Positions 1-64,000 of a stretch of 64,000 bases of DNA are shown here, piece by piece. Made by a program: the position numbers and the translations under genes. The DNA is from Cytophagales bacterium (GTDB lineage: Bacteria > Bacteroidota > Bacteroidia > Cytophagales > Cyclobacteriaceae). Location of the stretch: positions 1 through 64,000 of the forward strand of contig JAFLBQ010000004.1 in the NCBI GenBank assembly GCA_017303805.1, given 5' to 3'. Positions within the stretch are counted from its first letter, which is position 1, and each line of letters begins with the position of its first letter. The notes below the pieces were generated by a model that worked only from the letters and a program-made list of their open reading frames with translations, had not been told where the DNA came from and searched no databases.

Positions 1-339
<339 letters not shown>

Positions 340-347
340 ATTCTCTT

Positions 348-382
348 TAGTCTTGAGTCTTTAGTAATCAGTCCTGAGACTT
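348..382. repeat. heptad repeat array in the 16S leader
   Basis: On the plus strand, 7-nt units run in register: TAGTCTT, GAGTCTT, TAGTAAT, CAGTCCT, GAGACTT. The first two units also occur in the array at 52506-52653, about 52 kb away, indicating one repeat family. The array lies within 10 nt of the mature 16S 5' end, so it would be in the precursor RNA. Confidence 0.75.
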
Positions 383-575
383 ATACCGCCTACTCTAAAC
401 CAGCCTCGTGGTTCAGACCCCTTTCAGTATCTCAAACCCTCAGCCTATGTCATTTAATCCTCGGTCCTCATTAATTTTTTGTCTCCTATCAGCATCCCTG
501 CCAATAGCTCTAAAGAATCAACTCGGCTGCACCCTCTATCGGATACAACCGGGTCCGCTATCAATCTCCATTCAT

Positions 576-584
576 TCAAAGAAC
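576..584 (-). promoter_or_regulatory. boxA-like antitermination site of the rRNA leader
   Basis: The minus strand reads GTTCTTTGA. Similar GTTCTTTGA boxes occur in Bacteroidota rRNA leaders and resemble the boxA of Nus-dependent antitermination. Assignment rests on this short motif and its position between promoter and 16S. Confidence 0.5.
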
Positions 585-700
585 GTTTTGAATTTTATGC
601 ATCTCTACTTACTAAAGATGCCTTAATTCAATTGCGGCTTGCGCCCGACTTATCATCAACCCATCCTTCCGGATAAGGCCCCGTTTTCATTTTGGGACTG

Positions 701-731
701 CAAATGTAGAGGGAAATGTTTCCCTGCGCAA
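701..731 (-). promoter_or_regulatory. rRNA operon promoter (-33 TTG / -7 TAnnTTTG)
   Basis: The minus strand carries TACATTTG at 708-701, an exact match to the Bacteroidota sigma-A -7 consensus TAnnTTTG. A TTG at 731-729 lies 20 nt further upstream, in the expected -33 position. It sits between the purA stop and the 16S leader and points towards 16S. It is one of only two promoters in the window where I see both elements. Confidence 0.8.
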
Positions 732-749
732 GGGGTGGCTAAAAATATT

Positions 750-2030
750 TCAGAATTTACTTTCGCTCCTTAAGATAGTCTGCGACCGATCCGGACCTAT
801 CGAAATAAGGGAAATTGGTACTCCCAAAGATTTTTCCAGAAAAGAAACATACGCTAAAAGATTTGTTGGCAAACCGGCTTCGCTGGTTCCTGAAAGTGTG
901 GTGTTCCAACCGGGGAGTTCGGTGTAAACCGGAATAATTTTCTGATTTACAAATTCGTATGGAAGTGTTTCGGTGATGGTGCCATCGGCCAGTTTGTAAT
1001 GTGTGCAGACTTTAATGATTGGAAAAATGTTCAATACATCGGCTTTCATCATTAACAACTGGGTAACCCCATTAATCATAATAGAGTATTTCAATGAGGG
1101 TAGGTCTATCCAACCACACCTTCGTGGCCGCCCGGTGGTTGATCCGAATTCGTTACCTTCTTTACGCATCTTTTCACCTTCTTCATCTAACAATTCGGTA
1201 GGAAATGGACCACTGCCAACCCGGGTGGAGTAGGCTTTAAAGATTCCATAGACCTGGCCAATCTTTGAGGGGGCAACGCCCAGCCCGGTGCATGCACCTG
1301 CGGTTACGGTGTTAGAGCTGGTTACAAAGGGGTAGCTTCCGAAGTCGATATCCAACAGAGAACCTTGGGCACCTTCTGCCAAAACAGAAGAGTTTCGACC
1401 CAGCTCTTCGTTGATAAAATATTCGCTGTCAATAAGATTGAAAGTCTTTAAAAAGGCAACAGCTTCAAAGAATTGCTTTTCTAACTCAGGCCAATTGAAC
1501 TCTATGGAATGATTCTTTAGAATATCGAAATGTATGTCAGTTAGTTTTTTGAACTTCGTCTCGAAATCGGGTGATAGTATATCGCCTACCCGTAAACCCT
1601 GCCGACCGATTTTATCCTGATAGGAAGGGCCAATACCTTTTAGCGTTGAACCAATTTTCTGATCGCCCTTGGCTTTTTCATAGGCCTGATCGAGCAGGCG
1701 ATGGGTGGGAACAATGAGTGTAGCTTTCTTCGAAATAAAAAGATTGGCTCTAACATCCATATTGAACCTGGCCAGTTTTTCTATTTCTGTTTTGAAAACG
1801 ATGGGATCCAGTACAACGCCATTGCCAATAATGTTGCGGGTTTTTTCTCTGAAGATGCCGGAAGGAATTTGATGCAACACATGTTTGATGCCATCGAACT
1901 CAAGGGTATGCCCTGCATTAGGGCCACCCTGAAACCGGGCCACTACATCGTACCGGGGTGCAAGCACATCTACTATTTTACCTTTGCCTTCATCGCCCCA
2001 TTGCAGGCCCAGCAGTACATCTACTTTCAT
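750..2030 (-). CDS. purA: adenylosuccinate synthetase
   Basis: Catalyses the GTP-dependent joining of IMP and aspartate to adenylosuccinate, the first committed step of AMP synthesis, in the cytosol. The 426-residue length is normal for PurA. The N-terminal GDEGKGK P-loop (residues 12-18), the GGPNAGHT segment and the C-terminal substrate region are all visible. It is the last gene of a minus-strand run relA/spoT, fur-like, STAS, purA, starting 21 nt after the STAS stop, so co-transcription is likely. The rRNA promoter begins just downstream of its stop. Confidence 0.97.
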   Translation of the reverse strand: MKVDVLLGLQWGDEGKGKIVDVLAPRYDVVARFQGGPNAGHTLEFDGIKHVLHQIPSGIFREKTRNIIGNGVVLDPIVFKTEIEKLARFNMDVRANLFISKKATLIVPTHRLLDQAYEKAKGDQKIGSTLKGIGPSYQDKIGRQGLRVGDILSPDFETKFKKLTDIHFDILKNHSIEFNWPELEKQFFEAVAFLKTFNLIDSEYFINEELGRNSSVLAEGAQGSLLDIDFGSYPFVTSSNTVTAGACTGLGVAPSKIGQVYGIFKAYSTRVGSGPFPTELLDEEGEKMRKEGNEFGSTTGRPRRCGWIDLPSLKYSIMINGVTQLLMMKADVLNIFPIIKVCTHYKLADGTITETLPYEFVNQKIIPVYTELPGWNTTLSGTSEAGLPTNLLAYVSFLEKSLGVPISLISIGPDRSQTILRSESKF

Positions 2031-2051
2031 TTCTGACTTTAAATTATGGCT

Positions 2052-2384
2052 TTACGCTTTATTAACTTCCGACTCCGATTTAATAATCTGAAAAATGGAA
2101 TTGAGTTTTGTGATAATCAACAACTTGGTAACACTCTCTGATGGATTCATGAGGTAAACCTCGCCTCCTTTGTTTCTGAATTTGGTAAGGATGGTAATTA
2201 AAATACCAATGCCACTGCTGTTTATGTAGCGCAGGCCCGAAATATCAATAATACAGGTGGCCACCTGATGGCTTACTGCCTCGTTTACTACTGTTATTAG
2301 TTGGGCATTGTTTTCTTCGCCTATCAAATCGCCCGAAATTCTTAATATCAGGTTGTTGCCTTTTATTTCTTGTCCAAAATTCAT
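2052..2384 (-). CDS. STAS-domain protein (anti-sigma factor antagonist type)
   Basis: A single STAS domain of 110 residues fills the protein. The motif INSSGIG at about residues 54-60 contains the serine (56 or 57) that is the phosphorylation site in SpoIIAA-type antagonists. Its ATG overlaps the fur-family stop by 4 nt (ATGA), so the two are probably translationally coupled. No anti-sigma kinase, PP2C phosphatase or sigma factor lies nearby, so the partner is unknown. The SulP transporter at 36723-38168 lacks its own STAS domain, but I see no evidence linking the two. Confidence 0.8.
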
Positions 2385-2845
2385 GATACTTTATTTTCGC
2401 AGTTTGCCTTTTTACAAGAAGCGTACAAAATTAAGGAATGATGCATTACATTAAACTGAAGTAATTCCTCAACCGTATTTTGAATGGTTTGAATACGCGG
2501 ATCGCAGAACTCCACAACTTTATTACACTCGGTACAGATTAAGTGATCGTGTTGTTTATACCCGTATGACTTTTCGTACTGGGCAAGGTTTTTACCAAAC
2601 TGGTGCTTGCTAACCAAATCGCACTCTACCAACAAATCGAGGGTATTATACACCGTGGCCCTGCTTACTCTATAGCTTTTGTTCTTCATGTTGATGTAGA
2701 GCGATTCTACATCAAAATGCCCCGAAAGGGAATAGATTTCTTCCAAAATCGCATATCGTTCAGGGGTTTTACGCAATTCCTTGTTTTCAAGGTAAGCCGT
2801 AAAAATCTGTTTTACTTCTTCAAAAACTTTTGGATTTAGTGCCAT
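2381..2845 (-). CDS. Fur-family transcriptional regulator
   Basis: Metal-responsive DNA-binding repressor of the Fur/PerR/Zur superfamily, 154 residues from the chosen start. An N-terminal winged helix ([12 protein letters not shown]) is followed by the HDHLIC-x2-C metal segment and a C-terminal CKKANC pair, giving two CxxC-type structural zinc sites. A longer reading frame starts at 2878. I chose ATG 2845 because the extra 11 codons overlap an exact -7 promoter box. It overlaps the STAS gene by 4 nt. Whether it senses iron, zinc or peroxide cannot be told from sequence. Confidence 0.88.
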
Positions 2846-2859
2846 AGTTTTAAACAGAG

Positions 2860-2867
2860 CAAATATA
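2860..2867 (-). promoter_or_regulatory. -7 promoter element upstream of the fur-family gene
   Basis: The minus strand reads TATATTTG, an exact TAnnTTTG match, ending 15 nt before ATG 2845. No TTG is found at the -33 distance. It lies between relA/spoT and fur, so the downstream trio could be transcribed apart from relA/spoT. Confidence 0.55.
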
Positions 2868-2905
2868 GTATTTCGCACCGAGGTTAGGTGTGCAGCCCTA
2901 CAAAA

Positions 2906-5119
2906 TCAGGCGGCACGCGAATCAAACCGGGTAACCTTTACCACACCCTCTACTTTCTCTAATTTATCAATCAGCATTTCGAGGTGGCGGGTATCATTTA
3001 CGTACAGCATAATTTCTCCACTGAATATGCCTTGATCGGTCTTGAATGAAAGCGAGCTCATATTTACTTTCAGTTCTTCAGAAATAACCTTCGACACATC
3101 GTTAATAAGACCCACCCTATCGGTACCAATTACTTTGAGGCCGGTTAAAAACGCTACTTCATGTTGCGATGTCCATTTTGCTTTTATTACCCGGTTGCCG
3201 TGGTTTGCCAACAGTTCGGTTGCATTAGGGCAAGTGGTTCGGTGTATTTTAATGCCTTCGTTTACTGTTACAAACCCAAATACATCATCGCCAGGAATGG
3301 GGGTGCAGCACTTGGCCAGCTTGTACTCTACCACATCCATGTCTTCCCCAATCAGCAGGGTATCTTCCTGCCTGCCTTTTGCTTTTATCTCCTGTTCGAT
3401 GGCTTTTACATCCACCTGTTCGAGAGGGCGTGTTTTGAGAGGCGATGAGGGCTTAAAGTCTTTGAATCGCTTCAGGTCGTTTAAGGTTATGGTTCCCTTA
3501 CCCACGCGGTAATGCAAATCGAATTGTGAATTTACATTGAAGTAGGCGCGCATCTGTTCGAATACCTGGCTATTGGCATCAATCTTCAGTTGTTTGAGCT
3601 TTCGCGCAAGCAATTCCTTACCTTCTTCCACCAGGTTGCGCTTATCCTCTTTAAGTAATTCTTTTATTTTGGATTTTGCCTTGGGGCTAATTACAAACCG
3701 CAGCCAGTCTTCGTTTGCCTTTTGCTTGGAAGAGGTAAGGATTTCTATTTGATCGCCATTCTTCAGCGTATGATTAATAGGTACTAGCTTCTGATTTACC
3801 TTTGCACCAATGCATTTTGCGCCAATATCGGTATGAATGTCGAACGCAAAGTCGAGCGCGGTTGCTCCGTTGGGCAAGGTTTTTAATTCGCCTTTCGGGG
3901 TAAATACAAAGACCTCCTCATTAAAAAGATTGCCTCTGAAATCATCTACAAACTCCAGCGCTGACAGATCTTGTTTTTCCAACAATTCGCGCACGCGTAC
4001 TAACCATTTTTCCAGGTTCGACTCGTGGGTGGCGTTTGTGTCTTTATATTTCCAATGGGCGGCATACCCTTTCTCCGCAATTTCATCCATGCGCCTGGTT
4101 CTTATTTGCACTTCTACCCACTGACCATTTTTTGCCATTACGGTCGTGTGAAGCGATTCGTACCCATTGCCTTTGGGCGTACTGATCCAATCGCGCAGCC
4201 GATCGGGGTTGGGGGTGTAATAATCTGTAACGATGGAATATACCTGCCAGCAGTAGGACTTTTCCTGCTCCAGAGGGGTTTCTAAAATAAGGCGCACTGC
4301 AAACAAGTCGTACACTTCTTCGAAGGGTATATTTTGTTTGCGCATTTTATTGTAGATCGAAAAAATAGATTTGGGGCGACTCTTAATTTCGTATTCGATG
4401 TTGAGTTTATCCAATTCTTCTTTTACCGGCTGCACAAATTGTTTAATGAATTTATTTCTGGAGGCCCGTGTGTCATCAATTTTATCGGCAATCTCGCGGT
4501 ACACCGCATAGTCTGTAAAGCGCAGGTATAAATCTTCAAGCTCGGTTTTAATTGCATTGAGGCCAAGCCGGTGCGCTAACGGAGCATAGAGGTAAATCGT
4601 TTCGGACGATACACGCAATTGTTTATTGCGCGGCATGCTATCGAGCGTGCGCATGTTGTGCAGGCGATCGGCCAGCTTAATAAGAATTACCCGCACATCT
4701 TCCGATAAGGTGAAGAGCATTTTACGGAAGTTCTCGGCCTGAGCCGAAGTTCCGTATTCAAAAACTCCTCTGATTTTGGTAAGCCCATCAATAATGCGGG
4801 CTATTTTATTACCAAAAATACGTTCCAGGTCTTTGAGTTGGATGTCGGTATCTTCCACCACATCGTGCAGCAAGGCCGCAATGATAGAAGTAGTCCCCAA
4901 CCCTATTTCTTCCACACAGATTTCTGCCACTGACAGTGGATGAAAAATGTAGGGTTCGCCCGATTTTCTTCGCATGTCCTTATGAGCCTCCATGGCTATG
5001 GTAAAGGCCCGCTTAATAAGCCGGGCATCGCCTTCGTTTAAGATTGGTTTGGCTTTTCGCAGCAATCTTCGGTAGCGCGCTATTATCTCCTTTTTTTCAA
5101 CTTCTGCATCAATTACCAC
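2906..5119 (-). CDS. bifunctional (p)ppGpp synthetase/hydrolase, RelA/SpoT family
   Basis: Makes and degrades the stringent-response alarmone (p)ppGpp. The 737 residues show the full long-RSH order: HD hydrolase (HDVVEDTD near residue 85), synthetase (RLKSI-like core, then KGNGYESLHTTV), TGS (GELKTLPNGATALDFA), a conserved Cys region (AKCCTPIPGD) and a C-terminal ACT domain. The intact HD motif suggests hydrolase activity is kept. The start is GTG at 5119, followed by the usual VIDxExEKKEI opening of Bacteroidota homologues. It heads the minus-strand cluster ending with purA. Confidence 0.95.
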   Translation of the reverse strand: MVIDAEVEKKEIIARYRRLLRKAKPILNEGDARLIKRAFTIAMEAHKDMRRKSGEPYIFHPLSVAEICVEEIGLGTTSIIAALLHDVVEDTDIQLKDLERIFGNKIARIIDGLTKIRGVFEYGTSAQAENFRKMLFTLSEDVRVILIKLADRLHNMRTLDSMPRNKQLRVSSETIYLYAPLAHRLGLNAIKTELEDLYLRFTDYAVYREIADKIDDTRASRNKFIKQFVQPVKEELDKLNIEYEIKSRPKSIFSIYNKMRKQNIPFEEVYDLFAVRLILETPLEQEKSYCWQVYSIVTDYYTPNPDRLRDWISTPKGNGYESLHTTVMAKNGQWVEVQIRTRRMDEIAEKGYAAHWKYKDTNATHESNLEKWLVRVRELLEKQDLSALEFVDDFRGNLFNEEVFVFTPKGELKTLPNGATALDFAFDIHTDIGAKCIGAKVNQKLVPINHTLKNGDQIEILTSSKQKANEDWLRFVISPKAKSKIKELLKEDKRNLVEEGKELLARKLKQLKIDANSQVFEQMRAYFNVNSQFDLHYRVGKGTITLNDLKRFKDFKPSSPLKTRPLEQVDVKAIEQEIKAKGRQEDTLLIGEDMDVVEYKLAKCCTPIPGDDVFGFVTVNEGIKIHRTTCPNATELLANHGNRVIKAKWTSQHEVAFLTGLKVIGTDRVGLINDVSKVISEELKVNMSSLSFKTDQGIFSGEIMLYVNDTRHLEMLIDKLEKVEGVVKVTRFDSRAA

Positions 5120-5180
5120 AACCCTGAGTTATTAAAAATTTGATTTTTTATCCAGAACTTTAATCATAACGAAATATCCC

Positions 5181-5188
5181 TAAATTTG
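5181..5188 (+). promoter_or_regulatory. -7 promoter element upstream of tRNA-Leu
   Basis: TAAATTTG is an exact TAnnTTTG match on the plus strand, 90 nt before the tRNA. No TTG is present at the -33 position. The same gap holds two identical 13-nt copies of TTGATTTTTTATC, at 5140-5152 and 5210-5222, of unknown meaning. Confidence 0.5.
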
Positions 5189-5277
5189 CACTCCCTTTGG
5201 TAAAAAAGCTTGATTTTTTATCAAAAAGCGGAACCAGCTCCTAAGCTTTCGAGAAGGTGGCGGGCAGGTTTATACAA

Positions 5278-5359
5278 GCGCATGTGGCGTAATTGGCAGC
5301 CGCGCCAGACTTAGGATCTGGTGCCGCAAGGCGTGGGGGTTCGAGTCCCTCCATGCGCA
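5278..5359 (+). tRNA. tRNA-Leu (anticodon UAG)
   Basis: Acceptor arms GCGCATG and CATGCGC pair perfectly, with discriminator A at 5359. The anticodon stem CCAGA/TCTGG encloses loop CTTAGGA, giving anticodon UAG (reads CUA and related Leu codons). A long variable arm and 82-nt length fit a class II tRNA such as Leu. The CCA end is not encoded. It is followed directly by a hairpin terminator. Confidence 0.96.
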
Positions 5360-5372
5360 CAACATTAAATGC

Positions 5373-5422
5373 AGGCAGTTGGCAGTAAGCAGCGTTAAGC
5401 TGTAATCTACCAACTGCCTTTT
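5373..5422 (+). terminator. hairpin terminator with heptad-repeat arm after tRNA-Leu
   Basis: AGGCAGTTGG (5373-5382) pairs perfectly with CCAACTGCCT (5410-5419), followed by a short T tract. The left side is built of 7-nt units CAGTTGG, CAGTAAG and CAGCGTT (5376-5396), so it belongs to the heptad-repeat hairpins seen elsewhere in the window. It separates the tRNA from tig. Confidence 0.75.
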
Positions 5423-5454
5423 AAGTAAGTATTAATTCTCTTAATCCTATTACC

Positions 5455-6804
5455 TTGAACATTACACTTGACAAGCAGAGCACCACGGACGGAGTAATCA
5501 AAATTGCGGTAAGCGAAAACGACTACCAGCCAAAGGTTGAAGAAAAGGTTAAAGACTATGCGCGCAAAGCCAACATTAAAGGCTTTCGGCAGGGCAAAGT
5601 ACCCACCGGTGTAATTAAAAAAATGTTTGGCAAGTCCATTCTGGTAGAAGAAGTGAACCATTTGGTATCACACTCGGTATCGGATTACATCCGCGATCAG
5701 AAGTTGCGCATCTTGGGCGACCCGATGCCTAACCAGGAAAAAGCTTTTGGTATTGATTGGGATTCGCAAAAAGATTTTGAGTTTGAATTTCAGATTGGGA
5801 TGGTCGAAGATTTTTCGGTGGACCTATCATCGAAAGTAAAAGTAAAATCGCACCCCATAACGGTAGATAAAGCCGTGATTGATGAAACCCTGGAGGACGT
5901 AAAGCAACGTTTTGGCAAAGTAACTTATCCGGAAACTGTTGAGGCCGGTTGCAATTTATACGGAGAAATCTCTAAAGTTGGTGAAGTTGAAAATAGAGGT
6001 TCCTATATAATTCTGGATAAGGTTGCCAAGAAAGAGCAGAAGAAATTTATTGGTCTGAAAAAAGATGACACGGTAACGTTTGAGATTGAAAAGACATTTG
6101 ACGATGTAAAGTCAAAAGCTCAAGCCCTTAACCTTGCGGAAGAAGAAGCGGAGAAAGTAACCGGAACTTATTCTTTGAAAATAACTACCATTAGCCGGGT
6201 GGAGCCTGCAGCCATTGATCAGGAATTGTTCGACAAGGTATTTGGACCCAACACCGTAAAGACTGAGGAAGAATTTATTGAGAAAATAAAATTTACGATT
6301 AGCGAAAATTACAACCGCGAAACCGAACATCTGCTTGATCACGAGATTCAGCACTACTACGTAGATCATACCAAAATTTCCATGCCCGAAGGCTTTCTCA
6401 AAAACTGGATTAAAAGCTCAAGTAATGGCGAAGTTACTGACGAAGTGCTCGAAAAAGAATTTAACTCGTACCGCGATTCGTTGAAGTGGGACTTGATCAA
6501 AAATAAAATTGCCGAAGACAAAGAAATAAAAGTTGAAGGCGATGAAGTACGTGAAAAAGCCAAGCAGTTCATTATGGATCAGTTTGGGGGCCCGGCCATC
6601 GCATCGCAATTAGGTGATAAACTGAACGACATTGCCAATAATTATTTATCAGGCCAGGATGGCAAAGGCGAAAACTTTATGAAGATTTACAATCAGCTTC
6701 GCACCGAAAAGATTCTGAAAGTGATAAAGGAGAATATTTCGGTGAGTGAAAAACCAGTAAGCCTGGAGGAATTTAAAAAACTTGCCGAGGCGCACCGCCA
6801 CTAA
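5455..6804 (+). CDS. tig: trigger factor (ribosome-associated chaperone)
   Basis: Binds near the ribosomal exit tunnel and helps nascent chains fold. The 449-residue protein has the ribosome-binding N-terminal domain with GFRQGKVP (the GFRxGxxP signature, about residues 43-50), a diverged middle PPIase-like region and the helical C-terminal chaperone domain. The start codon is TTG at 5455. It is supported because the reading MNITLDK matches the usual opening of Bacteroidota trigger factors and no ATG or GTG fits better. A clear terminator follows, and clpP comes next, a common tig-clpP-clpX neighbourhood. Confidence 0.95.
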   Translation: MNITLDKQSTTDGVIKIAVSENDYQPKVEEKVKDYARKANIKGFRQGKVPTGVIKKMFGKSILVEEVNHLVSHSVSDYIRDQKLRILGDPMPNQEKAFGIDWDSQKDFEFEFQIGMVEDFSVDLSSKVKVKSHPITVDKAVIDETLEDVKQRFGKVTYPETVEAGCNLYGEISKVGEVENRGSYIILDKVAKKEQKKFIGLKKDDTVTFEIEKTFDDVKSKAQALNLAEEEAEKVTGTYSLKITTISRVEPAAIDQELFDKVFGPNTVKTEEEFIEKIKFTISENYNRETEHLLDHEIQHYYVDHTKISMPEGFLKNWIKSSSNGEVTDEVLEKEFNSYRDSLKWDLIKNKIAEDKEIKVEGDEVREKAKQFIMDQFGGPAIASQLGDKLNDIANNYLSGQDGKGENFMKIYNQLRTEKILKVIKENISVSEKPVSLEEFKKLAEAHRH

Positions 6805-6835
6805 GAACTAAAAGCCGAACTGTGCGGTTTAACTG

Positions 6836-6864
6836 AAGCCCTGTTATTGAAATAGGGCTTTTTT
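6836..6864 (+). terminator. rho-independent terminator of tig
   Basis: AAGCCCT (6836-6842) and AGGGCTT (6854-6860) form a 7-bp stem over an 11-nt loop, followed by TTTT. It lies 32 nt after the tig stop, so clpP likely has its own promoter in 6866-6956. I could not identify that promoter with confidence. Confidence 0.85.
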
Positions 6865-6956
6865 ATTTGGTTTTTCTTAGTAACATTGGTCTTGAGAAAA
6901 TAAAAATAACCTGAAAGCGACTTTCTAATTAAAATTGTAAACACCTAATTTTCAAT

Positions 6957-7649
6957 ATGTCACACCAAAACGAATTCAGAAAATTTGCGGTTCACCACCT
7001 GGGCATGAGTGGCAACGCGCTGGACAGCTACACCAAACACTTAAACGAAAATCCGTACACCGTTACCGGCATGACGCCCAACATTGTGGAGGAACGCCAG
7101 ATGCGGGCCACTGTTATCGATGTGTTCTCGCGGCTGATGGCCGACCGGATTATATTTTTTGGCACTGCCGTGGATGATTATGTAGCCAATGTAATTACGG
7201 CCCAACTTCTTTTTCTGGAGTCATCCGATCCCAAAAAAGATATCATCATGTATATCAACAGCCCCGGTGGATCAGTTTATGCCGGGTTAGGAATTTACGA
7301 TACCATGCAATATGTGAATCCTGATGTAGCCACCATCTGTACGGGCATGGCTGCATCGATGGGCGCAGTATTATTAGCGGCCGGAACATCCAAAAAGCGA
7401 TCGGCCCTGCCCCATTCCCGAATTATGATTCACCAGCCTTCGGCCGGTATGCAAGGCACTTCAAGAGATATGGAAATCTCGATGAAGCAAACCATTGAAC
7501 TACGACAAGACTTGTACAACATATTGGCTAAACACAGTGGCCAGACGTACGAAAAAATTGATAAAGATTCCGACCGGGATTACTGGATGCGGGCTTCTGA
7601 GGCCAAAGCATACGGCTTGATTGACGAAGTATTAGAGCGCAAAAAATAA
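6957..7649 (+). CDS. clpP: ATP-dependent Clp protease proteolytic subunit
   Basis: Serine peptidase subunit forming the double heptameric chamber that degrades substrates fed by ClpX or ClpA-type unfoldases. The catalytic serine is in GMAASMGA (Ser134) and the histidine in RIMIHQP (His159). The NSPGGSV oxyanion segment is also present. At 230 residues it carries an N-terminal extension of roughly 30 residues before the mature-like core, as in many Bacteroidota ClpPs. clpX lies on the same strand 1.2 kb downstream, separated by an opposite-strand gene. Confidence 0.97.
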
Positions 7650-7658
7650 TTTTTAGTT

Positions 7659-8813
7659 TTAGAGAACAGCCCGCTGGAGCCACTTGCGAAAAGCTGGTGA
7701 CCAGTGGGCTAGTTCTACCACTTTATTAAAAAATCCAAACCTGGGAACCAGGTACCTTTGCATTAAATAGGATTTACGATGCGCGGCCCAGAATTTTTTA
7801 TAAACCTGCCGGTCATACCTTTTCATAAACACTTCTGAAAAGTTTTGGTGCTTAAAACAATCTACCGCCATCCAACCCGCATACCTTCCGGAAGCCATTG
7901 CCTGACCTATACCTTCACCCGTAAGAGGATCAATTAAATTACCGGCATCCCCACACAGCATCCAGCCGGGCCCCGAGATCGGAATTTTACGAGAGCCCAG
8001 CGGAAGACCAAAGCCCTTTACGTCACCTACCTGATGCGCATTTGCAAAGCGTTTGGCAATAGTAATATGATTGGTTACTACGTGGTGCAATAAGTCGCGC
8101 AGATTTACCTGTTTATCCGAAATGAATTTTGATAAAGCCCCAAGACCTACGTTAAAACTTCCATCCGACTCTGGAAAAATCCAGAAGTAGCCCAGCGGCA
8201 ATTCCTTAATAAAGTGCAATTCAAAACTTTCGGGATTAACTCCTTCCACACCCGTAAAGTAAGCCCGTACCGCTGCGGAATGATGCTGCGGATGTAGCCG
8301 GCCGTCTGAAAGCTGTTTTTTTACTACCGAGTTGGCGCCATCGCAGCCAATAATCAGCCTTGCCGTAAGCCTGCCTTGCGAAGTTTGCAACTCCCAAAAA
8401 TTTTGATCTGGCTTATATACGATGGAGTTAACCCGTCTTCCCGGCAACGGTATAACATGCGTTTGGCCAATAGCCAATTCATACAAGAAATTATCGAGGT
8501 CGATACGTTTTACAACATTTCCACTTTCGTGGAATTTAAAATCCAAGGAGCGACCATTTGGGGCAACCACACGGCACGTATGTACCGATTGCTTTTTAGG
8601 GAGCGCCTGAAATGCTGCACTAAACGCAGGCGAAATGGTGGCTAAAACCTTGGGCACATAGGCTGCTACCGCATCGCCACAGGTTTTATCGCGCGGAAAG
8701 GTGGCCAGGTCGATTAGCGCAACCCGCAACCCCGAATTATGCATGGCCAGTGCGGCCGTGCTACCGGCCGGGCCAGCCCCAATCACAGCTACTTCAAAAT
8801 CAGGCGCAATCAC
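7659..8813 (-). CDS. FAD-dependent oxidoreductase, geranylgeranyl-reductase-like family
   Basis: Flavoprotein of 384 residues. The N-terminal Rossmann motif [11 protein letters not shown] (residues 12-22), the RDKTCGD segment and the second FAD motif [21 protein letters not shown] near residue 285 are hallmarks of the geranylgeranyl reductase/UbiH-like family. Members reduce isoprenoid chains or hydroxylate aromatic substrates, and the substrate here is unknown. It sits on the opposite strand between clpP and clpX, ending 9 nt from the clpP stop and starting 10 nt from the clpX -7 box, so it looks inserted into a normally contiguous pair. Confidence 0.85.
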
Positions 8814-8823
8814 TTTTTATAGC

Positions 8824-8831
8824 TATCTTTG
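8824..8831 (+). promoter_or_regulatory. -7 promoter element of clpX
   Basis: TATCTTTG is an exact TAnnTTTG match, 35 nt before the clpX ATG at 8867. It shows that clpX has its own promoter and supports the short start, since the longer reading frame from 8750 would span the promoter. No -33 TTG is seen. Confidence 0.65.
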
Positions 8832-8866
8832 AAGGTTGTTTCCAAGTTAATAAACTAACTGATTTT

Positions 8867-10102
8867 ATGGCCGAAGTTACCTGCTCATTCTGCGGAAGAA
8901 ATAAGAAAGACGTAGACCTGATGATTTCGGGCATTCATGCACACATCTGCGACAAGTGCGTATCGCAGGCAAGCCAGATTTTGCAAGAGGAAAAAAAGAA
9001 TAAGGTAGAGGCGGGAGCATTGCCCAACTTTAAGCTGATAAAGCCACGCGAGATCAAAAAATTTCTGGATGAATATGTTATTGGCCAGGACGAGGCCAAG
9101 CGCGTAATGGCGGTTGCCGTTTACAATCACTACAAACGCCTGATGCAACGCAAAACCGATACCGACATAACAATAGAAAAATCAAACATCATAATGGTAG
9201 GCGAAACCGGTACCGGCAAAACCTACCTTGCGCGCACGCTTGCTAAAATTTTACAAGTACCTTTTTGCATTGCCGATGCCACCGTGCTTACCGAGGCCGG
9301 GTATGTGGGTGAAGATGTAGAAAGTATTTTAACCCGCTTATTACAAGCTGCCGATTATAACACCGAGGCAGCCGAGCGAGGCATTGTGTACATTGATGAG
9401 ATTGATAAAATTGCCCGTAAATCGGATAACCCCTCCATTACACGCGATGTGAGCGGTGAAGGTGTGCAACAGGCCTTACTGAAATTGCTGGAAGGCACTT
9501 CGGTAAACGTACCGCCACAAGGCGGGCGCAAACATCCCGATCAGAAAATGATTACGGTAAACACCGAAAACATTCTCTTCATTTGCGGAGGTGCTTTCGA
9601 AGGGATTTCGCGGTTGATTGGCAAAAGATTAAACACCCGGCCACTTGGGTTCACAGCTTCAACCGATAGCCTGAGCCCTACTGATATTGACCAGGACAAC
9701 CTGTTGCAATTCGTGTCGTCTCAGGATTTAAAATCGTTTGGCCTCATACCCGAGTTAATAGGTCGGCTGCCGGTGGTCTCTTTCCTTAACCCGCTCGATC
9801 ATACCGCGCTGCGCAAAATTCTTACTCAACCCAAAAATGCCCTGGTAAAGCAGTACAAAAAGCTGTTTGAAATGGAAAGCATTGAGCTTGAATTTAAAGA
9901 TGGCGCCCTGGATTTTATTGTAGAAAAGGCAATGGAATACAAATTAGGCGCACGCGGGCTGCGCTCCATTTGCGAGGCTATTGTTAACGATGCGATGTTC
10001 GAAATGCCTTCCGATAAAACAACCGACCAGCTGGTAATCAATCGCGCGTACGCGGAAGAGAAGTTTAACAAGTCGCACTACAGCAAACTGAAGGTTGCCT
10101 GA
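8867..10102 (+). CDS. clpX: ATP-dependent Clp protease ATP-binding subunit ClpX
   Basis: AAA+ unfoldase that recognises and threads substrates into ClpP. The 411-residue protein has the N-terminal zinc finger (Cys6, Cys9, Cys28, Cys31), Walker A GETGTGKT, Walker [11 protein letters not shown], the GYVGEDVE pore loop and the RLIGKRL segment. Start ATG 8867 was chosen because [11 protein letters not shown] is the usual ClpX opening and the promoter box lies just upstream. Its stop is one base from that of convergent lpxB. Confidence 0.97.
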
Positions 10103-10103
10103 T

Positions 10104-11225
10104 TCAGGTATTTGATAAGGCGTTCTGATATTTTACGATCAACTGCGCGGTGTTATCGGAGGCTGAGCCAATATCCAACGAAGCGTACAATTGATTATAC
10201 TCCTTTTGCATGCGCTCCCTGTAATCTCCCTGTTGCGCCAAGTTTAAAAGTTCTGCGCCTATCCGCGTAGCGGAAGCATGATCTTGAATTAGTTCCTTAA
10301 CAACTTCGTAGCCGGCAATAAGGTTTACCAAAGAAATGAATTTTACTTTAACCACACGCGAGGCAATAAAATACTCGAAGTTGCCCGCCTTGTAAACCAC
10401 CACCTGGGGCACTTTGAATAAAGCCGTTTCGAGGGTTGCCGTTCCTGATGTAACAATGGCTGCAGCTGCATGTGTTAGCAAATCGTAGGTGGCATCATAA
10501 ATAAATGAAACATTCTTCAGTCCGGCCAACGGCTGATACAATTCTGAGGGTAAGTTTCGGATGGCGGCAACCGCAAAGTGAAAAGCTGGTTGTGCTTTTA
10601 CCACTTCCGCCATTACCGGTACAATCTTTTGAAGTTCTCTTATTCTGCTGCCGGGAAGAAGCGCCACCAAAGGTTGTGTGGTTTTAAGATTGTGCTGTTC
10701 CAAAAAAAACTCAGCCGGCTTAAACGACCGGATGGCATCCAGCACCGGATTGCCAACGTAGTCCACATTAATTTTATATTTTTTGAAAAAGTCTTTCTCA
10801 AACGGAAGAATAACGTACATGTGATCGACCGCTTTCTTTAACTGCCAGGCGCGGTTCTGCCGCCAGGCCCATACTTTTGGTGGAATGTAATAGTGCACAG
10901 GAATACCCTTACTCTTTCCAAAGTCAGCCATGCGTCTGTTAAACCCTCCATAGTCAATTAAGATAAGGGCAGCCGGTTTGTAGGCAAGAATATCTCGTTT
11001 GCAATCGGCCATGTAGCGGGCTATCTTAAAAAAGTTTAGCACGGCTTCAAATCCCATAAAGGCAAGTTGATCATAATGCATCACCAACTCCACTCCTGCC
11101 TGCTGCATCTCATCGCCACCAAACCCCCGGAATGAAGCCTGAGGTTGTAACCGCGTAAGACTTTTTACGAGGTTACTCCCGTGTAAATCGCCCGAACGCT
11201 CGCCTGCGATGATATAATACTTCAC
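10104..11225 (-). CDS. lpxB: lipid-A-disaccharide synthase
   Basis: Glycosyltransferase joining UDP-2,3-diacylglucosamine and lipid X into the lipid A disaccharide at the inner membrane, so the cell makes LPS. The 373-residue length fits the family. The N-terminal GERSGDLHGSNL, the FMGFEAVLNF segment, the PPKVWAWRQNR motif and C-terminal TSGTATLETAL are typical. It begins 12 nt after the upstream pterin synthase gene on the same strand, so the two form an operon. Confidence 0.96.
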   Translation of the reverse strand: MKYYIIAGERSGDLHGSNLVKSLTRLQPQASFRGFGGDEMQQAGVELVMHYDQLAFMGFEAVLNFFKIARYMADCKRDILAYKPAALILIDYGGFNRRMADFGKSKGIPVHYYIPPKVWAWRQNRAWQLKKAVDHMYVILPFEKDFFKKYKINVDYVGNPVLDAIRSFKPAEFFLEQHNLKTTQPLVALLPGSRIRELQKIVPVMAEVVKAQPAFHFAVAAIRNLPSELYQPLAGLKNVSFIYDATYDLLTHAAAAIVTSGTATLETALFKVPQVVVYKAGNFEYFIASRVVKVKFISLVNLIAGYEVVKELIQDHASATRIGAELLNLAQQGDYRERMQKEYNQLYASLDIGSASDNTAQLIVKYQNALSNT

Positions 11226-11237
11226 CGTATTAAAAGA

Positions 11238-11657
11238 TTAGTCGCCAAAATATTCCACATAATTGCGCGGGGTTTCGTAAAGGCGAATGGCGTGCAACTG
11301 GCCATACTTACTGATAGATGGGATTAGGGGCTGCAGGATTTTCCAGATTTCAATCACCAACGTTTCGCAGCTTGCGAGCTTCCCCTGCATAAAGTCCACA
11401 TCCAGGTTCAGGTTTTTATGATCTAGCTTTTCGACTACCTGGCTACGGATGAGGGTACTTAATTTCTTTAAGTCAATAACAAACCCGGTGTCCGGATCGG
11501 GCAAACCCTTAACCGTAACAATCAGATCGAAATTATGCCCGTGCCAGTTTTCATTTGCACAAGGGCCAAATACTTCTACATTCCGTTCTTTGCTCCATGC
11601 CGGATTGTAGAGTTTATGGGCTGCATTAAAATGTTCCTTTCGACTTACGTACACCAT
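11238..11657 (-). CDS. 6-pyruvoyl-tetrahydropterin synthase-type enzyme (QueD superfamily)
   Basis: Acts on dihydroneopterin triphosphate in pterin or deazapurine synthesis. The 139 residues hold zinc-ligand histidines in FNAAHKL and HGHNF, the catalytic DHKN pair and C-terminal Glu in YETPRNYVEY. The spacing Cys-x5-HGH (CANENWHGH) and the run DHKNLNLDV match animal-type PTPS, whereas QueD enzymes usually have Cys-x3-HGH. Either a tetrahydropterin pathway enzyme or a promiscuous QueD is possible; queE is also in this window. The start ATG 11657 is used because the alternative GTG at 11675 falls inside the -7 box. Confidence 0.85.
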   Translation of the reverse strand: MVYVSRKEHFNAAHKLYNPAWSKERNVEVFGPCANENWHGHNFDLIVTVKGLPDPDTGFVIDLKKLSTLIRSQVVEKLDHKNLNLDVDFMQGKLASCETLVIEIWKILQPLIPSISKYGQLHAIRLYETPRNYVEYFGD

Positions 11658-11674
11658 ACACCTGAATAAGCGCA

Positions 11675-11682
11675 CAAATATA
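11675..11682 (-). promoter_or_regulatory. -7 promoter element of the pterin synthase-lpxB operon
   Basis: The minus strand reads TATATTTG, an exact TAnnTTTG match ending 17 nt before ATG 11657. The implied 5' leader is about 10 nt. No -33 TTG is seen. Confidence 0.6.
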
Positions 11683-11742
11683 CAACAGATAGGCGCCCGA
11701 TGCGGAAGCCGGATTTGTGTAAATTGCTCAAAAAAAAGGCTT

Positions 11743-12687
11743 ATGATAGTTGTAACCGGGGCAGCCGGATTTATTGGTAGCTACCTGATTAAGCGGCTGA
11801 ATGCCGATAATTACAATGCTATTATCGCGGTAGATAAATTTGATAATATCGAAAAGAATAAAAACCTGGTCGGGTTAAAAATTCGCGAACGGGTGGACCG
11901 TGAGGTGTTTGCCGCGTGGTTGGATAAAAATCACGAAACGGTTGAATTTATATTTCACATTGGCGCACGTACCGATACAGCTGAATTTGATATGAAGCTG
12001 CTTCATGCATTGAACACACATTACACCCAAGAAATCTGGAACCGGTGTTGCGCTTATCAGCTACCGATGGTGTATGCGTCTTCGGCTGCCACCTACGGGC
12101 TGGGTGAACTGGGCTATGATGATGATGAAGCTAAGATCCCTTTGTTAAAGCCGTTAAATCCGTACGGCCTTTCTAAACAGGAGTTTGATGTATGGGCGCT
12201 ACAGCAAAAGGAGAAACCTTTCTTTTGGGCTGGCCTAAAGTTTTTTAATGTGTATGGGCCGAATGAATATCACAAGGGTCGTATGGCTTCGGTAATCTGG
12301 CATGCTTACAACCAGATACAGAAAACCGGTAAGATGAAACTCTTCAAATCGCACCATGCAGACTATAAAGACGGGGAACAAATGCGAGACTTCGTATATG
12401 TAAAAGATGTGGCGGAGGTATGCATTTTTTTAATGCAGCACCGCAAAAATTCAGGAATCTACAATTTAGGTTCGGGTAAGGCGCGTACTTTTAACGATCT
12501 GGCCAAGGCTGTATTTGCATCGTTGGGTAAACCTGTTCAATTAGAGTACATTGATACCCCCGCTGACATTCGCGATAAGTACCAGTATTTTACAGAGGCA
12601 AACATGGAGAAATTGAAAGGGATTGGATATTCCTCTCAATTTCACTCACTTGAAATAGGGGTTGAGGACTATATTCAGCGATTGTAA
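11743..12687 (+). CDS. hldD: ADP-L-glycero-D-manno-heptose 6-epimerase
   Basis: Epimerises ADP-D-glycero-D-manno-heptose to the L-glycero form, the heptose donor for LPS inner core. The 314-residue short-chain dehydrogenase fold shows the NAD(P) motif GAAGFIG (6-12), Lys-containing HIGARTDT, and the catalytic Tyr141-x3-Lys145 in NPYGLSK. FNVYGPNEYHKGRMASV is characteristic of this subfamily. It is divergent from the pterin synthase operon, and its last 13 nt overlap the 3' end of the convergent gene at 12675. Confidence 0.95.
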   Translation: MIVVTGAAGFIGSYLIKRLNADNYNAIIAVDKFDNIEKNKNLVGLKIRERVDREVFAAWLDKNHETVEFIFHIGARTDTAEFDMKLLHALNTHYTQEIWNRCCAYQLPMVYASSAATYGLGELGYDDDEAKIPLLKPLNPYGLSKQEFDVWALQQKEKPFFWAGLKFFNVYGPNEYHKGRMASVIWHAYNQIQKTGKMKLFKSHHADYKDGEQMRDFVYVKDVAEVCIFLMQHRKNSGIYNLGSGKARTFNDLAKAVFASLGKPVQLEYIDTPADIRDKYQYFTEANMEKLKGIGYSSQFHSLEIGVEDYIQRL

Positions 12688-13352
12688 TTACTAATTAAGT
12701 CAGTTAAGTCTGCCTCAGATTTAATTTTAGAATTTTCTTTATTTAAAAAGTTTGAAAAATCAGAATCAACTGCAGCCGCCTCCCGTAATGATTTTTGATT
12801 AAGTTTAACCTCCGTAGCACGCTCACCTGCAAGCAGGAAATACTTAACAGAAGGCTGGAACCGTTTTACCTCTGTTGCTGTACCGTAATTAGAGGTTACC
12901 TCGTTAATAAATTTAATTACATGTTTTTTTAATAAAGTAATTTTTCCATCAGCCAAAACCTCAAAACAATCCTTTGGCGAGAAACCTTCTATCTGATTGT
13001 ATCCAGCCTTAAACGTACGCTCATAACCTTTTTGCTTTTCAGTATCGATTCCACGTATAACAAATTGTGTGTACAAATCCCTTCCTAATAAATAGATTTG
13101 TCCTTCCTGATTCAATTCCCATACGTCTTTGTAGATATCGTAGCGCAGCAATAGATTCTTGTATATTTTACCGCTCCTATCAAAAACATCACCCTTTTGC
13201 CAATCTTCATACAGGTACGCGGAACCGCTTATGTCTTCGTATTTTTTAACTCGTATTGGTTCATTCATCAATCCCTGAACATTTACAATCTGACCAAAAG
13301 CTGTATGAGCAAACAAAACCATCACCAAAAGAACTCTTACCTCACCTTTCAT
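12675..13352 (-). CDS. secreted protein of unknown function, coupled to the subtilase
   Basis: A 225-residue protein whose first 20 residues form a signal peptide ending in FAHTAFGQ. I do not recognise a domain. The body is rich in charged residues and lacks cysteines apart from one in KDCFEV, with a mostly alpha/beta-like pattern. Its ATG overlaps the TGA of the T9SS subtilase gene by 4 nt, so translation is probably coupled and the product may act with the protease, for example as a partner or inhibitor. That role is inferred from position only. Confidence 0.65.
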   Translation of the reverse strand: MKGEVRVLLVMVLFAHTAFGQIVNVQGLMNEPIRVKKYEDISGSAYLYEDWQKGDVFDRSGKIYKNLLLRYDIYKDVWELNQEGQIYLLGRDLYTQFVIRGIDTEKQKGYERTFKAGYNQIEGFSPKDCFEVLADGKITLLKKHVIKFINEVTSNYGTATEVKRFQPSVKYFLLAGERATEVKLNQKSLREAAAVDSDFSNFLNKENSKIKSEADLTDLISNYNR

Positions 13353-16300
13353 AGTTTCAAAAATTTAAATTGTTTTACCCTATTTCCATAGTTAATATTA
13401 ATAAAATAAATACCAGCAGGCCAATCAGCTAATTCAATCTGTTGCTCCCCTTTCAAAATCATATTTTGGTAGATCAACTTACCAAAGGTACTATAAACTG
13501 AAACCAATCCATCATCTCCCATACTAATTGCTAAAAACTTATCGGCAGGATTGGGAAAGAAAGAAAAATCCGAATCAACAACTTCTGTTGACGTTATTAC
13601 AAAAAAATCGGAGATCCTGTTACATATCTCGTCTTGTGTTACCACAAAATAAAGACCAGGTTGACCGTTGTGCAGATACGACCGTGAATTTGAGTTAGGA
13701 ATTAGATTATCATTGTTATACCATTTATAGGTAGGGGCCGACTTAACACTAAATAAAAAATTACCTGATAAAATAATTTCGTTTTCCAGCAAAGAATTGT
13801 CTTGTATTGATATCCTTTTAGAGTACGATTGATTATTTAATGCATTGGAAACACTTAATGTAACATCAATGTCTCCTGTTTCGCTAAAGGTAAAATTTGG
13901 ATTGGTCTTATTGCTATTACCCAAATTGCCGAATGTCCAACTTCTGGATTGAATTGAACCCGTACTCTTATCGGTAAATTGTGTGTAGCCGTTTTTGCAT
14001 GGAAATGCCGTTTCAAAATCAGGGAACAAAACATTATCACACAAATCCTGCACCCAGCCCGTTGAATTTAGCAACTGACTGTTTGATCCGGCATTAATTA
14101 TTGCGGAACCCGAGAGATTTACATTTGTGACATTCAAAAAATCGAAACAAAGTTTAAAATGACCATCAATTTTCAGGGTTGCATTTCCTGCTCCTAATGT
14201 GGATAAACTTACGCGCTGCAAAGCAGTTGAGTTAATTAGCGTGGCTGAAGTTGAAGATACTTCAGTTCCGGCTTCAATCATCATGGAGGAGCCGGCTGCC
14301 AAATCCAGCTTGGAAACACTAAGGCCATCATAAATTCTTACTTCCTTAAGAACTTTTATTTCATTAATTAATCCAGAACTATAAAGATCCGAACGGTCTG
14401 CCAGGGTTATAGATCCGTTAAAATCGATACTGCCAAAATTTAGGTTTGCTGACTCTGTGGTGAATATTTTGGCTCCTGATGTTTCGATTAAACTAATCTC
14501 TCCCGACAGATCCACTTCAAGCAGATCACGCAAAGTAGAATTTTTCAAATTTAAGATTCTTGAGGTGGACGGTCCCTTCAACAGCAATCTGGAAGTCCTC
14601 AAATCATTATCCTCCATCGTTACAAAACCATTCATAACTTCAATACCAGCTACTTGCGAGCTTCCTTTAACGCTCCAAACAGAAGCGGCAGAATTGAAAT
14701 TCAACTTAAGCGTATTCAGATCATTTTGGCCAAGAAACAATTGTGATTCACCCGCACCTCCTTCAAAGCTCATGGTACCTGTAGTGTGGCTTACAAACCC
14801 CGCGGTAGGCAGGCTAATCGATTTTGCAATTCGAAGCGTGTTACCGTTTAACGAAATCCCTGAACTATTCTTCACCAACCATACAAAAGATCCACAAATT
14901 GCATCTGTTGAAAAGTTCAAGTTTCCATTTGGAGAAACAAACGAATTCTCATCAACTACAACTTTATTGGCAAGGTTAGGTACAAGGTTAGCCGATCCTC
15001 CTCCGCTTGTAAAAGACCAGTTCGCAGGGTTATTCCAATTTCCTGTTCCCCCTACCCAATACAAAGGAATTTGGGTATCTGAAGTTGACTCGTATTGTAT
15101 AATAATTGAAAACCGTTGATTTCCGCCCGCTAAACTTCCTTTATGGGAAATCCGAAGATCATATTCACGGGGTTCAAGATTGGTAAACTCCAGCTTTTCC
15201 ACGTTATCCCTGATATTGTCGCCCTTTTCAGCAGGAGCATCTACCTGGTTAGGATTTAATATCCACGGATACTGAAATACTCCTGCATCGTCTCTTAGTC
15301 GTACATCCAGGTCGTTCACAAGCATAAGATTAGTCGGATCTAAGGACGCACCCACGGGCGTACCTGCCGGATCAGTCCAAACCAAAGTTGCTTTTATTTT
15401 TGTATTTACTTTTGGACTAAGGCGAAAGGACTTAATCTGATTATTTGCAAGCACATCTTCAATTATAAATACGTTCTGATTATCCCTCTCCAGAAGAATT
15501 TTGGCTGCGGCCTCTACATCCAACAAACCCCAGCCATGCTGATAATCAGGACCTGGATTAGGACCTGCCTCTTTGGTGGTATGGATTGCCAATGCTTTGA
15601 GCGTTGAGGATCTCATGTAGTTGCCACCGGTAAGATTCTTGTGTAGTTCCTGTAGCAAAGCCAACGCCCCGGTAACACTGGGAGTTGCCATAGAGGTTCC
15701 ACTTAAGGTTCCATATAAATCATTAGTAGGTGATGTGTAGGTAGAAAACAGATTAACACCGGCAGCCACCAGGTCTGGTTTAATCCTACCGTCATCTGTA
15801 GGGCCCCAACTGCTAAAACTGCTCATTACAACGCTTGAAGGACTTACATAATTTTCAACTTTAGTAACCGCGCCTACAGTAAGTATGTTCTTAGCTACTG
15901 CTTTATCGCTAATACAATCATACCCGCTACCACCATTACAATCTGCTGGAAAGGCTCCGTTTCCGGTATCGGTCCTGTCATTACCAGCCGACTTAACAAT
16001 CAAGTAATACGGTGCATTGAAGGACAAATCATCCCACTGGCGCGCACCAGAACTATAAAAGCCGAATTTCCAATCTTCGAACGAACTTATTGCTGCATCG
16101 CCAAACCACTGCCAGCCATTGTTAAAACGCCAACCTGTAACTAAACCGTAGGAGTGGTTGGAGAGAATTAATCCGGATTGATCCGGCCGGGCCATTGCAA
16201 TCATTTCGGGAAGGTCGTTGGCAAAATCGTAGGCATATACTTTTGCTTTAGGAGCCATGCCTTTAGCTGCAGCATTAATACCTGCCGCTAATATGGTTCC

Positions 16301-16735
16301 TGTAACATGTGTGGCATGATTATCTTCTGCAGAGCCTTCCCTTAAAAGAATTCGGGATCCGAACTCAATGTGATTTCCAACAATGCCACCATCCCAAACA
16401 CCTATTTCCATGCCTTCGCCTTCCAGATTAAGACCTAAGCCTCCGCCCGTGCGAAGTTTAGGCACCCCAACGGTTGTTGCAGCTCCTGCGTTATGCGTAG
16501 TTTCATATAAGGGTTGCCCGGAATCCGATATACCAGCAATAACCCAAAGGTTTCCATCTGCATCCCGCCTTACTATTGGAATATTATTGATTGTTGCATA
16601 CGCTAGTATTTTCCTTTCTTCGGATTGAATAAATCCATTCGTTTTTTCTCTGTAGAGTTCCCAACCTTCGCCAGTTTGTCCATAGGTGATTATTGCACTA
16701 CTCAATAAAAAAAATGCTACCAGCCTTTCCCTCAT
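13349..16735 (-). CDS. secreted subtilisin-like serine protease with T9SS sorting domain
   Basis: The 1128-residue protein starts with a signal peptide (to about residue 20) and an S8 peptidase domain with catalytic Asp115 (GVWDGG), His140 (NHATHVTGT), Asn252 (SAGND) and Ser348 (GTSMATP). A jelly-roll-like segment follows near 430-550, then a long repetitive beta region (about 560-890), a PKD-like domain (about 900-970) and a C-terminal type A sorting domain from FFPNPADKF to KQFKFLKL. The last element directs export across the outer membrane by T9SS and usually cell-surface anchoring. The short prodomain-like stretch before the catalytic Asp suggests autoprocessing. Confidence 0.93.
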   Translation of the reverse strand: MRERLVAFFLLSSAIITYGQTGEGWELYREKTNGFIQSEERKILAYATINNIPIVRRDADGNLWVIAGISDSGQPLYETTHNAGAATTVGVPKLRTGGGLGLNLEGEGMEIGVWDGGIVGNHIEFGSRILLREGSAEDNHATHVTGTILAAGINAAAKGMAPKAKVYAYDFANDLPEMIAMARPDQSGLILSNHSYGLVTGWRFNNGWQWFGDAAISSFEDWKFGFYSSGARQWDDLSFNAPYYLIVKSAGNDRTDTGNGAFPADCNGGSGYDCISDKAVAKNILTVGAVTKVENYVSPSSVVMSSFSSWGPTDDGRIKPDLVAAGVNLFSTYTSPTNDLYGTLSGTSMATPSVTGALALLQELHKNLTGGNYMRSSTLKALAIHTTKEAGPNPGPDYQHGWGLLDVEAAAKILLERDNQNVFIIEDVLANNQIKSFRLSPKVNTKIKATLVWTDPAGTPVGASLDPTNLMLVNDLDVRLRDDAGVFQYPWILNPNQVDAPAEKGDNIRDNVEKLEFTNLEPREYDLRISHKGSLAGGNQRFSIIIQYESTSDTQIPLYWVGGTGNWNNPANWSFTSGGGSANLVPNLANKVVVDENSFVSPNGNLNFSTDAICGSFVWLVKNSSGISLNGNTLRIAKSISLPTAGFVSHTTGTMSFEGGAGESQLFLGQNDLNTLKLNFNSAASVWSVKGSSQVAGIEVMNGFVTMEDNDLRTSRLLLKGPSTSRILNLKNSTLRDLLEVDLSGEISLIETSGAKIFTTESANLNFGSIDFNGSITLADRSDLYSSGLINEIKVLKEVRIYDGLSVSKLDLAAGSSMMIEAGTEVSSTSATLINSTALQRVSLSTLGAGNATLKIDGHFKLCFDFLNVTNVNLSGSAIINAGSNSQLLNSTGWVQDLCDNVLFPDFETAFPCKNGYTQFTDKSTGSIQSRSWTFGNLGNSNKTNPNFTFSETGDIDVTLSVSNALNNQSYSKRISIQDNSLLENEIILSGNFLFSVKSAPTYKWYNNDNLIPNSNSRSYLHNGQPGLYFVVTQDEICNRISDFFVITSTEVVDSDFSFFPNPADKFLAISMGDDGLVSVYSTFGKLIYQNMILKGEQQIELADWPAGIYFININYGNRVKQFKFLKL

Positions 16736-16779
16736 AGTTCCAAATTGATTTTACAATATAACCATTCTATAAATTTCTT

Positions 16780-16814
16780 TAAAAAAATAACAGCGTGTAA
16801 ACACGCTGTTATTT
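16780..16814 (-). terminator. terminator of the susCD-lipoprotein operon
   Basis: A perfect 14-bp inverted repeat (16785-16798 with 16801-16814) is followed on the minus strand by a run of seven or more Ts. It lies 26 nt after the stop of the lipoprotein gene at 16840. It separates the susCD operon from the subtilase gene, which therefore needs its own promoter in 16736-16784. Confidence 0.88.
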
Positions 16815-16839
16815 CTAAATATCAATCAGATAATTCTTG

Positions 16840-17685
16840 CTACTTTCTAAATGTATGCGTATTAGAATCAAACAAAGCATTGTCGGATTTGCGTCTAACC
16901 GTATAAGGAACAACAAATTGAAGCTCACAGGCGTCATAAGTGGCATTTCCTGTTCCTTGGGCTACTACATAGGTAACTCCGCCCATCACTACATCTTGGG
17001 TGGGTAATGTTACAGTGGTATTAGCCGGATTGAACACATACTTTACTGTTCCGCCAAAATCCCAAAAATTGTTTATAACAATTGTATTAGCGTCAGCGCC
17101 ATCAGGAGATGAAACGGTGGTGTAGGTTCCATATCCGGGCTCATCCACATTAAGCGTACCTGTAAAGTTGCTTCGCACAAAAGGGCAAAGTATGCGGAGC
17201 GACCTAGTAAAGTACTTATAATTTTCACTAAGCGAAATATCGGCCGCATCAGACCCTGTTAAGTTGAAGCGCAACTTCCAAACTTCACCGGCATCAATAT
17301 TATCTGGTAGTACCTCGAATCTTATATAGGCGTAGCTTTGATTGGCCGGAATGGTAACAGAGGTACCAGTGGTAATCAAATTGTAATGAACTCCCGGTAC
17401 AGCAGTACTGGAAGCATCAATTGTAAAGTTGACTGTTACTGGATTGGATCGTTGCCGCCCAACCAAATTAATTCTGATTGAATCCTTTTTGGTTGAACCA
17501 TTATTAAGACGCTCGTAGGCTTTACCCACGTCTAAACCTGCAGTTGTTGCAGCTTCGTTAATCTCCAGAAACGAAGTTTCCAGAACAATATCGGTTCCCG
17601 GGTCGTCAAAACATGAAACCAATGCCGCAGCCATCATCAGGGCTACTCCGATTGAAAATATTTTATTTCTTTTCATATTCATCAT
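16840..17685 (-). CDS. surface lipoprotein accompanying SusCD (Calx-beta/DUF4843-like)
   Basis: A 281-residue lipoprotein with signal and lipobox LVSC (Cys25). Residues 60-160 look like a Calx-beta or DUF4843-type beta sandwich (PVTVNFTIDAS, GVHYNLI, IPANQSYAYIRFEVLP). The C-terminal third resembles a second small beta domain with GGTVKYVFNPANTTVTLP. It follows susD by 9 nt and is the third gene of the operon, the place where SusE/F-type ligand-binding or protease-accessory lipoproteins occur. The exact start among M1, M2 and M4 is uncertain. The ligand is unknown. Confidence 0.7.
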   Translation of the reverse strand: MMNMKRNKIFSIGVALMMAAALVSCFDDPGTDIVLETSFLEINEAATTAGLDVGKAYERLNNGSTKKDSIRINLVGRQRSNPVTVNFTIDASSTAVPGVHYNLITTGTSVTIPANQSYAYIRFEVLPDNIDAGEVWKLRFNLTGSDAADISLSENYKYFTRSLRILCPFVRSNFTGTLNVDEPGYGTYTTVSSPDGADANTIVINNFWDFGGTVKYVFNPANTTVTLPTQDVVMGGVTYVVAQGTGNATYDACELQFVVPYTVRRKSDNALFDSNTHTFRK

Positions 17686-17694
17686 TCTTTAATA

Positions 17695-19158
17695 TTAATA
17701 ACCAGGGTTTTGCTGCAAGCTCGGATTTAACAATACCTGGTCGTTAGGAATCTGTTGCAGAATTCTAAAATCAGTGTAAGGTAAGGTATTAACTCCTGAA
17801 GCTGTAGTTTTGGTAATGTCCAATCCATTACGCTTCAAATCAAACCACCGATGCCCTTCAAAGGCTAATTCCACCCTGCGCTCGTTCATAATCAGGTTAA
17901 TCAATTGCGAGCCAGTAAGCGAAGTAGCTGCCAAGCCACGGGCACCACGCAATATACTAATTGCTGTTTGAGCGCCTGAATCATTGTTTTGACGAGCTCT
18001 GCTTTCCGCCTGAATCAGGATCATTTCAGATCTTCTTAACACCGGAATATTCTCTACGCCTCCACCTTTCTCGCCTGGCCATTTTCTAACCTGAGGCTTA
18101 TTGAGCGTTGCAGCTGTATTCACAAATACCGTAGCCCTTACATCGCCCGTTTCGTGTGCGGCCAACAACTCAACGCTGCCTGCGGCTACATATTGGAAGC
18201 CAGAAGCAAGGTTAGTGGTAATAGAAGAAAGTGAGTTATTCGCACCATCAACACCACTCCAATCAGTAGCCCGGATTTCAATTTCAAAAATAGATTCCGG
18301 ATGAGTGGTTGCACTCCAGGAGGCCGCATAACTTCCTGCTGCAACCGGAGTTGCGGTTGGTAACAGGCTTAAGGCCGTGGTAGCTTGCGTATCGGCATCG
18401 GCATAACGTCCCCAATAGAGATAAACCCGTGCTAACAGAGCGTGGGCTGCGGCTTTATTAGCTCTAAACGGACTGGTGATTGCACCTAATGCAGAAGGCC
18501 ATAAGCTGGCGGTAGTTTGCTGAGTGGGGGTTATCAACAAATTTATCGCACTTAATAAATCCTGCTCTACAAATTGATAGCACTCCAGATTTGTACTTCT
18601 TGCACGATTATCAGCATTTGTAACTGTTTCTGTTGGCGTGTCGCGTAATATTACACCCAAATTGAAACCGTTAACTTCTTTGCCTGGTTCGTAGGCATAC
18701 ACACGCAATAACTCAGAATAAGCCAATGCCCTTACAAATTTGGCCTCGCCTTCTAATTGGTTAAGCACCTGCTGCGCTGTTAATAGAGTGGAAGTTGGTA
18801 CCTGATTAATATTAAGAAGCGGCAAATATTTCAGTACGAAGTTTGCATCGTTGATGGCCCGGTAAGCAACCGCCCATCTATTTGCAAATGTACCTACACC
18901 ATTAACAACTTCTTGTTCGTACCGACCGGTGCGATTCACGATTTCAATATTATCTGCAAGTGCATCGCCATGTAGCATTGCTTGCTGACCGTACAAATCA
19001 AATTCATGCAATCTGCGGTACGCGCTTAACACAGCACTTTGCACACCTGCGGTGTTATCAAGAGCCTGTCCAGGGCTCAAACTTGCCAGATCCTCTGTAT
19101 CAAGGCTACACGCTGTGAAGAGGACAGTAAGTGTAGATATTATAAATAATTTTTTCAT
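17695..19158 (-). CDS. SusD/RagB-family outer membrane lipoprotein
   Basis: Surface lid protein that binds nutrients and closes over the partner SusC channel. The lipobox LFTAC follows MKKLFIISTLTV. The 487 residues show the family's TPR-rich helical fold, an ALLARVYLYWGRYADA TPR segment, and the C-terminal RRVELAFEGHRWFDLKRNG signature. The frame extends upstream to a TTG at 19176, but ATG 19158 gives a proper signal peptide and an 18-nt gap to susC. Substrate class cannot be assigned: no glycoside hydrolase is in the operon, and the nearest hydrolase is the subtilase. Confidence 0.93.
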   Translation of the reverse strand: MKKLFIISTLTVLFTACSLDTEDLASLSPGQALDNTAGVQSAVLSAYRRLHEFDLYGQQAMLHGDALADNIEIVNRTGRYEQEVVNGVGTFANRWAVAYRAINDANFVLKYLPLLNINQVPTSTLLTAQQVLNQLEGEAKFVRALAYSELLRVYAYEPGKEVNGFNLGVILRDTPTETVTNADNRARSTNLECYQFVEQDLLSAINLLITPTQQTTASLWPSALGAITSPFRANKAAAHALLARVYLYWGRYADADTQATTALSLLPTATPVAAGSYAASWSATTHPESIFEIEIRATDWSGVDGANNSLSSITTNLASGFQYVAAGSVELLAAHETGDVRATVFVNTAATLNKPQVRKWPGEKGGGVENIPVLRRSEMILIQAESRARQNNDSGAQTAISILRGARGLAATSLTGSQLINLIMNERRVELAFEGHRWFDLKRNGLDITKTTASGVNTLPYTDFRILQQIPNDQVLLNPSLQQNPGY

Positions 19159-19176
19159 ATCGACTATTTTTATCAA

Positions 19177-22100
19177 TTAAAAACCAATGGTAACGCCTGC
19201 CATAAATTGTTTTCCCACAGGATACACACCATATGAAGAAACACCCGTACCATTATTGTTGCTGACTACCTCAGGATCTATTCCTGCAAACTTGGTGTAG
19301 GTCCATAAATTTAATCCCTGAACAAATACGGATGCTTTCGCCATTTTTGCTTTAGAAACAATAGATGTCGGTAAGTTGTAAGAAAGTGTAACTTGCTTTA
19401 ACCTGATGTAGGATGCATCGGATAAGAATTGAGTGGACCCAAAATTACCCTGTAATTGATCAAATCCATCAATTACACCACCTTGGTAAGGCCTAGGAAC
19501 ATTAGTAATATCTCCAGGCTGTTTCCAGTAATTAAGCTGGCTTACAAGTTGGTTGTTGGCGCTGCTTCCTGCTGTATAAAGGTTATAAAAATCTCCATTA
19601 AATGCTTTGTTTCCCCCTTGGTATTGGAAGAACAATTCCAGGTTTAAGCCTTTGTACGAAAAGTTATTCGACAAACCGCCAAAGTATTTTGGAAGGGCTG
19701 TAGCCCGCACAGCCAGATCATCTTGTGTTCCGCGATACGCCAGGTTACCATTCTTATCCCAAATCATGGTTTTTCCATTAGCCGGGTTTACACCTGCAAA
19801 ATCCAACAAATAGTGGAATGCGATAGGCTGCCCAACTATTAAAGAGTTACCAATTCTGGTTTGGCCATTTGGAAGTGAGAGCAATTCATTGTGAACTCTG
19901 CCGTAGTTACCATTAATTCGCCATTTGAACCCGGAGACATCTAGTACGGTTCCGCCTAATTCAATATCAAAACCACGGTTTAGTACTTCACCACTGTTAC
20001 CTCGAACTTGGCCCAAGCCACTGTCGGTAGGCAGGGGCACATCGAACAATAAGCTGTTGGTTACGTTGTTGTAGTACTCAAACGAACCCGTGATACGTCC
20101 TGAGAATAACGCAAAATCAACACCGGCATTAAATTGGTCTTCTCCTTCCCAACCGATGAGGTCATTACCCAATCGGGTCAACCGAAGAATAGAGCCTCCA
20201 AGGTATTGTGCTCCGGCAGGAATACCTGTTGCACCTGCGGCCGGGCTACCATAGGCAGTGTACCAATCGTAATCAGCAATCTCCGAGTTACCAACTCTAC
20301 CATATCCAACTTTAAATTTCAAGTCGTCAATAAACGTGAAGCTATCCATAAAGCTCTCCTCTGAAATACGATAGGCAACTGATCCGGCATAGAAAGTTCC
20401 GTACCGGTTATTTGAACCAAACCTGCTTGAACCATCTCTTCTAACAGTAGCATCAACAATGTAGCGATCCTTTAATGCATACTTAACCTGACCAAATACT
20501 CCCTGGCGAGCGTTGTCAAAGAAAAATTCGCTTGCCGGTCGCGCAGTTGCACCTGAAGAAAGTAAGCGCAAGGCAGGGTTCGGATAAGTAAACTGTGAAG
20601 CTGTAACTCCTCCGCGCTCTTCTTTACGATATTCAAAACCCATAACCCCGGAAATTGAATGAATCTCTCCGAATTTCTTACTATAAGTAAGGGTTGAGTT
20701 CGCATTGTATGCAATCGTTCTTCTGCTCGTAACGGCCATCTGGCCTCCTGCAAATACAGGAATTGTACCTGGCCGCTGGTTGTTATCTGTTCCGAAAGAA
20801 GCATCAACACCAGCAAACCCATTGATATTCAAACCTGGAAGTATTTCGTATGAAAGGTTAAAACTTGATACCGTTTGTGGAACACGGCCTAATCGAACCT
20901 CCTCGTTAACACCCTGAACAATGTTATAACCAAATAAGTGACCTGAGCCTGACGCGGGATATGGGTTTCTAAAAGTTCCATCGTCATTGTACGCAGTAGA
21001 TGTAGGCTGCGCTGTAAATGCTGCCTGGAACGGACCATTAACGAAGTTACCATTCGTGATGGCACCAAAAGTGCGTTGGTAAGCTAACGAAAGATTTGCT
21101 CCGATTGTCAGCTTTTGAGTTGGTCTGTGTGTAATGTTCAGGCGAGTTGTTCCGCGTTGCCAATCACTCATCACTATTTGACCTTCTTGCTTTTGGTAAG
21201 ACATGGATAACAAGAAATTAGTTTTTTCATCACCTCCGGACATAGAGATATCGTAGGAAGCAAGTTGTCCCGTTCTGAAAATGGCATCGCGCCAGCTAAA
21301 GTTGGTTAGGTTTCCATCGCTGGGGTTTCCAAAAACTGCATACGCGCCAGTAGCACCGGTAAGGGGTAAACCCGCATTGATGTAAGATTGCTCTTTGATT
21401 TGAGCAAACTGTTTACCATCCATTACCTCATATAAATTCAAAGGTTGAACAGCGCCTTTTTGCACACTGATATCTAAATTTGTTCTGCCCTTTTTACCTT
21501 TTTTGGTTGTAACGATAATTACCCCATTGGCAGCCTGCGCTCCATAAATAGCGGCTGAAGCAGCATCCTTAAGAACTTCAACATTTTCAATATCATTTGG
21601 ATTGATGGAAGCTAAAGGGTTTGAAGAACCCTGGGTAGTCTGTCCAAAACGAGACATTTGTACACCGTCAATAATCCAAAGTGGATCATTAGATGCATTA
21701 ATCGATCCATAACCCCTAACTCGAACTGTTAATGCAGCTCCGGGTGCTCCTGATGCGCTGGCAATTTGTACACCGGCAAGGCGCCCCTGAATACCTCTGT
21801 CAACAGATTGAATGGGTAAATTTTGAAATACTTCGCCCTTTACAGATGACACAGAACCTGTTAGCGTTCTCTTATCCTGCGTTGTATAACCGTTCACCAC
21901 CACTTCAGACAATTGAGTAACATCAGTTCCCAATTGAACATCTACAACTGCACGGCCACCAATTTGTACTTCTTGTGTAGTAAAACCCACAAATGAAAAT
22001 ACCAATACGTTAGAACCTGATGGCACTGATAAACTATACCCACCGTTCACATCTGTAATGGTACCCTCTGTTGTCCCTTTAACGAGCACGTTAACCCCTG

Positions 22101-22221
22101 GAAGGGGCGCGTTATCGTCAGACGAGGTAACTTTTCCTGTTACCCTTCTCTCCTGCGCAAATGCAAAGCTCGAAACCAGCATTAACACAAGAAAGATCTT
22201 CCCTTGTAAAATTTTCTTCAT
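19177..22221 (-). CDS. SusC/RagA-family TonB-dependent outer membrane transporter
   Basis: A 1014-residue TonB-dependent beta barrel partnered by SusD. After a signal peptide ending in SFAQ, there is a CarboxypepD_reg-like domain (GKVTSSDDNAPLPGVNVLVKG, then TTQEVQIGG), a TonB-box region, a plug domain with RVRGYGSINASNDPLWIIDG and VLKDAASAAIYGAQAANGVI, and a barrel ending in GVTIGF with terminal Phe. It lacks an N-terminal STN domain, so classical anti-sigma signalling through this receptor is not expected. It heads the operon; a palindrome lies upstream. Confidence 0.95.
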   Translation of the reverse strand: MKKILQGKIFLVLMLVSSFAFAQERRVTGKVTSSDDNAPLPGVNVLVKGTTEGTITDVNGGYSLSVPSGSNVLVFSFVGFTTQEVQIGGRAVVDVQLGTDVTQLSEVVVNGYTTQDKRTLTGSVSSVKGEVFQNLPIQSVDRGIQGRLAGVQIASASGAPGAALTVRVRGYGSINASNDPLWIIDGVQMSRFGQTTQGSSNPLASINPNDIENVEVLKDAASAAIYGAQAANGVIIVTTKKGKKGRTNLDISVQKGAVQPLNLYEVMDGKQFAQIKEQSYINAGLPLTGATGAYAVFGNPSDGNLTNFSWRDAIFRTGQLASYDISMSGGDEKTNFLLSMSYQKQEGQIVMSDWQRGTTRLNITHRPTQKLTIGANLSLAYQRTFGAITNGNFVNGPFQAAFTAQPTSTAYNDDGTFRNPYPASGSGHLFGYNIVQGVNEEVRLGRVPQTVSSFNLSYEILPGLNINGFAGVDASFGTDNNQRPGTIPVFAGGQMAVTSRRTIAYNANSTLTYSKKFGEIHSISGVMGFEYRKEERGGVTASQFTYPNPALRLLSSGATARPASEFFFDNARQGVFGQVKYALKDRYIVDATVRRDGSSRFGSNNRYGTFYAGSVAYRISEESFMDSFTFIDDLKFKVGYGRVGNSEIADYDWYTAYGSPAAGATGIPAGAQYLGGSILRLTRLGNDLIGWEGEDQFNAGVDFALFSGRITGSFEYYNNVTNSLLFDVPLPTDSGLGQVRGNSGEVLNRGFDIELGGTVLDVSGFKWRINGNYGRVHNELLSLPNGQTRIGNSLIVGQPIAFHYLLDFAGVNPANGKTMIWDKNGNLAYRGTQDDLAVRATALPKYFGGLSNNFSYKGLNLELFFQYQGGNKAFNGDFYNLYTAGSSANNQLVSQLNYWKQPGDITNVPRPYQGGVIDGFDQLQGNFGSTQFLSDASYIRLKQVTLSYNLPTSIVSKAKMAKASVFVQGLNLWTYTKFAGIDPEVVSNNNGTGVSSYGVYPVGKQFMAGVTIGF

Positions 22222-22354
22222 ACTGTTTTGGTTTAATTAAGTAGAATGTTTCTTAATAGGTTGCAATGTTAAAAGAAAATTAACCTTGAAAAAAATAAAA
22301 TCAGCAAACGGTAGCCGCTTGCCGGCAAATTTTTACTTTTAAAAAATGAGATTT

Positions 22355-22381
22355 ACCGTTCGTGTAAACCTATCGAACGGT
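22355..22381. repeat. inverted repeat between the PorE-like gene and susC
   Basis: ACCGTTCG (22355-22362) and CGAACGGT (22374-22381) are perfect 8-bp arms over 11 nt. On the minus strand it lies 20 nt after the PorE-like stop and about 130 nt before the susC start. A T6 run follows after a gap of several bases, so it may be a weak terminator. A third partial copy (AACGGT at 22307-22312) would also fit an operator. Confidence 0.5.
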
Positions 22382-22401
22382 TAATTGGCCTAACCGCCCG
22401 T

Positions 22402-24285
22402 TCAAAGAATTTTGAACTCAATCCTCCGATTCTGCTGGCGGTTTTCGTCTGTGTTGTTTGGTAAAAGATTCTTTTTAGAACCGTAACCTTTGGTTTGAAT
22501 GCGATTGGCAGCAATTCCCTGCTCTATTAAATACATAGCAACTGATTTAGCCCTGCGCTCTGATAGTTGCTGATTATAGGCCTCAGTACCTGTATTATCG
22601 GTATGACCTGAAATTTCAATTTTTACTTGTGGATTATTCTGCAAAAAATCTAAAACTGTTCGCAATTCAGTATAAGATTCTGATCGAAGTTCAGATTTAT
22701 CTACATCGAAAAATAAATTGCGCAGAATTACAGTTGCATTGGATTTTACCGGCTGCAACACTACATCAATCTCAACTGATTGCGATTGAGCCTGGGCCTG
22801 GTAATTAAAATGTTGACTATTGAATAGGTAGCCGGGCCTATTTACATAAAGCGCGTACTCAGACCCCGTGGGCAAAACGATTAAATACTTTCCGGTAACA
22901 GAATCGGCATTAACCCTAGAAACGCTCTTTTTTTGGGCAAGATCTATCAATTCGATAGAAGCTGAGACCGGCTGTTGGGTAGCCGCATCGGTAACCATGC
23001 CCTTTACCACATTACCCTTGTAATTGGTTATCCACGGCTCGGGAACAATGATGCGATAAAGGCGACTCCGGGTTTTGGACTCTTCGCGCGAGTAATACCC
23101 GTTGGTACCCTCGGCCGACACAATAAAAGAATATTGATCGTGATGATCGTTTAAAGGCAAACCTAAATTAACCGGCTTTTCCCAACCGGAATTGCTTTTA
23201 GACACCTTATATATATCGTAGCCGCCATAACCGGGCAACCCGTTGGATACTATATATAACTCTTGATTATTTACATGAATGTACGGTGAGATTTCATCTT
23301 GTGGCGTGTTAATCTGCGGCCCCAGATTCTGAGCCTTGCTCCAGCCACGATCGGTAAGTTGGGAATACCAAATATCGTAACCGCCAAGTCCACCGGGCCG
23401 GTCCGAAACAAAATACAACTCGCGCCCATCAGCCGAAAGGGAAGGCTGGGCATCCCAGTTGCGACTGTTGATGTTGGGGCCAAGGTTTTTAGGCTTTGCC
23501 CACACATTGCCGGTTTTTCTGCTCTCGTATAAATCGCAGCCCGAAGTTCCGCATACCGTAAAAATTAAATGGCGGCCATCGGCCGAAATGGTGCTGGCAC
23601 CCTCGCGCTGCACACTATTAATATTAGCAGACAATGAAACAGGTGCACCCCAGGCGCCATTCTGAGTTTTTGTGGATACCACCAGGTCTTCATTGTCGTT
23701 ACGACCACCGCCAAATCGGGCCGTAAAAATCAATTGGCGGCCATCGGCAGTAACAGTAGGAAAGTATTGCATCGGGTATGCGTTAACCGAATCGCTTAGC
23801 GGGGTAATCATGTAATCGTACACCCGGGTGTTTTCTATCGAGTAATTGGCTTGACTTAGCCATACTTTTACCAATTCAATTTTTCGTTTATCCTGCGCTT
23901 CTATTTTAAGAAATACGATAGCATAGTCGCGCGCCTTTTCATAGTGTGCCTGCCAAAGATTTACTGCAACCAAATCAAACAAGTACATTCTTTTGCGACC
24001 ATCATTTTTAGCCAGGGCCAGGCCTTGCTCAAAGGCATTGGTGGCGGCCACGTAATTTTCCTGGGCTTTATATATTATAGCCAGGCGGTACCAGGCCTCT
24101 TCAAATTTTTTGTCGCGGCTAATTGCCTCGTTTAATAAATTAATGGCTTGCGTAAACTGGCCACGCACCCGAAAGTTGTCTGCTTCGGTGTACAACTCAA
24201 TGGCTCTTTTGTTTTTGGTTGATAAATCCTGACCGGCCACAGGCAACCAGCTCAAAAAAAATCCGAGTATCAGAAATCTTAACAT
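22402..24285 (-). CDS. OmpA-family protein with TPR, beta-propeller and CarboxypepD_reg domains (PorE-like)
   Basis: Periplasmic/outer-membrane-associated protein of 627 residues. Order: signal peptide (ends near VAGQ), TPR repeats (about 27-140), PD40-type beta-propeller blades (about 155-400, repeated SxDGRxLxFxS), a carboxypeptidase regulatory-like domain (about 425-505) and an OmpA peptidoglycan-binding domain (about 515-627, with ISGHTDNTGT and LSERRAKSVAMYL). This domain order is that of PorE of the type IX secretion system, though Bacteroidota carry several paralogues with it. Unlike PorE, a lipobox is not evident. Orthology is therefore inference. Confidence 0.8.
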   Translation of the reverse strand: MLRFLILGFFLSWLPVAGQDLSTKNKRAIELYTEADNFRVRGQFTQAINLLNEAISRDKKFEEAWYRLAIIYKAQENYVAATNAFEQGLALAKNDGRKRMYLFDLVAVNLWQAHYEKARDYAIVFLKIEAQDKRKIELVKVWLSQANYSIENTRVYDYMITPLSDSVNAYPMQYFPTVTADGRQLIFTARFGGGRNDNEDLVVSTKTQNGAWGAPVSLSANINSVQREGASTISADGRHLIFTVCGTSGCDLYESRKTGNVWAKPKNLGPNINSRNWDAQPSLSADGRELYFVSDRPGGLGGYDIWYSQLTDRGWSKAQNLGPQINTPQDEISPYIHVNNQELYIVSNGLPGYGGYDIYKVSKSNSGWEKPVNLGLPLNDHHDQYSFIVSAEGTNGYYSREESKTRSRLYRIIVPEPWITNYKGNVVKGMVTDAATQQPVSASIELIDLAQKKSVSRVNADSVTGKYLIVLPTGSEYALYVNRPGYLFNSQHFNYQAQAQSQSVEIDVVLQPVKSNATVILRNLFFDVDKSELRSESYTELRTVLDFLQNNPQVKIEISGHTDNTGTEAYNQQLSERRAKSVAMYLIEQGIAANRIQTKGYGSKKNLLPNNTDENRQQNRRIEFKIL

Positions 24286-24338
24286 ACCTCAAATTTATTT
24301 ATAGTAAACGAGTCAACTCCCTTTTTCTGTATATCTAT

Positions 24339-24932
24339 TTAAGATATGTTGGCTATGGGTAGCTCGGGGGCGTCCCAACCCCACATGGCATTTATCAATT
24401 TTACGCATTCGAATTTTACTATATCACCCGCTTCAATATCCGCTGCATAAATCTTCTTCGTGTCAATCAAGTACTGGCGCATCGTTCCATTTAACAACGG
24501 TGCTACCGGAGTAAGCCACTGGTGGCCGTATTTAAATGCAAGATTCGCATAACTCGTGTCCGTAACTTTTCCATTCTTTATTATAAGAATCTCATCGCAC
24601 GGGCCACGCTGCTCCCATAAGCTTGCAAGCGCTGCGCGGTCTTCGTACTTATACTCATACCTCAAATCATCCGCCTCTATTTTTTTTAAGGTTGTTATAG
24701 CTCGAAACTGGTAAGGAACAAATTCTACTTTATAAGCCCGCAAATCATAAACGAAGCGAACCTTGTACAATCCCGTTGCCGGCACCACAACACTTTTCAG
24801 CACTTCTTCCAAATCCCAAAGATGAGGTTTTGAAAACAAGTTTGTAGCAGCTTGCTCCATGCGGGCCTGGTGGTAGCGCAGGCTGCGAAAAATACCATTG
24901 TTCAAATAGATCGATTCAACTAAGCGGCACAT
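24339..24932 (-). CDS. pabC: aminodeoxychorismate lyase-like class IV aminotransferase
   Basis: PLP enzyme of fold type IV, expected to split aminodeoxychorismate into 4-aminobenzoate and pyruvate for folate. The 197 residues are short for the family but keep the central region (Tyr-rich YEYKYEDR with the Lys, CDEILIIKNGKVTDTSYANL). The C-terminal substrate loop is also kept. The ATG lies 17 nt inside the end of the pabB gene on the same strand, a coupled pair that supports the PabC role over branched-chain or D-amino acid transaminase. It is the last gene of the lepA-to-pabC run. Confidence 0.8.
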   Translation of the reverse strand: MCRLVESIYLNNGIFRSLRYHQARMEQAATNLFSKPHLWDLEEVLKSVVVPATGLYKVRFVYDLRAYKVEFVPYQFRAITTLKKIEADDLRYEYKYEDRAALASLWEQRGPCDEILIIKNGKVTDTSYANLAFKYGHQWLTPVAPLLNGTMRQYLIDTKKIYAADIEAGDIVKFECVKLINAMWGWDAPELPIANIS

Positions 24933-25881
24933 AAATTTTTTGAATTACTTCCTCATACTCGTCTTGCCAATTGCTGCGTGCCGTTACCCCACCCCCACTT
25001 CTGTAAAAATAGTTGGTACCAACCTGTTCAATATACCTAATGTTTACACCACAATCCAGATTGTGGCCATCAAAATAACCCAATACACCGGTGTAGTAAC
25101 CGCGTGGTTCACCTTCAGCTTGCCTGATAATCGCTACGGTTTCATTTTTTGGGGCACCACTTACCGAACCGGCCGGCAGCATTGCCGCCAGCAAACTGCC
25201 TATGTTGCTATTATATTCAGGCAACACCTTACCGGTTATCTCAGAACTAACTTGCAAGATGGAATGACGCGTTGTGTTAATCTGCTGCAGGTACCGAAAC
25301 CGCGCAACCGTTACGTGCGTTGCCACTTGTGCTAAGTCGTTGCGGATTAAATCCACAATGGTAATATGTTCCGCTTTTTCTTTTTCATTTGCTAAGATCG
25401 TGCTGGCAGCGTGGGGAATGGTTGCATCGATGGTGCCCTTCATTGGGTACGCATGTAGGGTGCCATTGCAAACTTTAACAAAGCACTCCGGTGAAAAGAA
25501 AAGAAATCGATTCTGCCACCAGCATTTGTAGGGTGCCTGAACGGCAAAGAATAACTCGTGCAATGGCAAGTTCAAGTCCACTTTCGACTTTGCCGTAAGG
25601 TTAACTAAAAAGGTATTGCCAGCCTGAAGCTGATTCATCACCAGGTCAAACCCGGCTTTATACGTGAAAGGCGATGGCGGGGAAAATGTAATTGCCGGGC
25701 TTATCGCAGCACGAGGTATTGCATTGGAAAAACCATTGATTGAATAAAGGAGTTCCTTAGCATCAACTTCATGCGGTTCCCACAACACAGGATGTTCCAG
25801 TTCAAAATCAAGCAAAAAAATAAAAGGCTTATGCGCATTACCTAATGCATCGGCTTTTTCAATAAACGTTTGCAGGTTCAC
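24916..25881 (-). CDS. pabB: aminodeoxychorismate synthase component I
   Basis: Chorismate-binding enzyme that makes aminodeoxychorismate for folate. At 321 residues it is essentially the chorismate-utilising domain, lacking much of the N-terminal portion of longer PabB or TrpE. Motifs include FLVNLTAKS, EKAEHITIVDLIRNDL, AAMLPAGSVSGAPK and the YYTGVLGYFD to GGGVTARSNW end. The substitution of Lys for the TrpE-type sequence in the PAGSVSGAPK motif fits PabB. The start is GTG 25881, 16 nt after queE. pabC overlaps its 3' end. Confidence 0.88.
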   Translation of the reverse strand: MNLQTFIEKADALGNAHKPFIFLLDFELEHPVLWEPHEVDAKELLYSINGFSNAIPRAAISPAITFSPPSPFTYKAGFDLVMNQLQAGNTFLVNLTAKSKVDLNLPLHELFFAVQAPYKCWWQNRFLFFSPECFVKVCNGTLHAYPMKGTIDATIPHAASTILANEKEKAEHITIVDLIRNDLAQVATHVTVARFRYLQQINTTRHSILQVSSEITGKVLPEYNSNIGSLLAAMLPAGSVSGAPKNETVAIIRQAEGEPRGYYTGVLGYFDGHNLDCGVNIRYIEQVGTNYFYRSGGGVTARSNWQDEYEEVIQKIYVPLS

Positions 25882-25897
25882 CGTGTTTGAAAGCAGC

Positions 25898-26524
25898 TTA
25901 CGGAATATTCATGTACTTGTGTACCTGCAGCGAAATCTGCCACCGTGGATTTTTCTTTACATAATCAATTACAAGTGGTAGAATTTCAGATTCTTTAGAC
26001 CACTCCGGTTGTAAATACAACTTACAGGCAGGTTTAACCAGATGCGCAAATTCTTCGGCCCATGCTAAATCACTTTTGTGAAAAACCACAACCTTCAACT
26101 CATCGGCCTGGGCAGCTACCGAAGGGTGCGGTGGTTTAAATTTTTTGGGCGAAAAACAAATCCAATCCCACGTGCCGGTAATCGTATAGGCACCCGATGT
26201 TTCGAGGTGCGTACGCAAACCAACTTGTTGCAACGCCTGCGTTAAGGCTTCCAGGTTGTGCATGGTTGGTTCGCCACCGGTAACCACCGCTAGTTGGCTG
26301 CCGCTTAACTTTGCTTTTTGTGCAAGTGCATGCACTTCCATCTTTGGATGCGCGTTTACATCCCAACTATCTTTTACATCGCACCATACGCAGCGCACTT
26401 CGCAGCCACCTAACCGGATAAAGTATGCAGCGCGCCCTTGATGAAATCCTTCGCCCTGAATGGTATAGAAGTCTTCCATTACTGGCAATTCGGAATTCAA
26501 AATTTCGGATTCAAGATTTGACAT
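25898..26524 (-). CDS. queE: 7-carboxy-7-deazaguanine synthase
   Basis: Radical SAM enzyme converting 6-carboxytetrahydropterin to 7-carboxy-7-deazaguanine on the queuosine/preQ0 path. The 208-residue protein binds a 4Fe-4S cluster through Cys41-x3-Cys45-x2-Cys48 (GCEVRCVWCD) and keeps YTIQGEG, VVTGGEP and LETSG motifs. The reading frame extends to a TTG at 26539, but ATG 26524 gives the better start. Its first residues (about 3-13) are encoded by a heptad repeat, so this N-terminal tail may be repeat-derived. It lies between folD and pabB. Confidence 0.92.
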   Translation of the reverse strand: MSNLESEILNSELPVMEDFYTIQGEGFHQGRAAYFIRLGGCEVRCVWCDVKDSWDVNAHPKMEVHALAQKAKLSGSQLAVVTGGEPTMHNLEALTQALQQVGLRTHLETSGAYTITGTWDWICFSPKKFKPPHPSVAAQADELKVVVFHKSDLAWAEEFAHLVKPACKLYLQPEWSKESEILPLVIDYVKKNPRWQISLQVHKYMNIP

Positions 26525-26549
26525 TATCTTTTCTTTCAATTTTGAATTT
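26484..26549. repeat. heptad array and hairpin overlapping the queE start
   Basis: On the minus strand, 7-nt units AATCTTG, AATCCGA, AATTTTG, AATTCCG and AATTGCC run in register from 26518 to 26484, inside the queE coding sequence. AATTCAAAATT (26494-26504) and AATTTTGAATT (26539-26549) are perfect 11-bp inverted arms, with the queE ATG in the 34-nt loop. The structure starts 8 nt after the folD stop. Confidence 0.7.
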
Positions 26550-26557
26550 TAAATCTA

Positions 26558-27451
26558 TTAAAGATTTCTTAATTCAGTTGCCCGCAATGTATTCAGTAAC
26601 AACGAAGCAATAGTCATGGGCCCAACTCCACCCGGAACTGGCGTGATGAAAGAAGTTTTAGGAGCAACTTCTTTAAAATCCACATCGCCTTTAAGGCTAT
26701 ACCCGTTTTTATACTGCGGTCCTTCCACACGCGTGGTGCCCACGTCAATCACTACGGCACCTTCTTTTACCATTTCGGCAGTAATCAAACCCGGCTTGCC
26801 AACAGCCGCAATCAAAATATCGGCATGGCGTGTAAAGTGTGCAAGATCTTTTGTGAATTTATGACAGATCGTAACGGTGGCTTTGCCTTCCTCTACCAAC
26901 ATCATACTTAACGGTGCGCCCACCAGCCGGCTGGCACCTACTACCACGCAGTTCTTTCCTTCGGTAGGAATTTCATAGCGCTTTAACAACTCCATTACAC
27001 CAAAAGGCGTAGCCGGTAACAATAAGGGTTGTTTGGAAACAATGCTGCCAAAGTTGCGATTGGTAAAGCCGTCCACGTCTTTATCGGGGCGAATTTTTTC
27101 AGTAATTCTTTCCACCGAGATATGTGCCGGCAAAGGTAGCTGCACAATAAACCCATCCACATCTTCATCACGGTTTACCTGGTCGATGTGCTTCATCAGC
27201 TTATCTTCGCTAATGGTATCGGCAAAGCGCAGCATAGAATAATGAAACCCAACTTCTTTACAAGCTTTTACTTTATGATCTACATAGGTTTGACTGGCAC
27301 CATCATCGCCAACCAAAATAATGGCCAGGTGTGGTACTTTTTTACCAGCCTGCTTGCGTAGCGTTACTTGTTCCGAAATTTCTTTCTTTATATCAGTCGA
27401 AATTTTCCGACCGTCAATGAGTGCATAGGATTTCTGCTCAGTCTGGTTCAT
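26558..27451 (-). CDS. folD: methylenetetrahydrofolate dehydrogenase/cyclohydrolase
   Basis: Bifunctional enzyme interconverting 5,10-methylene- and 10-formyl-tetrahydrofolate with NADP. The 297-residue protein keeps the YVDHKVKACKEVG catalytic Lys-Tyr region, DGFIVQLPLP, the KDVDGF signature and C-terminal TPVPGGVGPMT. The start ATG 27451 is preferred to 27478 because it lies 4 nt after the stop of the small upstream gene and still includes a full FolD N-terminus. It is part of the lepA-to-pabC operon, together with other folate genes. Confidence 0.95.
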   Translation of the reverse strand: MNQTEQKSYALIDGRKISTDIKKEISEQVTLRKQAGKKVPHLAIILVGDDGASQTYVDHKVKACKEVGFHYSMLRFADTISEDKLMKHIDQVNRDEDVDGFIVQLPLPAHISVERITEKIRPDKDVDGFTNRNFGSIVSKQPLLLPATPFGVMELLKRYEIPTEGKNCVVVGASRLVGAPLSMMLVEEGKATVTICHKFTKDLAHFTRHADILIAAVGKPGLITAEMVKEGAVVIDVGTTRVEGPQYKNGYSLKGDVDFKEVAPKTSFITPVPGGVGPMTIASLLLNTLRATELRNL

Positions 27452-27455
27452 AGAA

Positions 27456-27626
27456 TCACGCTCCATATCGCCTTTCAAAATCTGCTAATTCTTTTTGATA
27501 CTTAGTTTCTTCTTTTTGCAATTGAGACTCCACCTTTCTCAGGAAAATCTCAGTACGCTTACGCATTTTCTTAAGTTCTGCCAGCATACCTTCCATTTTC
27601 TTATTACGCTCAGTGTTAGGTTTCAT
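27456..27626 (-). CDS. 56-residue coiled-coil protein of unknown function
   Basis: This small gene reads MKPNTERNKKMEG... to ...FERRYGA and is almost entirely charged heptad-type coiled coil, rich in Lys, Glu and Arg. Its ATG overlaps the TGA of the upstream 89-residue gene by 4 nt (ATGA), and its stop lies 4 nt before the folD ATG, so the packing argues for a real gene. Function is unknown. Two small coiled-coil proteins made in tandem could form a complex. Confidence 0.65.
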   Translation of the reverse strand: MKPNTERNKKMEGMLAELKKMRKRTEIFLRKVESQLQKEETKYQKELADFERRYGA

Positions 27627-27892
27627 ATCGATTGGTTTCTATTGATAAAATCTACAAACTCTTTATTGAGCCGAGTTTGTTCATCTTCAAACTTACTTTG
27701 AGTATTAATAGAACTATTCAATTGCTTTAGCAACTCTTCCATTCGCGACTCAATTTTTACCATTCGCTTCACAGTAAGATCCATTCGCTTGGTAAGGGAT
27801 TCTACTCTTTCATGCTCTCGTTTGCTTCTTAATTCGAAAGAAGCTAGCTGGATCAAGATATCTGAAATAATTTCGTCATAATCTTTTTCCAT
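27623..27892 (-). CDS. 89-residue coiled-coil protein of unknown function
   Basis: A small, charged, helix-only protein (residues about 20-80 predicted coiled coil, with repeated Met-Leu-Lys-Glu heptads). The frame can be read from a TTG at 27922, overlapping lepA. ATG 27892 was chosen, which leaves 22 nt after the lepA stop. No family recognised. It is followed with a 4-nt overlap by a second coiled-coil gene and then folD. Confidence 0.65.
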   Translation of the reverse strand: MEKDYDEIISDILIQLASFELRSKREHERVESLTKRMDLTVKRMVKIESRMEELLKQLNSSINTQSKFEDEQTRLNKEFVDFINRNQSI

Positions 27893-27914
27893 ACTTTCAG
27901 GTTTAAGCAGAAAG

Positions 27915-29699
27915 TTACTCAATTTTTAAAACAGCCATAAACGCTTCTTGCGGAATTTCTACGTTGCCCACCTGCCGCATGCGCTTCTTCCCTTTCTTCT
28001 GTTTCTCTAACAGCTTGCGCTTACGCGAGATATCGCCACCATAGCATTTTGCCAGCACGTTTTTGCGAATGGCACTTATGTTTTCGCGGGCCACAATCTT
28101 TTGCCCGATAGCAGCCTGTATGGCAATTTCAAATTGCTGGCGCGGAATAAGTTCCTTTAATTTTTCGCAAAGCTTGCGGCCCCAATCCTGGGCTTTGGCC
28201 CTGTGTACAATGGCACTCAACGCATCTACCTTGTCGCCATTCAACATCACATCCAGTTTCACCATGTCGGACTCGCGCATGCCAATTAAATGATAGTCTA
28301 GCGAGGCATACCCGCGCGATATGGATTTGAGTTTATCAAAGAAATCAAACACGATTTCCGACAACGGCATTTCGAAGGTCATCTCTACCCGATCGGTAGT
28401 AAGATAATTCTGGTTGAGTATTAAGCCGCGCTTTTCAATGCACAGGTTTATAATCGGCCCAATGTATTCGGCTTTGCTTATGATCTGGGCTTTAATATAG
28501 GGCTCTTCAATAAAATCGATGCGGGTTGGATCGGGCATCTCAGAGGGGGCATTGATAAACACCTCTTCGCCATTGGTAAGTTGTGCACGAAACTGCACCG
28601 AAGGCACGGTGGTAATCACCGTCATGTCGAACTCGCGCTCCAACCGCTCCTGAATAATTTCCATGTGCAACATGCCCAGGAACCCACACCGGAAACCAAA
28701 ACCCAACGCGGCTGAGGTTTCCAGTTCCCACACCAGCGATGCATCGTTGAGTTTCAACTTCTCCATAGAAGCCCGCAACTCTTCAAACTCGGTAGTATCT
28801 ACCGGGTAAATGCCGGCAAACACCATCGGTTTTACTTTTTCAAAACCCTTCAGTAATTCGCCCGGATTAGAGGCATTGGTAATGGTATCGCCCACGTGTA
28901 CTTCGCTGGCTACTTTAATACCTGAAATCAAATACCCCACGTTGCCGGCACTAATTTCAGTACGCGGATGTTTGTCCAGCTTCAATACACCAATCTCATC
29001 GGCAAAATATTCCTGGCCGGTACTGATAAATTTTACTTTATCGCCTTTGCGGATGGTGCCATTAAAAACTCTGAAATAAATTTCAATTCCTCTAAACGAA
29101 TTGAACACCGAATCGAAAATCATTGCTTGCAGCGGTGCCGTGGAATCGCCTTTTGGTGCCGGGATGCGCTTTACGATTTCGGCCAAAATTTCTTCAATCC
29201 CCTTGCCTTCTTTGGCACTGGCCGAAAGGATGTCCTCGCGTTTGCACCCAATTAAATCTATAATTTCATCGGCTACTACTTCAGGATTGGCATGGGGCAA
29301 ATCGATTTTGTTCATTACCGGAATAATTTCCAGGTCGTGCTCAAGGGCCAGGTACAGGTTCGAAATAGTTTGCGCTTCAATTCCCTGGCTGGCATCAACA
29401 ATCAGCAACGCTCCTTCGCACGAGGCTATCGCCCGCGACACTTCGTACGAAAAGTCCACATGGCCGGGCGTATCAATCAGGTTAAGGGTGTACTCCTTGC
29501 CTTCGAACTTATAGTTCATCTGGATGGCATGGGCCTTAATAGTAATGCCCTTTTCTTTTTCCAGATCCATGTTATCGAGCACCTGGGCTTCCATCTGGCG
29601 CTGGTTAAGGGTGCCGGTAAACTCCAGCAGGCGGTCGGCCAGGGTACTTTTTCCGTGGTCGATGTGGGCTATGATGCAAAAATTCCGAATGTTCTCCAT
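27915..29699 (-). CDS. lepA: elongation factor 4 (LepA)
   Basis: Translational GTPase that acts on stalled or misarranged ribosomes. The 594 residues show the GTP-binding domain ([10 protein letters not shown]-loop, [16 protein letters not shown]), domains II and III, and the LepA-specific C-terminal domain ending with [23 protein letters not shown] 29699 was chosen over ATG 29708; both are plausible. It heads a run with two coiled-coil genes, folD, queE, pabB and pabC. Confidence 0.96.
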
Positions 29700-29731
29700 T
29701 CCCGTCATTCCGGTCGTGATTTTAAAGGCTG

Positions 29732-29739
29732 CAAATGTA
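29732..29739 (-). promoter_or_regulatory. -7 promoter element of the lepA operon
   Basis: The minus strand reads TACATTTG, an exact TAnnTTTG match, 32 nt before the lepA ATG at 29699. No TTG at the -33 distance. It is the only promoter candidate seen before the seven-gene run. Confidence 0.6.
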
Positions 29740-30087
29740 GCAAGAAAAGGGGGCCTAAAAAAAGGGGCGAAACCCCGAGTGGCAGGCCTTTGGAGCTACA
29801 GAAACGCGGCTTTAGGGGTGGTTGCAGGAGTAATTTCTAAAAGCCGAAACGGGGTTTTTCCCGTTGACTGGCATGCTGGGTTGGGGGTAGATCTTTGCTT
29901 TAGAAATCAAAAGCAGTTTAAATACGTGATTCCTTAAATACCATAGCTTTTGGCAAGACACCCTTTTGAATGAAGCATTCGGAATACAAATGATTTTTAG
30001 ATCCGTACAATTAACAAATGGGTATTAATCCTACAAAAATGAAACATATCTATTACTTTCACGTTCGTAGAACTAATTGAAAATAAA
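29740..30087. other. intergenic region between divergent lepA and padR
   Basis: This 348-nt gap has no credible gene. It contains a small GGGG-loop-CCCC hairpin (29764-29776), and the segment GAAACCCCG (29769-29777) can also pair with CGGGGTTT (29850-29857). TGAAA (30040-30044) and TTTCA (30057-30061) form a short dyad upstream of padR that might be its operator. No TAnnTTTG box towards padR was found. Confidence 0.4.
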
Positions 30088-30423
30088 ATGAAGGGGACTT
30101 ACCTAGGTGAACTGGAAGAACTTGTGTTACTCATGGTGGGCGTGCTTTATCCGGAAGCGTATGGAGTAGCCGTGATGGATGAACTGGGAGTGCAGGCGGG
30201 CCGCACCCTCAACATCAGTGCGGTGCATGCAGTACTTACCCGTCTTGAAGATAAGGGATTTTTGAAATCGAAAATGAGTGAACCCACCGAAGAGAGAGGC
30301 GGTAGAAGGAAAAGAATTTTCGTATTGACGGCTTCAGGAAAGCGTTCGCTTGAGGAAGCTAATGAAATGCGTAATCAGTTATTCAATCAAATTCCGAAGG
30401 TGGCTTTACAGTATAGTTATTAA
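30088..30423 (+). CDS. PadR-family transcriptional regulator
   Basis: A 111-residue winged-helix regulator that fits the short PadR-s2 class. The sequence LEELVLLMVGVLYPEAYGVAVMDEL and the AVLTRLEDKGFLKS recognition region, followed by GGRRKRIFVLTASGKRSL, are typical. It lies 20 nt before a large ABC-type permease on the same strand, the standard PadR-permease pairing of Bacteroidota, so it likely represses this operon. The inducer is unknown. Confidence 0.92.
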   Translation: MKGTYLGELEELVLLMVGVLYPEAYGVAVMDELGVQAGRTLNISAVHAVLTRLEDKGFLKSKMSEPTEERGGRRKRIFVLTASGKRSLEEANEMRNQLFNQIPKVALQYSY

Positions 30424-30443
30424 ATAAAACGTTGTTAGACTCT

Positions 30444-33068
30444 ATGCCAATCCCTAACAACAAACAACTTCCAACTCCACCGCGGTGGGCCAACCAATTT
30501 CTACAATGGTATTGCCGTCAAGATTTGTTAGAGGAAATTCAAGGGGATGCCTATGAGTTATATTATCGCACCGTGAAGAAAAATAAATGGAGAGCAGACC
30601 TTGAATTCACATGGAATGTGATTCGTTTTTTCCGAATAAAAAATATCCGAAAAAGTAAAAAAGGAGAACACCCTCAACTCTATGCAGCCATGCTAAAAAA
30701 CATTTTGCTCGTTTCGTTTCGTAATTTCTGGAGGCAACCCGGCCATTCGTTGCTGAATGTAGCCGGTCTCTCGGTTTCATTTGCCTGCGCGTTTCTTATT
30801 CTGCTTTGGGTTGTGTATGAATTCAGCTTTGACAAATTTCACGAGGATACAGATCAACTCTTTTCAGTGATTACGCACGTAGAGGCCGATGGTGCTGCGC
30901 AAAGTTACCCGGTGGCATCTGCTTCCATCGACATTTCAAGTATACCTGAAGGAGAAAAGGTAGTGACAGTATCTACCGGTTCGCGTTGGCCGCATGTGCT
31001 GTGCTTTAAACCCGAAGTAGAAAATAGTGAATGTATTTATCTAAGTGGGGTCTATAGCAATGAAAATCTCTTTTCCGTTTTCAAATTTGAAATTGCAGAA
31101 GGCGATCCGAACCCGCTGGGCAAACCTGATCAAATTGTAATTTCAGAGAAGATGGCGAACCTGATCTTCAAAAACCAAAATGTAGTTGGCAAGACATTTC
31201 AAGTGGATAATCGCGCGGAAATGACCATTGTAGCGGTAATGAAAGACATACCAACCAATTCATCATTGCAATTTGACTTCGCCATGCCCTTCGCCTTTCT
31301 ACAAAAGGAATGGGGTATCGATGAAAATAGAATGAAGAACAATTTTTTTAACACCTACATTAAAACAAATGTGAAGATTGATGCAGCCACTCTTACAGAC
31401 AAACTGAACACAGAAAGCGTGGTTACCAAAGAATTGAAGGAACAAAAAGTAAACTACCAGGCATTACCCTTAAAAGACTGGAGATTGAAAAGTCATTTTG
31501 AGGGCGGGCAACAACTGAGTGGACGACTGGAATACGTAGTGCTGTTCATCGTTATAGGCACCTTACTGGTAGTAATTGCGGTGATTAACTTTATTAATAT
31601 GACCACCGCACGTGCCACCACCCGTGCCAAAGAAATAGGTGTGCGCAAGGTAACGGGCGCCTACCGCTCAGGGATCATTTTTCAATTTGTAGGCGAATCA
31701 TTTCTCATTGTATTAATTTCTGTGGTGCTGGCTATATTGATGGCACAGTTATCCCTTCCCTCTTTCCGCTCCTTGCTCGGTGAAGAAATTAACCTCGACC
31801 TCATTTCAGGTGCACTACCTCTTTATGTATTTGGTTTTTTGTTGTTGGTATCTTTACTGGCAGGACTTTACCCTGCCTTCGTGTTGTCATCTTTTCAGCC
31901 CGTTAAAGTGCTGAAGAATCAATTCCCTGCTGCCGTTACAGGCTCTCACCGCCTACGCAAAGCCTTGCTGATGATCCAACTCAGTGCATCCATCGGCATT
32001 ATCATTTTCAGTGCAGTGCTATATCAGCAGTTGAATTTTATCATTGAAAAAAATCTCGGCTTCGATCGAAGTAACATGATCAGGCTTGAACCTACAGCCA
32101 ATTTGTTTCGCAAGTTTGACGTATTTAAAAATGAGTTATCCAAAAATCCGGATATCCTCGGAGCTGCCTCTTCCAACATGAATCCTTTGCAGGCCGATGG
32201 TGGCAATACAGGTGTGGAGTGGCCTGGCAAATCAAAAGAACAACGGGTCGTTTTCAAGACGATTGCTTGTAGTTACGAGTTCCCAGAGACGTTTGGTTTG
32301 AAAATCCTGGATGGAAGAAACTTTTTGGCACACACTCTGGATTCGGTACAAACCGAAGTGGTACTAAGTGAGGAAGCTGTGAAGGTGATGAACCTGACGC
32401 ATCCCATTGGCCAGACCATTTACATAGGAGGCTCACCATGCGTAATCATTGGTGTTACTAATGATTTTCATACTGAGTCGTTACACTCTTCCAGGCAGCC
32501 GGTTATTTTGTATCGGGCCGACTATATGAATACTTCCGGTGTTTACATAAAGTACCTGCCGGGCACCACATCATCTTCATTGGCCACAGTTGTCAATGCT
32601 TACAAAACCATCGAGCCACATTACAGTATGAAGTATTGGTTTCAGGATGATACGTTTGACCAACTTTATAAAACCGAAATAACGGCTGCACGCCTCGTAC
32701 TGGTATTTACAATCATAACCTTCATTATCTCAGTAATGGGTATTGCCGGACTTGCCACATACAATGTATTGCGCAGAACCAAAGAGATCGGCATCCGCAG
32801 AGTTTTTGGCGCCTCCATTGTACAAGTTTTGAAACTCCTTACCAACGAGTTTTCGTTCGTCTTACTATTTGCCATCTTCGTGGCTGCACCGGCAACCTGG
32901 TATGCTACCGACAAATGGCTGGCGGGCTTTGCTTATCGCATTGCCATGCCGTGGTGGATTTATGCAACTACCTTTACTTGCATTGGCCTGACAGTGATTG
33001 TTATCATCTGCATGCAAGGATTCAAAACTGTAACAACCAATCCTACTAAAACTTTACGGAATGAGTGA
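30444..33068 (+). CDS. ABC transporter permease, FtsX/MacB type with permease prefix domain
   Basis: An 874-residue membrane protein. Residues about 1-75 form the soluble permease prefix domain (PPRWANQFLQWYCRQDLLEEIQGD), which in Bacteroidota follows PadR genes. The rest holds two FtsX-like repeats with MacB periplasmic core domains: TM near 100-125, TM bundle about 370-490 (TTARATTRAKEIGVRKVTGA), and about 745-870 (LRRTKEIGIRRVFGA). No ATPase gene is adjacent, so it either recruits one elsewhere or works with a MacB-like partner. ATG 30444 is chosen over TTG 30432. Confidence 0.92.
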   Translation: MPIPNNKQLPTPPRWANQFLQWYCRQDLLEEIQGDAYELYYRTVKKNKWRADLEFTWNVIRFFRIKNIRKSKKGEHPQLYAAMLKNILLVSFRNFWRQPGHSLLNVAGLSVSFACAFLILLWVVYEFSFDKFHEDTDQLFSVITHVEADGAAQSYPVASASIDISSIPEGEKVVTVSTGSRWPHVLCFKPEVENSECIYLSGVYSNENLFSVFKFEIAEGDPNPLGKPDQIVISEKMANLIFKNQNVVGKTFQVDNRAEMTIVAVMKDIPTNSSLQFDFAMPFAFLQKEWGIDENRMKNNFFNTYIKTNVKIDAATLTDKLNTESVVTKELKEQKVNYQALPLKDWRLKSHFEGGQQLSGRLEYVVLFIVIGTLLVVIAVINFINMTTARATTRAKEIGVRKVTGAYRSGIIFQFVGESFLIVLISVVLAILMAQLSLPSFRSLLGEEINLDLISGALPLYVFGFLLLVSLLAGLYPAFVLSSFQPVKVLKNQFPAAVTGSHRLRKALLMIQLSASIGIIIFSAVLYQQLNFIIEKNLGFDRSNMIRLEPTANLFRKFDVFKNELSKNPDILGAASSNMNPLQADGGNTGVEWPGKSKEQRVVFKTIACSYEFPETFGLKILDGRNFLAHTLDSVQTEVVLSEEAVKVMNLTHPIGQTIYIGGSPCVIIGVTNDFHTESLHSSRQPVILYRADYMNTSGVYIKYLPGTTSSSLATVVNAYKTIEPHYSMKYWFQDDTFDQLYKTEITAARLVLVFTIITFIISVMGIAGLATYNVLRRTKEIGIRRVFGASIVQVLKLLTNEFSFVLLFAIFVAAPATWYATDKWLAGFAYRIAMPWWIYATTFTCIGLTVIVIICMQGFKTVTTNPTKTLRNE

Positions 33069-33170
33069 TTACTCTTTACGCATTTCATCTCCCAACCTCC
33101 CACTAAAAACAGAACTGCCAATCTGACTACAGGACAACCAAAGCCCACTTGCAAAACTTTGACTCGAAAA

Positions 33171-34424
<1,254 letters not shown>

Positions 34425-34449
34425 CTATTTTTAAGCCCTATCCGTTCAA

Positions 34450-34480
34450 CTACTACAGCCCATTAACGGTGCTATAGTAG
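34450..34480. repeat. imperfect inverted repeat upstream of spt
   Basis: CTACTACAGC (34450-34459) and GCTATAGTAG (34471-34480) form imperfect 10-nt arms over 11 nt. It lies between the esterase 3' end and the spt start (both minus strand). It has no T run, so an operator or a heptad-family relic are equally possible. Confidence 0.35.
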
Positions 34481-34602
34481 CCTCCTAAAGGGCACCACAA
34501 TATCCGCATGGAAATCGAAAACGCGGATGTGAAAAAAATCTTAAAAGGGGCTTATGCTTACAAGTGCAATTTTTAAAATGCAATAAGTTGCTCCAGCCTG
34601 TT

Positions 34603-35331
34603 TCATTCTGGCTTTCGCTTGTCGAACAGCCACTGCGGCAGTTCTTTTTCCTGGAGGGCATTTTCCCAACTGTTGTGCTTAACGCCCGCATATTCCGTGT
34701 ACCGTGCACGCTTTCCACCCGCATTCACAATCTGCTGGTACACATTGCGCGAAAGACTAACTGGAACAATATCATCATCGGCACCGTGAAAAATCCACAG
34801 CGGAGTATGCACCAACTTTGCGCCTGCACGGGCATCGCTGCCTCCGCAAATAGAAAATGCGGCTGCAAACTTTCCGGGTTCTTTTTCTAAAATTGAAAAC
34901 ACACCAAAGCCGCCCATGGAGATGCCGTACAGGTAGAGACGCCTGCCATCGATTGAATACCGTGCCAGCAGGGAGTCAACTAATTGCAAGGTCTTGCTGG
35001 TGGCTTCGGTATGTTGGGCCGTCCACGTGTTGCCCCAACCCTGGTTTGATTCTTTGCATTTAGGGGTAAGCACCACAGCCGGATATTTCTTTTGCATTTC
35101 GGCTTGGTACCACAGCAGGTCGCGCGATTCCAGATCGTTGCTGCCATGCAGGTAAACCACCAGCGGATATGACTTTGCAGGATTGTAATCAGGCGGAAGA
35201 AAGAGCCCGTAAGGCAACCCTTTGTAAAGGCTTTCTGAATAATGAGGGTACTGCTGCAATGCCGATTGTCCATTAACCGGGGCAACTGCTATCAACAGCA
35301 GGAAGCGTAATAAAAACGTGAGCTTTTTCAT
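34603..35331 (-). CDS. secreted alpha/beta-hydrolase (esterase or phospholipase-like)
   Basis: A 242-residue hydrolase with signal peptide (ends near VNGQ). The nucleophile motif GISMGG places Ser138; candidate acid and base are in WIFHGADDDIVP and GVKHNSWE. The family resembles polyhydroxyalkanoate depolymerase-like and phospholipase/carboxylesterase enzymes of COG4099. Its ATG shares one base with the TGA of the upstream class V aminotransferase (TGATG), so the two are probably translated together. Substrate is unknown. Confidence 0.85.
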   Translation of the reverse strand: MKKLTFLLRFLLLIAVAPVNGQSALQQYPHYSESLYKGLPYGLFLPPDYNPAKSYPLVVYLHGSNDLESRDLLWYQAEMQKKYPAVVLTPKCKESNQGWGNTWTAQHTEATSKTLQLVDSLLARYSIDGRRLYLYGISMGGFGVFSILEKEPGKFAAAFSICGGSDARAGAKLVHTPLWIFHGADDDIVPVSLSRNVYQQIVNAGGKRARYTEYAGVKHNSWENALQEKELPQWLFDKRKPE

Positions 35332-36605
35332 CAGCTATTGGCAAGCGCGCGCACAATCGCCAACGCCTTATCAATTTCTTCTTCGCTATTAAAAATATGG
35401 GTGCAATGCCGTACGCCAAACACCTCGCCACTGGCGCGGGGCCGCATACGCCCGCGCTTCCAGAATTCGTCTTGCAACGCTGCGCCTGTCAGTCCCTCAA
35501 TATTATATACCGTAATACCTGCACACATCGCCTCATCGGCAGGCGAAAAGATTTTTACTTTTGGCTGCTGGCGTAAGCCGGTACGCAACCGGGCCCCTAA
35601 AAATTTAATTCGCTCGTACACCCGGTCGGGGCCAATCTCAAATAGAAAATCCAATGCGGCATCCAATCCTTTTAGTACCGGAAAGTTGCCTGTTCCGCGT
35701 TGCGTAAACCGAAAGCCTTCGTCTTCGTGGTTATCCCACCGGGCGCTGGCTACGGTTGTCCAAATGTCTTTCAGCTTATCTTGCTTTACATACATAAAGC
35801 CGGTACCGGCCGGTGCGCCCACCCATTTATGGAAACAACCGGCATACGCATCGCACCCAATATCTTTTACATCTACTTTAATATGCCCAATGGTTTGGGC
35901 TCCATCCAGTATCGTAAAGATGCCGCGCCTGGAAGCTTCTGCACAAATCTCTTTTACAGGAAGGATAGCCCCGCTGCCGGAAATCATGTGCGAGATCATC
36001 AGCACTTTGGTTTGCGGTGTAAATGCACTTATAATTTGGTTGTACACCTCGGCTGCATTCTTAATCGGCTTGCCTATAGTTACTTCTTTGAACAACACGC
36101 CATACCGCTTTTCTTTTACCAACCAACTACCCCGGCCACCGGGGTGCTCCTGGTTGGTGGTAAGCACTTCATCGCCCGGCTTAAGGGTAATTCCGTTGGC
36201 GAGGTAACTAATGCCATGCGTTACATTATCCGTCATGGCAATTTCTTCCACCTGCGCGTTTATTAGTTTACCTACTTTGGTGCGAATACTTAGCAGGTTA
36301 TTGTAGCCGCTTATAAACTCTTCTTTGTTATCGTCTTTGTAGGCCCAATCGGCTACGTGTTCGGCCAGGTACCGGGCATGGGCTGTCATTTTATCAACCA
36401 CAATTTTGGGCATTACGCCAACCGTGCCCGGATTAAAAAATACCTTATCGTTTGCCAGCATAAACTGGCTGCGGATTTTTTTCCAATACTGCGGGTCGTT
36501 GGCAGCAGGCATTGCGGTGCTGGCGGCTGCCTGTTGTGCCAGCGTAGGAAGTGCAAGAGCTGTAAGCCCCAATGTTTTAAGAACTTTTCTGCGCGAGGTA
36601 TTCAT
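35331..36605 (-). CDS. class V aminotransferase-family protein with twin-arginine signal
   Basis: A 424-residue PLP fold-type I protein resembling isopenicillin N epimerase/cysteine desulfurase relatives. The N-terminus SRRKVLKTLGLTALALP is a twin-arginine signal, so the folded enzyme with cofactor would be exported. The PLP lysine is Lys260 in AGCFHKWVGAPAGTG, and the aspartate in TILDGAQTIGH. It is translationally coupled to a secreted hydrolase. Secreted members of this family are poorly characterised, and no reaction can be named. Confidence 0.85.
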   Translation of the reverse strand: MNTSRRKVLKTLGLTALALPTLAQQAAASTAMPAANDPQYWKKIRSQFMLANDKVFFNPGTVGVMPKIVVDKMTAHARYLAEHVADWAYKDDNKEEFISGYNNLLSIRTKVGKLINAQVEEIAMTDNVTHGISYLANGITLKPGDEVLTTNQEHPGGRGSWLVKEKRYGVLFKEVTIGKPIKNAAEVYNQIISAFTPQTKVLMISHMISGSGAILPVKEICAEASRRGIFTILDGAQTIGHIKVDVKDIGCDAYAGCFHKWVGAPAGTGFMYVKQDKLKDIWTTVASARWDNHEDEGFRFTQRGTGNFPVLKGLDAALDFLFEIGPDRVYERIKFLGARLRTGLRQQPKVKIFSPADEAMCAGITVYNIEGLTGAALQDEFWKRGRMRPRASGEVFGVRHCTHIFNSEEEIDKALAIVRALANS

Positions 36606-36667
36606 TAGCCGTAAATTAGGTGCAGGCTAAAGTAACAGATTTTATGTAGAAGCAACGGGCAGGCGCA

Positions 36668-36701
36668 ATAAAAAAGGGTGGCCCGATGCGCAGGCCACCC
36701 C
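36668..36701 (-). terminator. rho-independent terminator of the Usp-SulP operon
   Basis: GGGTGGCC (36676-36683) and GGCCACCC (36693-36700) form a perfect 8-bp GC-rich stem. On the minus strand it is followed by six Ts. It lies 22 nt after the sulP stop. Confidence 0.9.
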
Positions 36702-36722
36702 ACTCCCCTCACGGTTCTACCC

Positions 36723-38168
36723 TTAAACCAATACTTCTTCTTTCACTTGTTCGCTTTTAATCTTGGGAGCAACTTCTTCTACTACTACCACTTTTGGTTT
36801 TACACCCGGAAAGATTTTACGAATGAGATAGTATAAAATCAGTGCCGATAACACACCGGTTAAAAAGTCCGTAAGGGGTACCATTACTGCGGTGTAAACC
36901 ATCATCCACATTTCGAAGCGGCCTGTGGCTGTTACCTCACGGATCTCTTTGCGCTTAATCATATTGCTTGCAACCCACAGTAAAATGCCACCAATGCAAG
37001 CCATGGGCACCAACTCTAAATAAGGCGCTAAATAAAATGCCATTACCAATTTCAACACGCCTTTAAAATATCCGGCCAACGGAGTAACGGCACCGGCCTT
37101 TATACTGGTGGCCGTACGTGCCAACGCGCCTGTGCACGGAAAGCCGTTTACTAAAGGAGTAATGATCTGTACCAGGCCCTGGCCCCAAAATTCCTTATCG
37201 GGATTAAAGGGAGTCTTTTGGTTGTTGGCGAGCCGATCGGCCATAGAAGAGCATAGCAGACTTTCCACACCGGATACAAACACAATGGCTATTACATAAT
37301 ACACAACATCCATTATTAGTTGCAAGGTTACCTGCGGAATTGCCGGAGTTGTAAACACAAAAAAGTTGTTGGGAATGGTACCGTAAATATCGCGTACCAG
37401 AATAATTCCCTTGCCGGGAAGCAGTAACGCGGTAATACTGGTTGCTGCTGCAATCGCCAGTAAAGGAGCCGGAATAAAAATTGAAATCTTAAGCAAGTTT
37501 CGGGTAACCAAAAAAGTGCCCACACCTATAAGTACCGACCAGATGTTAATACTTCCTAAACTGCTTAATGCCAGTTGCAGGTTATGCAGCAACCCGCCTT
37601 TTATCTCTTCATCCTGGCCAAGTGCATCTTTAAAACTCTCTATGCCTAAAATATCTTCCATGTTGGTAAGTGCAATGGCTACCGCTATGCCCACGGTAAA
37701 GCCAACCACAATAGAATTAGGAACCAGCTTGGCAAACTTACCCATGCCTGTAAGCCCCATAATCATTAAAATAATTCCCGCAATTATTGAAACAAAAATC
37801 AAAAGGCTGTGGGCGCCTTCGGCTGTACCCCCGTTTTGCGGACCGTACTTAAAAATTAAACTGGCAATAACCGGAATAAATGCTGCGGTAGGTCCGTACA
37901 CCTGGTACTTCGAGCCACCAAATGTGCGCCCCACTATACAAGCCAGGGCGCCCGCAATAATACCTTGCTCGGGGCGCAGGCCCATAGCCATTGCAAAACC
38001 CATTGCCATGGGAATAGCCGTAAGGGCCACCACCAGCCCGGCACTAAAATCGCGATAGATTGTAGAGCGCCAATTGTGGGGTTGTAGATCTTCGAAGCGG
38101 CTATCGAACAGCGTAAAAAATAATTTTAGCCGGCCAGCAACAGTAAGTGGGGTTTGACTTGTATTCAT
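36723..38168 (-). CDS. SulP-family anion transporter without STAS domain
   Basis: Inner-membrane transporter of 481 residues with about 12 hydrophobic segments and the SulP signatures AGLVVALTAIPMAMGFA, YQVYGPTAAF, and SMADRLANNQKTPFNPDKEFWGQG. Most SulP proteins end in a STAS domain of about 100 residues. This one stops shortly after the last TM with a charged tail (EEVAPKIKSEQVKEEV), so cytosolic control must differ. Anion (sulfate, bicarbonate) is not predictable. It lies 16 nt after a Usp-like gene in the same operon. Confidence 0.9.
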   Translation of the reverse strand: MNTSQTPLTVAGRLKLFFTLFDSRFEDLQPHNWRSTIYRDFSAGLVVALTAIPMAMGFAMAMGLRPEQGIIAGALACIVGRTFGGSKYQVYGPTAAFIPVIASLIFKYGPQNGGTAEGAHSLLIFVSIIAGIILMIMGLTGMGKFAKLVPNSIVVGFTVGIAVAIALTNMEDILGIESFKDALGQDEEIKGGLLHNLQLALSSLGSINIWSVLIGVGTFLVTRNLLKISIFIPAPLLAIAAATSITALLLPGKGIILVRDIYGTIPNNFFVFTTPAIPQVTLQLIMDVVYYVIAIVFVSGVESLLCSSMADRLANNQKTPFNPDKEFWGQGLVQIITPLVNGFPCTGALARTATSIKAGAVTPLAGYFKGVLKLVMAFYLAPYLELVPMACIGGILLWVASNMIKRKEIREVTATGRFEMWMMVYTAVMVPLTDFLTGVLSALILYYLIRKIFPGVKPKVVVVEEVAPKIKSEQVKEEVLV

Positions 38169-38184
38169 AAAGAGTAAGTTTCGG

Positions 38185-38667
38185 TTAAAGAAGAAAGAGT
38201 TCTGCCAATAGATTTTTTTCGGGCATGTGGGGCAAGGGCTCCCAATGCACTTCGGCCACAGCTACTGCGCTGGCTTTTATATAAGGCATCAGATCGAAGC
38301 TGTTGGAAGCCGTTGCTTGAAGGATGTAGGTTTGAGGAATGTAGATTTGATCTACTCGGTTACCCTCCAGAAAATTGATAAATGCACTTTGTGTAAAGCC
38401 AGAAAAGAGCTGGCAGCGCAGCGAGTTGATCCGTGTAGCAAATTTATTTTTTAGTATGGTGCAGGCTGCTTCAAAATCTGCGTTCACTAATTTTTCTACG
38501 TTCTTGGTGCGCGAAAAAAAGAGCAGATCGAAGATGGAATCAGTCAGGTGCAGCCCATGCACCAAAATAATATCCAGCTTTTGCGCATCCTCCGCGTGCA
38601 GCGCATGCTTTACCAGGTTTAGCGACTCGATAGTAAAGTCTGTAGGAATAAGAATTGTTCGTTGCAT
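38185..38667 (-). CDS. universal stress protein-like (UspA fold)
   Basis: A 160-residue small alpha/beta protein opening with RTILIPTDFTIESLNLVKHAL, the usual first strand and helix of UspA domains, with DIILVHGLHLTDS as the second strand. The usual C-terminal ATP motif GxxGx9G(S/T) is not evident, so it may not bind ATP. ATG 38667 is preferred over 38688. It is followed after 16 nt by the SulP gene, which suggests a link to transport or stress. Confidence 0.7.
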   Translation of the reverse strand: MQRTILIPTDFTIESLNLVKHALHAEDAQKLDIILVHGLHLTDSIFDLLFFSRTKNVEKLVNADFEAACTILKNKFATRINSLRCQLFSGFTQSAFINFLEGNRVDQIYIPQTYILQATASNSFDLMPYIKASAVAVAEVHWEPLPHMPEKNLLAELFLL

Positions 38668-38768
38668 TACCCGTGTTGTTCTGCGCATAAAGGTGCAGCC
38701 CGGGTATTAAGGCGGATTAAGAGCCACATTAAAAAGCGATAAGAACCAAAGATTTCTGGTTTCGGGCG

Positions 38769-40148
38769 TTAGCCGAGCGTATAATGGCCAAGTGGAAAGG
38801 AGAGTTGCACGGTAGTCCCCTTGTTCAATTCACTCAGCACCTGCATATCGCCATCGTGCAGGCGCACAATGTTGCGGGTAAGGGGCAAGCCTATGCCATA
38901 CCCCTCATATTCTTTTACGTTCGAGGCCCGAAAGAAAGGATCGTAAATAAATTTTAACTCAGACTGCGGAATGCCAATGCCCGCATCTTTAATAACCAGA
39001 ATTACCCTATCGGCAGCAGTACCAATGGAAACCGTTACCGGTTGGTTGTGAGAATACTTGCAGGCATTGCCTACCAGGTTCATTAACGCCAGGTGCAGCA
39101 ATTGCTCGTTACCTTTAATTTTTAGTTGCTCCGGGCTATCGGGCATCAGGCTGGTGTTAATCTGAACTTTGTTCTTTGGGTTAATCTTATCAATGGTATC
39201 TTTTACATCCCACAACAACTGATCTACCCGCACTTTGTCAAACTTTTGCACCTTTCCGGCAAACCCGGTTTGGGCCAAAAATAAAAGCGACTTTGTAATT
39301 TTTTCGAGGCGCTCTGCTTCGTGCAAAATAGTATGCAACGCCTCGGTGTACTCAGCCTCTGCACGTGGTTTCGAAAGGGTTACCTCCGCCTCGCCTATGA
39401 TAGTAGTAAGCGGGGTGCTTAACTCGTGCGAAGCGTTGCTTATAAAATTATGCTGTGTTTCAAAAGCTGTTTCGAGCCGGTCTAGCATGCGGTTAAACGT
39501 TATCTCCAATTCGGTAATCACATCGTTGGTGCGCGATTGCTCAAGCCGCAGGTGCAAACTTTGCGAACTGATCTCTTTTACGCGATCGGTAATTTCTTTT
39601 ACAGGATTAAAAACCTGGCGCGAGAATACCAGCGATACAAACAAAGCAAAAGCCGAGGCCGCCAGAATGCCAATTAAGAGGATGGTGCCGAGGTAGGAAA
39701 CCAACTGCGTTCCAAAATGATTGGCAGCAGAAACGATTACCACATAATTACCCGCTTTACCGCTGTGGCGGATGCCTGCGAAAAAGATCTCAGCAGCCTG
39801 GTGCGTGGCTGTACCGGTTTCAACTACAGTTTTAAAAAAAGACAACGGCAGCCCAAGCGCTTCGGCTTCTTCGGCAAACGTTTTTCCTGCTTCTATTTTG
39901 AAGAAATATTCCTGCTCTTCCGGCAACTTTTCAAGGTGCAAGGCGCGCACCTCCTGCATTACTGCCTGGCTGGCTTCTTCGTGGTCTAACGTAGCTTTGG
40001 CCGTTACTACCCCGCGTATCTCCAGGCGCTTATAAAAATCGGTAAATGAATAACGGTTGATAAAAAAATACACACTGGCACTGAGCAACACTACCGTAGT
40101 GAGCGATATTAAAAAGAAAACAATTACAATTTTACTTTGTGTCCGCAT
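38769..40148 (-). CDS. sensor histidine kinase
   Basis: Two-component membrane kinase of 459 residues. TM1 is about 8-32 and TM2 about 150-174, flanking a periplasmic sensor region of about 115 residues. A HAMP domain follows (about 175-230), then the dimerisation box FISNASHELSTPLTT with phospho-acceptor His241, and a HATPase with N, G1 and G2 boxes (LVGNACKYS, DAGIGIPQ, GYGIGLPL). It overlaps the response regulator gene by 17 nt. The signal is unknown; the neighbouring Usp-SulP operon is a possible target. Confidence 0.94.
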   Translation of the reverse strand: MRTQSKIVIVFFLISLTTVVLLSASVYFFINRYSFTDFYKRLEIRGVVTAKATLDHEEASQAVMQEVRALHLEKLPEEQEYFFKIEAGKTFAEEAEALGLPLSFFKTVVETGTATHQAAEIFFAGIRHSGKAGNYVVIVSAANHFGTQLVSYLGTILLIGILAASAFALFVSLVFSRQVFNPVKEITDRVKEISSQSLHLRLEQSRTNDVITELEITFNRMLDRLETAFETQHNFISNASHELSTPLTTIIGEAEVTLSKPRAEAEYTEALHTILHEAERLEKITKSLLFLAQTGFAGKVQKFDKVRVDQLLWDVKDTIDKINPKNKVQINTSLMPDSPEQLKIKGNEQLLHLALMNLVGNACKYSHNQPVTVSIGTAADRVILVIKDAGIGIPQSELKFIYDPFFRASNVKEYEGYGIGLPLTRNIVRLHDGDMQVLSELNKGTTVQLSFPLGHYTLG

Positions 40149-40869
40149 CGGCTTCTTTTAATACGTAGCCCATACCGATTACCGTATGTACTAATTTCTT
40201 AGGCTGCTCGCGGTCTATCTTTTTGCGCAAATAGTTCACGTACACATCCACCACGTTGGTGCCTAAATCAAAATCCACGCTCCACACCTGCTCCAGAATA
40301 TCCATGCGCGAAAGTACCCTGCGTGGATTTTTCATAAACAATAAGAGTAGCCGGTATTCGGTAGAAGTTAATGAAATTACTTTATCGCCCCGCTTTACAA
40401 TTTTTGTATAGTCGTTCAATGTAAGATCTGCCAGCCGGTACAGTTGTTCTGTTTGTTCAGAACTTACTACGGTAGTCTCGGCTCTGCGCATAAGGTTTTT
40501 TACGCGGGCCACCAGCTCAATAAACTTAAATGGCTTTACAAGGTAATCATCGGCTTCGGTTTCCAGGCCGGCCACCACATTCTCGGCCGTACCCAAAGCC
40601 GTTAAAAATAAAATAGCTACCTGCTTGTTGTGTTTTCGAATGGCGCGGCAAACTTCTAAACCATTTATGCCGGGTAACATGATGTCCAGAATAATAAGAT
40701 CAAAGGTGCCGGTGGTGGCCATTTGCACACCGGTGGTTCCGTCCAGGGCAATGCTTACTTCAAAGCCTGCTTCGCTAAGGCCTTTCTTAATAAACGAGGC
40801 TACGCCTACTTCGTCCTCTACCAACAAAATTTTTCGCGTGTCGATTTTTTTTGGTTTAACTTTTTCCAA
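40132..40869 (-). CDS. OmpR/PhoB-family response regulator
   Basis: A 245-residue regulator: N-terminal receiver with phospho-acceptor Asp62 (LIILDIMLPG) and acidic pair VEDE, and C-terminal winged helix (TSTEYRLLLLFMKNPRRVLSR to TVIGMGYVL). The only start seen for the frame is TTG 40869, giving MEKVKPKK; this start is uncertain. It is the first gene of the pair with the kinase at 38769. It is divergent from the methyltransferase gene at 40929. Confidence 0.93.
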   Translation of the reverse strand: MEKVKPKKIDTRKILLVEDEVGVASFIKKGLSEAGFEVSIALDGTTGVQMATTGTFDLIILDIMLPGINGLEVCRAIRKHNKQVAILFLTALGTAENVVAGLETEADDYLVKPFKFIELVARVKNLMRRAETTVVSSEQTEQLYRLADLTLNDYTKIVKRGDKVISLTSTEYRLLLLFMKNPRRVLSRMDILEQVWSVDFDLGTNVVDVYVNYLRKKIDREQPKKLVHTVIGMGYVLKEADADTK

Positions 40870-40928
40870 AGTAGAAAATTAAAAATAGTGTTTCAAAAAA
40901 ATTTCCAGTTGCTTTACCTAGTTATTCG

Positions 40929-41444
40929 ATGGAACTATCGCAAGCAATTCAACTGATAGAAAAAGGTGTTGCCGCCACACCCAACCAACAGTGGGCCGAC
41001 CTGGGTGCTGGCCAGGGTTTTTTTAGCCAGGCGCTCGCTCAATTGCTGCCTTCCGGAAGTATTACCGCTATCGATCAGGACATACATGCACTGAACGCCA
41101 TCGTGTGGAAGTCGGACACGGTGACCCTTACCAGGCTACCTGCCGATTTTAGTACCTACTCGTGGCAACGCAATTTTAATGGATTTCTTATTGCCAATGC
41201 ACTCCATTATGTACCTGAACCGGCTACTTTACTAAAGCGATTGAAAAAACAACTGCTTCCCGATGGCCGCATACTAGTAATTGAATACGATACCGAAATT
41301 AGCAATGCCTGGGTTCCGTACCCGATCTCTTTTAAGAAATTACAAGCCGTTGCGGCCGTGGCCGGTTTACCTACAGTAACTTTTCTACACCGGGTTAATT
41401 CAACCTACCAGACTGGTGGCATCTATGCCGCCCGGCTTACTTAA
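40929..41444 (+). CDS. class I SAM-dependent methyltransferase
   Basis: A 171-residue Rossmann-fold methyltransferase. The SAM motif is WADLGAGQGFFSQALAQ with the acidic strand ITAIDQD; the third motif is LIANALHYVPEP. It lacks a fused substrate domain, so the substrate is unknown. Its 3' end overlaps by 4 nt the 3' end of the convergent STING-like gene. Confidence 0.88.
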   Translation: MELSQAIQLIEKGVAATPNQQWADLGAGQGFFSQALAQLLPSGSITAIDQDIHALNAIVWKSDTVTLTRLPADFSTYSWQRNFNGFLIANALHYVPEPATLLKRLKKQLLPDGRILVIEYDTEISNAWVPYPISFKKLQAVAAVAGLPTVTFLHRVNSTYQTGGIYAARLT

Positions 41445-42133
41445 GCATCGCCATCAAAAACAAGTGTAAGATTTTTGTCAACAAAGAAAACATACTCGGT
41501 TAAGTCGCGGGCAACCAGTAATTTTTCAATTACCTGTTTAAATTTTACAATGTATTCTTTGGCCATCTCTTCGCGAATGGAATCAGCGAACCTGTTCTTA
41601 CGCGATTCCATTTTGTAATCTATCAAACTATTCAGGCTTAAGAGGGTGTTGGGAAAATCGAAGTACACGCGTTTATTTCCATTCCCGGTAACGGTTAATA
41701 TATCGCGTGCACGACCCTCCTGAAATTCGAGGTTTACGATTTTGTCTTCAAAACTCATCATTCTTATTTTCCCGATAACGCGTTCGATATTGCGCGGCTC
41801 CAATTCCGAAAGCTTGGAAGGGATGTAGATGAACAGGCGTGGCTTGGGGCTGCCCAACGGAATCTGCTTCATCAATTGCGAGATAAGCGGTTCTACAAAA
41901 TTATGTACGTATCCATATGCCAGGGCATACGGCAAAGAGAACTCTTCCTCTGCGAGGCGCGAACCAAACTCACTTACCAAGGCGGTAACGGCTGTGGATA
42001 TTAATCCTAACACCACAGTTATCGGCTCCGGATCGAAGGGTGCTTGCTTCCAAAACAGCCAGCATAACGCCACAGCCAGAGTAGCAAGCCAAAGCACTAC
42101 CACCAGCCCTTTAGAAATAAATTGGAGTTTCAT
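41441..42133 (-). CDS. probable transmembrane STING-domain protein (prokaryotic TM-STING)
   Basis: A 230-residue protein with two membrane helices (about 9-28 and 37-55) and a cytosolic C-terminal domain of about 165 residues. ALAYGYVHNFVEPL (70-83) fits the opening helix of prokaryotic STING domains, and YFDFPNTL (157-164) matches the D-x-P-x-T guanine-contact motif (Asp159, Pro161, Thr163). Arg141 and Arg143 lie 18 and 16 residues earlier, near the spacing of the ligand arginine in bacterial STINGs. If correct, it binds cyclic di-GMP or a related dinucleotide and acts at the membrane. No CD-NTase is adjacent. A hairpin separates it from the upstream amidohydrolase, so it is likely monocistronic. 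Confidence 0.72.
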   Translation of the reverse strand: MKLQFISKGLVVVLWLATLAVALCWLFWKQAPFDPEPITVVLGLISTAVTALVSEFGSRLAEEEFSLPYALAYGYVHNFVEPLISQLMKQIPLGSPKPRLFIYIPSKLSELEPRNIERVIGKIRMMSFEDKIVNLEFQEGRARDILTVTGNGNKRVYFDFPNTLLSLNSLIDYKMESRKNRFADSIREEMAKEYIVKFKQVIEKLLVARDLTEYVFFVDKNLTLVFDGDA

Positions 42134-42165
42134 TTAGAGTTTAAAATATCTAACATTGATTAACA

Positions 42166-42193
42166 AGAAGGCAGGTCTTTCAACCTGCCTTCT
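42166..42193. terminator. hairpin terminator after the amidohydrolase
   Basis: AGAAGGCAGGT (42166-42176) pairs perfectly with ACCTGCCTTCT (42183-42193) over a 6-nt loop. A clear T run is missing on either strand. It lies 26 nt after the amidohydrolase stop, 33 nt before the STING-like start. Confidence 0.7.
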
Positions 42194-42218
42194 GTTTACA
42201 TCTATACATATCACTCTA

Positions 42219-43499
42219 TTATTCATTCTTATAAACTACACCATCTTTCATTACAAACACCACCTTTTCCATTACTTTAATATTTTTGGTTGGGTCTTCA
42301 TCCACCGCCACAATATCAGCCAACTTACCTTTTTCTATCGACCCCAGTTTATCGCCCATGCCCAGAATATCTGCGTTTACCTGCATGGCGCTTAGCAACG
42401 CCTCGATGGCCGGCATGCCGGCTTCTACCATATAACCAAACTCACGCGCATTTTCACCGTGTGGAAACACCCCGGCATCGGTACCAAACGCAATCTTCAC
42501 TCCGCGCTTATAGGCTTTGCCAAAATTCTCTTGAATCTTGGAACCGATCTCAAGCGCCTTTGGCACCACCAGCGGATGGTAGTAGCCGGGTATTTTGGCA
42601 TACTCGGCTGCCGAACGACCGGCAATAATAGTAGGAACATGGTACGTTCCTTTCTGCTTCATTAAATCCATTACTTCTTCGTTCATTAACGTTCCATGTT
42701 CTATGGTTGTAATGCCTGCCAATACCGCACGCTTCATACCTTCGGCACCGTGCGCATGAGCCGCAGAGTGAAATCCATAATCTTTTGCCGCTTCTACAAT
42801 CGCATTTACTTCTTCTTGTGTAAACTGCGGGCCGCTTCCATCTTTTGCTACACTCAGCACACCACCCGTTGCTGTTATTTTTATAAAATCTGCACCATCT
42901 TTATAGCGTTGGCGTACGGCCTTGCGCGCATCATCGGGGCCGTTAATTACACCTTCTTTTGCACCGGGGTCGCCCATCAAATCTTTGCGCGCACCATTGG
43001 TCGGGTCGCCATGGCCACCGGTAGTTGCAATGCCTTTACCGGCAGTAAAAATGCGTGGCCCTACAATCGTGCCGGCATTCACCGCATTGCGCAGCGAAAT
43101 ATTTACACCCGAGCCACCACAGTCGCGCACAGTTGTAAAACCGGCCAACAAACTTTTGCGGGCATAAATGGTTGATTGAAACGCTACATCGGCTTCGTTT
43201 TGGGTGTAACGTTTTACCAGGGCATCTTTGCTCGTTTCGCTTTCAATGTGCACATGCATGTCAATCAATCCGGGCATCACGGTCTTCTTGCTCAGATCAA
43301 TCAGCTTGTCATCTTTACCGGGTTTGGTAAAGCCCTTATCAACCGAAATTATTTTGTTGCCTTCTACAACAATGGTAACCTGGCTTTGCAGGTTCTTTGT
43401 TTTGCCATCCAGCAAAGTGCCGCAATGAATAAATGTTTTTTGTGCGAAGCACAGGCCACTAAGACCAACAAAAAGCAGGGTAGTATAAAATTTACGCAT
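42219..43499 (-). CDS. secreted metal-dependent amidohydrolase
   Basis: A 426-residue TIM-barrel amidohydrolase with a signal peptide ending in LCFAQ. Metal ligands are visible: HVH in PGLIDMHVHIES, the bridging carboxylated Lys in DFIKITATGG, His in SAAHAHGAEG and TTIEHG, and Asp in FGTDAGVFPHG. It resembles the Xaa-Pro/Xaa-Arg dipeptidase branch (Sgx9260/Cc2672-like) and imidazolonepropionase relatives. The likely substrate is an N-acyl amino acid or dipeptide. The TerB-like gene lies 12 nt upstream, so the two are probably an operon. Confidence 0.88.
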   Translation of the reverse strand: MRKFYTTLLFVGLSGLCFAQKTFIHCGTLLDGKTKNLQSQVTIVVEGNKIISVDKGFTKPGKDDKLIDLSKKTVMPGLIDMHVHIESETSKDALVKRYTQNEADVAFQSTIYARKSLLAGFTTVRDCGGSGVNISLRNAVNAGTIVGPRIFTAGKGIATTGGHGDPTNGARKDLMGDPGAKEGVINGPDDARKAVRQRYKDGADFIKITATGGVLSVAKDGSGPQFTQEEVNAIVEAAKDYGFHSAAHAHGAEGMKRAVLAGITTIEHGTLMNEEVMDLMKQKGTYHVPTIIAGRSAAEYAKIPGYYHPLVVPKALEIGSKIQENFGKAYKRGVKIAFGTDAGVFPHGENAREFGYMVEAGMPAIEALLSAMQVNADILGMGDKLGSIEKGKLADIVAVDEDPTKNIKVMEKVVFVMKDGVVYKNE

Positions 43500-43511
43500 A
43501 GGTAAGAAAGG

Positions 43512-43910
43512 TTAGTCGTTCAAGTAAGAATTACTCAGGTTGCGCAGCGTTGCTATCTCGGCAGAAGTCATTTCGGTTGACTTTACCTTTAGCATTAACT
43601 CAAACATCAATTCAGGTTTGTAACCTAACTTGGCAGCCGTTGCCGCGCAGAATTTAATTTCTTGCTGGTATAGTCTTTCATCTAATTTCATCAACTGCAC
43701 CAGGTTGAAAATATAGTCAAACTTTTGATCGGCCGTCAGGTTTTCTGCAATGATGGTTTCATGATCGGTGTAAAACAAAGTTTCAACTGATGACTCCGGG
43801 AAACCATGCGCTTTACCGATGTTGATAATATAGGTACGCTCGGTACCCGCCATTTCGCCATCGATGCGGGCCAGGTTTACCAACAGCTTTAGCTGCTCCA
43901 ATACAATCAT
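43512..43910 (-). CDS. TerB-like all-helical protein
   Basis: A 132-residue, wholly helical TerB-family protein (pattern LVNLARIDGEMAGTERTYI and DQKFDYIFNLVQLMKLDERLYQQEI, with acidic residues typical of the metal-binding face). Such proteins occur with tellurite-resistance and stress genes, but no terZABCDE cluster is present here. It precedes the amidohydrolase by 12 nt. The function is unknown. Confidence 0.75.
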   Translation of the reverse strand: MIVLEQLKLLVNLARIDGEMAGTERTYIINIGKAHGFPESSVETLFYTDHETIIAENLTADQKFDYIFNLVQLMKLDERLYQQEIKFCAATAAKLGYKPELMFELMLKVKSTEMTSAEIATLRNLSNSYLND

Positions 43911-43988
43911 AGTAGGCCTGATTTTTTGTGTGGGATAAATGTAAATGAAAATCGGTTATCTTACACACCGCTAACGTAATTGCAACCG

Positions 43989-44594
43989 GTGAATTTTTTA
44001 GCACATCTCTACCTCTCGGGTAATCATCCTGAAATACAGGTGGGCAATTTTATGGGCGATTTTGTGCGAGGCCGTAATTTGGCTGCACGCTACCCCTACC
44101 ACATTGCGTTAGGCGTAGCGTTGCATCGCGAGATTGATGAGTTTACCGACAGCCATCCGGTGGTGCGCGAAAGCAAAATTAGATTGCGCCCCAAGTACCG
44201 CCATTATGCTCCGGTTATTGTAGATATGTTTTACGATCACTTTCTGGCTGCAAACTGGAAAGCGCACCATGCGCAACCGCTGCAAGACTATGCCCAACAT
44301 GCCTATACCACGCTAACCGAATATACGCACCTGCTGCCCGAGGGAGTTAAAGCCTTACTACCCTACATGGTTAATGGCAACTGGTTGCTCAACTACGCCA
44401 AACCAGAAGGCATTCACCGGGCATTGAGTGGCATGGCCCGCAGAACGCCTTATGACTCGAAAATGGATGAAGCCGTGGAAGCCCTTACCTTGCACTATAC
44501 TGAATTTGCCAACGAGTTTGATTTGTTTTTTCCAGACCTGAAACAGATGGCCGAGCAGTTTATTAAGGAGCATCCGGAATCTTCAGAGCTTTAG
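43989..44594 (+). CDS. acpH: ACP phosphodiesterase-like protein (DUF479)
   Basis: Expected to remove the 4'-phosphopantetheine arm from acyl carrier protein. A 201-residue helical HD-like domain: MNFLAHLYLSG, then GNFMGDFVRG, HREIDEFTDSHPVV, and FYDHFLAANW. GTG 43989 is the start that gives the canonical MNFLAHLYL opening; a TTG at 43980 would add three residues. The family assignment is strong, while the exact activity in Bacteroidota is inferred from E. coli AcpH. Confidence 0.86.
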   Translation: MNFLAHLYLSGNHPEIQVGNFMGDFVRGRNLAARYPYHIALGVALHREIDEFTDSHPVVRESKIRLRPKYRHYAPVIVDMFYDHFLAANWKAHHAQPLQDYAQHAYTTLTEYTHLLPEGVKALLPYMVNGNWLLNYAKPEGIHRALSGMARRTPYDSKMDEAVEALTLHYTEFANEFDLFFPDLKQMAEQFIKEHPESSEL

Positions 44595-44603
44595 ATCAAT
44601 CGC

Positions 44604-44611
44604 TATCTTTG
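44604..44611 (+). promoter_or_regulatory. -7 promoter element of the 121-residue gene
   Basis: TATCTTTG is an exact TAnnTTTG match 16 nt before the ATG at 44628, with an implied 5' leader of about 10 nt. No -33 TTG is present. Confidence 0.6.
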
Positions 44612-44627
44612 CGCAAAAAAAAGTAGC

Positions 44628-44993
44628 ATGTTCAACGATCCGGAATTAAATGGAAAATACCTGGGCACCATTTCGCAAGATTTTGTGAAAGTGGCCGACA
44701 CATTAAAAGAAGCCTCTTACCAAATCCGCAAGGCCGGGTTTGAGTTCCCCATTTTTCCTATTTCCAAGAATGAATTGCCCATGGGGCAGATTTTGATTCC
44801 GGCAGCACCTCTTAATTTAGAATGGAATTACTACGCTTCCTTTTTGGATGAATTTCTACAGCGTGAACTTGTCGCTCCTGATAAAGAAGAAGATTTTAAA
44901 AACGCTTACAAAGACCCCGATGAGTTCTGCTGCTTGTTTGTTGTAGATGAGGGCTTCGCCAGTTTTGTGTACATCCCGTTTCCGGAAGATTAG
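44628..44993 (+). CDS. conserved hypothetical protein, 121 residues
   Basis: No domain recognised. The protein is acidic, without signal peptide or TM, and rich in aromatic residues (LNLEWNYYASF, DPDEFCCLFVVDEGFASFVYIPFPED). It has its own promoter box. Its TAG stop is the first codon of the left arm of a 71-nt hairpin shared with convergent thiL. Confidence 0.6.
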   Translation: MFNDPELNGKYLGTISQDFVKVADTLKEASYQIRKAGFEFPIFPISKNELPMGQILIPAAPLNLEWNYYASFLDEFLQRELVAPDKEEDFKNAYKDPDEFCCLFVVDEGFASFVYIPFPED

Positions 44994-45061
44994 GTATTGG
45001 GTATTGGGTTCGAAGCACACAACTTCATCTATACCATAAAACTCCCAATGCCAAATACCTA
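44991..45061. terminator. stop-to-stop hairpin with heptad arms between the 121-residue gene and thiL
   Basis: The 18-nt left arm (44991-45008) begins with the TAG stop of the upstream gene and contains GGTATTG twice in tandem. The 18-nt right arm (45044-45061) is its inverted copy with 16 of 18 identities. Read on the minus strand it begins with the TAG stop of thiL. A role as bidirectional terminator is likely. Confidence 0.75.
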
Positions 45062-46087
45062 AAAGTGGTTCCACCCCTGCGCCTGCAACGGCACTGCGGT
45101 TTGCTGTTTGGTAACCAGTACATGCTGTGTTGGGTCGTTGTGCATGTGGCCGATAAAATGAATATCGGGGTGGTTTTTAAGTTTGTCGTAGTCGGCTGGG
45201 TTTATGGTAAAGAGTAGCTCGTAGTCCTCGCCTCCATGCAAGGCGCAGGTAATCGGGTCTAACTTAAATTCGATTGCCGTTTCGAATGTCGCATGGTCGA
45301 TGGGCACTTTGTCTTCAAAAATTTTAACACCCAGGTTTGAGTTTTTGCTGAGGTGAAACAATTCCGAAGCAAGGCCATCCGAAATATCAATCATGCTGGT
45401 TGGCAAGCAATTTTTATCGCGCAGTTCGTGCACAATATCCATACGCGCTTCGGGTTTTAACTGGCGGCCCACCAGGTATTCGTACTTTTCCAAGTCGGGC
45501 TGCATGTCGGGGTTGGAAAGAAATACCTGCTTTTCGCGCTCCAACACCTGCAGGCCCAGGTATGCGGCACCTAAATCGCCTGTAACACAAATAATATCGT
45601 TGGCTTTTGCACCACTTCGCTTTACAGCCCGATCGTGCGCCACCCGGCCCAGCACAGTAATAGCAATAACTAAACCTGCGGCAGACGAAGAAGTATCGCC
45701 TCCCACCAAATCCACATTATAATTTTTACATGCAGCCTGCACACCTTCAAAAAAAGCATCAATCGCTTCGAGCGAAAACCGGTTGCTGATGGCAAGCCCT
45801 AACACAATTTGTTCGGGTGTACCATTCATGGCGGCAATATCCGATACGTTAACGGCCACGGCTTTGTACCCCAAATGCTGCAAGGGCATGTACGATAAAT
45901 CGAAGTGAATACCCTCCAGCAACATATCGGTTGAAACGAGGAATGCGTTATCGCCCGCATCGAGCATGGCAGCATCATCGCCAATCCCTTTAAGAGTAGT
46001 GGAGTTAACGGTTTGGAACTTGCTCTTGATCCGCTCAATCAACCCAAATTCTCCTAATTCCGAAAGTTCTGTTCTATTGTTGGTCAT
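45059..46087 (-). CDS. thiL: thiamine-phosphate kinase
   Basis: Phosphorylates thiamine monophosphate to thiamine pyrophosphate with ATP. The 342 residues show the PurM-like fold: GIGDDAAMLD, VSTDMLLEGIHFD, NVSDIAAMNG, GGDTSS, CVTGDLGAAYLGL and HGGEDYELLFT, in the order of the family. The stop lies inside a hairpin shared with the convergent gene. A -7 box is found 42 nt upstream of the start. Confidence 0.95.
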   Translation of the reverse strand: MTNNRTELSELGEFGLIERIKSKFQTVNSTTLKGIGDDAAMLDAGDNAFLVSTDMLLEGIHFDLSYMPLQHLGYKAVAVNVSDIAAMNGTPEQIVLGLAISNRFSLEAIDAFFEGVQAACKNYNVDLVGGDTSSSAAGLVIAITVLGRVAHDRAVKRSGAKANDIICVTGDLGAAYLGLQVLEREKQVFLSNPDMQPDLEKYEYLVGRQLKPEARMDIVHELRDKNCLPTSMIDISDGLASELFHLSKNSNLGVKIFEDKVPIDHATFETAIEFKLDPITCALHGGEDYELLFTINPADYDKLKNHPDIHFIGHMHNDPTQHVLVTKQQTAVPLQAQGWNHF

Positions 46088-46128
46088 GGTAAGTGGTCGT
46101 TAACCGGCAGGATTGTTTATTTATCCGG

Positions 46129-46136
46129 CAAAAGTA
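46129..46136 (-). promoter_or_regulatory. -7 promoter element of thiL
   Basis: The minus strand reads TACTTTTG, an exact TAnnTTTG match, implying a 5' leader of about 36 nt. No -33 TTG. A near-match in the opposite direction (TACTATTTG, one base too long) overlaps it and might serve the lipoprotein gene. Confidence 0.55.
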
Positions 46137-46202
46137 CTATTTGCCCTGCATTCTACCACATTCCGGTGGCGGCACCTGTATAAAGGTTCAAAGCGTGTGT
46201 AT

Positions 46203-46358
46203 ATGAAACAACTTGCATATATTTTAGTTGCTGTAGTTATGCTAAGTGCGTGTGCAACTCCTAAACCGTATTACGAAACCAAAGAAGGAAAGCGGAAGCA
46301 AAAGTATTACAACGATATTCAATACGGTCGGAATGCGCATCCCAAAATGAAGTTTTGA
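46203..46358 (+). CDS. 51-residue lipoprotein of unknown function
   Basis: MKQLAYILVAVVMLSAC is a compact lipoprotein signal with lipobox MLSAC, leaving about 35 residues of mostly Lys, Tyr and Arg (KRKQKYYNDIQYGRNAHPKMKF). A longer frame from 46113 would bury the signal, so ATG 46203 is used. Very small basic lipoproteins are common in Bacteroidota, and I recognise no family. Confidence 0.65.
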   Translation: MKQLAYILVAVVMLSACATPKPYYETKEGKRKQKYYNDIQYGRNAHPKMKF

Positions 46359-46402
46359 GCATTCGCTTATTACCTAGAGGAAAACATAACCGGTTTTAAA
46401 TT

Positions 46403-46804
46403 TTAAACACGCTCCTGGCAAAGTTCCACCAACACGTGGTTAGTAGTTTTAGGATGAATGAAGGCCACGTTCTTATTATCCGCGCCCGCAAAAGGCTTTT
46501 CTGAAAGTAATTCAAAATTCTTGGTCTTTAGTTGGGCCATTTCGTTTTCAATACCCTCCGATTCGAAAGCGAGATGATGCAAGCCTTCTCCGCGCTTTTC
46601 AATAAATTTTGCAATAGCCGAATCGGGCCGGGTAGCCGCCACCAACTCAATCTTCACATTTCCTAAGTCAAAAAAAGAGGTACGTACGCCCTCTTTTTCA
46701 ACTTCCTCTACTTTGTAATGCGGTTTACCAAAAAGTTTGGCAAACAACACATTAGCAGCATCAAGGTCTTTTACGGCAATTCCTATATGTTCCAATTTTT
46801 TCAT
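46403..46804 (-). CDS. mce: methylmalonyl-CoA epimerase
   Basis: Interconverts (R)- and (S)-methylmalonyl-CoA in propionate/succinate metabolism. The 133-residue vicinal-oxygen-chelate fold opens with KKLEHIGIAVKDL (His6 as first metal ligand) and keeps KGEGLHHLAF-like His and a C-terminal VLVELCQ Glu. The start ATG 46804 is supported by an AGGAGAT Shine-Dalgarno sequence 6-12 nt upstream, unusual for this genome. No mutase genes lie nearby. Confidence 0.92.
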   Translation of the reverse strand: MKKLEHIGIAVKDLDAANVLFAKLFGKPHYKVEEVEKEGVRTSFFDLGNVKIELVAATRPDSAIAKFIEKRGEGLHHLAFESEGIENEMAQLKTKNFELLSEKPFAGADNKNVAFIHPKTTNHVLVELCQERV

Positions 46805-46887
46805 ATCTCCTGCAATTAATCTGATTTTGCTAATTTTGATCAAAAATTGGGAAACTTTTTACGCTTTACGAAAGTTTTAAATCCGAA

Positions 46888-47310
46888 ATGCCAAAAATAA
46901 CTATTGAATCGAACAGCGATGCCCACGTGGAGGCAGCCCGGATACAGCAACAAATTAAAGATTACCTGGGCCTGCGCGGCAGCGATCTCATATTTGAGTA
47001 CAGTCTTTTAGATGGCAGAACAAAGTTGGATTTGATTACGCTTAACCCGCGGCACAATCAATCTTTTCTCTTCCGCTCCGAAACCGGTGCCGACAAGGTA
47101 GATGCTTTAAAAAAAATGTGGGAGTACGTTCAGAATTTTAAAGAAAAAGAAAACTCTTACACCATTCAATGGGTAACCGCAGATGAGCGGGAATTGCACA
47201 CCTCTTACTTTAGAGCCAGCAACATATTAGATGCGTTAGAGAAATTATATTATGGCCGCGACAGGAACACCATTACCGTGTTTAGTGTTGTATTAAATCC
47301 AGTATCCTAA
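46888..47310 (+). CDS. conserved hypothetical protein, 140 residues, paired with the IscA-like gene
   Basis: No family recognised. The protein is soluble and of mixed alpha/beta character, without Cys, His cluster or TM. It lies 3 nt before an A-type Fe-S scaffold gene, so the two are co-transcribed and a link to cofactor handling is possible, though inferred from position only. Confidence 0.6.
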   Translation: MPKITIESNSDAHVEAARIQQQIKDYLGLRGSDLIFEYSLLDGRTKLDLITLNPRHNQSFLFRSETGADKVDALKKMWEYVQNFKEKENSYTIQWVTADERELHTSYFRASNILDALEKLYYGRDRNTITVFSVVLNPVS

Positions 47311-47313
47311 GCT

Positions 47314-47640
47314 ATGATTACCGTAACCGAAAAAGCAAAAGACAGAATTATAAGCCTGCGTAAAGAAGAAGGCAAAACCGATAACCACAACATTCGCGTA
47401 TCTGTAAAGGGTGGTGGTTGTTCCGGCCTGATGTACGATTTAGGGTTTGATGATCAGGTTAACCCGGTTGACCAGGTATTTGAAGACAAGGGTGTAAAAA
47501 TTCTTGTCGATAAAAAGAGTTTGCTTTACTTATTAGGTACTACGTTAGATTTTTCAGATGGCCTGAACGGAAAAGGGTTTCAATTCATCAATCCAAATGC
47601 TTCGCGCACCTGCGGTTGTGGCGAAAGTTTTTCAGTTTAG
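47314..47640 (+). CDS. A-type iron-sulfur cluster carrier (IscA/ErpA-like)
   Basis: Carries or inserts Fe-S clusters. The 108-residue HesB-fold protein keeps the three ligands Cys36, Cys100 and Cys102 in GGGCSGL and RTCGCGESF. It lacks features that separate IscA, ErpA and SufA. Its 3' end overlaps that of the convergent Uma2 gene by 4 nt. Confidence 0.93.
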   Translation: MITVTEKAKDRIISLRKEEGKTDNHNIRVSVKGGGCSGLMYDLGFDDQVNPVDQVFEDKGVKILVDKKSLLYLLGTTLDFSDGLNGKGFQFINPNASRTCGCGESFSV

Positions 47641-48218
47641 ATTCTAAGTAGTGACAAGTCCAATATGAAGCCCTTCACAGGGCCTTCGCCCACAATTTTA
47701 GTATTAAATCCCTCTATAATTTCAACGGCCTTTCCAGTACGATACACGTAAGAAGTACGCGCTCTGGGATCAATAAGCCAGGCCAACTTGGCACCATTCT
47801 GTAACCAAAGTTCCATTTTCTGTTTAAGGTCTTCAAGAGAATCAGATTTCGACCGAATCTCAATTACAAATTCGGGACAAACTGGTGCAAACCGATCTTT
47901 ATCTTCTTCACTTAATGCATTCCACTTCTCATTTGATAACCATGCGGCATCTGGTGAAAATACAGATTTATCAGGTAAGGTAAAACCAGCTGAAGAATCG
48001 AAAGATAGCCCTGTACCTGATTCAACAGCCCAATTAGCTAATTGGCGTGCTACCTCCGAGCCGTGAGCACCAGATAATGTGGTTACGGGAGACATAAGAA
48101 TTATTTCATGATTGCTGTTCCGTTCAATGCGTTGATCTTTGTTCTGTTGGCAAAACCAAAAGAACTGTTCATCTGTCAGCTGCGATGTAAACTCATCCTT
48201 TAAAACAATAGCGTCCAT
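47637..48218 (-). CDS. Uma2-family PD-(D/E)xK endonuclease-fold protein
   Basis: A 193-residue protein of the Uma2 family (DUF820). The nuclease-like core is visible: ISPD-equivalent FSPDAAWLSNE with Asp, then PEFVIEIRS with Glu and the following Lys in DLEDLKQKMELW and AWLIDPRA. The family is abundant in Cyanobacteria and Bacteroidota; its biological role is poorly known. Overlaps the IscA-like gene's 3' end. Confidence 0.88.
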   Translation of the reverse strand: MDAIVLKDEFTSQLTDEQFFWFCQQNKDQRIERNSNHEIILMSPVTTLSGAHGSEVARQLANWAVESGTGLSFDSSAGFTLPDKSVFSPDAAWLSNEKWNALSEEDKDRFAPVCPEFVIEIRSKSDSLEDLKQKMELWLQNGAKLAWLIDPRARTSYVYRTGKAVEIIEGFNTKIVGEGPVKGFILDLSLLRI

Positions 48219-48237
48219 AATTTAAAGTTACAAATAT

Positions 48238-48660
48238 TTAATTATTCAGAACAGCCACACACTTTAACTCGATGGCGATGGGTGTTGGTAAGGCATTTAC
48301 TTCTACCGTAGTGCGGCATGGCTGAGTTTCAGGATTAGGAAAATACTCGGCATAAATCTTATTGACTATCGGAAAATCTGCTTTCATATTGGTGAGGTAA
48401 ACGGTAACATCTACCAGGTTCTCCCAACGCGAGCCGGAAGCTTCCAATACAAATTTTACATTTTGAAAAACAGCGCGGCATTGCACTTCAATATCGTACG
48501 CTATCACGTTGCGGTTTTCATCGAAGGTTACTCCGGGTATTTCTTTGGAACTACGTTGGCGCGGCCCAACTCCGGAAAGAAAAAGTAAGTTGCCCACCTT
48601 GCGTGCGTGTGGGTAGGGGCCTACAGGTTCGGGGGCTTGATTGGAATTAAGTACTTTCAT
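48238..48660 (-). CDS. RidA-family deaminase (YjgF/YER057c/UK114)
   Basis: A 140-residue chorismate-mutase-like fold protein. Enamine/imine deamination of reactive metabolites is the family role. LLFLSGVGPR, VYLTNMKADFPIVNKIYAEYF and PCRTTVEVNALP (with the conserved Arg) are typical. ATG 48660 overlaps the stop of the upstream membrane protein by 4 nt (ATGA). A start at 48687 is less likely. Confidence 0.88.
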   Translation of the reverse strand: MKVLNSNQAPEPVGPYPHARKVGNLLFLSGVGPRQRSSKEIPGVTFDENRNVIAYDIEVQCRAVFQNVKFVLEASGSRWENLVDVTVYLTNMKADFPIVNKIYAEYFPNPETQPCRTTVEVNALPTPIAIELKCVAVLNN

Positions 48661-48947
48661 TTGAAATAAGCCGATTTTACTATCCAAACTAAGCCAACTA
48701 CAAAACCAAATGCAACTGAGATTAACATAACGATAAGCCGTCTTCGCCTATCACTTGCCGTTTCTCTCTGAAGTTTGGCCAGTATCGAACTTCTTGCAAC
48801 CGCTCCATATTTATTAACAGCAAAGTCATCATCAGGTACCGGTAAATTTTCAAGTTTATCGCCATACATAGATTTCAACTTACCAAAACCTTTTTTTGGC
48901 TTTTGGGTGTAAATCCACTTTTGCAAACCAAAGCCCATGTATCCCAT
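48657..48947 (-). CDS. small membrane protein of unknown function
   Basis: A 96-residue protein with one C-terminal TM segment (about residues 69-90, LIVMLISVAFGFVVGLVWIV) after a positively charged patch (RRRR), and an N-terminal soluble part. ATG 48947 leaves 10 nt after the DUF4198 stop; the frame also extends upstream to 49022 within that gene. It overlaps ridA by 4 nt. No family recognised. Confidence 0.6.
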   Translation of the reverse strand: MGYMGFGLQKWIYTQKPKKGFGKLKSMYGDKLENLPVPDDDFAVNKYGAVARSSILAKLQRETASDRRRRLIVMLISVAFGFVVGLVWIVKSAYFK

Positions 48948-48957
48948 AACCGTTCTC

Positions 48958-49749
48958 TTATATCCCAAAAACCAAACTCGCCCATAAACTGTGATACGCT
49001 GCACCCTCTTTCTCGGAGACAATCATTCTAACACTACTTACCATCCACGGGCCGCTGGTGCTTATCGGAAACCGAATAGTGCCATCATTCTCGGTATAAA
49101 TATTTTGCAAGAAAGAAGTGTCGCGCACACGGCTCCATACTTTTACCAATGTGTGCGGAGCGGGTTTGCCTTCGTATAAGATTCTACACGTTAAGTAATC
49201 GCCTACTTTTAAATCGTAGGGATTTTGCTCCGGAATAATCTCATACCGTAATCCAACCACTTTTTTAAAAGTATTGTCGGTACGCTCGCCACTCTGCACC
49301 AGCAGCTTGGCAAAGCGGGTGTAATACTCGGTTGACTTCTTATCGAGTGAGTTGGATTTTCTGCGTTGTTCTAAAATATAGTCAAGGCCATCTTCTTCCA
49401 GGTACGCATTAAACTCCTTTCCCTCCAGTTCAATGTACGCATCGTTGCTTTTTAGCGTAAACAAATACGTGCCGGCCAAATCTGCTTTAAAGCTCAGATT
49501 GTTGCCTTCCGTTGGTTTTACTTCTTTGGTTAAATCTTTTACACCATTAAGCCGGTGCAACTCCAACTTTTCAACTCTATGCCGCTGTAAATCCCAAAAC
49601 TCACCCTCAAAGCTCTCACCAACCATCAAATCAACGTTAATTTCTTCGCCTGCCTTGTACCGAAATTTTTTGGGCAGCAGCCAGAACTCATGCGCTTGCG
49701 CAAGTACTGCAAATGCAACTATGAATAGTGTTGTGGTGAGCTTTTTCAT
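48958..49749 (-). CDS. DUF4198-like periplasmic protein
   Basis: A 263-residue secreted protein with signal ending in LAQAHEFW; the mature N-terminus HEFWLLP is a common mark of DUF4198 proteins, related to NikM/CbiK-like metal-uptake periplasmic parts. It folds as beta domains (AGEEINVDLMVGESFEGEFW, AGTYLFTLKSND). A metal-binding role is inferred from family. It precedes a small membrane protein and ridA on the same strand. Confidence 0.8.
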   Translation of the reverse strand: MKKLTTTLFIVAFAVLAQAHEFWLLPKKFRYKAGEEINVDLMVGESFEGEFWDLQRHRVEKLELHRLNGVKDLTKEVKPTEGNNLSFKADLAGTYLFTLKSNDAYIELEGKEFNAYLEEDGLDYILEQRRKSNSLDKKSTEYYTRFAKLLVQSGERTDNTFKKVVGLRYEIIPEQNPYDLKVGDYLTCRILYEGKPAPHTLVKVWSRVRDTSFLQNIYTENDGTIRFPISTSGPWMVSSVRMIVSEKEGAAYHSLWASLVFGI

Positions 49750-49764
49750 ATTTTATTTAAATTA

Positions 49765-49827
49765 AGCAGGCAGTAACCAGTCGGCAGGAAAATGAAATCT
49801 GAAGGGCCGCCACCAGCTTACTGCCTA
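49765..49827. repeat. heptad-type hairpin between pepP and the DUF4198 gene
   Basis: AGGCAGTAA (49768-49776) and TTACTGCCT (49818-49826) are perfect 9-bp inverted arms. On the minus strand the second arm begins at the TAG stop of the aminopeptidase gene. 7-nt units CAGTAAC, CAGTCGG and CAGGAAA follow in register on the left side. Related to the array after tRNA-Leu. Confidence 0.65.
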
Positions 49828-51132
49828 CTTTTTCTTCTTGCTATTCATGATCTCCTCAATCTCCTCCACTTCAACCGGTATATGCTGCATCAAATCAAAA
49901 TTTTTACTCTTCCCTATTACGATGTTATTCTCTAACCGGATTCCGAAACCTTCTTCTTTGATGTAGATGCCGGGCTCAATTGTCCACACCGAACCTACCG
50001 CTACTTTAGCATGCATATTACCAACATCGTGTACATCCAGCCCTAACATGTGCGAAGTGCCGTGGTAAAAATATTTTTTTAGTGCCGGGCTTTCCGGATT
50101 CTGATTTTTAATATCGGTTTTATCAATCAACTTCAATTTCAGCAACTCGGCTTCCATTAATTTTTCAATCTCCTTCTGAAATTCAAAATAGAGTACCCCG
50201 GGCCGCAGCATGCGGGCAGCCTGGCGTTTGATTCGAAGTACTGCATTGTACACTTCTTTTTGGCGAGCGGTAAACCTACCACTTACCGGTATGGTACGCG
50301 TCATGTCGGCATTGTAGTTGGCGTATTCAGCCGCTACGTCCAGCAAAATCAAATCGCCCGCACGGCATTGGCGGCTGTTTTCTACATAATGAAGAATAAC
50401 ATTATTTACGCCCGCAGCAATTATGGGCGGGTATGCAAACCCTTTCGACCCTAACCGCTTAAACTCGTGCACCAACTCAGCTTCAATTTCATACTCCATT
50501 ACACCGGGGCGCACATACTTTAGTATGCGCCTAAAACCGCATTCGGTAATCTCACAAGCTTTTTGCATCAATTCAATTTCGCGGGGTTGCTTTACTTTAC
50601 GCAACTCCCCCATTACAGGCGCTACTCGGTTGTAGGCATGCAAAGGATAATTCTTTTTACACCATTCAATAAACCGGGCATCGCGGCTTTGCACTACTAC
50701 TTCAGAGCGGTAATGTTCGTTGGTATTCAGGTAAACCTGCTCTACGCCCCCCATCGTCATCATGTGGTGAAAGAGCTTTTCAAAACCAGAAACCCACACC
50801 ACCGTTGCCACACCCGATATTTCGGTGGCCTCCTTCTTGGTAAGTTTATGGCCCTCCCATTTTTCCAGTAGTTCGTTGGGTTCGCGTAAAAAAAGTATTT
50901 CCCGGTATTTCTTATCCGGGAAACCGGGGCACAGCACCAACATGCTTTCTTCCTGGTGGATACCAGTTAAATAATATAAATCGCTGTTTTGGATGAAGCC
51001 CAGCACGCCATCGGCATTGGTGGGCATAACATCGTTGGAGTTAAAAACCGCCAGGGCGTTGGGTTTTAGTTTGCTGATTAATCGCTTGCGGTTAGCACTA
51101 AAAAATTCTTTATCAATGGGTTCGTGTCGCAT
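49825..51132 (-). CDS. pepP: aminopeptidase P family Xaa-Pro peptidase
   Basis: Cleaves N-terminal residues followed by proline. The 435-residue pita-bread metallopeptidase has an N-terminal AMP_N domain (about 1-135) and the catalytic domain with two-metal ligands: LILLDVAAEYANYNADMTRTIP (Asp residues), HGTSHMLGLDVHD (His), TIEPGIYI (Glu) and RLENNIVI (Glu). No signal peptide. The stop TAG is the first codon of a heptad-type hairpin. Confidence 0.93.
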   Translation of the reverse strand: MRHEPIDKEFFSANRKRLISKLKPNALAVFNSNDVMPTNADGVLGFIQNSDLYYLTGIHQEESMLVLCPGFPDKKYREILFLREPNELLEKWEGHKLTKKEATEISGVATVVWVSGFEKLFHHMMTMGGVEQVYLNTNEHYRSEVVVQSRDARFIEWCKKNYPLHAYNRVAPVMGELRKVKQPREIELMQKACEITECGFRRILKYVRPGVMEYEIEAELVHEFKRLGSKGFAYPPIIAAGVNNVILHYVENSRQCRAGDLILLDVAAEYANYNADMTRTIPVSGRFTARQKEVYNAVLRIKRQAARMLRPGVLYFEFQKEIEKLMEAELLKLKLIDKTDIKNQNPESPALKKYFYHGTSHMLGLDVHDVGNMHAKVAVGSVWTIEPGIYIKEEGFGIRLENNIVIGKSKNFDLMQHIPVEVEEIEEIMNSKKKK

Positions 51133-51203
51133 GTTAGTAAGTAAAAACTTGGTATTTCCGTTAAGTTCTGATAGATTTTGGAAAGTTATAAATACCCCTT
51201 CAC

Positions 51204-52508
51204 ATGAAAAAATTATCGTTGGTTGTAATTGTTGCCCTGGTGTTACACATCGCGCAGGCGCAGGAAAAAAAATATACCCCCACCCCAGAGAATCTGAAAA
51301 ATCGAGAATGGTTTCAGAACGCCCGCTTCGGACTTTTTATACACTGGGGTGTTTACAGTGTGCTGGCCGATGGCGAGTGGGTAATGAATACGAAGCAAAT
51401 TCCCGTTAAGACCTACGAAAAACTTCCGGCCTTCTTTAACCCAACCGAGTTTAATGCGGCCGAGTGGGTGCAGATGGTAAAAGATGCGGGTATGAAGTAC
51501 ATAACCATTACCAGCAAACACCACGATGGGTTTGCTATGTACGACTCGAAAGTTTCAGACTATAACATCGTTAAAAAAACCCCTTACGGGAAAGATGTTT
51601 TGAAAATGCTGGCCGATGAGTGTCGCAAGCAAGGCATTAAACTTTTCTTTTATCATTCGCAGTTAGACTGGCACCACCCCGATTATTTTCCGCGGGGCTT
51701 TACAGGGGGTAGTTATACTGGCCGCGAAGAAAAAGGTGATATGAACAAGTATCTCGACTACATGGACGCCCAGCTTACGGAACTACTGACCAACTACGGA
51801 GATATTGGTGGGATTTGGTTTGATGGCATGTGGGATAAAAAAGATGCCGACTGGCGTTTGTCGCAAACTTATTCGTTAATTCATAAACTGCAACCCGGCA
51901 CGCTGGTGGGTAGCAATCACCATGTTGCTCCTTATGAGGGTGAGGATTTTCAAATGTTTGAAAAAGACTTGCCCGGCCACAACACCACCGGCTTTGCACC
52001 CGAACAAAAAGTAGGCGAACTACCCAAAGAAGTTTGCGAAACCATCAACAACAGTTGGGGATTTAACCTGCGCGATGATAAAAATAAAAGCATCAAAGAC
52101 CTGATACAATACCTGGTGAAAGGAGCAGGCTACGATGCCAATTTTCTTTTGAACGTAGGTCCTATGCCGAATGGAAAAATCCAACCCGAACATGTAGCAC
52201 TGTTAAAACAGATGGGTGAATGGACACGCCAATATGGCGAAACTATTTACGGAACCCGGGGCGGCCCGCTTACTCCGCGCGAGTGGGGTGTAACCACACA
52301 AAAAGGCAATAAAGTTTACCTACACATTTTAAAATGGTATGACGAAACCCTAACCCTACCCAAGCTTGGCAAGAAAGTGATGAGCGCTAAAATCTTTATA
52401 GATAAAACTCCGGTTAAATTCGTGGAGAACGAGTTCGGATTGAGTATAAAAATGCCGAAAGACAAAATGAATGATATTGATACAGTGATTGAGCTGGAGT
52501 TGAAATAG
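51204..52508 (+). CDS. alpha-L-fucosidase, glycoside hydrolase family 29
   Basis: Retaining exo-fucosidase expected to release alpha-L-fucose. A signal peptide (to about QAQ20) is followed by a 434-residue GH29 catalytic domain: WFQNARFGLFIHWGVYS, KYITITSKHHDGFAMYDS, and GGIWFDGMWDK with the nucleophile Asp207. The general acid is likely in the C-terminal part. No susCD is adjacent, so it is not part of a local utilisation locus. Its TAG stop is the first unit of a tandem heptad array. Confidence 0.94.
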   Translation: MKKLSLVVIVALVLHIAQAQEKKYTPTPENLKNREWFQNARFGLFIHWGVYSVLADGEWVMNTKQIPVKTYEKLPAFFNPTEFNAAEWVQMVKDAGMKYITITSKHHDGFAMYDSKVSDYNIVKKTPYGKDVLKMLADECRKQGIKLFFYHSQLDWHHPDYFPRGFTGGSYTGREEKGDMNKYLDYMDAQLTELLTNYGDIGGIWFDGMWDKKDADWRLSQTYSLIHKLQPGTLVGSNHHVAPYEGEDFQMFEKDLPGHNTTGFAPEQKVGELPKEVCETINNSWGFNLRDDKNKSIKDLIQYLVKGAGYDANFLLNVGPMPNGKIQPEHVALLKQMGEWTRQYGETIYGTRGGPLTPREWGVTTQKGNKVYLHILKWYDETLTLPKLGKKVMSAKIFIDKTPVKFVENEFGLSIKMPKDKMNDIDTVIELELK

Positions 52509-52653
52509 TATATAGTCCTTAGTCCTTAGTCTTTAGTCTTTAGTCTTTAGTAAATAATGGTAGAATACCTGCTGCTAAGAACTATCTACTAAAGACTCAG
52601 GACTATATACTAAAGACTCAGGACTATATACTAAGGACTATATACTAGGACTA
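52506..52653. repeat. large inverted heptad-repeat array between the fucosidase gene and the DUF4199 gene
   Basis: The left arm (52506-52554) is seven consecutive TAGnnnn units (such as TAGTCCT and TAGTCTT), the first being the fucosidase stop codon. The right arm (52571-52653), read on the minus strand, is about eleven more such units, including GAGTCTT and TAGTATA. The arms can pair over much of their length as a hairpin of about 150 nt between convergent stops. Confidence 0.8.
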
Positions 52654-52654
52654 T

Positions 52655-53125
52655 TTAATTACTCTCTCCCTGTGGTTCGTTCACATCATCCGTATTTACA
52701 TAGTTGATAATGATGAATGTAAATAGCAACCCGGAGAAGAGACCTTCCAGGGCAACCATAAATGAAGTGATGTAAGGATTAAGGTACCGGCCCATGGGTT
52801 CGTTGGCAATAATGTCTTGCATAAAACCCGGATCAGCCGAAAGGTAGATGAATAAAAACAGCGCAAAAATTACAGAAGAAACTGCACCGGTAGCCACACC
52901 GGTTGCCAGCGCTCGGAAATAATTCATGTGCTGATCGTGTGTTTCTCTGAACTTCTTTAAGGCGAAATAGATTCCCCCCACTTGAATAAACACATTCAGA
53001 AAGCGAAGCTCATAAATATGCGCCAGCCCTAAAATTTTCATCAACAGGAAAAAAGCGATCAGGCCACCGGCAATTTTTAGCCCGTAATTTTCGGGTATGC
53101 GGTTCGGATTGGTGAACAGACTCAT
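52655..53125 (-). CDS. DUF4199-like membrane protein
   Basis: A 156-residue protein with four predicted TM segments (about 20-40, 45-65, 80-108 and 130-150) and the pattern of DUF4199: FALKKFRETHDQHMNYFRALATG followed by a long TM helix and ANEPMGRYLNPY. ATG 53125 preferred over 53149 as it keeps the soluble opening. Function unknown. Confidence 0.78.
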   Translation of the reverse strand: MSLFTNPNRIPENYGLKIAGGLIAFFLLMKILGLAHIYELRFLNVFIQVGGIYFALKKFRETHDQHMNYFRALATGVATGAVSSVIFALFLFIYLSADPGFMQDIIANEPMGRYLNPYITSFMVALEGLFSGLLFTFIIINYVNTDDVNEPQGESN

Positions 53126-53207
53126 AGATAAAAGGGTTAGTGTGAACAATTAAATATTTGAATTTTTTAAGAGATAAACAACCTTTTATATGGCTTAATA
53201 TTTAGAT

Positions 53208-53215
53208 ACCTTCGG
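53208..53215 (+). promoter_or_regulatory. -7-like promoter element of the SRPBCC gene
   Basis: TACCTTCG matches TAnnTTTG with one change and lies 40 nt before the ATG. No -33 TTG is present. Weaker than the exact matches. Confidence 0.35.
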
Positions 53216-53255
53216 AGCGGCTTAAAAACTATCCGAAACTCAAATTCAATACACG

Positions 53256-54257
53256 ATGATCAAGAAAATTTTATTGGTTCTTGCAGGCCTTGTGGTGGCC
53301 TTGCTGCTGATCGGCTTTGTGCTTCCTGGCAAACTGGAAGTTTCCAAAAGTGTCTCCATTCAGGCATCGCCCGCGGCCGTGTTCGAAGAAATTAATGATT
53401 TGAAACGCTGGGAAACCTGGCAATACTGGAACACGCTGGACCCAACCAACATGAAAATTGTTTATGGCGAGATAACCGTTGGCACCGGGGCAACTTATAG
53501 TTGGGATAGCCCCGTTCTTGACAAAGGTTCTATCACCCTTTCAGAAAGCATTCCCGATAAATCGGTTGCCATTGCCATGGACTTTGGCGGCAATCCGGCC
53601 ACCGGCTTATATACCGTTGAACCCGATGGCGAAAATACCCTGCTCACTTTCAACTTTCACAGCGAGGCAGGCATGAATCCCATTGGCCGTTGGATTAACC
53701 TCTTCATAAAAGGCGAAATTGAAAAATCGTTTGAGTATGCGGGAAAAAATATTAAAAGCATTGCCGAAGCAAAGCCGAAATTTACTTATGAGATAACCGA
53801 AGCCGAAATTCCAGCAACCAGCTATGTAGGCTTACTGCATACCATGAGTCCGAAAGACCCGGTCGCTATAAGCGCACAAATGGCCAAAATGTATGGCGAA
53901 CTCGAAACTATGTTAAAGAAAGCAAAGGTGGAAGTTACCGGCTATCCTTTTGCGCTCTACCCTGCTTATACCGAAGAATCAATGGATATGATTTGCGCGC
54001 TACCGGTAGCTGCCACCTCGAAGGTGCCTGCCAGGTACAAAGTTGAAACCCTTGCGGGCGGAAGCGCCATAAAAGGAATTTACAAAGGCGACTACAATAA
54101 CCTGATGGCCTTGCACCAGGAGTTGGATCAATACCTGAACTACCAAGGACTTACCATGAATGGCGCGCCCATAGAGGTGTATGTTACCGATCCGATGACA
54201 GAAAAAGATCCGGCTAACTGGATAACAGAAATCTATTACCCGATAAAGAAAAACTAA
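53256..54257 (+). CDS. membrane-anchored SRPBCC and GyrI-like effector-binding protein
   Basis: A 333-residue two-domain protein. N-terminal TM (about 4-24), a SRPBCC/START-like ligand pocket (about 30-170, SVSIQASPAAVFEEINDLKRWETW) and a C-terminal GyrI-like domain (about 180-333, YEITEAEIPATSYVGLLHT and ITEIYYPI end). The fusion occurs in Bacteroidota; small hydrophobic ligands are probable, but none is identified. Confidence 0.83.
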   Translation: MIKKILLVLAGLVVALLLIGFVLPGKLEVSKSVSIQASPAAVFEEINDLKRWETWQYWNTLDPTNMKIVYGEITVGTGATYSWDSPVLDKGSITLSESIPDKSVAIAMDFGGNPATGLYTVEPDGENTLLTFNFHSEAGMNPIGRWINLFIKGEIEKSFEYAGKNIKSIAEAKPKFTYEITEAEIPATSYVGLLHTMSPKDPVAISAQMAKMYGELETMLKKAKVEVTGYPFALYPAYTEESMDMICALPVAATSKVPARYKVETLAGGSAIKGIYKGDYNNLMALHQELDQYLNYQGLTMNGAPIEVYVTDPMTEKDPANWITEIYYPIKKN

Positions 54258-54296
54258 GACCGCCTGTAGCGGTAAGTTTAAATTTCACCGGCCCGC

Positions 54297-54587
54297 ATGA
54301 CTTTATCTGAATTCAAAAACTCACTTGCAGAACAGCAGCCGCCCCCGGTTGCTGTTCTGTTACAAGCTATGTGGTACCAGGGCAAAGGCGATTGGGAAAG
54401 GGCGCACAACCTCGCTCAAGATGTTCACACACCCGATGGCTCGTGGATACATGCTTATTTGCACCGTATTGAAGGCGATACGAGCAATGCCCTGTATTGG
54501 TATCATCGCGCTAACCGCAAAATGCCCGATGTCTCGCTGAAAGACGAGTGGGATGAGATTGTGAAGGAGATGTTGCAACCCAAATGA
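54297..54587 (+). CDS. small hypothetical protein, 96 residues
   Basis: Mostly helical soluble protein with a TPR-like pattern (LLQAMWYQGKGDWERAHNLAQ, then HAYLHRIEGDTSNALYWYHRA). It might bind other proteins as a mini-TPR. It begins 39 nt after the SRPBCC gene on the same strand, so it may share its transcript. No specific role known. Confidence 0.65.
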   Translation: MTLSEFKNSLAEQQPPPVAVLLQAMWYQGKGDWERAHNLAQDVHTPDGSWIHAYLHRIEGDTSNALYWYHRANRKMPDVSLKDEWDEIVKEMLQPK

Positions 54588-54631
54588 GGTTAACCTTTTT
54601 TTGGTTGCAATTAAAGTTTGTTAACCCGGTA

Positions 54632-55978
54632 TCAGTAGCTAAACCCTAACTCTTTTAAACCATCTTGCACCTCGGGGCAACTCATAAATAGTTTCCAGAG
54701 CAAACCCGTGCGTTGGTTTTCCATCATTACTACAGCCGGCCCCTGGTCAATAGCTAAGTAGCGTGTTGGAAACCAGTTCTCTTGCTCGCTGAAGGCATCA
54801 TAAAATCCGTACTCTCCCAAAATTTTATCGCCCAACTCAAAATAGAAGTGTTTAAGAGCAGCCATACTTTGTTGCGGAGTGTAAGGAAAAGATGATAACG
54901 CGGCTGTGGGTGAGATAACCCCTAAATCTTCGCCTGGACTATGGGCGGCATATCCCTTTACGGAATAGCTGGCGGTTAGTCCCCAATTGTCTTTACTATA
55001 CCCCTTAAATCCTTTTGGGTTCTCCACGCAATACTGATAGTTGATGAGCGTATGGTTTACGTTGTGCTGCCAGTAATCTGCGTAGGCATCTTTAAGCTTG
55101 CGCGGATCCAATCCTAAAAATGAGTAGTGCGACCAGAACAACGGCCCACCAAACTGCTGCGCGAAATTATGTTTTAAGTCAAGATGATAGCCATATTGTT
55201 GATGGGCCGGGTCGTTTTTCATAGCACCTTTGCGTGCCCACCCTTCGTGGTAAGCAATGGCCGGCACTTTATGCGTAGGCGATGAAGCCGCCAGCACATA
55301 GGTAATCAAACATTCATTGTAGCCTTCCAACGCAAAATTCATGGCCCACTCTTTATCGGGCGACCAATGCCAGTAGATTACATTTTGTCCACCTCTGCGA
55401 TACCAATCCCACTCTACTTCGCGCCAGAGTTTATCGATGCGTGCCGCCAACGCTTTTTCGCGCTCATCGCCATCTTTAAAATATTGGCGTACACACAGTA
55501 ATCCTTGAATCAAATAAGCCGTCTCCACTAAATCGCCCCCATTATCGTTTGGGCTAAAGGGTTTTACTTCTCCGGTTTCACCATTCATCCAATGTGGCCA
55601 TACACCCTTAAACCGATCGGCTTTTTCTAAAAAAGTAACAAGCTTTTCAAGATGTGCCACTGCTTGTTCGCGTGTAATGAAGTTACGCTCAACGCCCACC
55701 AGAATGGCCATTACGCCAAAGCCGGTTCCACCACTGGTAATAATATGCTTATCGTTTTCCGGATAGATGTTATCCGCATGAAACCGCTCGCGCGCGCCAC
55801 CCGATACAGGCTCGGCACCATCCCAGAAATATTGAAAAGTTTTGTACTGCACCAACGTAAACAGAGAGTCATCGCTTATGCGCGTTTGTGTTTCTGTTAT
55901 AGCAGGCTTTTGCGAACACGCTGCCATGCCTAGCACAATGCAACCAATGCTCAAACACTTAATTTTCGGTAGATTCAT
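54632..55978 (-). CDS. GH144-like endo-beta-1,2-glucanase lipoprotein
   Basis: A 448-residue lipoprotein (lipobox GMAAC, Cys21) with the alpha/alpha6 barrel pattern of the COG5368 glucoamylase-like family that founded GH144: LVQYKTFQYFWDGAEP, GTGFGVMAILVG, DNGGDLVETAYLIQGLLCVRQY, GGPLFWSHYSFLG and NWGLTAS. Members cut beta-1,2-glucans. The catalytic residues cannot be stated from this sequence. Its ATG lies within the end of the upstream phospholipase-like gene (20-nt overlap). Confidence 0.85.
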   Translation of the reverse strand: MNLPKIKCLSIGCIVLGMAACSQKPAITETQTRISDDSLFTLVQYKTFQYFWDGAEPVSGGARERFHADNIYPENDKHIITSGGTGFGVMAILVGVERNFITREQAVAHLEKLVTFLEKADRFKGVWPHWMNGETGEVKPFSPNDNGGDLVETAYLIQGLLCVRQYFKDGDEREKALAARIDKLWREVEWDWYRRGGQNVIYWHWSPDKEWAMNFALEGYNECLITYVLAASSPTHKVPAIAYHEGWARKGAMKNDPAHQQYGYHLDLKHNFAQQFGGPLFWSHYSFLGLDPRKLKDAYADYWQHNVNHTLINYQYCVENPKGFKGYSKDNWGLTASYSVKGYAAHSPGEDLGVISPTAALSSFPYTPQQSMAALKHFYFELGDKILGEYGFYDAFSEQENWFPTRYLAIDQGPAVVMMENQRTGLLWKLFMSCPEVQDGLKELGFSY

Positions 55979-56936
55979 GGCTTCTGGATTTTACGGTTTG
56001 CTCGCGCCAAAGTAGTAATTCCTGCTTACGTTTTTCCAACTCTTCCGCAGACGGTTTGTAGTCAATCAGTTTTTTCAAATCGGGCTGGCCGGCATCTACC
56101 CAGGCCGTGTACCAGATATCGCCTGTTCGTTTAATGCTTAACCGGAATAGCCGCTCTACCATGCCATTAAGCAAATTATTGTAACTAGCTGCATAGCTTT
56201 CCGAATACACCTTAACTGTTTGCTTGCCTTTTGATTCGAAGCTGAACTTACTTTCGTTTTGGCTCGTGGCCAGTTCGCGCTCTAACCACAAAACCGAATC
56301 TACTGCCTGATTGGATGCCTTTATAAAATCCCATGCTGCCAACTGCACGTTGGGTAGATAGGTAGCCGGCCCCACATACAGTTCGTATTCCTCAAAAAAC
56401 AATTCCGGCAGCCTCGATTCCCAGAGGCCATGGATACCCGATTGGCCGGTAAGTTGGCCATCGTAATTGCGGGTAGTATGCAAGGGTACGTGAGCATCGG
56501 CAACATAGTGCCCTAAGTCAGCCGACAGGCGCAAGATGCGATCCGGATCTTTCAAGAGAAATGCTTCTTTTAGTTGCAGGTACACCCGATGGATGTGCCA
56601 CGGTAAAATTCCCCGGGCATTTAGTTCTTCCTCGCCCCACAGCGCTACGGCCTGGCTCCAATAACGGGGCAATTTGTACAGGGCACTGTCGCCATAATCG
56701 TCTAAATCTATGTAGTGCCGGGGTGCTTCGTTGGCAACAGCATACCGCCTGCGGTCGGGGTTAACGGCTGCCTCGGTTAAGTATTGAAGGTTCTTCTTAT
56801 AGAAAACAGCCATCTCGGCCGGCAGCGTAAAAACGGCCAGCCGGTTTATCTTTTTATGCGCAAAAAAGCCCCATCGAAATGCCATTAGAAAGAGGCAAAA
56901 AATGAGAATTACAAGCAAAATGAACCTTTTGGGCAT
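55959..56936 (-). CDS. zinc-dependent phospholipase C/S1-P1 nuclease-like protein
   Basis: A 325-residue protein with an N-terminal signal or anchor and RWGFFAHKKINRLAVF, the usual first metal-ligand region of the S1/P1 nuclease and zinc PLC fold. GHYVADAHVPLHTTRNYDGQ is the other diagnostic segment. Substrate not known: nuclease or phospholipase. ATG 56936 (MPKRF) is chosen; the frame extends to 57026 over the rpsT promoter. It overlaps the GH144 gene by 20 nt. Confidence 0.82.
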   Translation of the reverse strand: MPKRFILLVILIFCLFLMAFRWGFFAHKKINRLAVFTLPAEMAVFYKKNLQYLTEAAVNPDRRRYAVANEAPRHYIDLDDYGDSALYKLPRYWSQAVALWGEEELNARGILPWHIHRVYLQLKEAFLLKDPDRILRLSADLGHYVADAHVPLHTTRNYDGQLTGQSGIHGLWESRLPELFFEEYELYVGPATYLPNVQLAAWDFIKASNQAVDSVLWLERELATSQNESKFSFESKGKQTVKVYSESYAASYNNLLNGMVERLFRLSIKRTGDIWYTAWVDAGQPDLKKLIDYKPSAEELEKRKQELLLWREQTVKSRSHESTEN

Positions 56937-56974
56937 ATCCTTAAAGATATTCAAAGTGATTGGAGATGCTGCGT

Positions 56975-57004
56975 TTGCTTTTCCGATTATTGCGCTTATT
57001 TTTG
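56975..57004 (+). promoter_or_regulatory. rpsT promoter (-33 TTG / -7 TAnnTTTG)
   Basis: TTG at 56975-56977 and TATTTTTG at 56997-57004 are separated by 19 nt, an exact two-element Bacteroidota promoter. The predicted start lies near 57010, 18 nt before the rpsT ATG. Confidence 0.8.
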
Positions 57005-57027
57005 CAGTCCGTTTTGAAAAAAGCATT

Positions 57028-57282
57028 ATGGCAAATCATAAATCAGCAGAGAAAAGAATTCGGGCAAACGAAGCAAAGCGTGTTAGAAACCGCTATCAGG
57101 CAAAAACTACCCGCACACAGATCAAGAAATTGAACGCAACCACCAAGAAAGACGAAGCCCAGGCGCTTCTTAAGGAGGTTTCTTCAATGATTGATAAGCT
57201 TGCCAAGAAGAACATCATTCATTGGAAAAAGGCTGCCAACCAAAAATCGCAGCTTACCAAGCGCGTAAACGCACTGGCGTAA
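57028..57282 (+). CDS. rpsT: small ribosomal subunit protein bS20
   Basis: An 84-residue basic helical protein that binds 16S rRNA. MANHKSAEKRIRANEAKRVRN is the typical opening, so ATG 57028 is chosen over the long frame from 56902. A two-element promoter lies just upstream and a strong terminator downstream, so it is monocistronic. Confidence 0.97.
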   Translation: MANHKSAEKRIRANEAKRVRNRYQAKTTRTQIKKLNATTKKDEAQALLKEVSSMIDKLAKKNIIHWKKAANQKSQLTKRVNALA

Positions 57283-57304
57283 GCCTTAACAAAGTAATAT
57301 TTTT

Positions 57305-57335
57305 CCCGCCCGGGCCCTGCCGGGTGGGTTTTTTT
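57305..57335 (+). terminator. rho-independent terminator of rpsT
   Basis: CCCGCCCGG (57305-57313) and CCGGGTGGG (57320-57328) form a 9-bp stem with one G-T pair, followed by seven Ts. It lies 22 nt after the rpsT stop. Confidence 0.92.
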
Positions 57336-57376
57336 ATGCCGTTGCCAAAACGCATAAAAATAAGAGTACCTTCGGG

Positions 57377-58081
57377 GTGGTGAAGATTGAAGATACCAAA
57401 CCATTAAACATTAAAGAGTGGTCGCCCGAAGACCGCCCCCGTGAAAAACTCTTGTTACACGGAACTTCGGCCCTCACCGAAGCGGAGTTAATTGCAATCC
57501 TGATCGGATCGGGCACGGTAAAATCAAGTGCAGTAGAACTGGCCAAGAAAGTACTGCAACTGGTAAACAATAATCTGAACGATTTAGCACGGCTTGGCGT
57601 AAAAGATCTGATAAAACTGAAAGGCATTGGCGAAGCAAAAGCAATTACCATTGTTGCCGCCATGGAGTTAGGCCGCAGACGAAAGGAGCATGACCCCGAC
57701 AAGCGACCAAAAATTTCCAGTTCGCAAGATGCCTTTGAGTTGTTAAAAGGCAATTTGATCGATTTGCCGCATGAAGAATTCTGGATACTGCTTTTAAACC
57801 GCATGCATCAGGTAATAAAGAAGAAGCGCATTAGCGAAGGCGGTGTTACGGGCACCGTAGCCGACCCACGCATTATTTACAAACTGGCTGTTGAAGAATT
57901 AGCCAGCGGCCTTATTGTTGCGCACAACCACCCATCGGGTAACTTAGCCCCAAGCCAAAGCGACATAGACCTTACCCGCAAATTAAAAGAAGCCGGTAAA
58001 ATGCTGGAGATACAACTCCTCGATCATCTTATTATAGCCAATCAGAAATATTATAGTTTTGCAGACGAAGGTTTGATATGA
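57377..58081 (+). CDS. radC: RadC-family protein with JAB/MPN domain
   Basis: A 234-residue protein with an N-terminal UPF0758 helix-hairpin-helix part (about 15-105, IKLKGIGEAKA) and a C-terminal RadC/MPN domain with the metal motif HNHPSGNLAPSQSD (about 177-190). Despite its name its role in DNA repair is unproven. Start is GTG 57377. Its TGA overlaps the ATG of the serine hydrolase gene by 4 nt. Confidence 0.92.
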   Translation: MVKIEDTKPLNIKEWSPEDRPREKLLLHGTSALTEAELIAILIGSGTVKSSAVELAKKVLQLVNNNLNDLARLGVKDLIKLKGIGEAKAITIVAAMELGRRRKEHDPDKRPKISSSQDAFELLKGNLIDLPHEEFWILLLNRMHQVIKKKRISEGGVTGTVADPRIIYKLAVEELASGLIVAHNHPSGNLAPSQSDIDLTRKLKEAGKMLEIQLLDHLIIANQKYYSFADEGLI

Positions 58082-59403
58082 CGAAACTGAGACCAGCGTA
58101 CATTTTTAGCTTCGGTTTGTTATTAACCCTGTTTGCCGGCTTTGTGTACTACCCGGTAAGCAATGAACTGGTAGCCGTAAAAGTTAACCCGCCCGATTCG
58201 CTGGTGATGCCGGAGCCGCCTCACCCCGTTCCAGTTAATTATGTAGCTGCCATTGATGCCCCCAATCCATTTTTACACCAGGCTATACTTAATTACAAAA
58301 GTTTTATTGAGAAGGGTATTCGAAATAAACTCGCACCCGGTGCAGCAGTAGCCATTGTACACGACAGCAGCATAATTCTATTACAAGGCTTTGGTGTGAA
58401 GGTGGCCGGCACTCAAGACTCTGTGGATATTAATTCTGTATTTCGCCTCGGCTCTGTATCCAAAAGCATGGCCGCCATACTTGCAGGCACCCTGGTAAAT
58501 AGCAAGCTGATTGCATGGGACGACCCCGTTGTTACCTACTACCCAAACTTTCAGCTTCAATCGGAAGAACATGCAAGGCAACTAACCATTCGGCAGGTGC
58601 TCTCGCATACTACAGGATTGCCCTACCATGCATTCACCAATATGGTTGAAGAACACCTTTCGCTCGATACTTTATTAACCAACTTGAAAACCGTAAAACT
58701 TGTAGCACCCCCCGGCCAGGTTTATAGCTATCAAAATGTAGGCTATAGCCTGATTGAGAAAGTAGTTAGTGCCGCTACGCAACAAGATTTTGAAACCGCG
58801 CTCAAAGACCGGGTGTTCCAACCTTTGGGTATGCATAACAGTTCTGCCTCCTACCAGGCTATTGTCAACAACCCCAACGTAGCCAAGCCACATCACTTCA
58901 ATCGAAAAGAGTGGGTGCCGGTACCCATTTCTGACACCTACTACAATGTGCAGGCCGCGGGTGGCGTAAACGCCAGTATTGCCGACATGGCTTTATGGTT
59001 AAAAGCCCTGATGCAGGGCAACCTGTTGATGACAGACAGTGTGTTGGCACAAATTTTTGAACCCCAGGTAAAAGCCATTTCTAAAAACCGAAACTTTTAC
59101 CGGTGGCAACGGCCGCGCGCCTCGTACTATGCGTTGGGCTGGCGGGTTATTCAATTTCCTAACCAAACCTTGTTGTACCATGGCGGCTACGTAAATGGAT
59201 ACCGCAGCGAAGTAGCCATCGACCAGAAAAATAAAATTGCCATTTGTGTACTCACCAATTCTGCTGGCCAACTGGCCGATGTAGCCGTGCCGGAGTTTTT
59301 TAAAATGATTTCGGCAAAAGCCGATTCAATTAAGTGGTGGGAAAACCAAACCAACCCACGCTGGGTTAAACACACAAGCCCGGCCTACCCGGTTTCCAAA
59401 TAG
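58078..59403 (+). CDS. class C beta-lactamase-related serine hydrolase
   Basis: A 441-residue periplasmic, membrane-anchored enzyme of the penicillin-binding/class C beta-lactamase superfamily. An N-terminal TM/signal (about 7-25) precedes the SxxK motif at Ser126-Lys129 (RLGSVSKS), the YxN-type motif in YSYQNVGYS, and the HGG segment in YHGGYVNGYRS. It may be a DD-peptidase, esterase or D-aminopeptidase rather than a resistance enzyme. It overlaps radC by 4 nt. Confidence 0.88.
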   Translation: MTKLRPAYIFSFGLLLTLFAGFVYYPVSNELVAVKVNPPDSLVMPEPPHPVPVNYVAAIDAPNPFLHQAILNYKSFIEKGIRNKLAPGAAVAIVHDSSIILLQGFGVKVAGTQDSVDINSVFRLGSVSKSMAAILAGTLVNSKLIAWDDPVVTYYPNFQLQSEEHARQLTIRQVLSHTTGLPYHAFTNMVEEHLSLDTLLTNLKTVKLVAPPGQVYSYQNVGYSLIEKVVSAATQQDFETALKDRVFQPLGMHNSSASYQAIVNNPNVAKPHHFNRKEWVPVPISDTYYNVQAAGGVNASIADMALWLKALMQGNLLMTDSVLAQIFEPQVKAISKNRNFYRWQRPRASYYALGWRVIQFPNQTLLYHGGYVNGYRSEVAIDQKNKIAICVLTNSAGQLADVAVPEFFKMISAKADSIKWWENQTNPRWVKHTSPAYPVSK

Positions 59404-59404
59404 C

Positions 59405-60028
59405 ATGAAAAGCTCTCGCCTTGTTCCGTTTGTAGTAATTATTGCCATCGCAGCATTCCTATGGTACTCCCTTTCGGGTGAAAGAAATTCGGATGCGGCC
59501 TACGCACGAACCATTTTGGAAGCGCGCCAGCAAGCTGAAGCTTACATGAAGACTTCACCCGGCTCGCCTTTTTTGAAAGATAGTATTCCGTTTGAAGGAC
59601 TAAAGTATTACCCGGTGGACCCGGCTTTTCGTGTAAAAGCAAAACTGGAAAATATTTCGCCAAAGCAAGTGGTTGTACTTGCCACCAGCGATGGCCTGGA
59701 GCAGCGTTACCTGCAATACGCTTTTGCTACGTTTCGATTACAAGATCAGGAAAACCGGTTGTTGATACTGGAATCAATGGAGATGGGGCCTCAACGCGGC
59801 AAACTTTTCCTGGCTTTTGCCGATGCAACCAGCGGGGGCGAAACCTACGGGGCCGGCCGTTATCTTGATTTAAAGAAAGTTCGCGGAGCCACTTCCATCG
59901 AGTTAGATTTTAACCTGGCTTATAATCCGTATTGCGCCTACAACGATGCGTATTCATGCCCATTTCCGCCCAAAGAAAATGTTTTAAAAATAGCCATTCG
60001 CGCTGGTGAACTAACTTATCATCCGTAA
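59405..60028 (+). CDS. DUF1684 protein
   Basis: A 207-residue protein with an N-terminal TM/signal (about 6-22) and a C-terminal DUF1684 domain, with the diagnostic AYNPYCAYNDAYSCPFPPKEN and the AGE end. The domain is related to flavin-dependent or periplasmic reductase-like proteins in name only; its function is unknown. It follows the serine hydrolase with a 1-nt gap, so the two are likely translated from one transcript. Confidence 0.85.
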   Translation: MKSSRLVPFVVIIAIAAFLWYSLSGERNSDAAYARTILEARQQAEAYMKTSPGSPFLKDSIPFEGLKYYPVDPAFRVKAKLENISPKQVVVLATSDGLEQRYLQYAFATFRLQDQENRLLILESMEMGPQRGKLFLAFADATSGGETYGAGRYLDLKKVRGATSIELDFNLAYNPYCAYNDAYSCPFPPKENVLKIAIRAGELTYHP

Positions 60029-60052
60029 CCAGAGAAATGTTATCTTCGAAGG

Positions 60053-60286
60053 ATGAAAGGGAAATTCACATTTATTGCAACAATTGAAAAGGACCCGGAG
60101 ACCGGCTTGTTTATCGGTTATATACCTTCACTTCCAGGTGCGCATACCCAGGCTGCAACATTGGACGAACTATCCAGGAATCTGGAAGAAGTTGCTTCAT
60201 TATGTTTAGAGGAACTTACGGAAATCGATCTGGAGAAAATACAGTCTGAATTTGTTGGCACCCAACAAATTATGGTTAATATCTAA
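60053..60286 (+). CDS. hicB: HicB-like antitoxin
   Basis: A 77-residue HicB domain without a fused DNA-binding tail. FTFIATIEKDPETGLFIGYIPSLPGAHTQAATLDEL and LEEVASLCLEE are typical. The partial RNase-H-like fold lacks a C-terminal helix-turn-helix, so autoregulation would need a partner. It precedes hicA by 54 nt. Confidence 0.85.
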   Translation: MKGKFTFIATIEKDPETGLFIGYIPSLPGAHTQAATLDELSRNLEEVASLCLEELTEIDLEKIQSEFVGTQQIMVNI

Positions 60287-60340
60287 AATTAAGGCCCTTC
60301 TACTACTACACAGAGCTTTTATTTAAACATTTAGAATCTA

Positions 60341-60577
60341 ATGAGTCGGCTACCCATTATCGATTCAAAAAAATTTGAAAAACTCTTGTTTACCATAGGA
60401 TTCGTTTTCATTCGCCAAAAAGGAAGTCATGCATTTTATAAACACCCGGACGGCAGATACACTACACTACCCCATCATCCGGGAAGGGATTTAGGCAGAC
60501 CTTTAATTCACAAAATTTTACGTGAGATAAAGATCACTCCCGAAGAGTTCGTTGGCCTCTTAGAAAAGACCTCCTAA
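60341..60577 (+). CDS. hicA: HicA-like mRNA interferase toxin
   Basis: A 78-residue dsRBD-like toxin. The active-site His is in the RQKGSHAFYKHP segment, and PGRDLGRPLIHKILREI completes the fold. With hicB just upstream it makes a type II toxin-antitoxin pair in the antitoxin-first order. The start ATG overlaps the palindrome TTAGAATCTAA. It ends 35 nt before pheT. Confidence 0.88.
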   Translation: MSRLPIIDSKKFEKLLFTIGFVFIRQKGSHAFYKHPDGRYTTLPHHPGRDLGRPLIHKILREIKITPEEFVGLLEKTS

Positions 60578-60582
60578 AGGCG

Positions 60583-60590
60583 TACTTTTG
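60583..60590 (+). promoter_or_regulatory. -7 promoter element of pheT
   Basis: TACTTTTG is an exact TAnnTTTG match, 22 nt before the pheT ATG, just after the hicA stop. No -33 TTG. It gives pheT a promoter separate from hicBA. Confidence 0.55.
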
Positions 60591-60612
60591 GGGTTCAGAT
60601 TTTTTCTGTTTT

Positions 60613-63042
60613 ATGAAGATCTCCTACAATTGGCTTAAGCACTACATAGAAATACCCGAACCACCCGAAGAACTTGCAAAAGTGCTGACGGATACCGGTT
60701 TGGAGGTGGAAAGTATTGAACCTTTTGAAACTGTTAAAGGGGGCTTGAAGGGCCTTGTGGTTGGCGAAGTGCTTACTTGTGGTAAACACCCCAATGCCGA
60801 TAAGCTTTCTATAACAACCGTTGCTGTAGGCGATAAAATTTTACCCATTGTTTGTGGTGCCGCAAATGTTGCCACGGGGCAAAAAGTAATAGTGGCCGTG
60901 CCGGGCACTACAGTACATCCTACCAACGGTGAGCCTTTTACTATCAAAGCAACCAAAATCCGGGGCGAAGTTTCGGAAGGAATGATCTGTGCCGAAGATG
61001 AAATCGGCTTGGGAGAAAGTCATGCCGGAATAATGGTACTGAACACTACGGCACCCAATGGAACACCTGCATCCGAATACTTCCAGGTTCAATCCGATTA
61101 TGTGCTGGAGATTGGACTAACCCCTAACCGGGCTGATGCCGCCTCGCATATTGGCGTTGCCCGCGATCTTAAAGCAGCAAAAAAACGCACCCTTACCATT
61201 CCGGAAGTTGGTGCTTTTAAGGTTGAAAATAAAAACCGCACTATTCCGGTTGAAGTAGAAAATACCACTGCCTGCCTGCGGTATTCGGCTGTAACCCTTT
61301 CGGGAGTTACCGTGCAGCAATCGCCTGCATGGCTGAAGAACCGGCTACAATCGATTGGCCTTACTCCCATCAATAATATTGTGGACATTACCAATTTTGT
61401 ACTGCACGAAACCGGCCAACCCCTGCATGCATTTGATGCCGACCAGATAACCGGCAACAAAGTAATTGTAAAAACACTACCAGCCGGAACAAAATTCAAA
61501 ACACTGGACGATAAAGAAAGAACGCTTACTGCGAATGATCTGATGATTTGCAACACCGAAGAACCCATGTGTATTGCCGGTGTGTTCGGTGGAATTAAGT
61601 CGGGTATTTCGGAAAGCACTGTAAATATCTTTTTGGAGAGTGCCTGCTTCTCGCCCGATTACGTTCGCAAAACCGGCATGCATCACCAATTAAAAACCGA
61701 TGCTTCTTTTAGGTTTGAACGCGGTACCGACCCTAACCTGACTGTATATGCCTTACAACGCGCAGCCTTGCTCATTAAAGAAATTGCCGGGGGTACTGTC
61801 TCCTCCCAACTGGTTGATGTATATCCTGCCAAAGTGGAGAACCGCCTCATTTCGGTAAAAGAAAAAAACATTACACGTTTAATCGGAAAGGCAATTTCGC
61901 GTGCGGAAGCTATAACCATTCTTGAAAGCCTGGACATGGCCGTGGTTGCCCGGGATACGGACTCGTTTACGGTTTCAGTTCCACCCTATCGGGTAGATGT
62001 AACACAAGAAGCCGATGTAATTGAAGAAATTCTTCGCATTTATGGGTTCAACAACATTGAGCTTACCGATACGGTAGGCACCGGCTATCTGGCCGAGTTT
62101 CCGGAGAAAGACATCAATAAATTTAAAAGAACCCTGAGCAGCCAATTGGAAGGAAATGGTTTTTTTGAAATTCTTACCAACTCGCTTACCAACGCAGCGT
62201 ATCAGCAAAAACATCAGCTCACTTTTGCCGGGCAACCGGTAGAAATTTTAAATAAGCTTAGCGAAGAGCAGGGTATTTTAAGGCAGACCATGCTATTTAC
62301 CGGCCTGGAAGTTTGCGCCTACAACGTTAATCGCAAACAAAAGGATTTGAAGTTATTTGAGTTTGGTAAAATCTACTGGAAAAACGATTTGGGTGAAGAC
62401 GTTACCAAACGCTACACCGAAGAAGAACGCCTTGCGCTTTACATCAGCGGTAATACCGAAACGGAAAACTGGCAAAACAAGACCCGGGCTGTAACCTATT
62501 TCGATTTGGCACAACAAGTTGTGCAGGTATTGGAAAAAGCGAACCTGGAAAATGTAAAGCAAGAGAAACTAAACGACCCGTTGTTTGAATATGGCATGCA
62601 ATTGCTGAAAGGCAACAAAGAAATAGGCAGATTGGGGAAGGTAAAAGCAAGTCTTACCAAAGATTTCGACATTAAGCAGGAGATTTTTTATGCCGACTTA
62701 CATACTGCCTTGCTTTTCAGGTCGGCAAACCCTAAGTTCGTTGTGCAGGAAGTGCCCAAATTTCCGGAAGTAAGACGCGACCTCTCGCTTGTGTTGGATA
62801 AACAGGTAAGTTTTGATGAGATTAGGGCATTGGTGCTAGGCACGGAAAAAAAATTGGTAAAAGAGATTATTACCTTCGATGTGTACGAGGGAGATAAGAT
62901 TCCGGCTGGAAAAAAAGCGTATGCATTAGGCTTTACCTTGCAGGACGAATCGAAGACCCTGACAGTTGAAGAGATTGATAAAGTGATGAACCGGTTGATG
63001 GGTGCCTTTGAAGGAAAAATGGGGGCTGTAATAAGAAAGTAG
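60613..63042 (+). CDS. pheT: phenylalanyl-tRNA synthetase beta subunit
   Basis: Beta subunit of the PheRS heterotetramer that charges tRNA-Phe. The 809 residues show the N-terminal tRNA-binding domain (GKHPNADKLS, VCGAANVATGQKV, RGEVSEGMICAEDE), B3/B4 editing domain (SGITESTVNIFLES-like segment), B5, and the C-terminal anticodon-binding FDX-ACB domain (EVPKFPEVRRDLSLVLD, to the end). The alpha subunit gene pheS is not in the window. Confidence 0.96.
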   Translation: MKISYNWLKHYIEIPEPPEELAKVLTDTGLEVESIEPFETVKGGLKGLVVGEVLTCGKHPNADKLSITTVAVGDKILPIVCGAANVATGQKVIVAVPGTTVHPTNGEPFTIKATKIRGEVSEGMICAEDEIGLGESHAGIMVLNTTAPNGTPASEYFQVQSDYVLEIGLTPNRADAASHIGVARDLKAAKKRTLTIPEVGAFKVENKNRTIPVEVENTTACLRYSAVTLSGVTVQQSPAWLKNRLQSIGLTPINNIVDITNFVLHETGQPLHAFDADQITGNKVIVKTLPAGTKFKTLDDKERTLTANDLMICNTEEPMCIAGVFGGIKSGISESTVNIFLESACFSPDYVRKTGMHHQLKTDASFRFERGTDPNLTVYALQRAALLIKEIAGGTVSSQLVDVYPAKVENRLISVKEKNITRLIGKAISRAEAITILESLDMAVVARDTDSFTVSVPPYRVDVTQEADVIEEILRIYGFNNIELTDTVGTGYLAEFPEKDINKFKRTLSSQLEGNGFFEILTNSLTNAAYQQKHQLTFAGQPVEILNKLSEEQGILRQTMLFTGLEVCAYNVNRKQKDLKLFEFGKIYWKNDLGEDVTKRYTEEERLALYISGNTETENWQNKTRAVTYFDLAQQVVQVLEKANLENVKQEKLNDPLFEYGMQLLKGNKEIGRLGKVKASLTKDFDIKQEIFYADLHTALLFRSANPKFVVQEVPKFPEVRRDLSLVLDKQVSFDEIRALVLGTEKKLVKEIITFDVYEGDKIPAGKKAYALGFTLQDESKTLTVEEIDKVMNRLMGAFEGKMGAVIRK

Positions 63043-63107
63043 TGAATGAGCCGAGGATTTGGGGTACGGCCCACAAAATGTTTGAATTTGAAATTTAGAA
63101 TCTAACC

Positions 63108-63404
63108 ATGGATCAGGAAACGTTAAAATCAAGTTTAAATGGGTTGGAACGGAAGGTGTTGGTATTACTGAACGAACATAGATCGTTGAAAGACGAGTTA
63201 AAGGGGTTAAAACTGGAGAATCACGAGCTCAAAACCGACCTGCGCAAGCGCGATGAGCAACTCCATCATTTTAAAAATCAGATTAAAATTACTAAGATTG
63301 TAGATCATATAAACCCGGAAGACGAAGGTGTTTCGGAATTGAAAAGAAAAGTGGACGAGTATATACGTGAAATCGATAAGTGTATTGCTCACTTGAGCAG
63401 ATAA
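63108..63404 (+). CDS. 98-residue coiled-coil protein upstream of zapA
   Basis: Almost wholly coiled coil (about 1-55, heptads of Leu and Lys/Glu: LKDELKGLKLENHELKTDLRKRDEQL), followed by a shorter C-terminal helix pair. It starts 65 nt after pheT and ends 13 nt before zapA. A ZapB-like role at the division ring is suggested by coiled-coil type and the zapA position, but not by recognised homology. Confidence 0.65.
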   Translation: MDQETLKSSLNGLERKVLVLLNEHRSLKDELKGLKLENHELKTDLRKRDEQLHHFKNQIKITKIVDHINPEDEGVSELKRKVDEYIREIDKCIAHLSR

Positions 63405-63417
63405 CCGGAAGAAGTTG

Positions 63418-63702
63418 ATGGAAGAATTATCCGTAAAAATAAAAATTGCCGACCGCGAATACCCCATGAAGGTAAAGCGCAAAGAAGAAGAAAGAGTGCG
63501 TGCAGCCGGCAAACACATCAACGAAAAAATTAAGTACTACCGGGAACAGTTTGGCATTGATGACAAACAGGATCTGCTGGCCATGGTGGCCTTCGATTGT
63601 TTGGTAGATAAAATGGCAGACGAAGAAAATCTGCAGCAGATAGACCAAACCGTGGTTGAAAAGGTAAACCATATCAATCAACTGGTTAGCCAGGCACTCT
63701 AA
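63418..63702 (+). CDS. zapA: cell division protein ZapA
   Basis: A 94-residue protein that bundles FtsZ filaments at the division site. The N-terminal beta-rich globular part (SVKIKIADREYPMKVKRKEEERVRAAGKHINEKI) and the C-terminal coiled coil are typical. ATG 63418 is used; TTG 63415 is in the same frame. It lies between the coiled-coil gene and rny, a frequent Bacteroidota order. Confidence 0.9.
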   Translation: MEELSVKIKIADREYPMKVKRKEEERVRAAGKHINEKIKYYREQFGIDDKQDLLAMVAFDCLVDKMADEENLQQIDQTVVEKVNHINQLVSQAL

Positions 63703-63780
63703 GCCTTTCTTATTTTAATTCCCTTCCTTTTTCTAAGGCCGGTTGGCCGTTCGGGTTTAAGACTATAAATACTAACCATT

Positions 63781-64000
63781 ATGAATCTTTTATCCCCAGG
63801 AGCCGGATCAATTATTTTTATCGCTTTAGGCGCATTGATACCTGCCATTATTATCGGGTTATTACTAAGTGCTTTTCTTTATAAGCGAAAGCTGCGCAAA
63901 AATCAGGAAGCCCTTGAAGAAAAAACCAAGCTGATTATCAAAGAAGCAGAGCTACAGGCTGAGAATATCAAGAAAGACAAGATTATTGAAGCCAAAGACA
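63781..64000 (+). CDS. rny: ribonuclease Y, N-terminal part (cut by window end)
   Basis: The first 73 residues: a TM helix (about 9-33), then a long charged coiled coil with KEAELQAENIKKDKIIEAKD, matching the N-terminal anchor of membrane-bound RNase Y. The KH and HD domains lie beyond the window, so the identification rests on this N-terminus and the zapA neighbourhood. RNase Y starts mRNA decay. Confidence 0.85.
   Translation, partial: MNLLSPGAGSIIFIALGALIPAIIIGLLLSAFLYKRKLRKNQEALEEKTKLIIKEAELQAENIKKDKIIEAKD

What the first reader, a model, noticed from the sequence alone, without database searches (positions are those of the whole stretch)
41441..42133. Orphan transmembrane STING-like receptor
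The gene encodes two N-terminal TM helices plus a domain with the opening helix pattern of prokaryotic STINGs, a D-x-P-x-T motif at residues 159-163 and arginines 16 and 18 residues before it. Bacterial STINGs known to me sit beside CD-NTase genes in CBASS anti-phage islands. Here both neighbours are metabolic (a methyltransferase and an amidohydrolase), and the gene is set apart by a hairpin. Either a defence receptor has lost its cyclase, or STING is used in housekeeping cyclic-di-GMP sensing in this lineage. The second would be new.
Basis: partly seen in the sequence, partly recalled or inferred. Interest (0 to 1): 0.88.

Follow-up and report, generated by a model that had tools for sequence, protein, structure and literature searches.

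The report
STING receptor gene without its cyclase
A bacterium carries a membrane-bound relative of the immune receptor STING but none of the searched-for enzymes that make its usual signal, so it may answer to an everyday cell messenger or to a signal from a source not yet recognised.

Summary
The 230-aa protein at 41441-42133(-) is a STING: Pfam prok_STING E=6.9e-17, 36% identity to FsSTING 6wt4, and the 39 best Foldseek matches are all STINGs.

It is an orphan at genome scale. The 99.99%-complete genome gives no match for SMODS, two PADLOC cyclase models, a profile of ten CD-NTases, or GGDEF, but has one diadenylate cyclase domain.

It belongs to a supported clade of ten (96/95) in at least five genomic contexts, none with a CD-NTase found beside it; its nearest tree neighbour of known context does have one (L191). 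Synonymous sites are saturated while the protein stays 93-94% identical, so it is not decaying.

Best reading: a CBASS TM-STING (Cap13) type effector, cut loose from its cyclase and kept as a single-gene cyclic-dinucleotide receptor. c-di-AMP is the only such messenger whose synthase I found, but ligand and output are inferred, and a solo defence effector is almost as likely. Housekeeping c-di-GMP sensing is not supported. New variant of a known kind.

The parts
41441..42133 (-). orphan transmembrane STING (TM-STING/Cap13-like), 230 aa
   Evidence: Pfam PF20300 E=6.9e-17; phmmer 6wt4 E=5.8e-25; Foldseek 6wt4 E=5.0e-9
41972..42133 (-). N-terminal membrane anchor, residues 1-54: two hydrophobic segments about 9-28 and 38-54
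   Evidence: hydropathy; model helices 2-27 and 36-56, low confidence
41468..41941 (-). STING cyclic-dinucleotide-binding domain, residues 65-222
   Evidence: PF20300 match at residues 69-202; 6wt4 match at 62-222
41645..41713 (-). pocket motifs R141-x-R143 (lid, 'class II' RXR) to D159-x-P-x-T163, residues 141-163
   Evidence: alignment to FsSTING R151/R153/D169/T173; R141, R143, D159, P161, T163 invariant in 10 of 10 orphans
42161..42198 (-). inverted repeat between amidohydrolase stop and STING start, perhaps the amidohydrolase terminator
   Evidence: not listed by the simple terminator scan
40929..41444 (+). flanking methyltransferase-domain gene, convergent, fast evolving; context, not a partner
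   Evidence: Pfam; 46-56% identity to its counterparts
42219..43499 (-). flanking amidohydrolase gene; context, not a partner
   Evidence: Pfam PF01979 E=3.4e-53; one or more other ORFs lie between it and STING in G268, G310 and G314

Best explanation
A single-gene, membrane-anchored cyclic-dinucleotide receptor descended from a CBASS TM-STING (Cap13) type effector that became separated from its CD-NTase, most simply once before the ten-member orphan clade diversified, and has since been kept by selection on its own. Shown here: STING domain, intact class II (RXR) pocket, two hydrophobic segments, no CD-NTase beside it, no CD-NTase or GGDEF protein detected in this genome, monophyly of the ten orphans, strong conservation. 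Inferred: the direction of the change, the inner-membrane topology with the STING domain in the cytoplasm, dimerisation, binding of a 3'3'-cyclic dinucleotide, side-by-side oligomerisation, and a resulting rearrangement of the membrane helices that changes permeability or signals. Most likely ligand, also inferred: c-di-AMP from the housekeeping diadenylate cyclase, the only known cyclic-dinucleotide synthase domain found in the genome among those searched.
For: Family. Pocket residues Y75, N78, F79, R141, R143, D159, T163 identical in 10 of 10 orphans. Orphan clade support 96/95, joined with FsSTING and L191 at 87/92. No CD-NTase match among the ORFs of the nine fetched neighbourhoods of the other orphans, L031-L039, 6.7-20 kb each; the same search finds an adjacent CD-NTase in 5 of the 9 other short-STING loci examined (L040-L043, L191; not L044, L045, L192, L193). 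Own genome negative for SMODS, PDLC00815, PDLC00807, profile A2 and GGDEF, positive for DAC. In the two orphan genomes with a CD-NTase elsewhere (G310, G024) that cyclase sits with its own phospholipase effector and E2. Amino-acid identity 93-94% with synonymous differences saturated (pS 0.75-0.90, pN 0.044-0.051). A bacterial STING can bind c-di-AMP (8hwj; PMC10739871, passages).
Against: Ligand: all seven pocket residues are identical to FsSTING, crystallised with 3'3'-cGAMP, and the RAR lid is also that of L191, which has a CD-NTase next door, so nothing in the pocket says that the ligand changed when the cyclase was lost. MySTING (class I) does not bind c-di-AMP (PMC8748872, passages); ElSTING binds it without activating its TIR domain (PMC10739871; PMC12421889), and its determinants T172/A176 correspond to P82/Q86 here (my mapping). 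DAC is in 18 of the 19 STING genomes searched, CBASS ones included, so its presence is not specific to the orphans. Distribution is patchy (8 of 62 genomes of the genus) and partly at odds with rpoB, more usual for defence genes. No output partner is identified. Unusual synthases (mCpol, Cas10) were not searched.
Confidence: 0.38

Rival explanations
1. Solo defence effector: it is still an abortive-infection membrane effector, triggered by c-di-GMP or 3'3'-cGAMP made by a synthase not recognised here (divergent host enzyme, phage- or co-element-encoded enzyme, a CBASS cyclase acting in trans, or uptake from neighbours).
For: Pocket identical to FsSTING, crystallised with 3'3'-cGAMP, and lid identical to the CD-NTase-linked L191; patchy distribution and likely transfer between lineages: STING of G024 is 81% identical while that of same-genus G336 is 49%, yet rpoB says the reverse, 88.7% against 92.1%; G310 and G024 do hold a CD-NTase elsewhere.
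Against: 8 of 10 orphan genomes, the window's among them, have no CD-NTase by profile A2 (G379 and G387 of these are only 73% and 78% complete); the two that do have it coupled to a phospholipase effector; conservation at the level of the best-kept genes of the locus is unusual for an arms-race gene. No relative in the phage and plasmid collections by tblastn nor in viral contigs, where only two peptide patterns were used.
Confidence: 0.37
2. Repurposed STING fold that no longer binds a cyclic dinucleotide and acts as a membrane scaffold or binds another small molecule.
For: No matching synthase for the expected ligand found in the genome; clade-specific invariant residues in the membrane part (L14, W15, P35-E36-P37, T39, S46, T50) absent from four CD-NTase-linked TM-STINGs.
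Against: All seven pocket residues compared are invariant over the clade although overall identity falls to about 45%.
Confidence: 0.17
3. Decaying remnant of a CBASS island.
For: No CBASS gene among the neighbours tested; absence in G347 and G343 shows that it is dispensable.
Against: Intact frame in 10 of 10 genomes, pN 0.044-0.051 with synonymous sites saturated, five different contexts.
Confidence: 0.03

Closest known systems
FsSTING, Flavobacteriaceae sp. (PDB 6wt4), class II
   Same: 57 of 158 residues identical; F92/R151/R153/D169/T173 all matched; on the neighbouring branch with L191
   Different: described as a CBASS STING, crystal with 3'3'-cGAMP (PMC8748872, passages); the window gene has no CD-NTase. 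That full-length FsSTING carries TM helices is partly recalled (PMC10732462 speaks of Flavobacteriaceae TM-STINGs).
L191 (genome G453): TM-STING with adjacent CD-NTase
   Same: two hydrophobic segments, RAR lid, D-x-P-x-T
   Different: directly beside a CD-NTase; another family of the class
Cap13-like STINGs L014, L015, L017, L018
   Same: short STINGs (213-234 aa) with a weaker hydrophobic N-terminus
   Different: beside a CD-NTase and a gene of the same cluster as the E2 confirmed in L042; H where the orphans have R143
ElSTING, Epilithonimonas lactis (8hwj), c-di-AMP-bound bacterial STING
   Same: STING fold (Foldseek E=2.0e-5); precedent for c-di-AMP in a bacterial STING pocket
   Different: TIR-fused, R-x-F lid, in a c-di-GMP CBASS operon (PMC10739871, PMC12421889, passages)
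Metazoan STING
   Same: membrane helices plus STING domain
   Different: four TM helices; a published analysis treats the bacterial two-helix TM-STING as convergent (PMC10732462, passages)

Membership tests
Prokaryotic STING (PF20300) | profile match above the curated cut-off | tested here: met
   62.2 bits against 27.1
Prokaryotic STING (PF20300) | STING fold | tested here: met
   Foldseek: best 39 matches all STING, 6wt4 TMt 0.77; the model is weak, mean pLDDT 59.8, so sequence evidence carries the weight
Prokaryotic STING (PF20300) | pocket residues: stacking F/L, lid R-x-(R/Y/F), D, T | tested here: met
   F79, R141, R143, D159, T163
Prokaryotic STING (PF20300) | V-shaped dimer that binds a cyclic dinucleotide and forms filaments | not testable with these tools
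   needs protein
TM-STING / Cap13 | two N-terminal transmembrane helices in place of TIR | tested here: met
   hydropathy: both segments reach 1.6 in the window's protein; in 8 of 10 orphans both do, in L020 and L022 the second reaches 1.48 and 1.59
TM-STING / Cap13 | groups with TM-STINGs in a tree | tested here: met
   with FsSTING and the two-segment L191 at 87/92; deeper joins, L014-L018 included, are unresolved
CBASS system | CD-NTase gene in the same operon | tested here: not met
   neighbours; none in the genome
CBASS system | anti-phage activity | not testable with these tools
   needs bench work
c-di-GMP housekeeping signalling (GGDEF-based) | a GGDEF diguanylate cyclase in the genome | tested here: not met
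   the same search matches 8 of 14 control genomes
c-di-AMP signalling | a diadenylate cyclase in the genome | tested here: met
   PF02457 at G000:C3:12750-13103, E=5.6e-40
c-di-AMP signalling | this protein binds c-di-AMP | not testable with these tools
   needs binding assay

The most novel reading that the evidence does not exclude
STING used outside immunity: a single-gene, membrane-bound c-di-AMP receptor, domesticated from a CBASS effector, which reports the housekeeping c-di-AMP level to the membrane, much as animal STING sits in membranes and reads cyclic dinucleotides.
Probability: 0.3. Interest if true: 0.87.

Novelty: new variant of a known kind. Interest (0 to 1): 0.62.

Why it matters
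Bacterial STINGs are described as CBASS effectors paired with a cyclase that makes c-di-GMP or a related dinucleotide, and the function of the transmembrane ones is stated to be unclear (PMC10732462, PMC12421889, passages). A conserved clade that lives without a neighbouring cyclase gives a natural, genetically simple case in which to ask what a TM-STING does by itself, and whether the STING fold moved from immunity to housekeeping signalling in bacteria. It also tests how an immune effector can be kept safely once its trigger is gone.

Tried and rejected
GGDEF/c-di-GMP housekeeping sensing: no GGDEF match in the genome. CBASS cyclase elsewhere in the genome: three models plus profile A2 negative. 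A2 is not blind: it found the G310 cyclase, missed by PDLC00815 and PDLC00807, the G024 cyclase (itself a row of A2), and a distant one in G343 at 1.6e-10. Partnership with the flanking genes: five contexts with different neighbours. Mobile-element cargo: no relative in plasmids or phages, none in viral contigs by a scan with two peptide patterns. DeaD_dimer match (E=0.0027, under its cut-off): taken for chance. A second structure job on the STING domain alone was not run.

Weak spots: the AlphaFold model is poor (pLDDT 59.8, seven similar sequences). The rpoB tree uses 52 of the 58 genomes that matched, of 70 asked: six partial matches (G375, G349, G358, G318, G362, G365) and a second G356 fragment were left out; 12 genomes, G044, G379 and G387 among them, gave no match. 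Within the eight-member clade the branching is open, so 'loss in G347/G343' is the simplest reading, not proof. STING tree: unrooted, deep joins weak, long branches flagged.

Full report
What is there. The ORF at 41441-42133(-) encodes 230 aa. Pfam gives one match above cut-off, prok_STING PF20300, 62.2 bits, E=6.9e-17, residues 69-202. phmmer against the PDB gives a single match up to E=1, 6wt4 (FsSTING), E=5.8e-25, residues 62-222, 57 of 158 aligned residues identical. NCBIfam gives nothing for it; PADLOC gives only the C-terminal part of a TIR effector model. An AlphaFold model from seven sequences is weak (mean pLDDT 59.8), yet Foldseek ranks 39 STING chains first, 6wt4 at the top (E=5.0e-9, TMt 0.77), among them bacterial STINGs bound to c-di-GMP and to c-di-AMP (8hwj).

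Anatomy. Two hydrophobic segments, about residues 9-28 and 38-54, precede the STING domain; no other stretch reaches the same hydropathy. Pocket residues align one to one with FsSTING: Y75/Y88, N78/N91, F79/F92, R141/R151, R143/R153, D159/D169, T163/T173. By the published scheme, RXR in the lid makes it class II, the class whose one structure then available holds 3'3'-cGAMP; class I, RX(Y/F), is c-di-GMP specific (PMC8748872, passages).

Neighbourhood. The gene lies alone: it converges on a methyltransferase gene with a 4-base overlap, and an 88%-complementary inverted repeat separates it from the amidohydrolase upstream.

Relatives. PF20300 matches 33 of 390 sampled genomes of the family and 16 of 395 sampled from the class. 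In the genus it is in 8 of 62 genomes. The six named near relatives are metagenome assemblies labelled Cyclobacteriaceae (four), Cytophagales and Bacteroidetes. In a tree of 34 STINGs, ten of 220-265 aa form one clade, support 96/95: eight of the genus plus G024 and G044. With FsSTING and L191 they form a clade at 87/92; how this joins the other STINGs is unresolved. L191 is a two-segment TM-STING with the same RAR lid. A 104-aa fragment in G058 (4.3-kb contig) was not placed.

No cyclase beside any of them. I fetched 12-20 kb around eight of the nine others (6.7 kb, a whole contig, for G379) and searched their ORFs with four CD-NTases: no match in L031-L039. The same search found an adjacent CD-NTase in five of nine other short-STING loci, L040-L043 and L191, and none in L044, L045, L192 and L193. 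In L042 the PADLOC scan also names an E2, and L040, L041 and L043 have a gene of the same cluster. The orphans occupy at least five contexts: the window's locus (five genomes), one shared by G336 and G379, and one each in G387, G024 (next to EF-G) and G044.

No known source of c-di-GMP or cGAMP found in this genome. It is 99.99% complete and gives no match for SMODS, PDLC00815, PDLC00807, a profile of ten CD-NTases (A2) or GGDEF. Over the ten orphan genomes, A2 finds a CD-NTase in two, G310 and G024, each in a cassette with its own phospholipase effector and E2. G024 also has a marginal PDLC00807 match (E=7e-4) inside a 1004-codon frame, which I take for chance. GGDEF appears in one of the ten, G379, a fragmented 73%-complete assembly; contamination is possible and was not tested. 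A diadenylate cyclase domain is found in nine of the ten (all but G379), the window's genome included. The nine other STING genomes tested also lack GGDEF and have DAC, so those two facts are not special to the orphans; the missing CD-NTase is.

Selection. Between the window and four syntenic relatives the STING is 93-94% identical, the adjacent methyltransferase 46-56%, the amidohydrolase 89-91% (three of the four; not in the stretch fetched for G274), and other shared genes range from 37% to 98%. Synonymous differences are saturated (pS 0.75-0.90) with pN 0.044-0.051; dN/dS itself cannot be computed for these pairs. For the close pair G268/G310 dN is 0.009 and dS 0.46. All seven pocket positions are invariant in the ten, and so are several positions in the membrane part that differ in four CD-NTase-linked TM-STINGs.

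Gain and loss. In an rpoB tree of 52 genomes the five genomes with the gene at the window's locus and three without it (G316, G347, G343) form one clade, 99/96. In G347 and G343 the methyltransferase and amidohydrolase lie side by side with no STING between them and no remnant by tblastn; G343's amidohydrolase is seen only in part, at a contig end. The site in G316 was not examined. Single-gene loss is the simplest reading. The STING of G024 (another genus) is closer to the window's (81%) than that of same-genus G336 (49%), against the rpoB order (88.7% and 92.1%), so transfer between lineages is likely. No relative was found in plasmids or phages, nor in viral contigs with two peptide patterns.

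Reading. Most simply, a CBASS TM-STING type effector separated from its cyclase once, and the single gene was then maintained, moved and occasionally lost; the tree is unrooted, so the direction is inferred. Shown: family, architecture, pocket, lack of partner, monophyly, conservation. Inferred: membrane topology, dimerisation, ligand-driven oligomerisation, effect on the membrane. Ligand: c-di-AMP is the only cyclic dinucleotide whose synthase domain I found. Precedent: ElSTING binds it, and that paper cites DisA genes linked to STING genes (PMC10739871, passages; the cited paper is not held). Against: the pocket is the same as in FsSTING and the lid the same as in the cyclase-linked L191, MySTING does not bind c-di-AMP, and ElSTING forms filaments with it but is activated by c-di-GMP. 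I therefore give the c-di-AMP reading, mechanism included, 0.38 and a solo defence effector with an unrecognised trigger 0.37.

What is known. TM-STINGs are known, with two helices, named Cap13, function unclear (PMC10732462, passages; PMC12421889, passages). My searches for orphan or cyclase-free bacterial STINGs listed no paper whose title or abstract start describes such a clade; subscription papers, including the original bacterial STING paper (recalled), were not available, so 'not in print' is not claimed.

Noticed in passing
L037:9210-12253 (genome G387): Beside this genome's orphan STING start three consecutive ORFs of about 330 aa; the first (the only one scanned) is an ion-channel protein with TrkA_N and TrkA_C domains. 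TrkA_C/RCK_C is a known c-di-AMP receptor domain (recalled; KtrA is cited in PMC10739871). One genome of ten, so possibly coincidence.
   Followed up: no
L049:9045-10109; L201:9164-10282: STING domains with a nucleoside-2-deoxyribosyltransferase-like N-terminal part (matches below the curated cut-off) and no CD-NTase recognised nearby: further candidate orphan STINGs of another architecture.
   Followed up: partly
L044:9566-10237; L045:2939-3610; L192:9322-9918: Other short STINGs (198-223 aa) without the RXR lid or D-x-P-x-T motif; the first two have one hydrophobic segment, the third none; no CD-NTase recognised nearby.
   Followed up: partly
L043:3545-6704 (genome G199): A TM-STING with two different CD-NTase genes, one on each side, and a gene of the E2 cluster.
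   Followed up: no
window 40929-41444: The methyltransferase-domain gene beside the STING evolves very fast (46-56% identity) in a locus where many genes stay near 80-90%.
   Followed up: no
L031:7865-9843; L032:10733-12715: In two relatives (G268, G274) an extra response-regulator/histidine-kinase pair sits directly upstream of the STING in the same direction.
   Followed up: no
L063-L065 (genome G379): Three GGDEF matches in the one fragmented orphan-STING assembly, while the 18 other STING genomes searched have none; contamination suspected, not tested.
   Followed up: no
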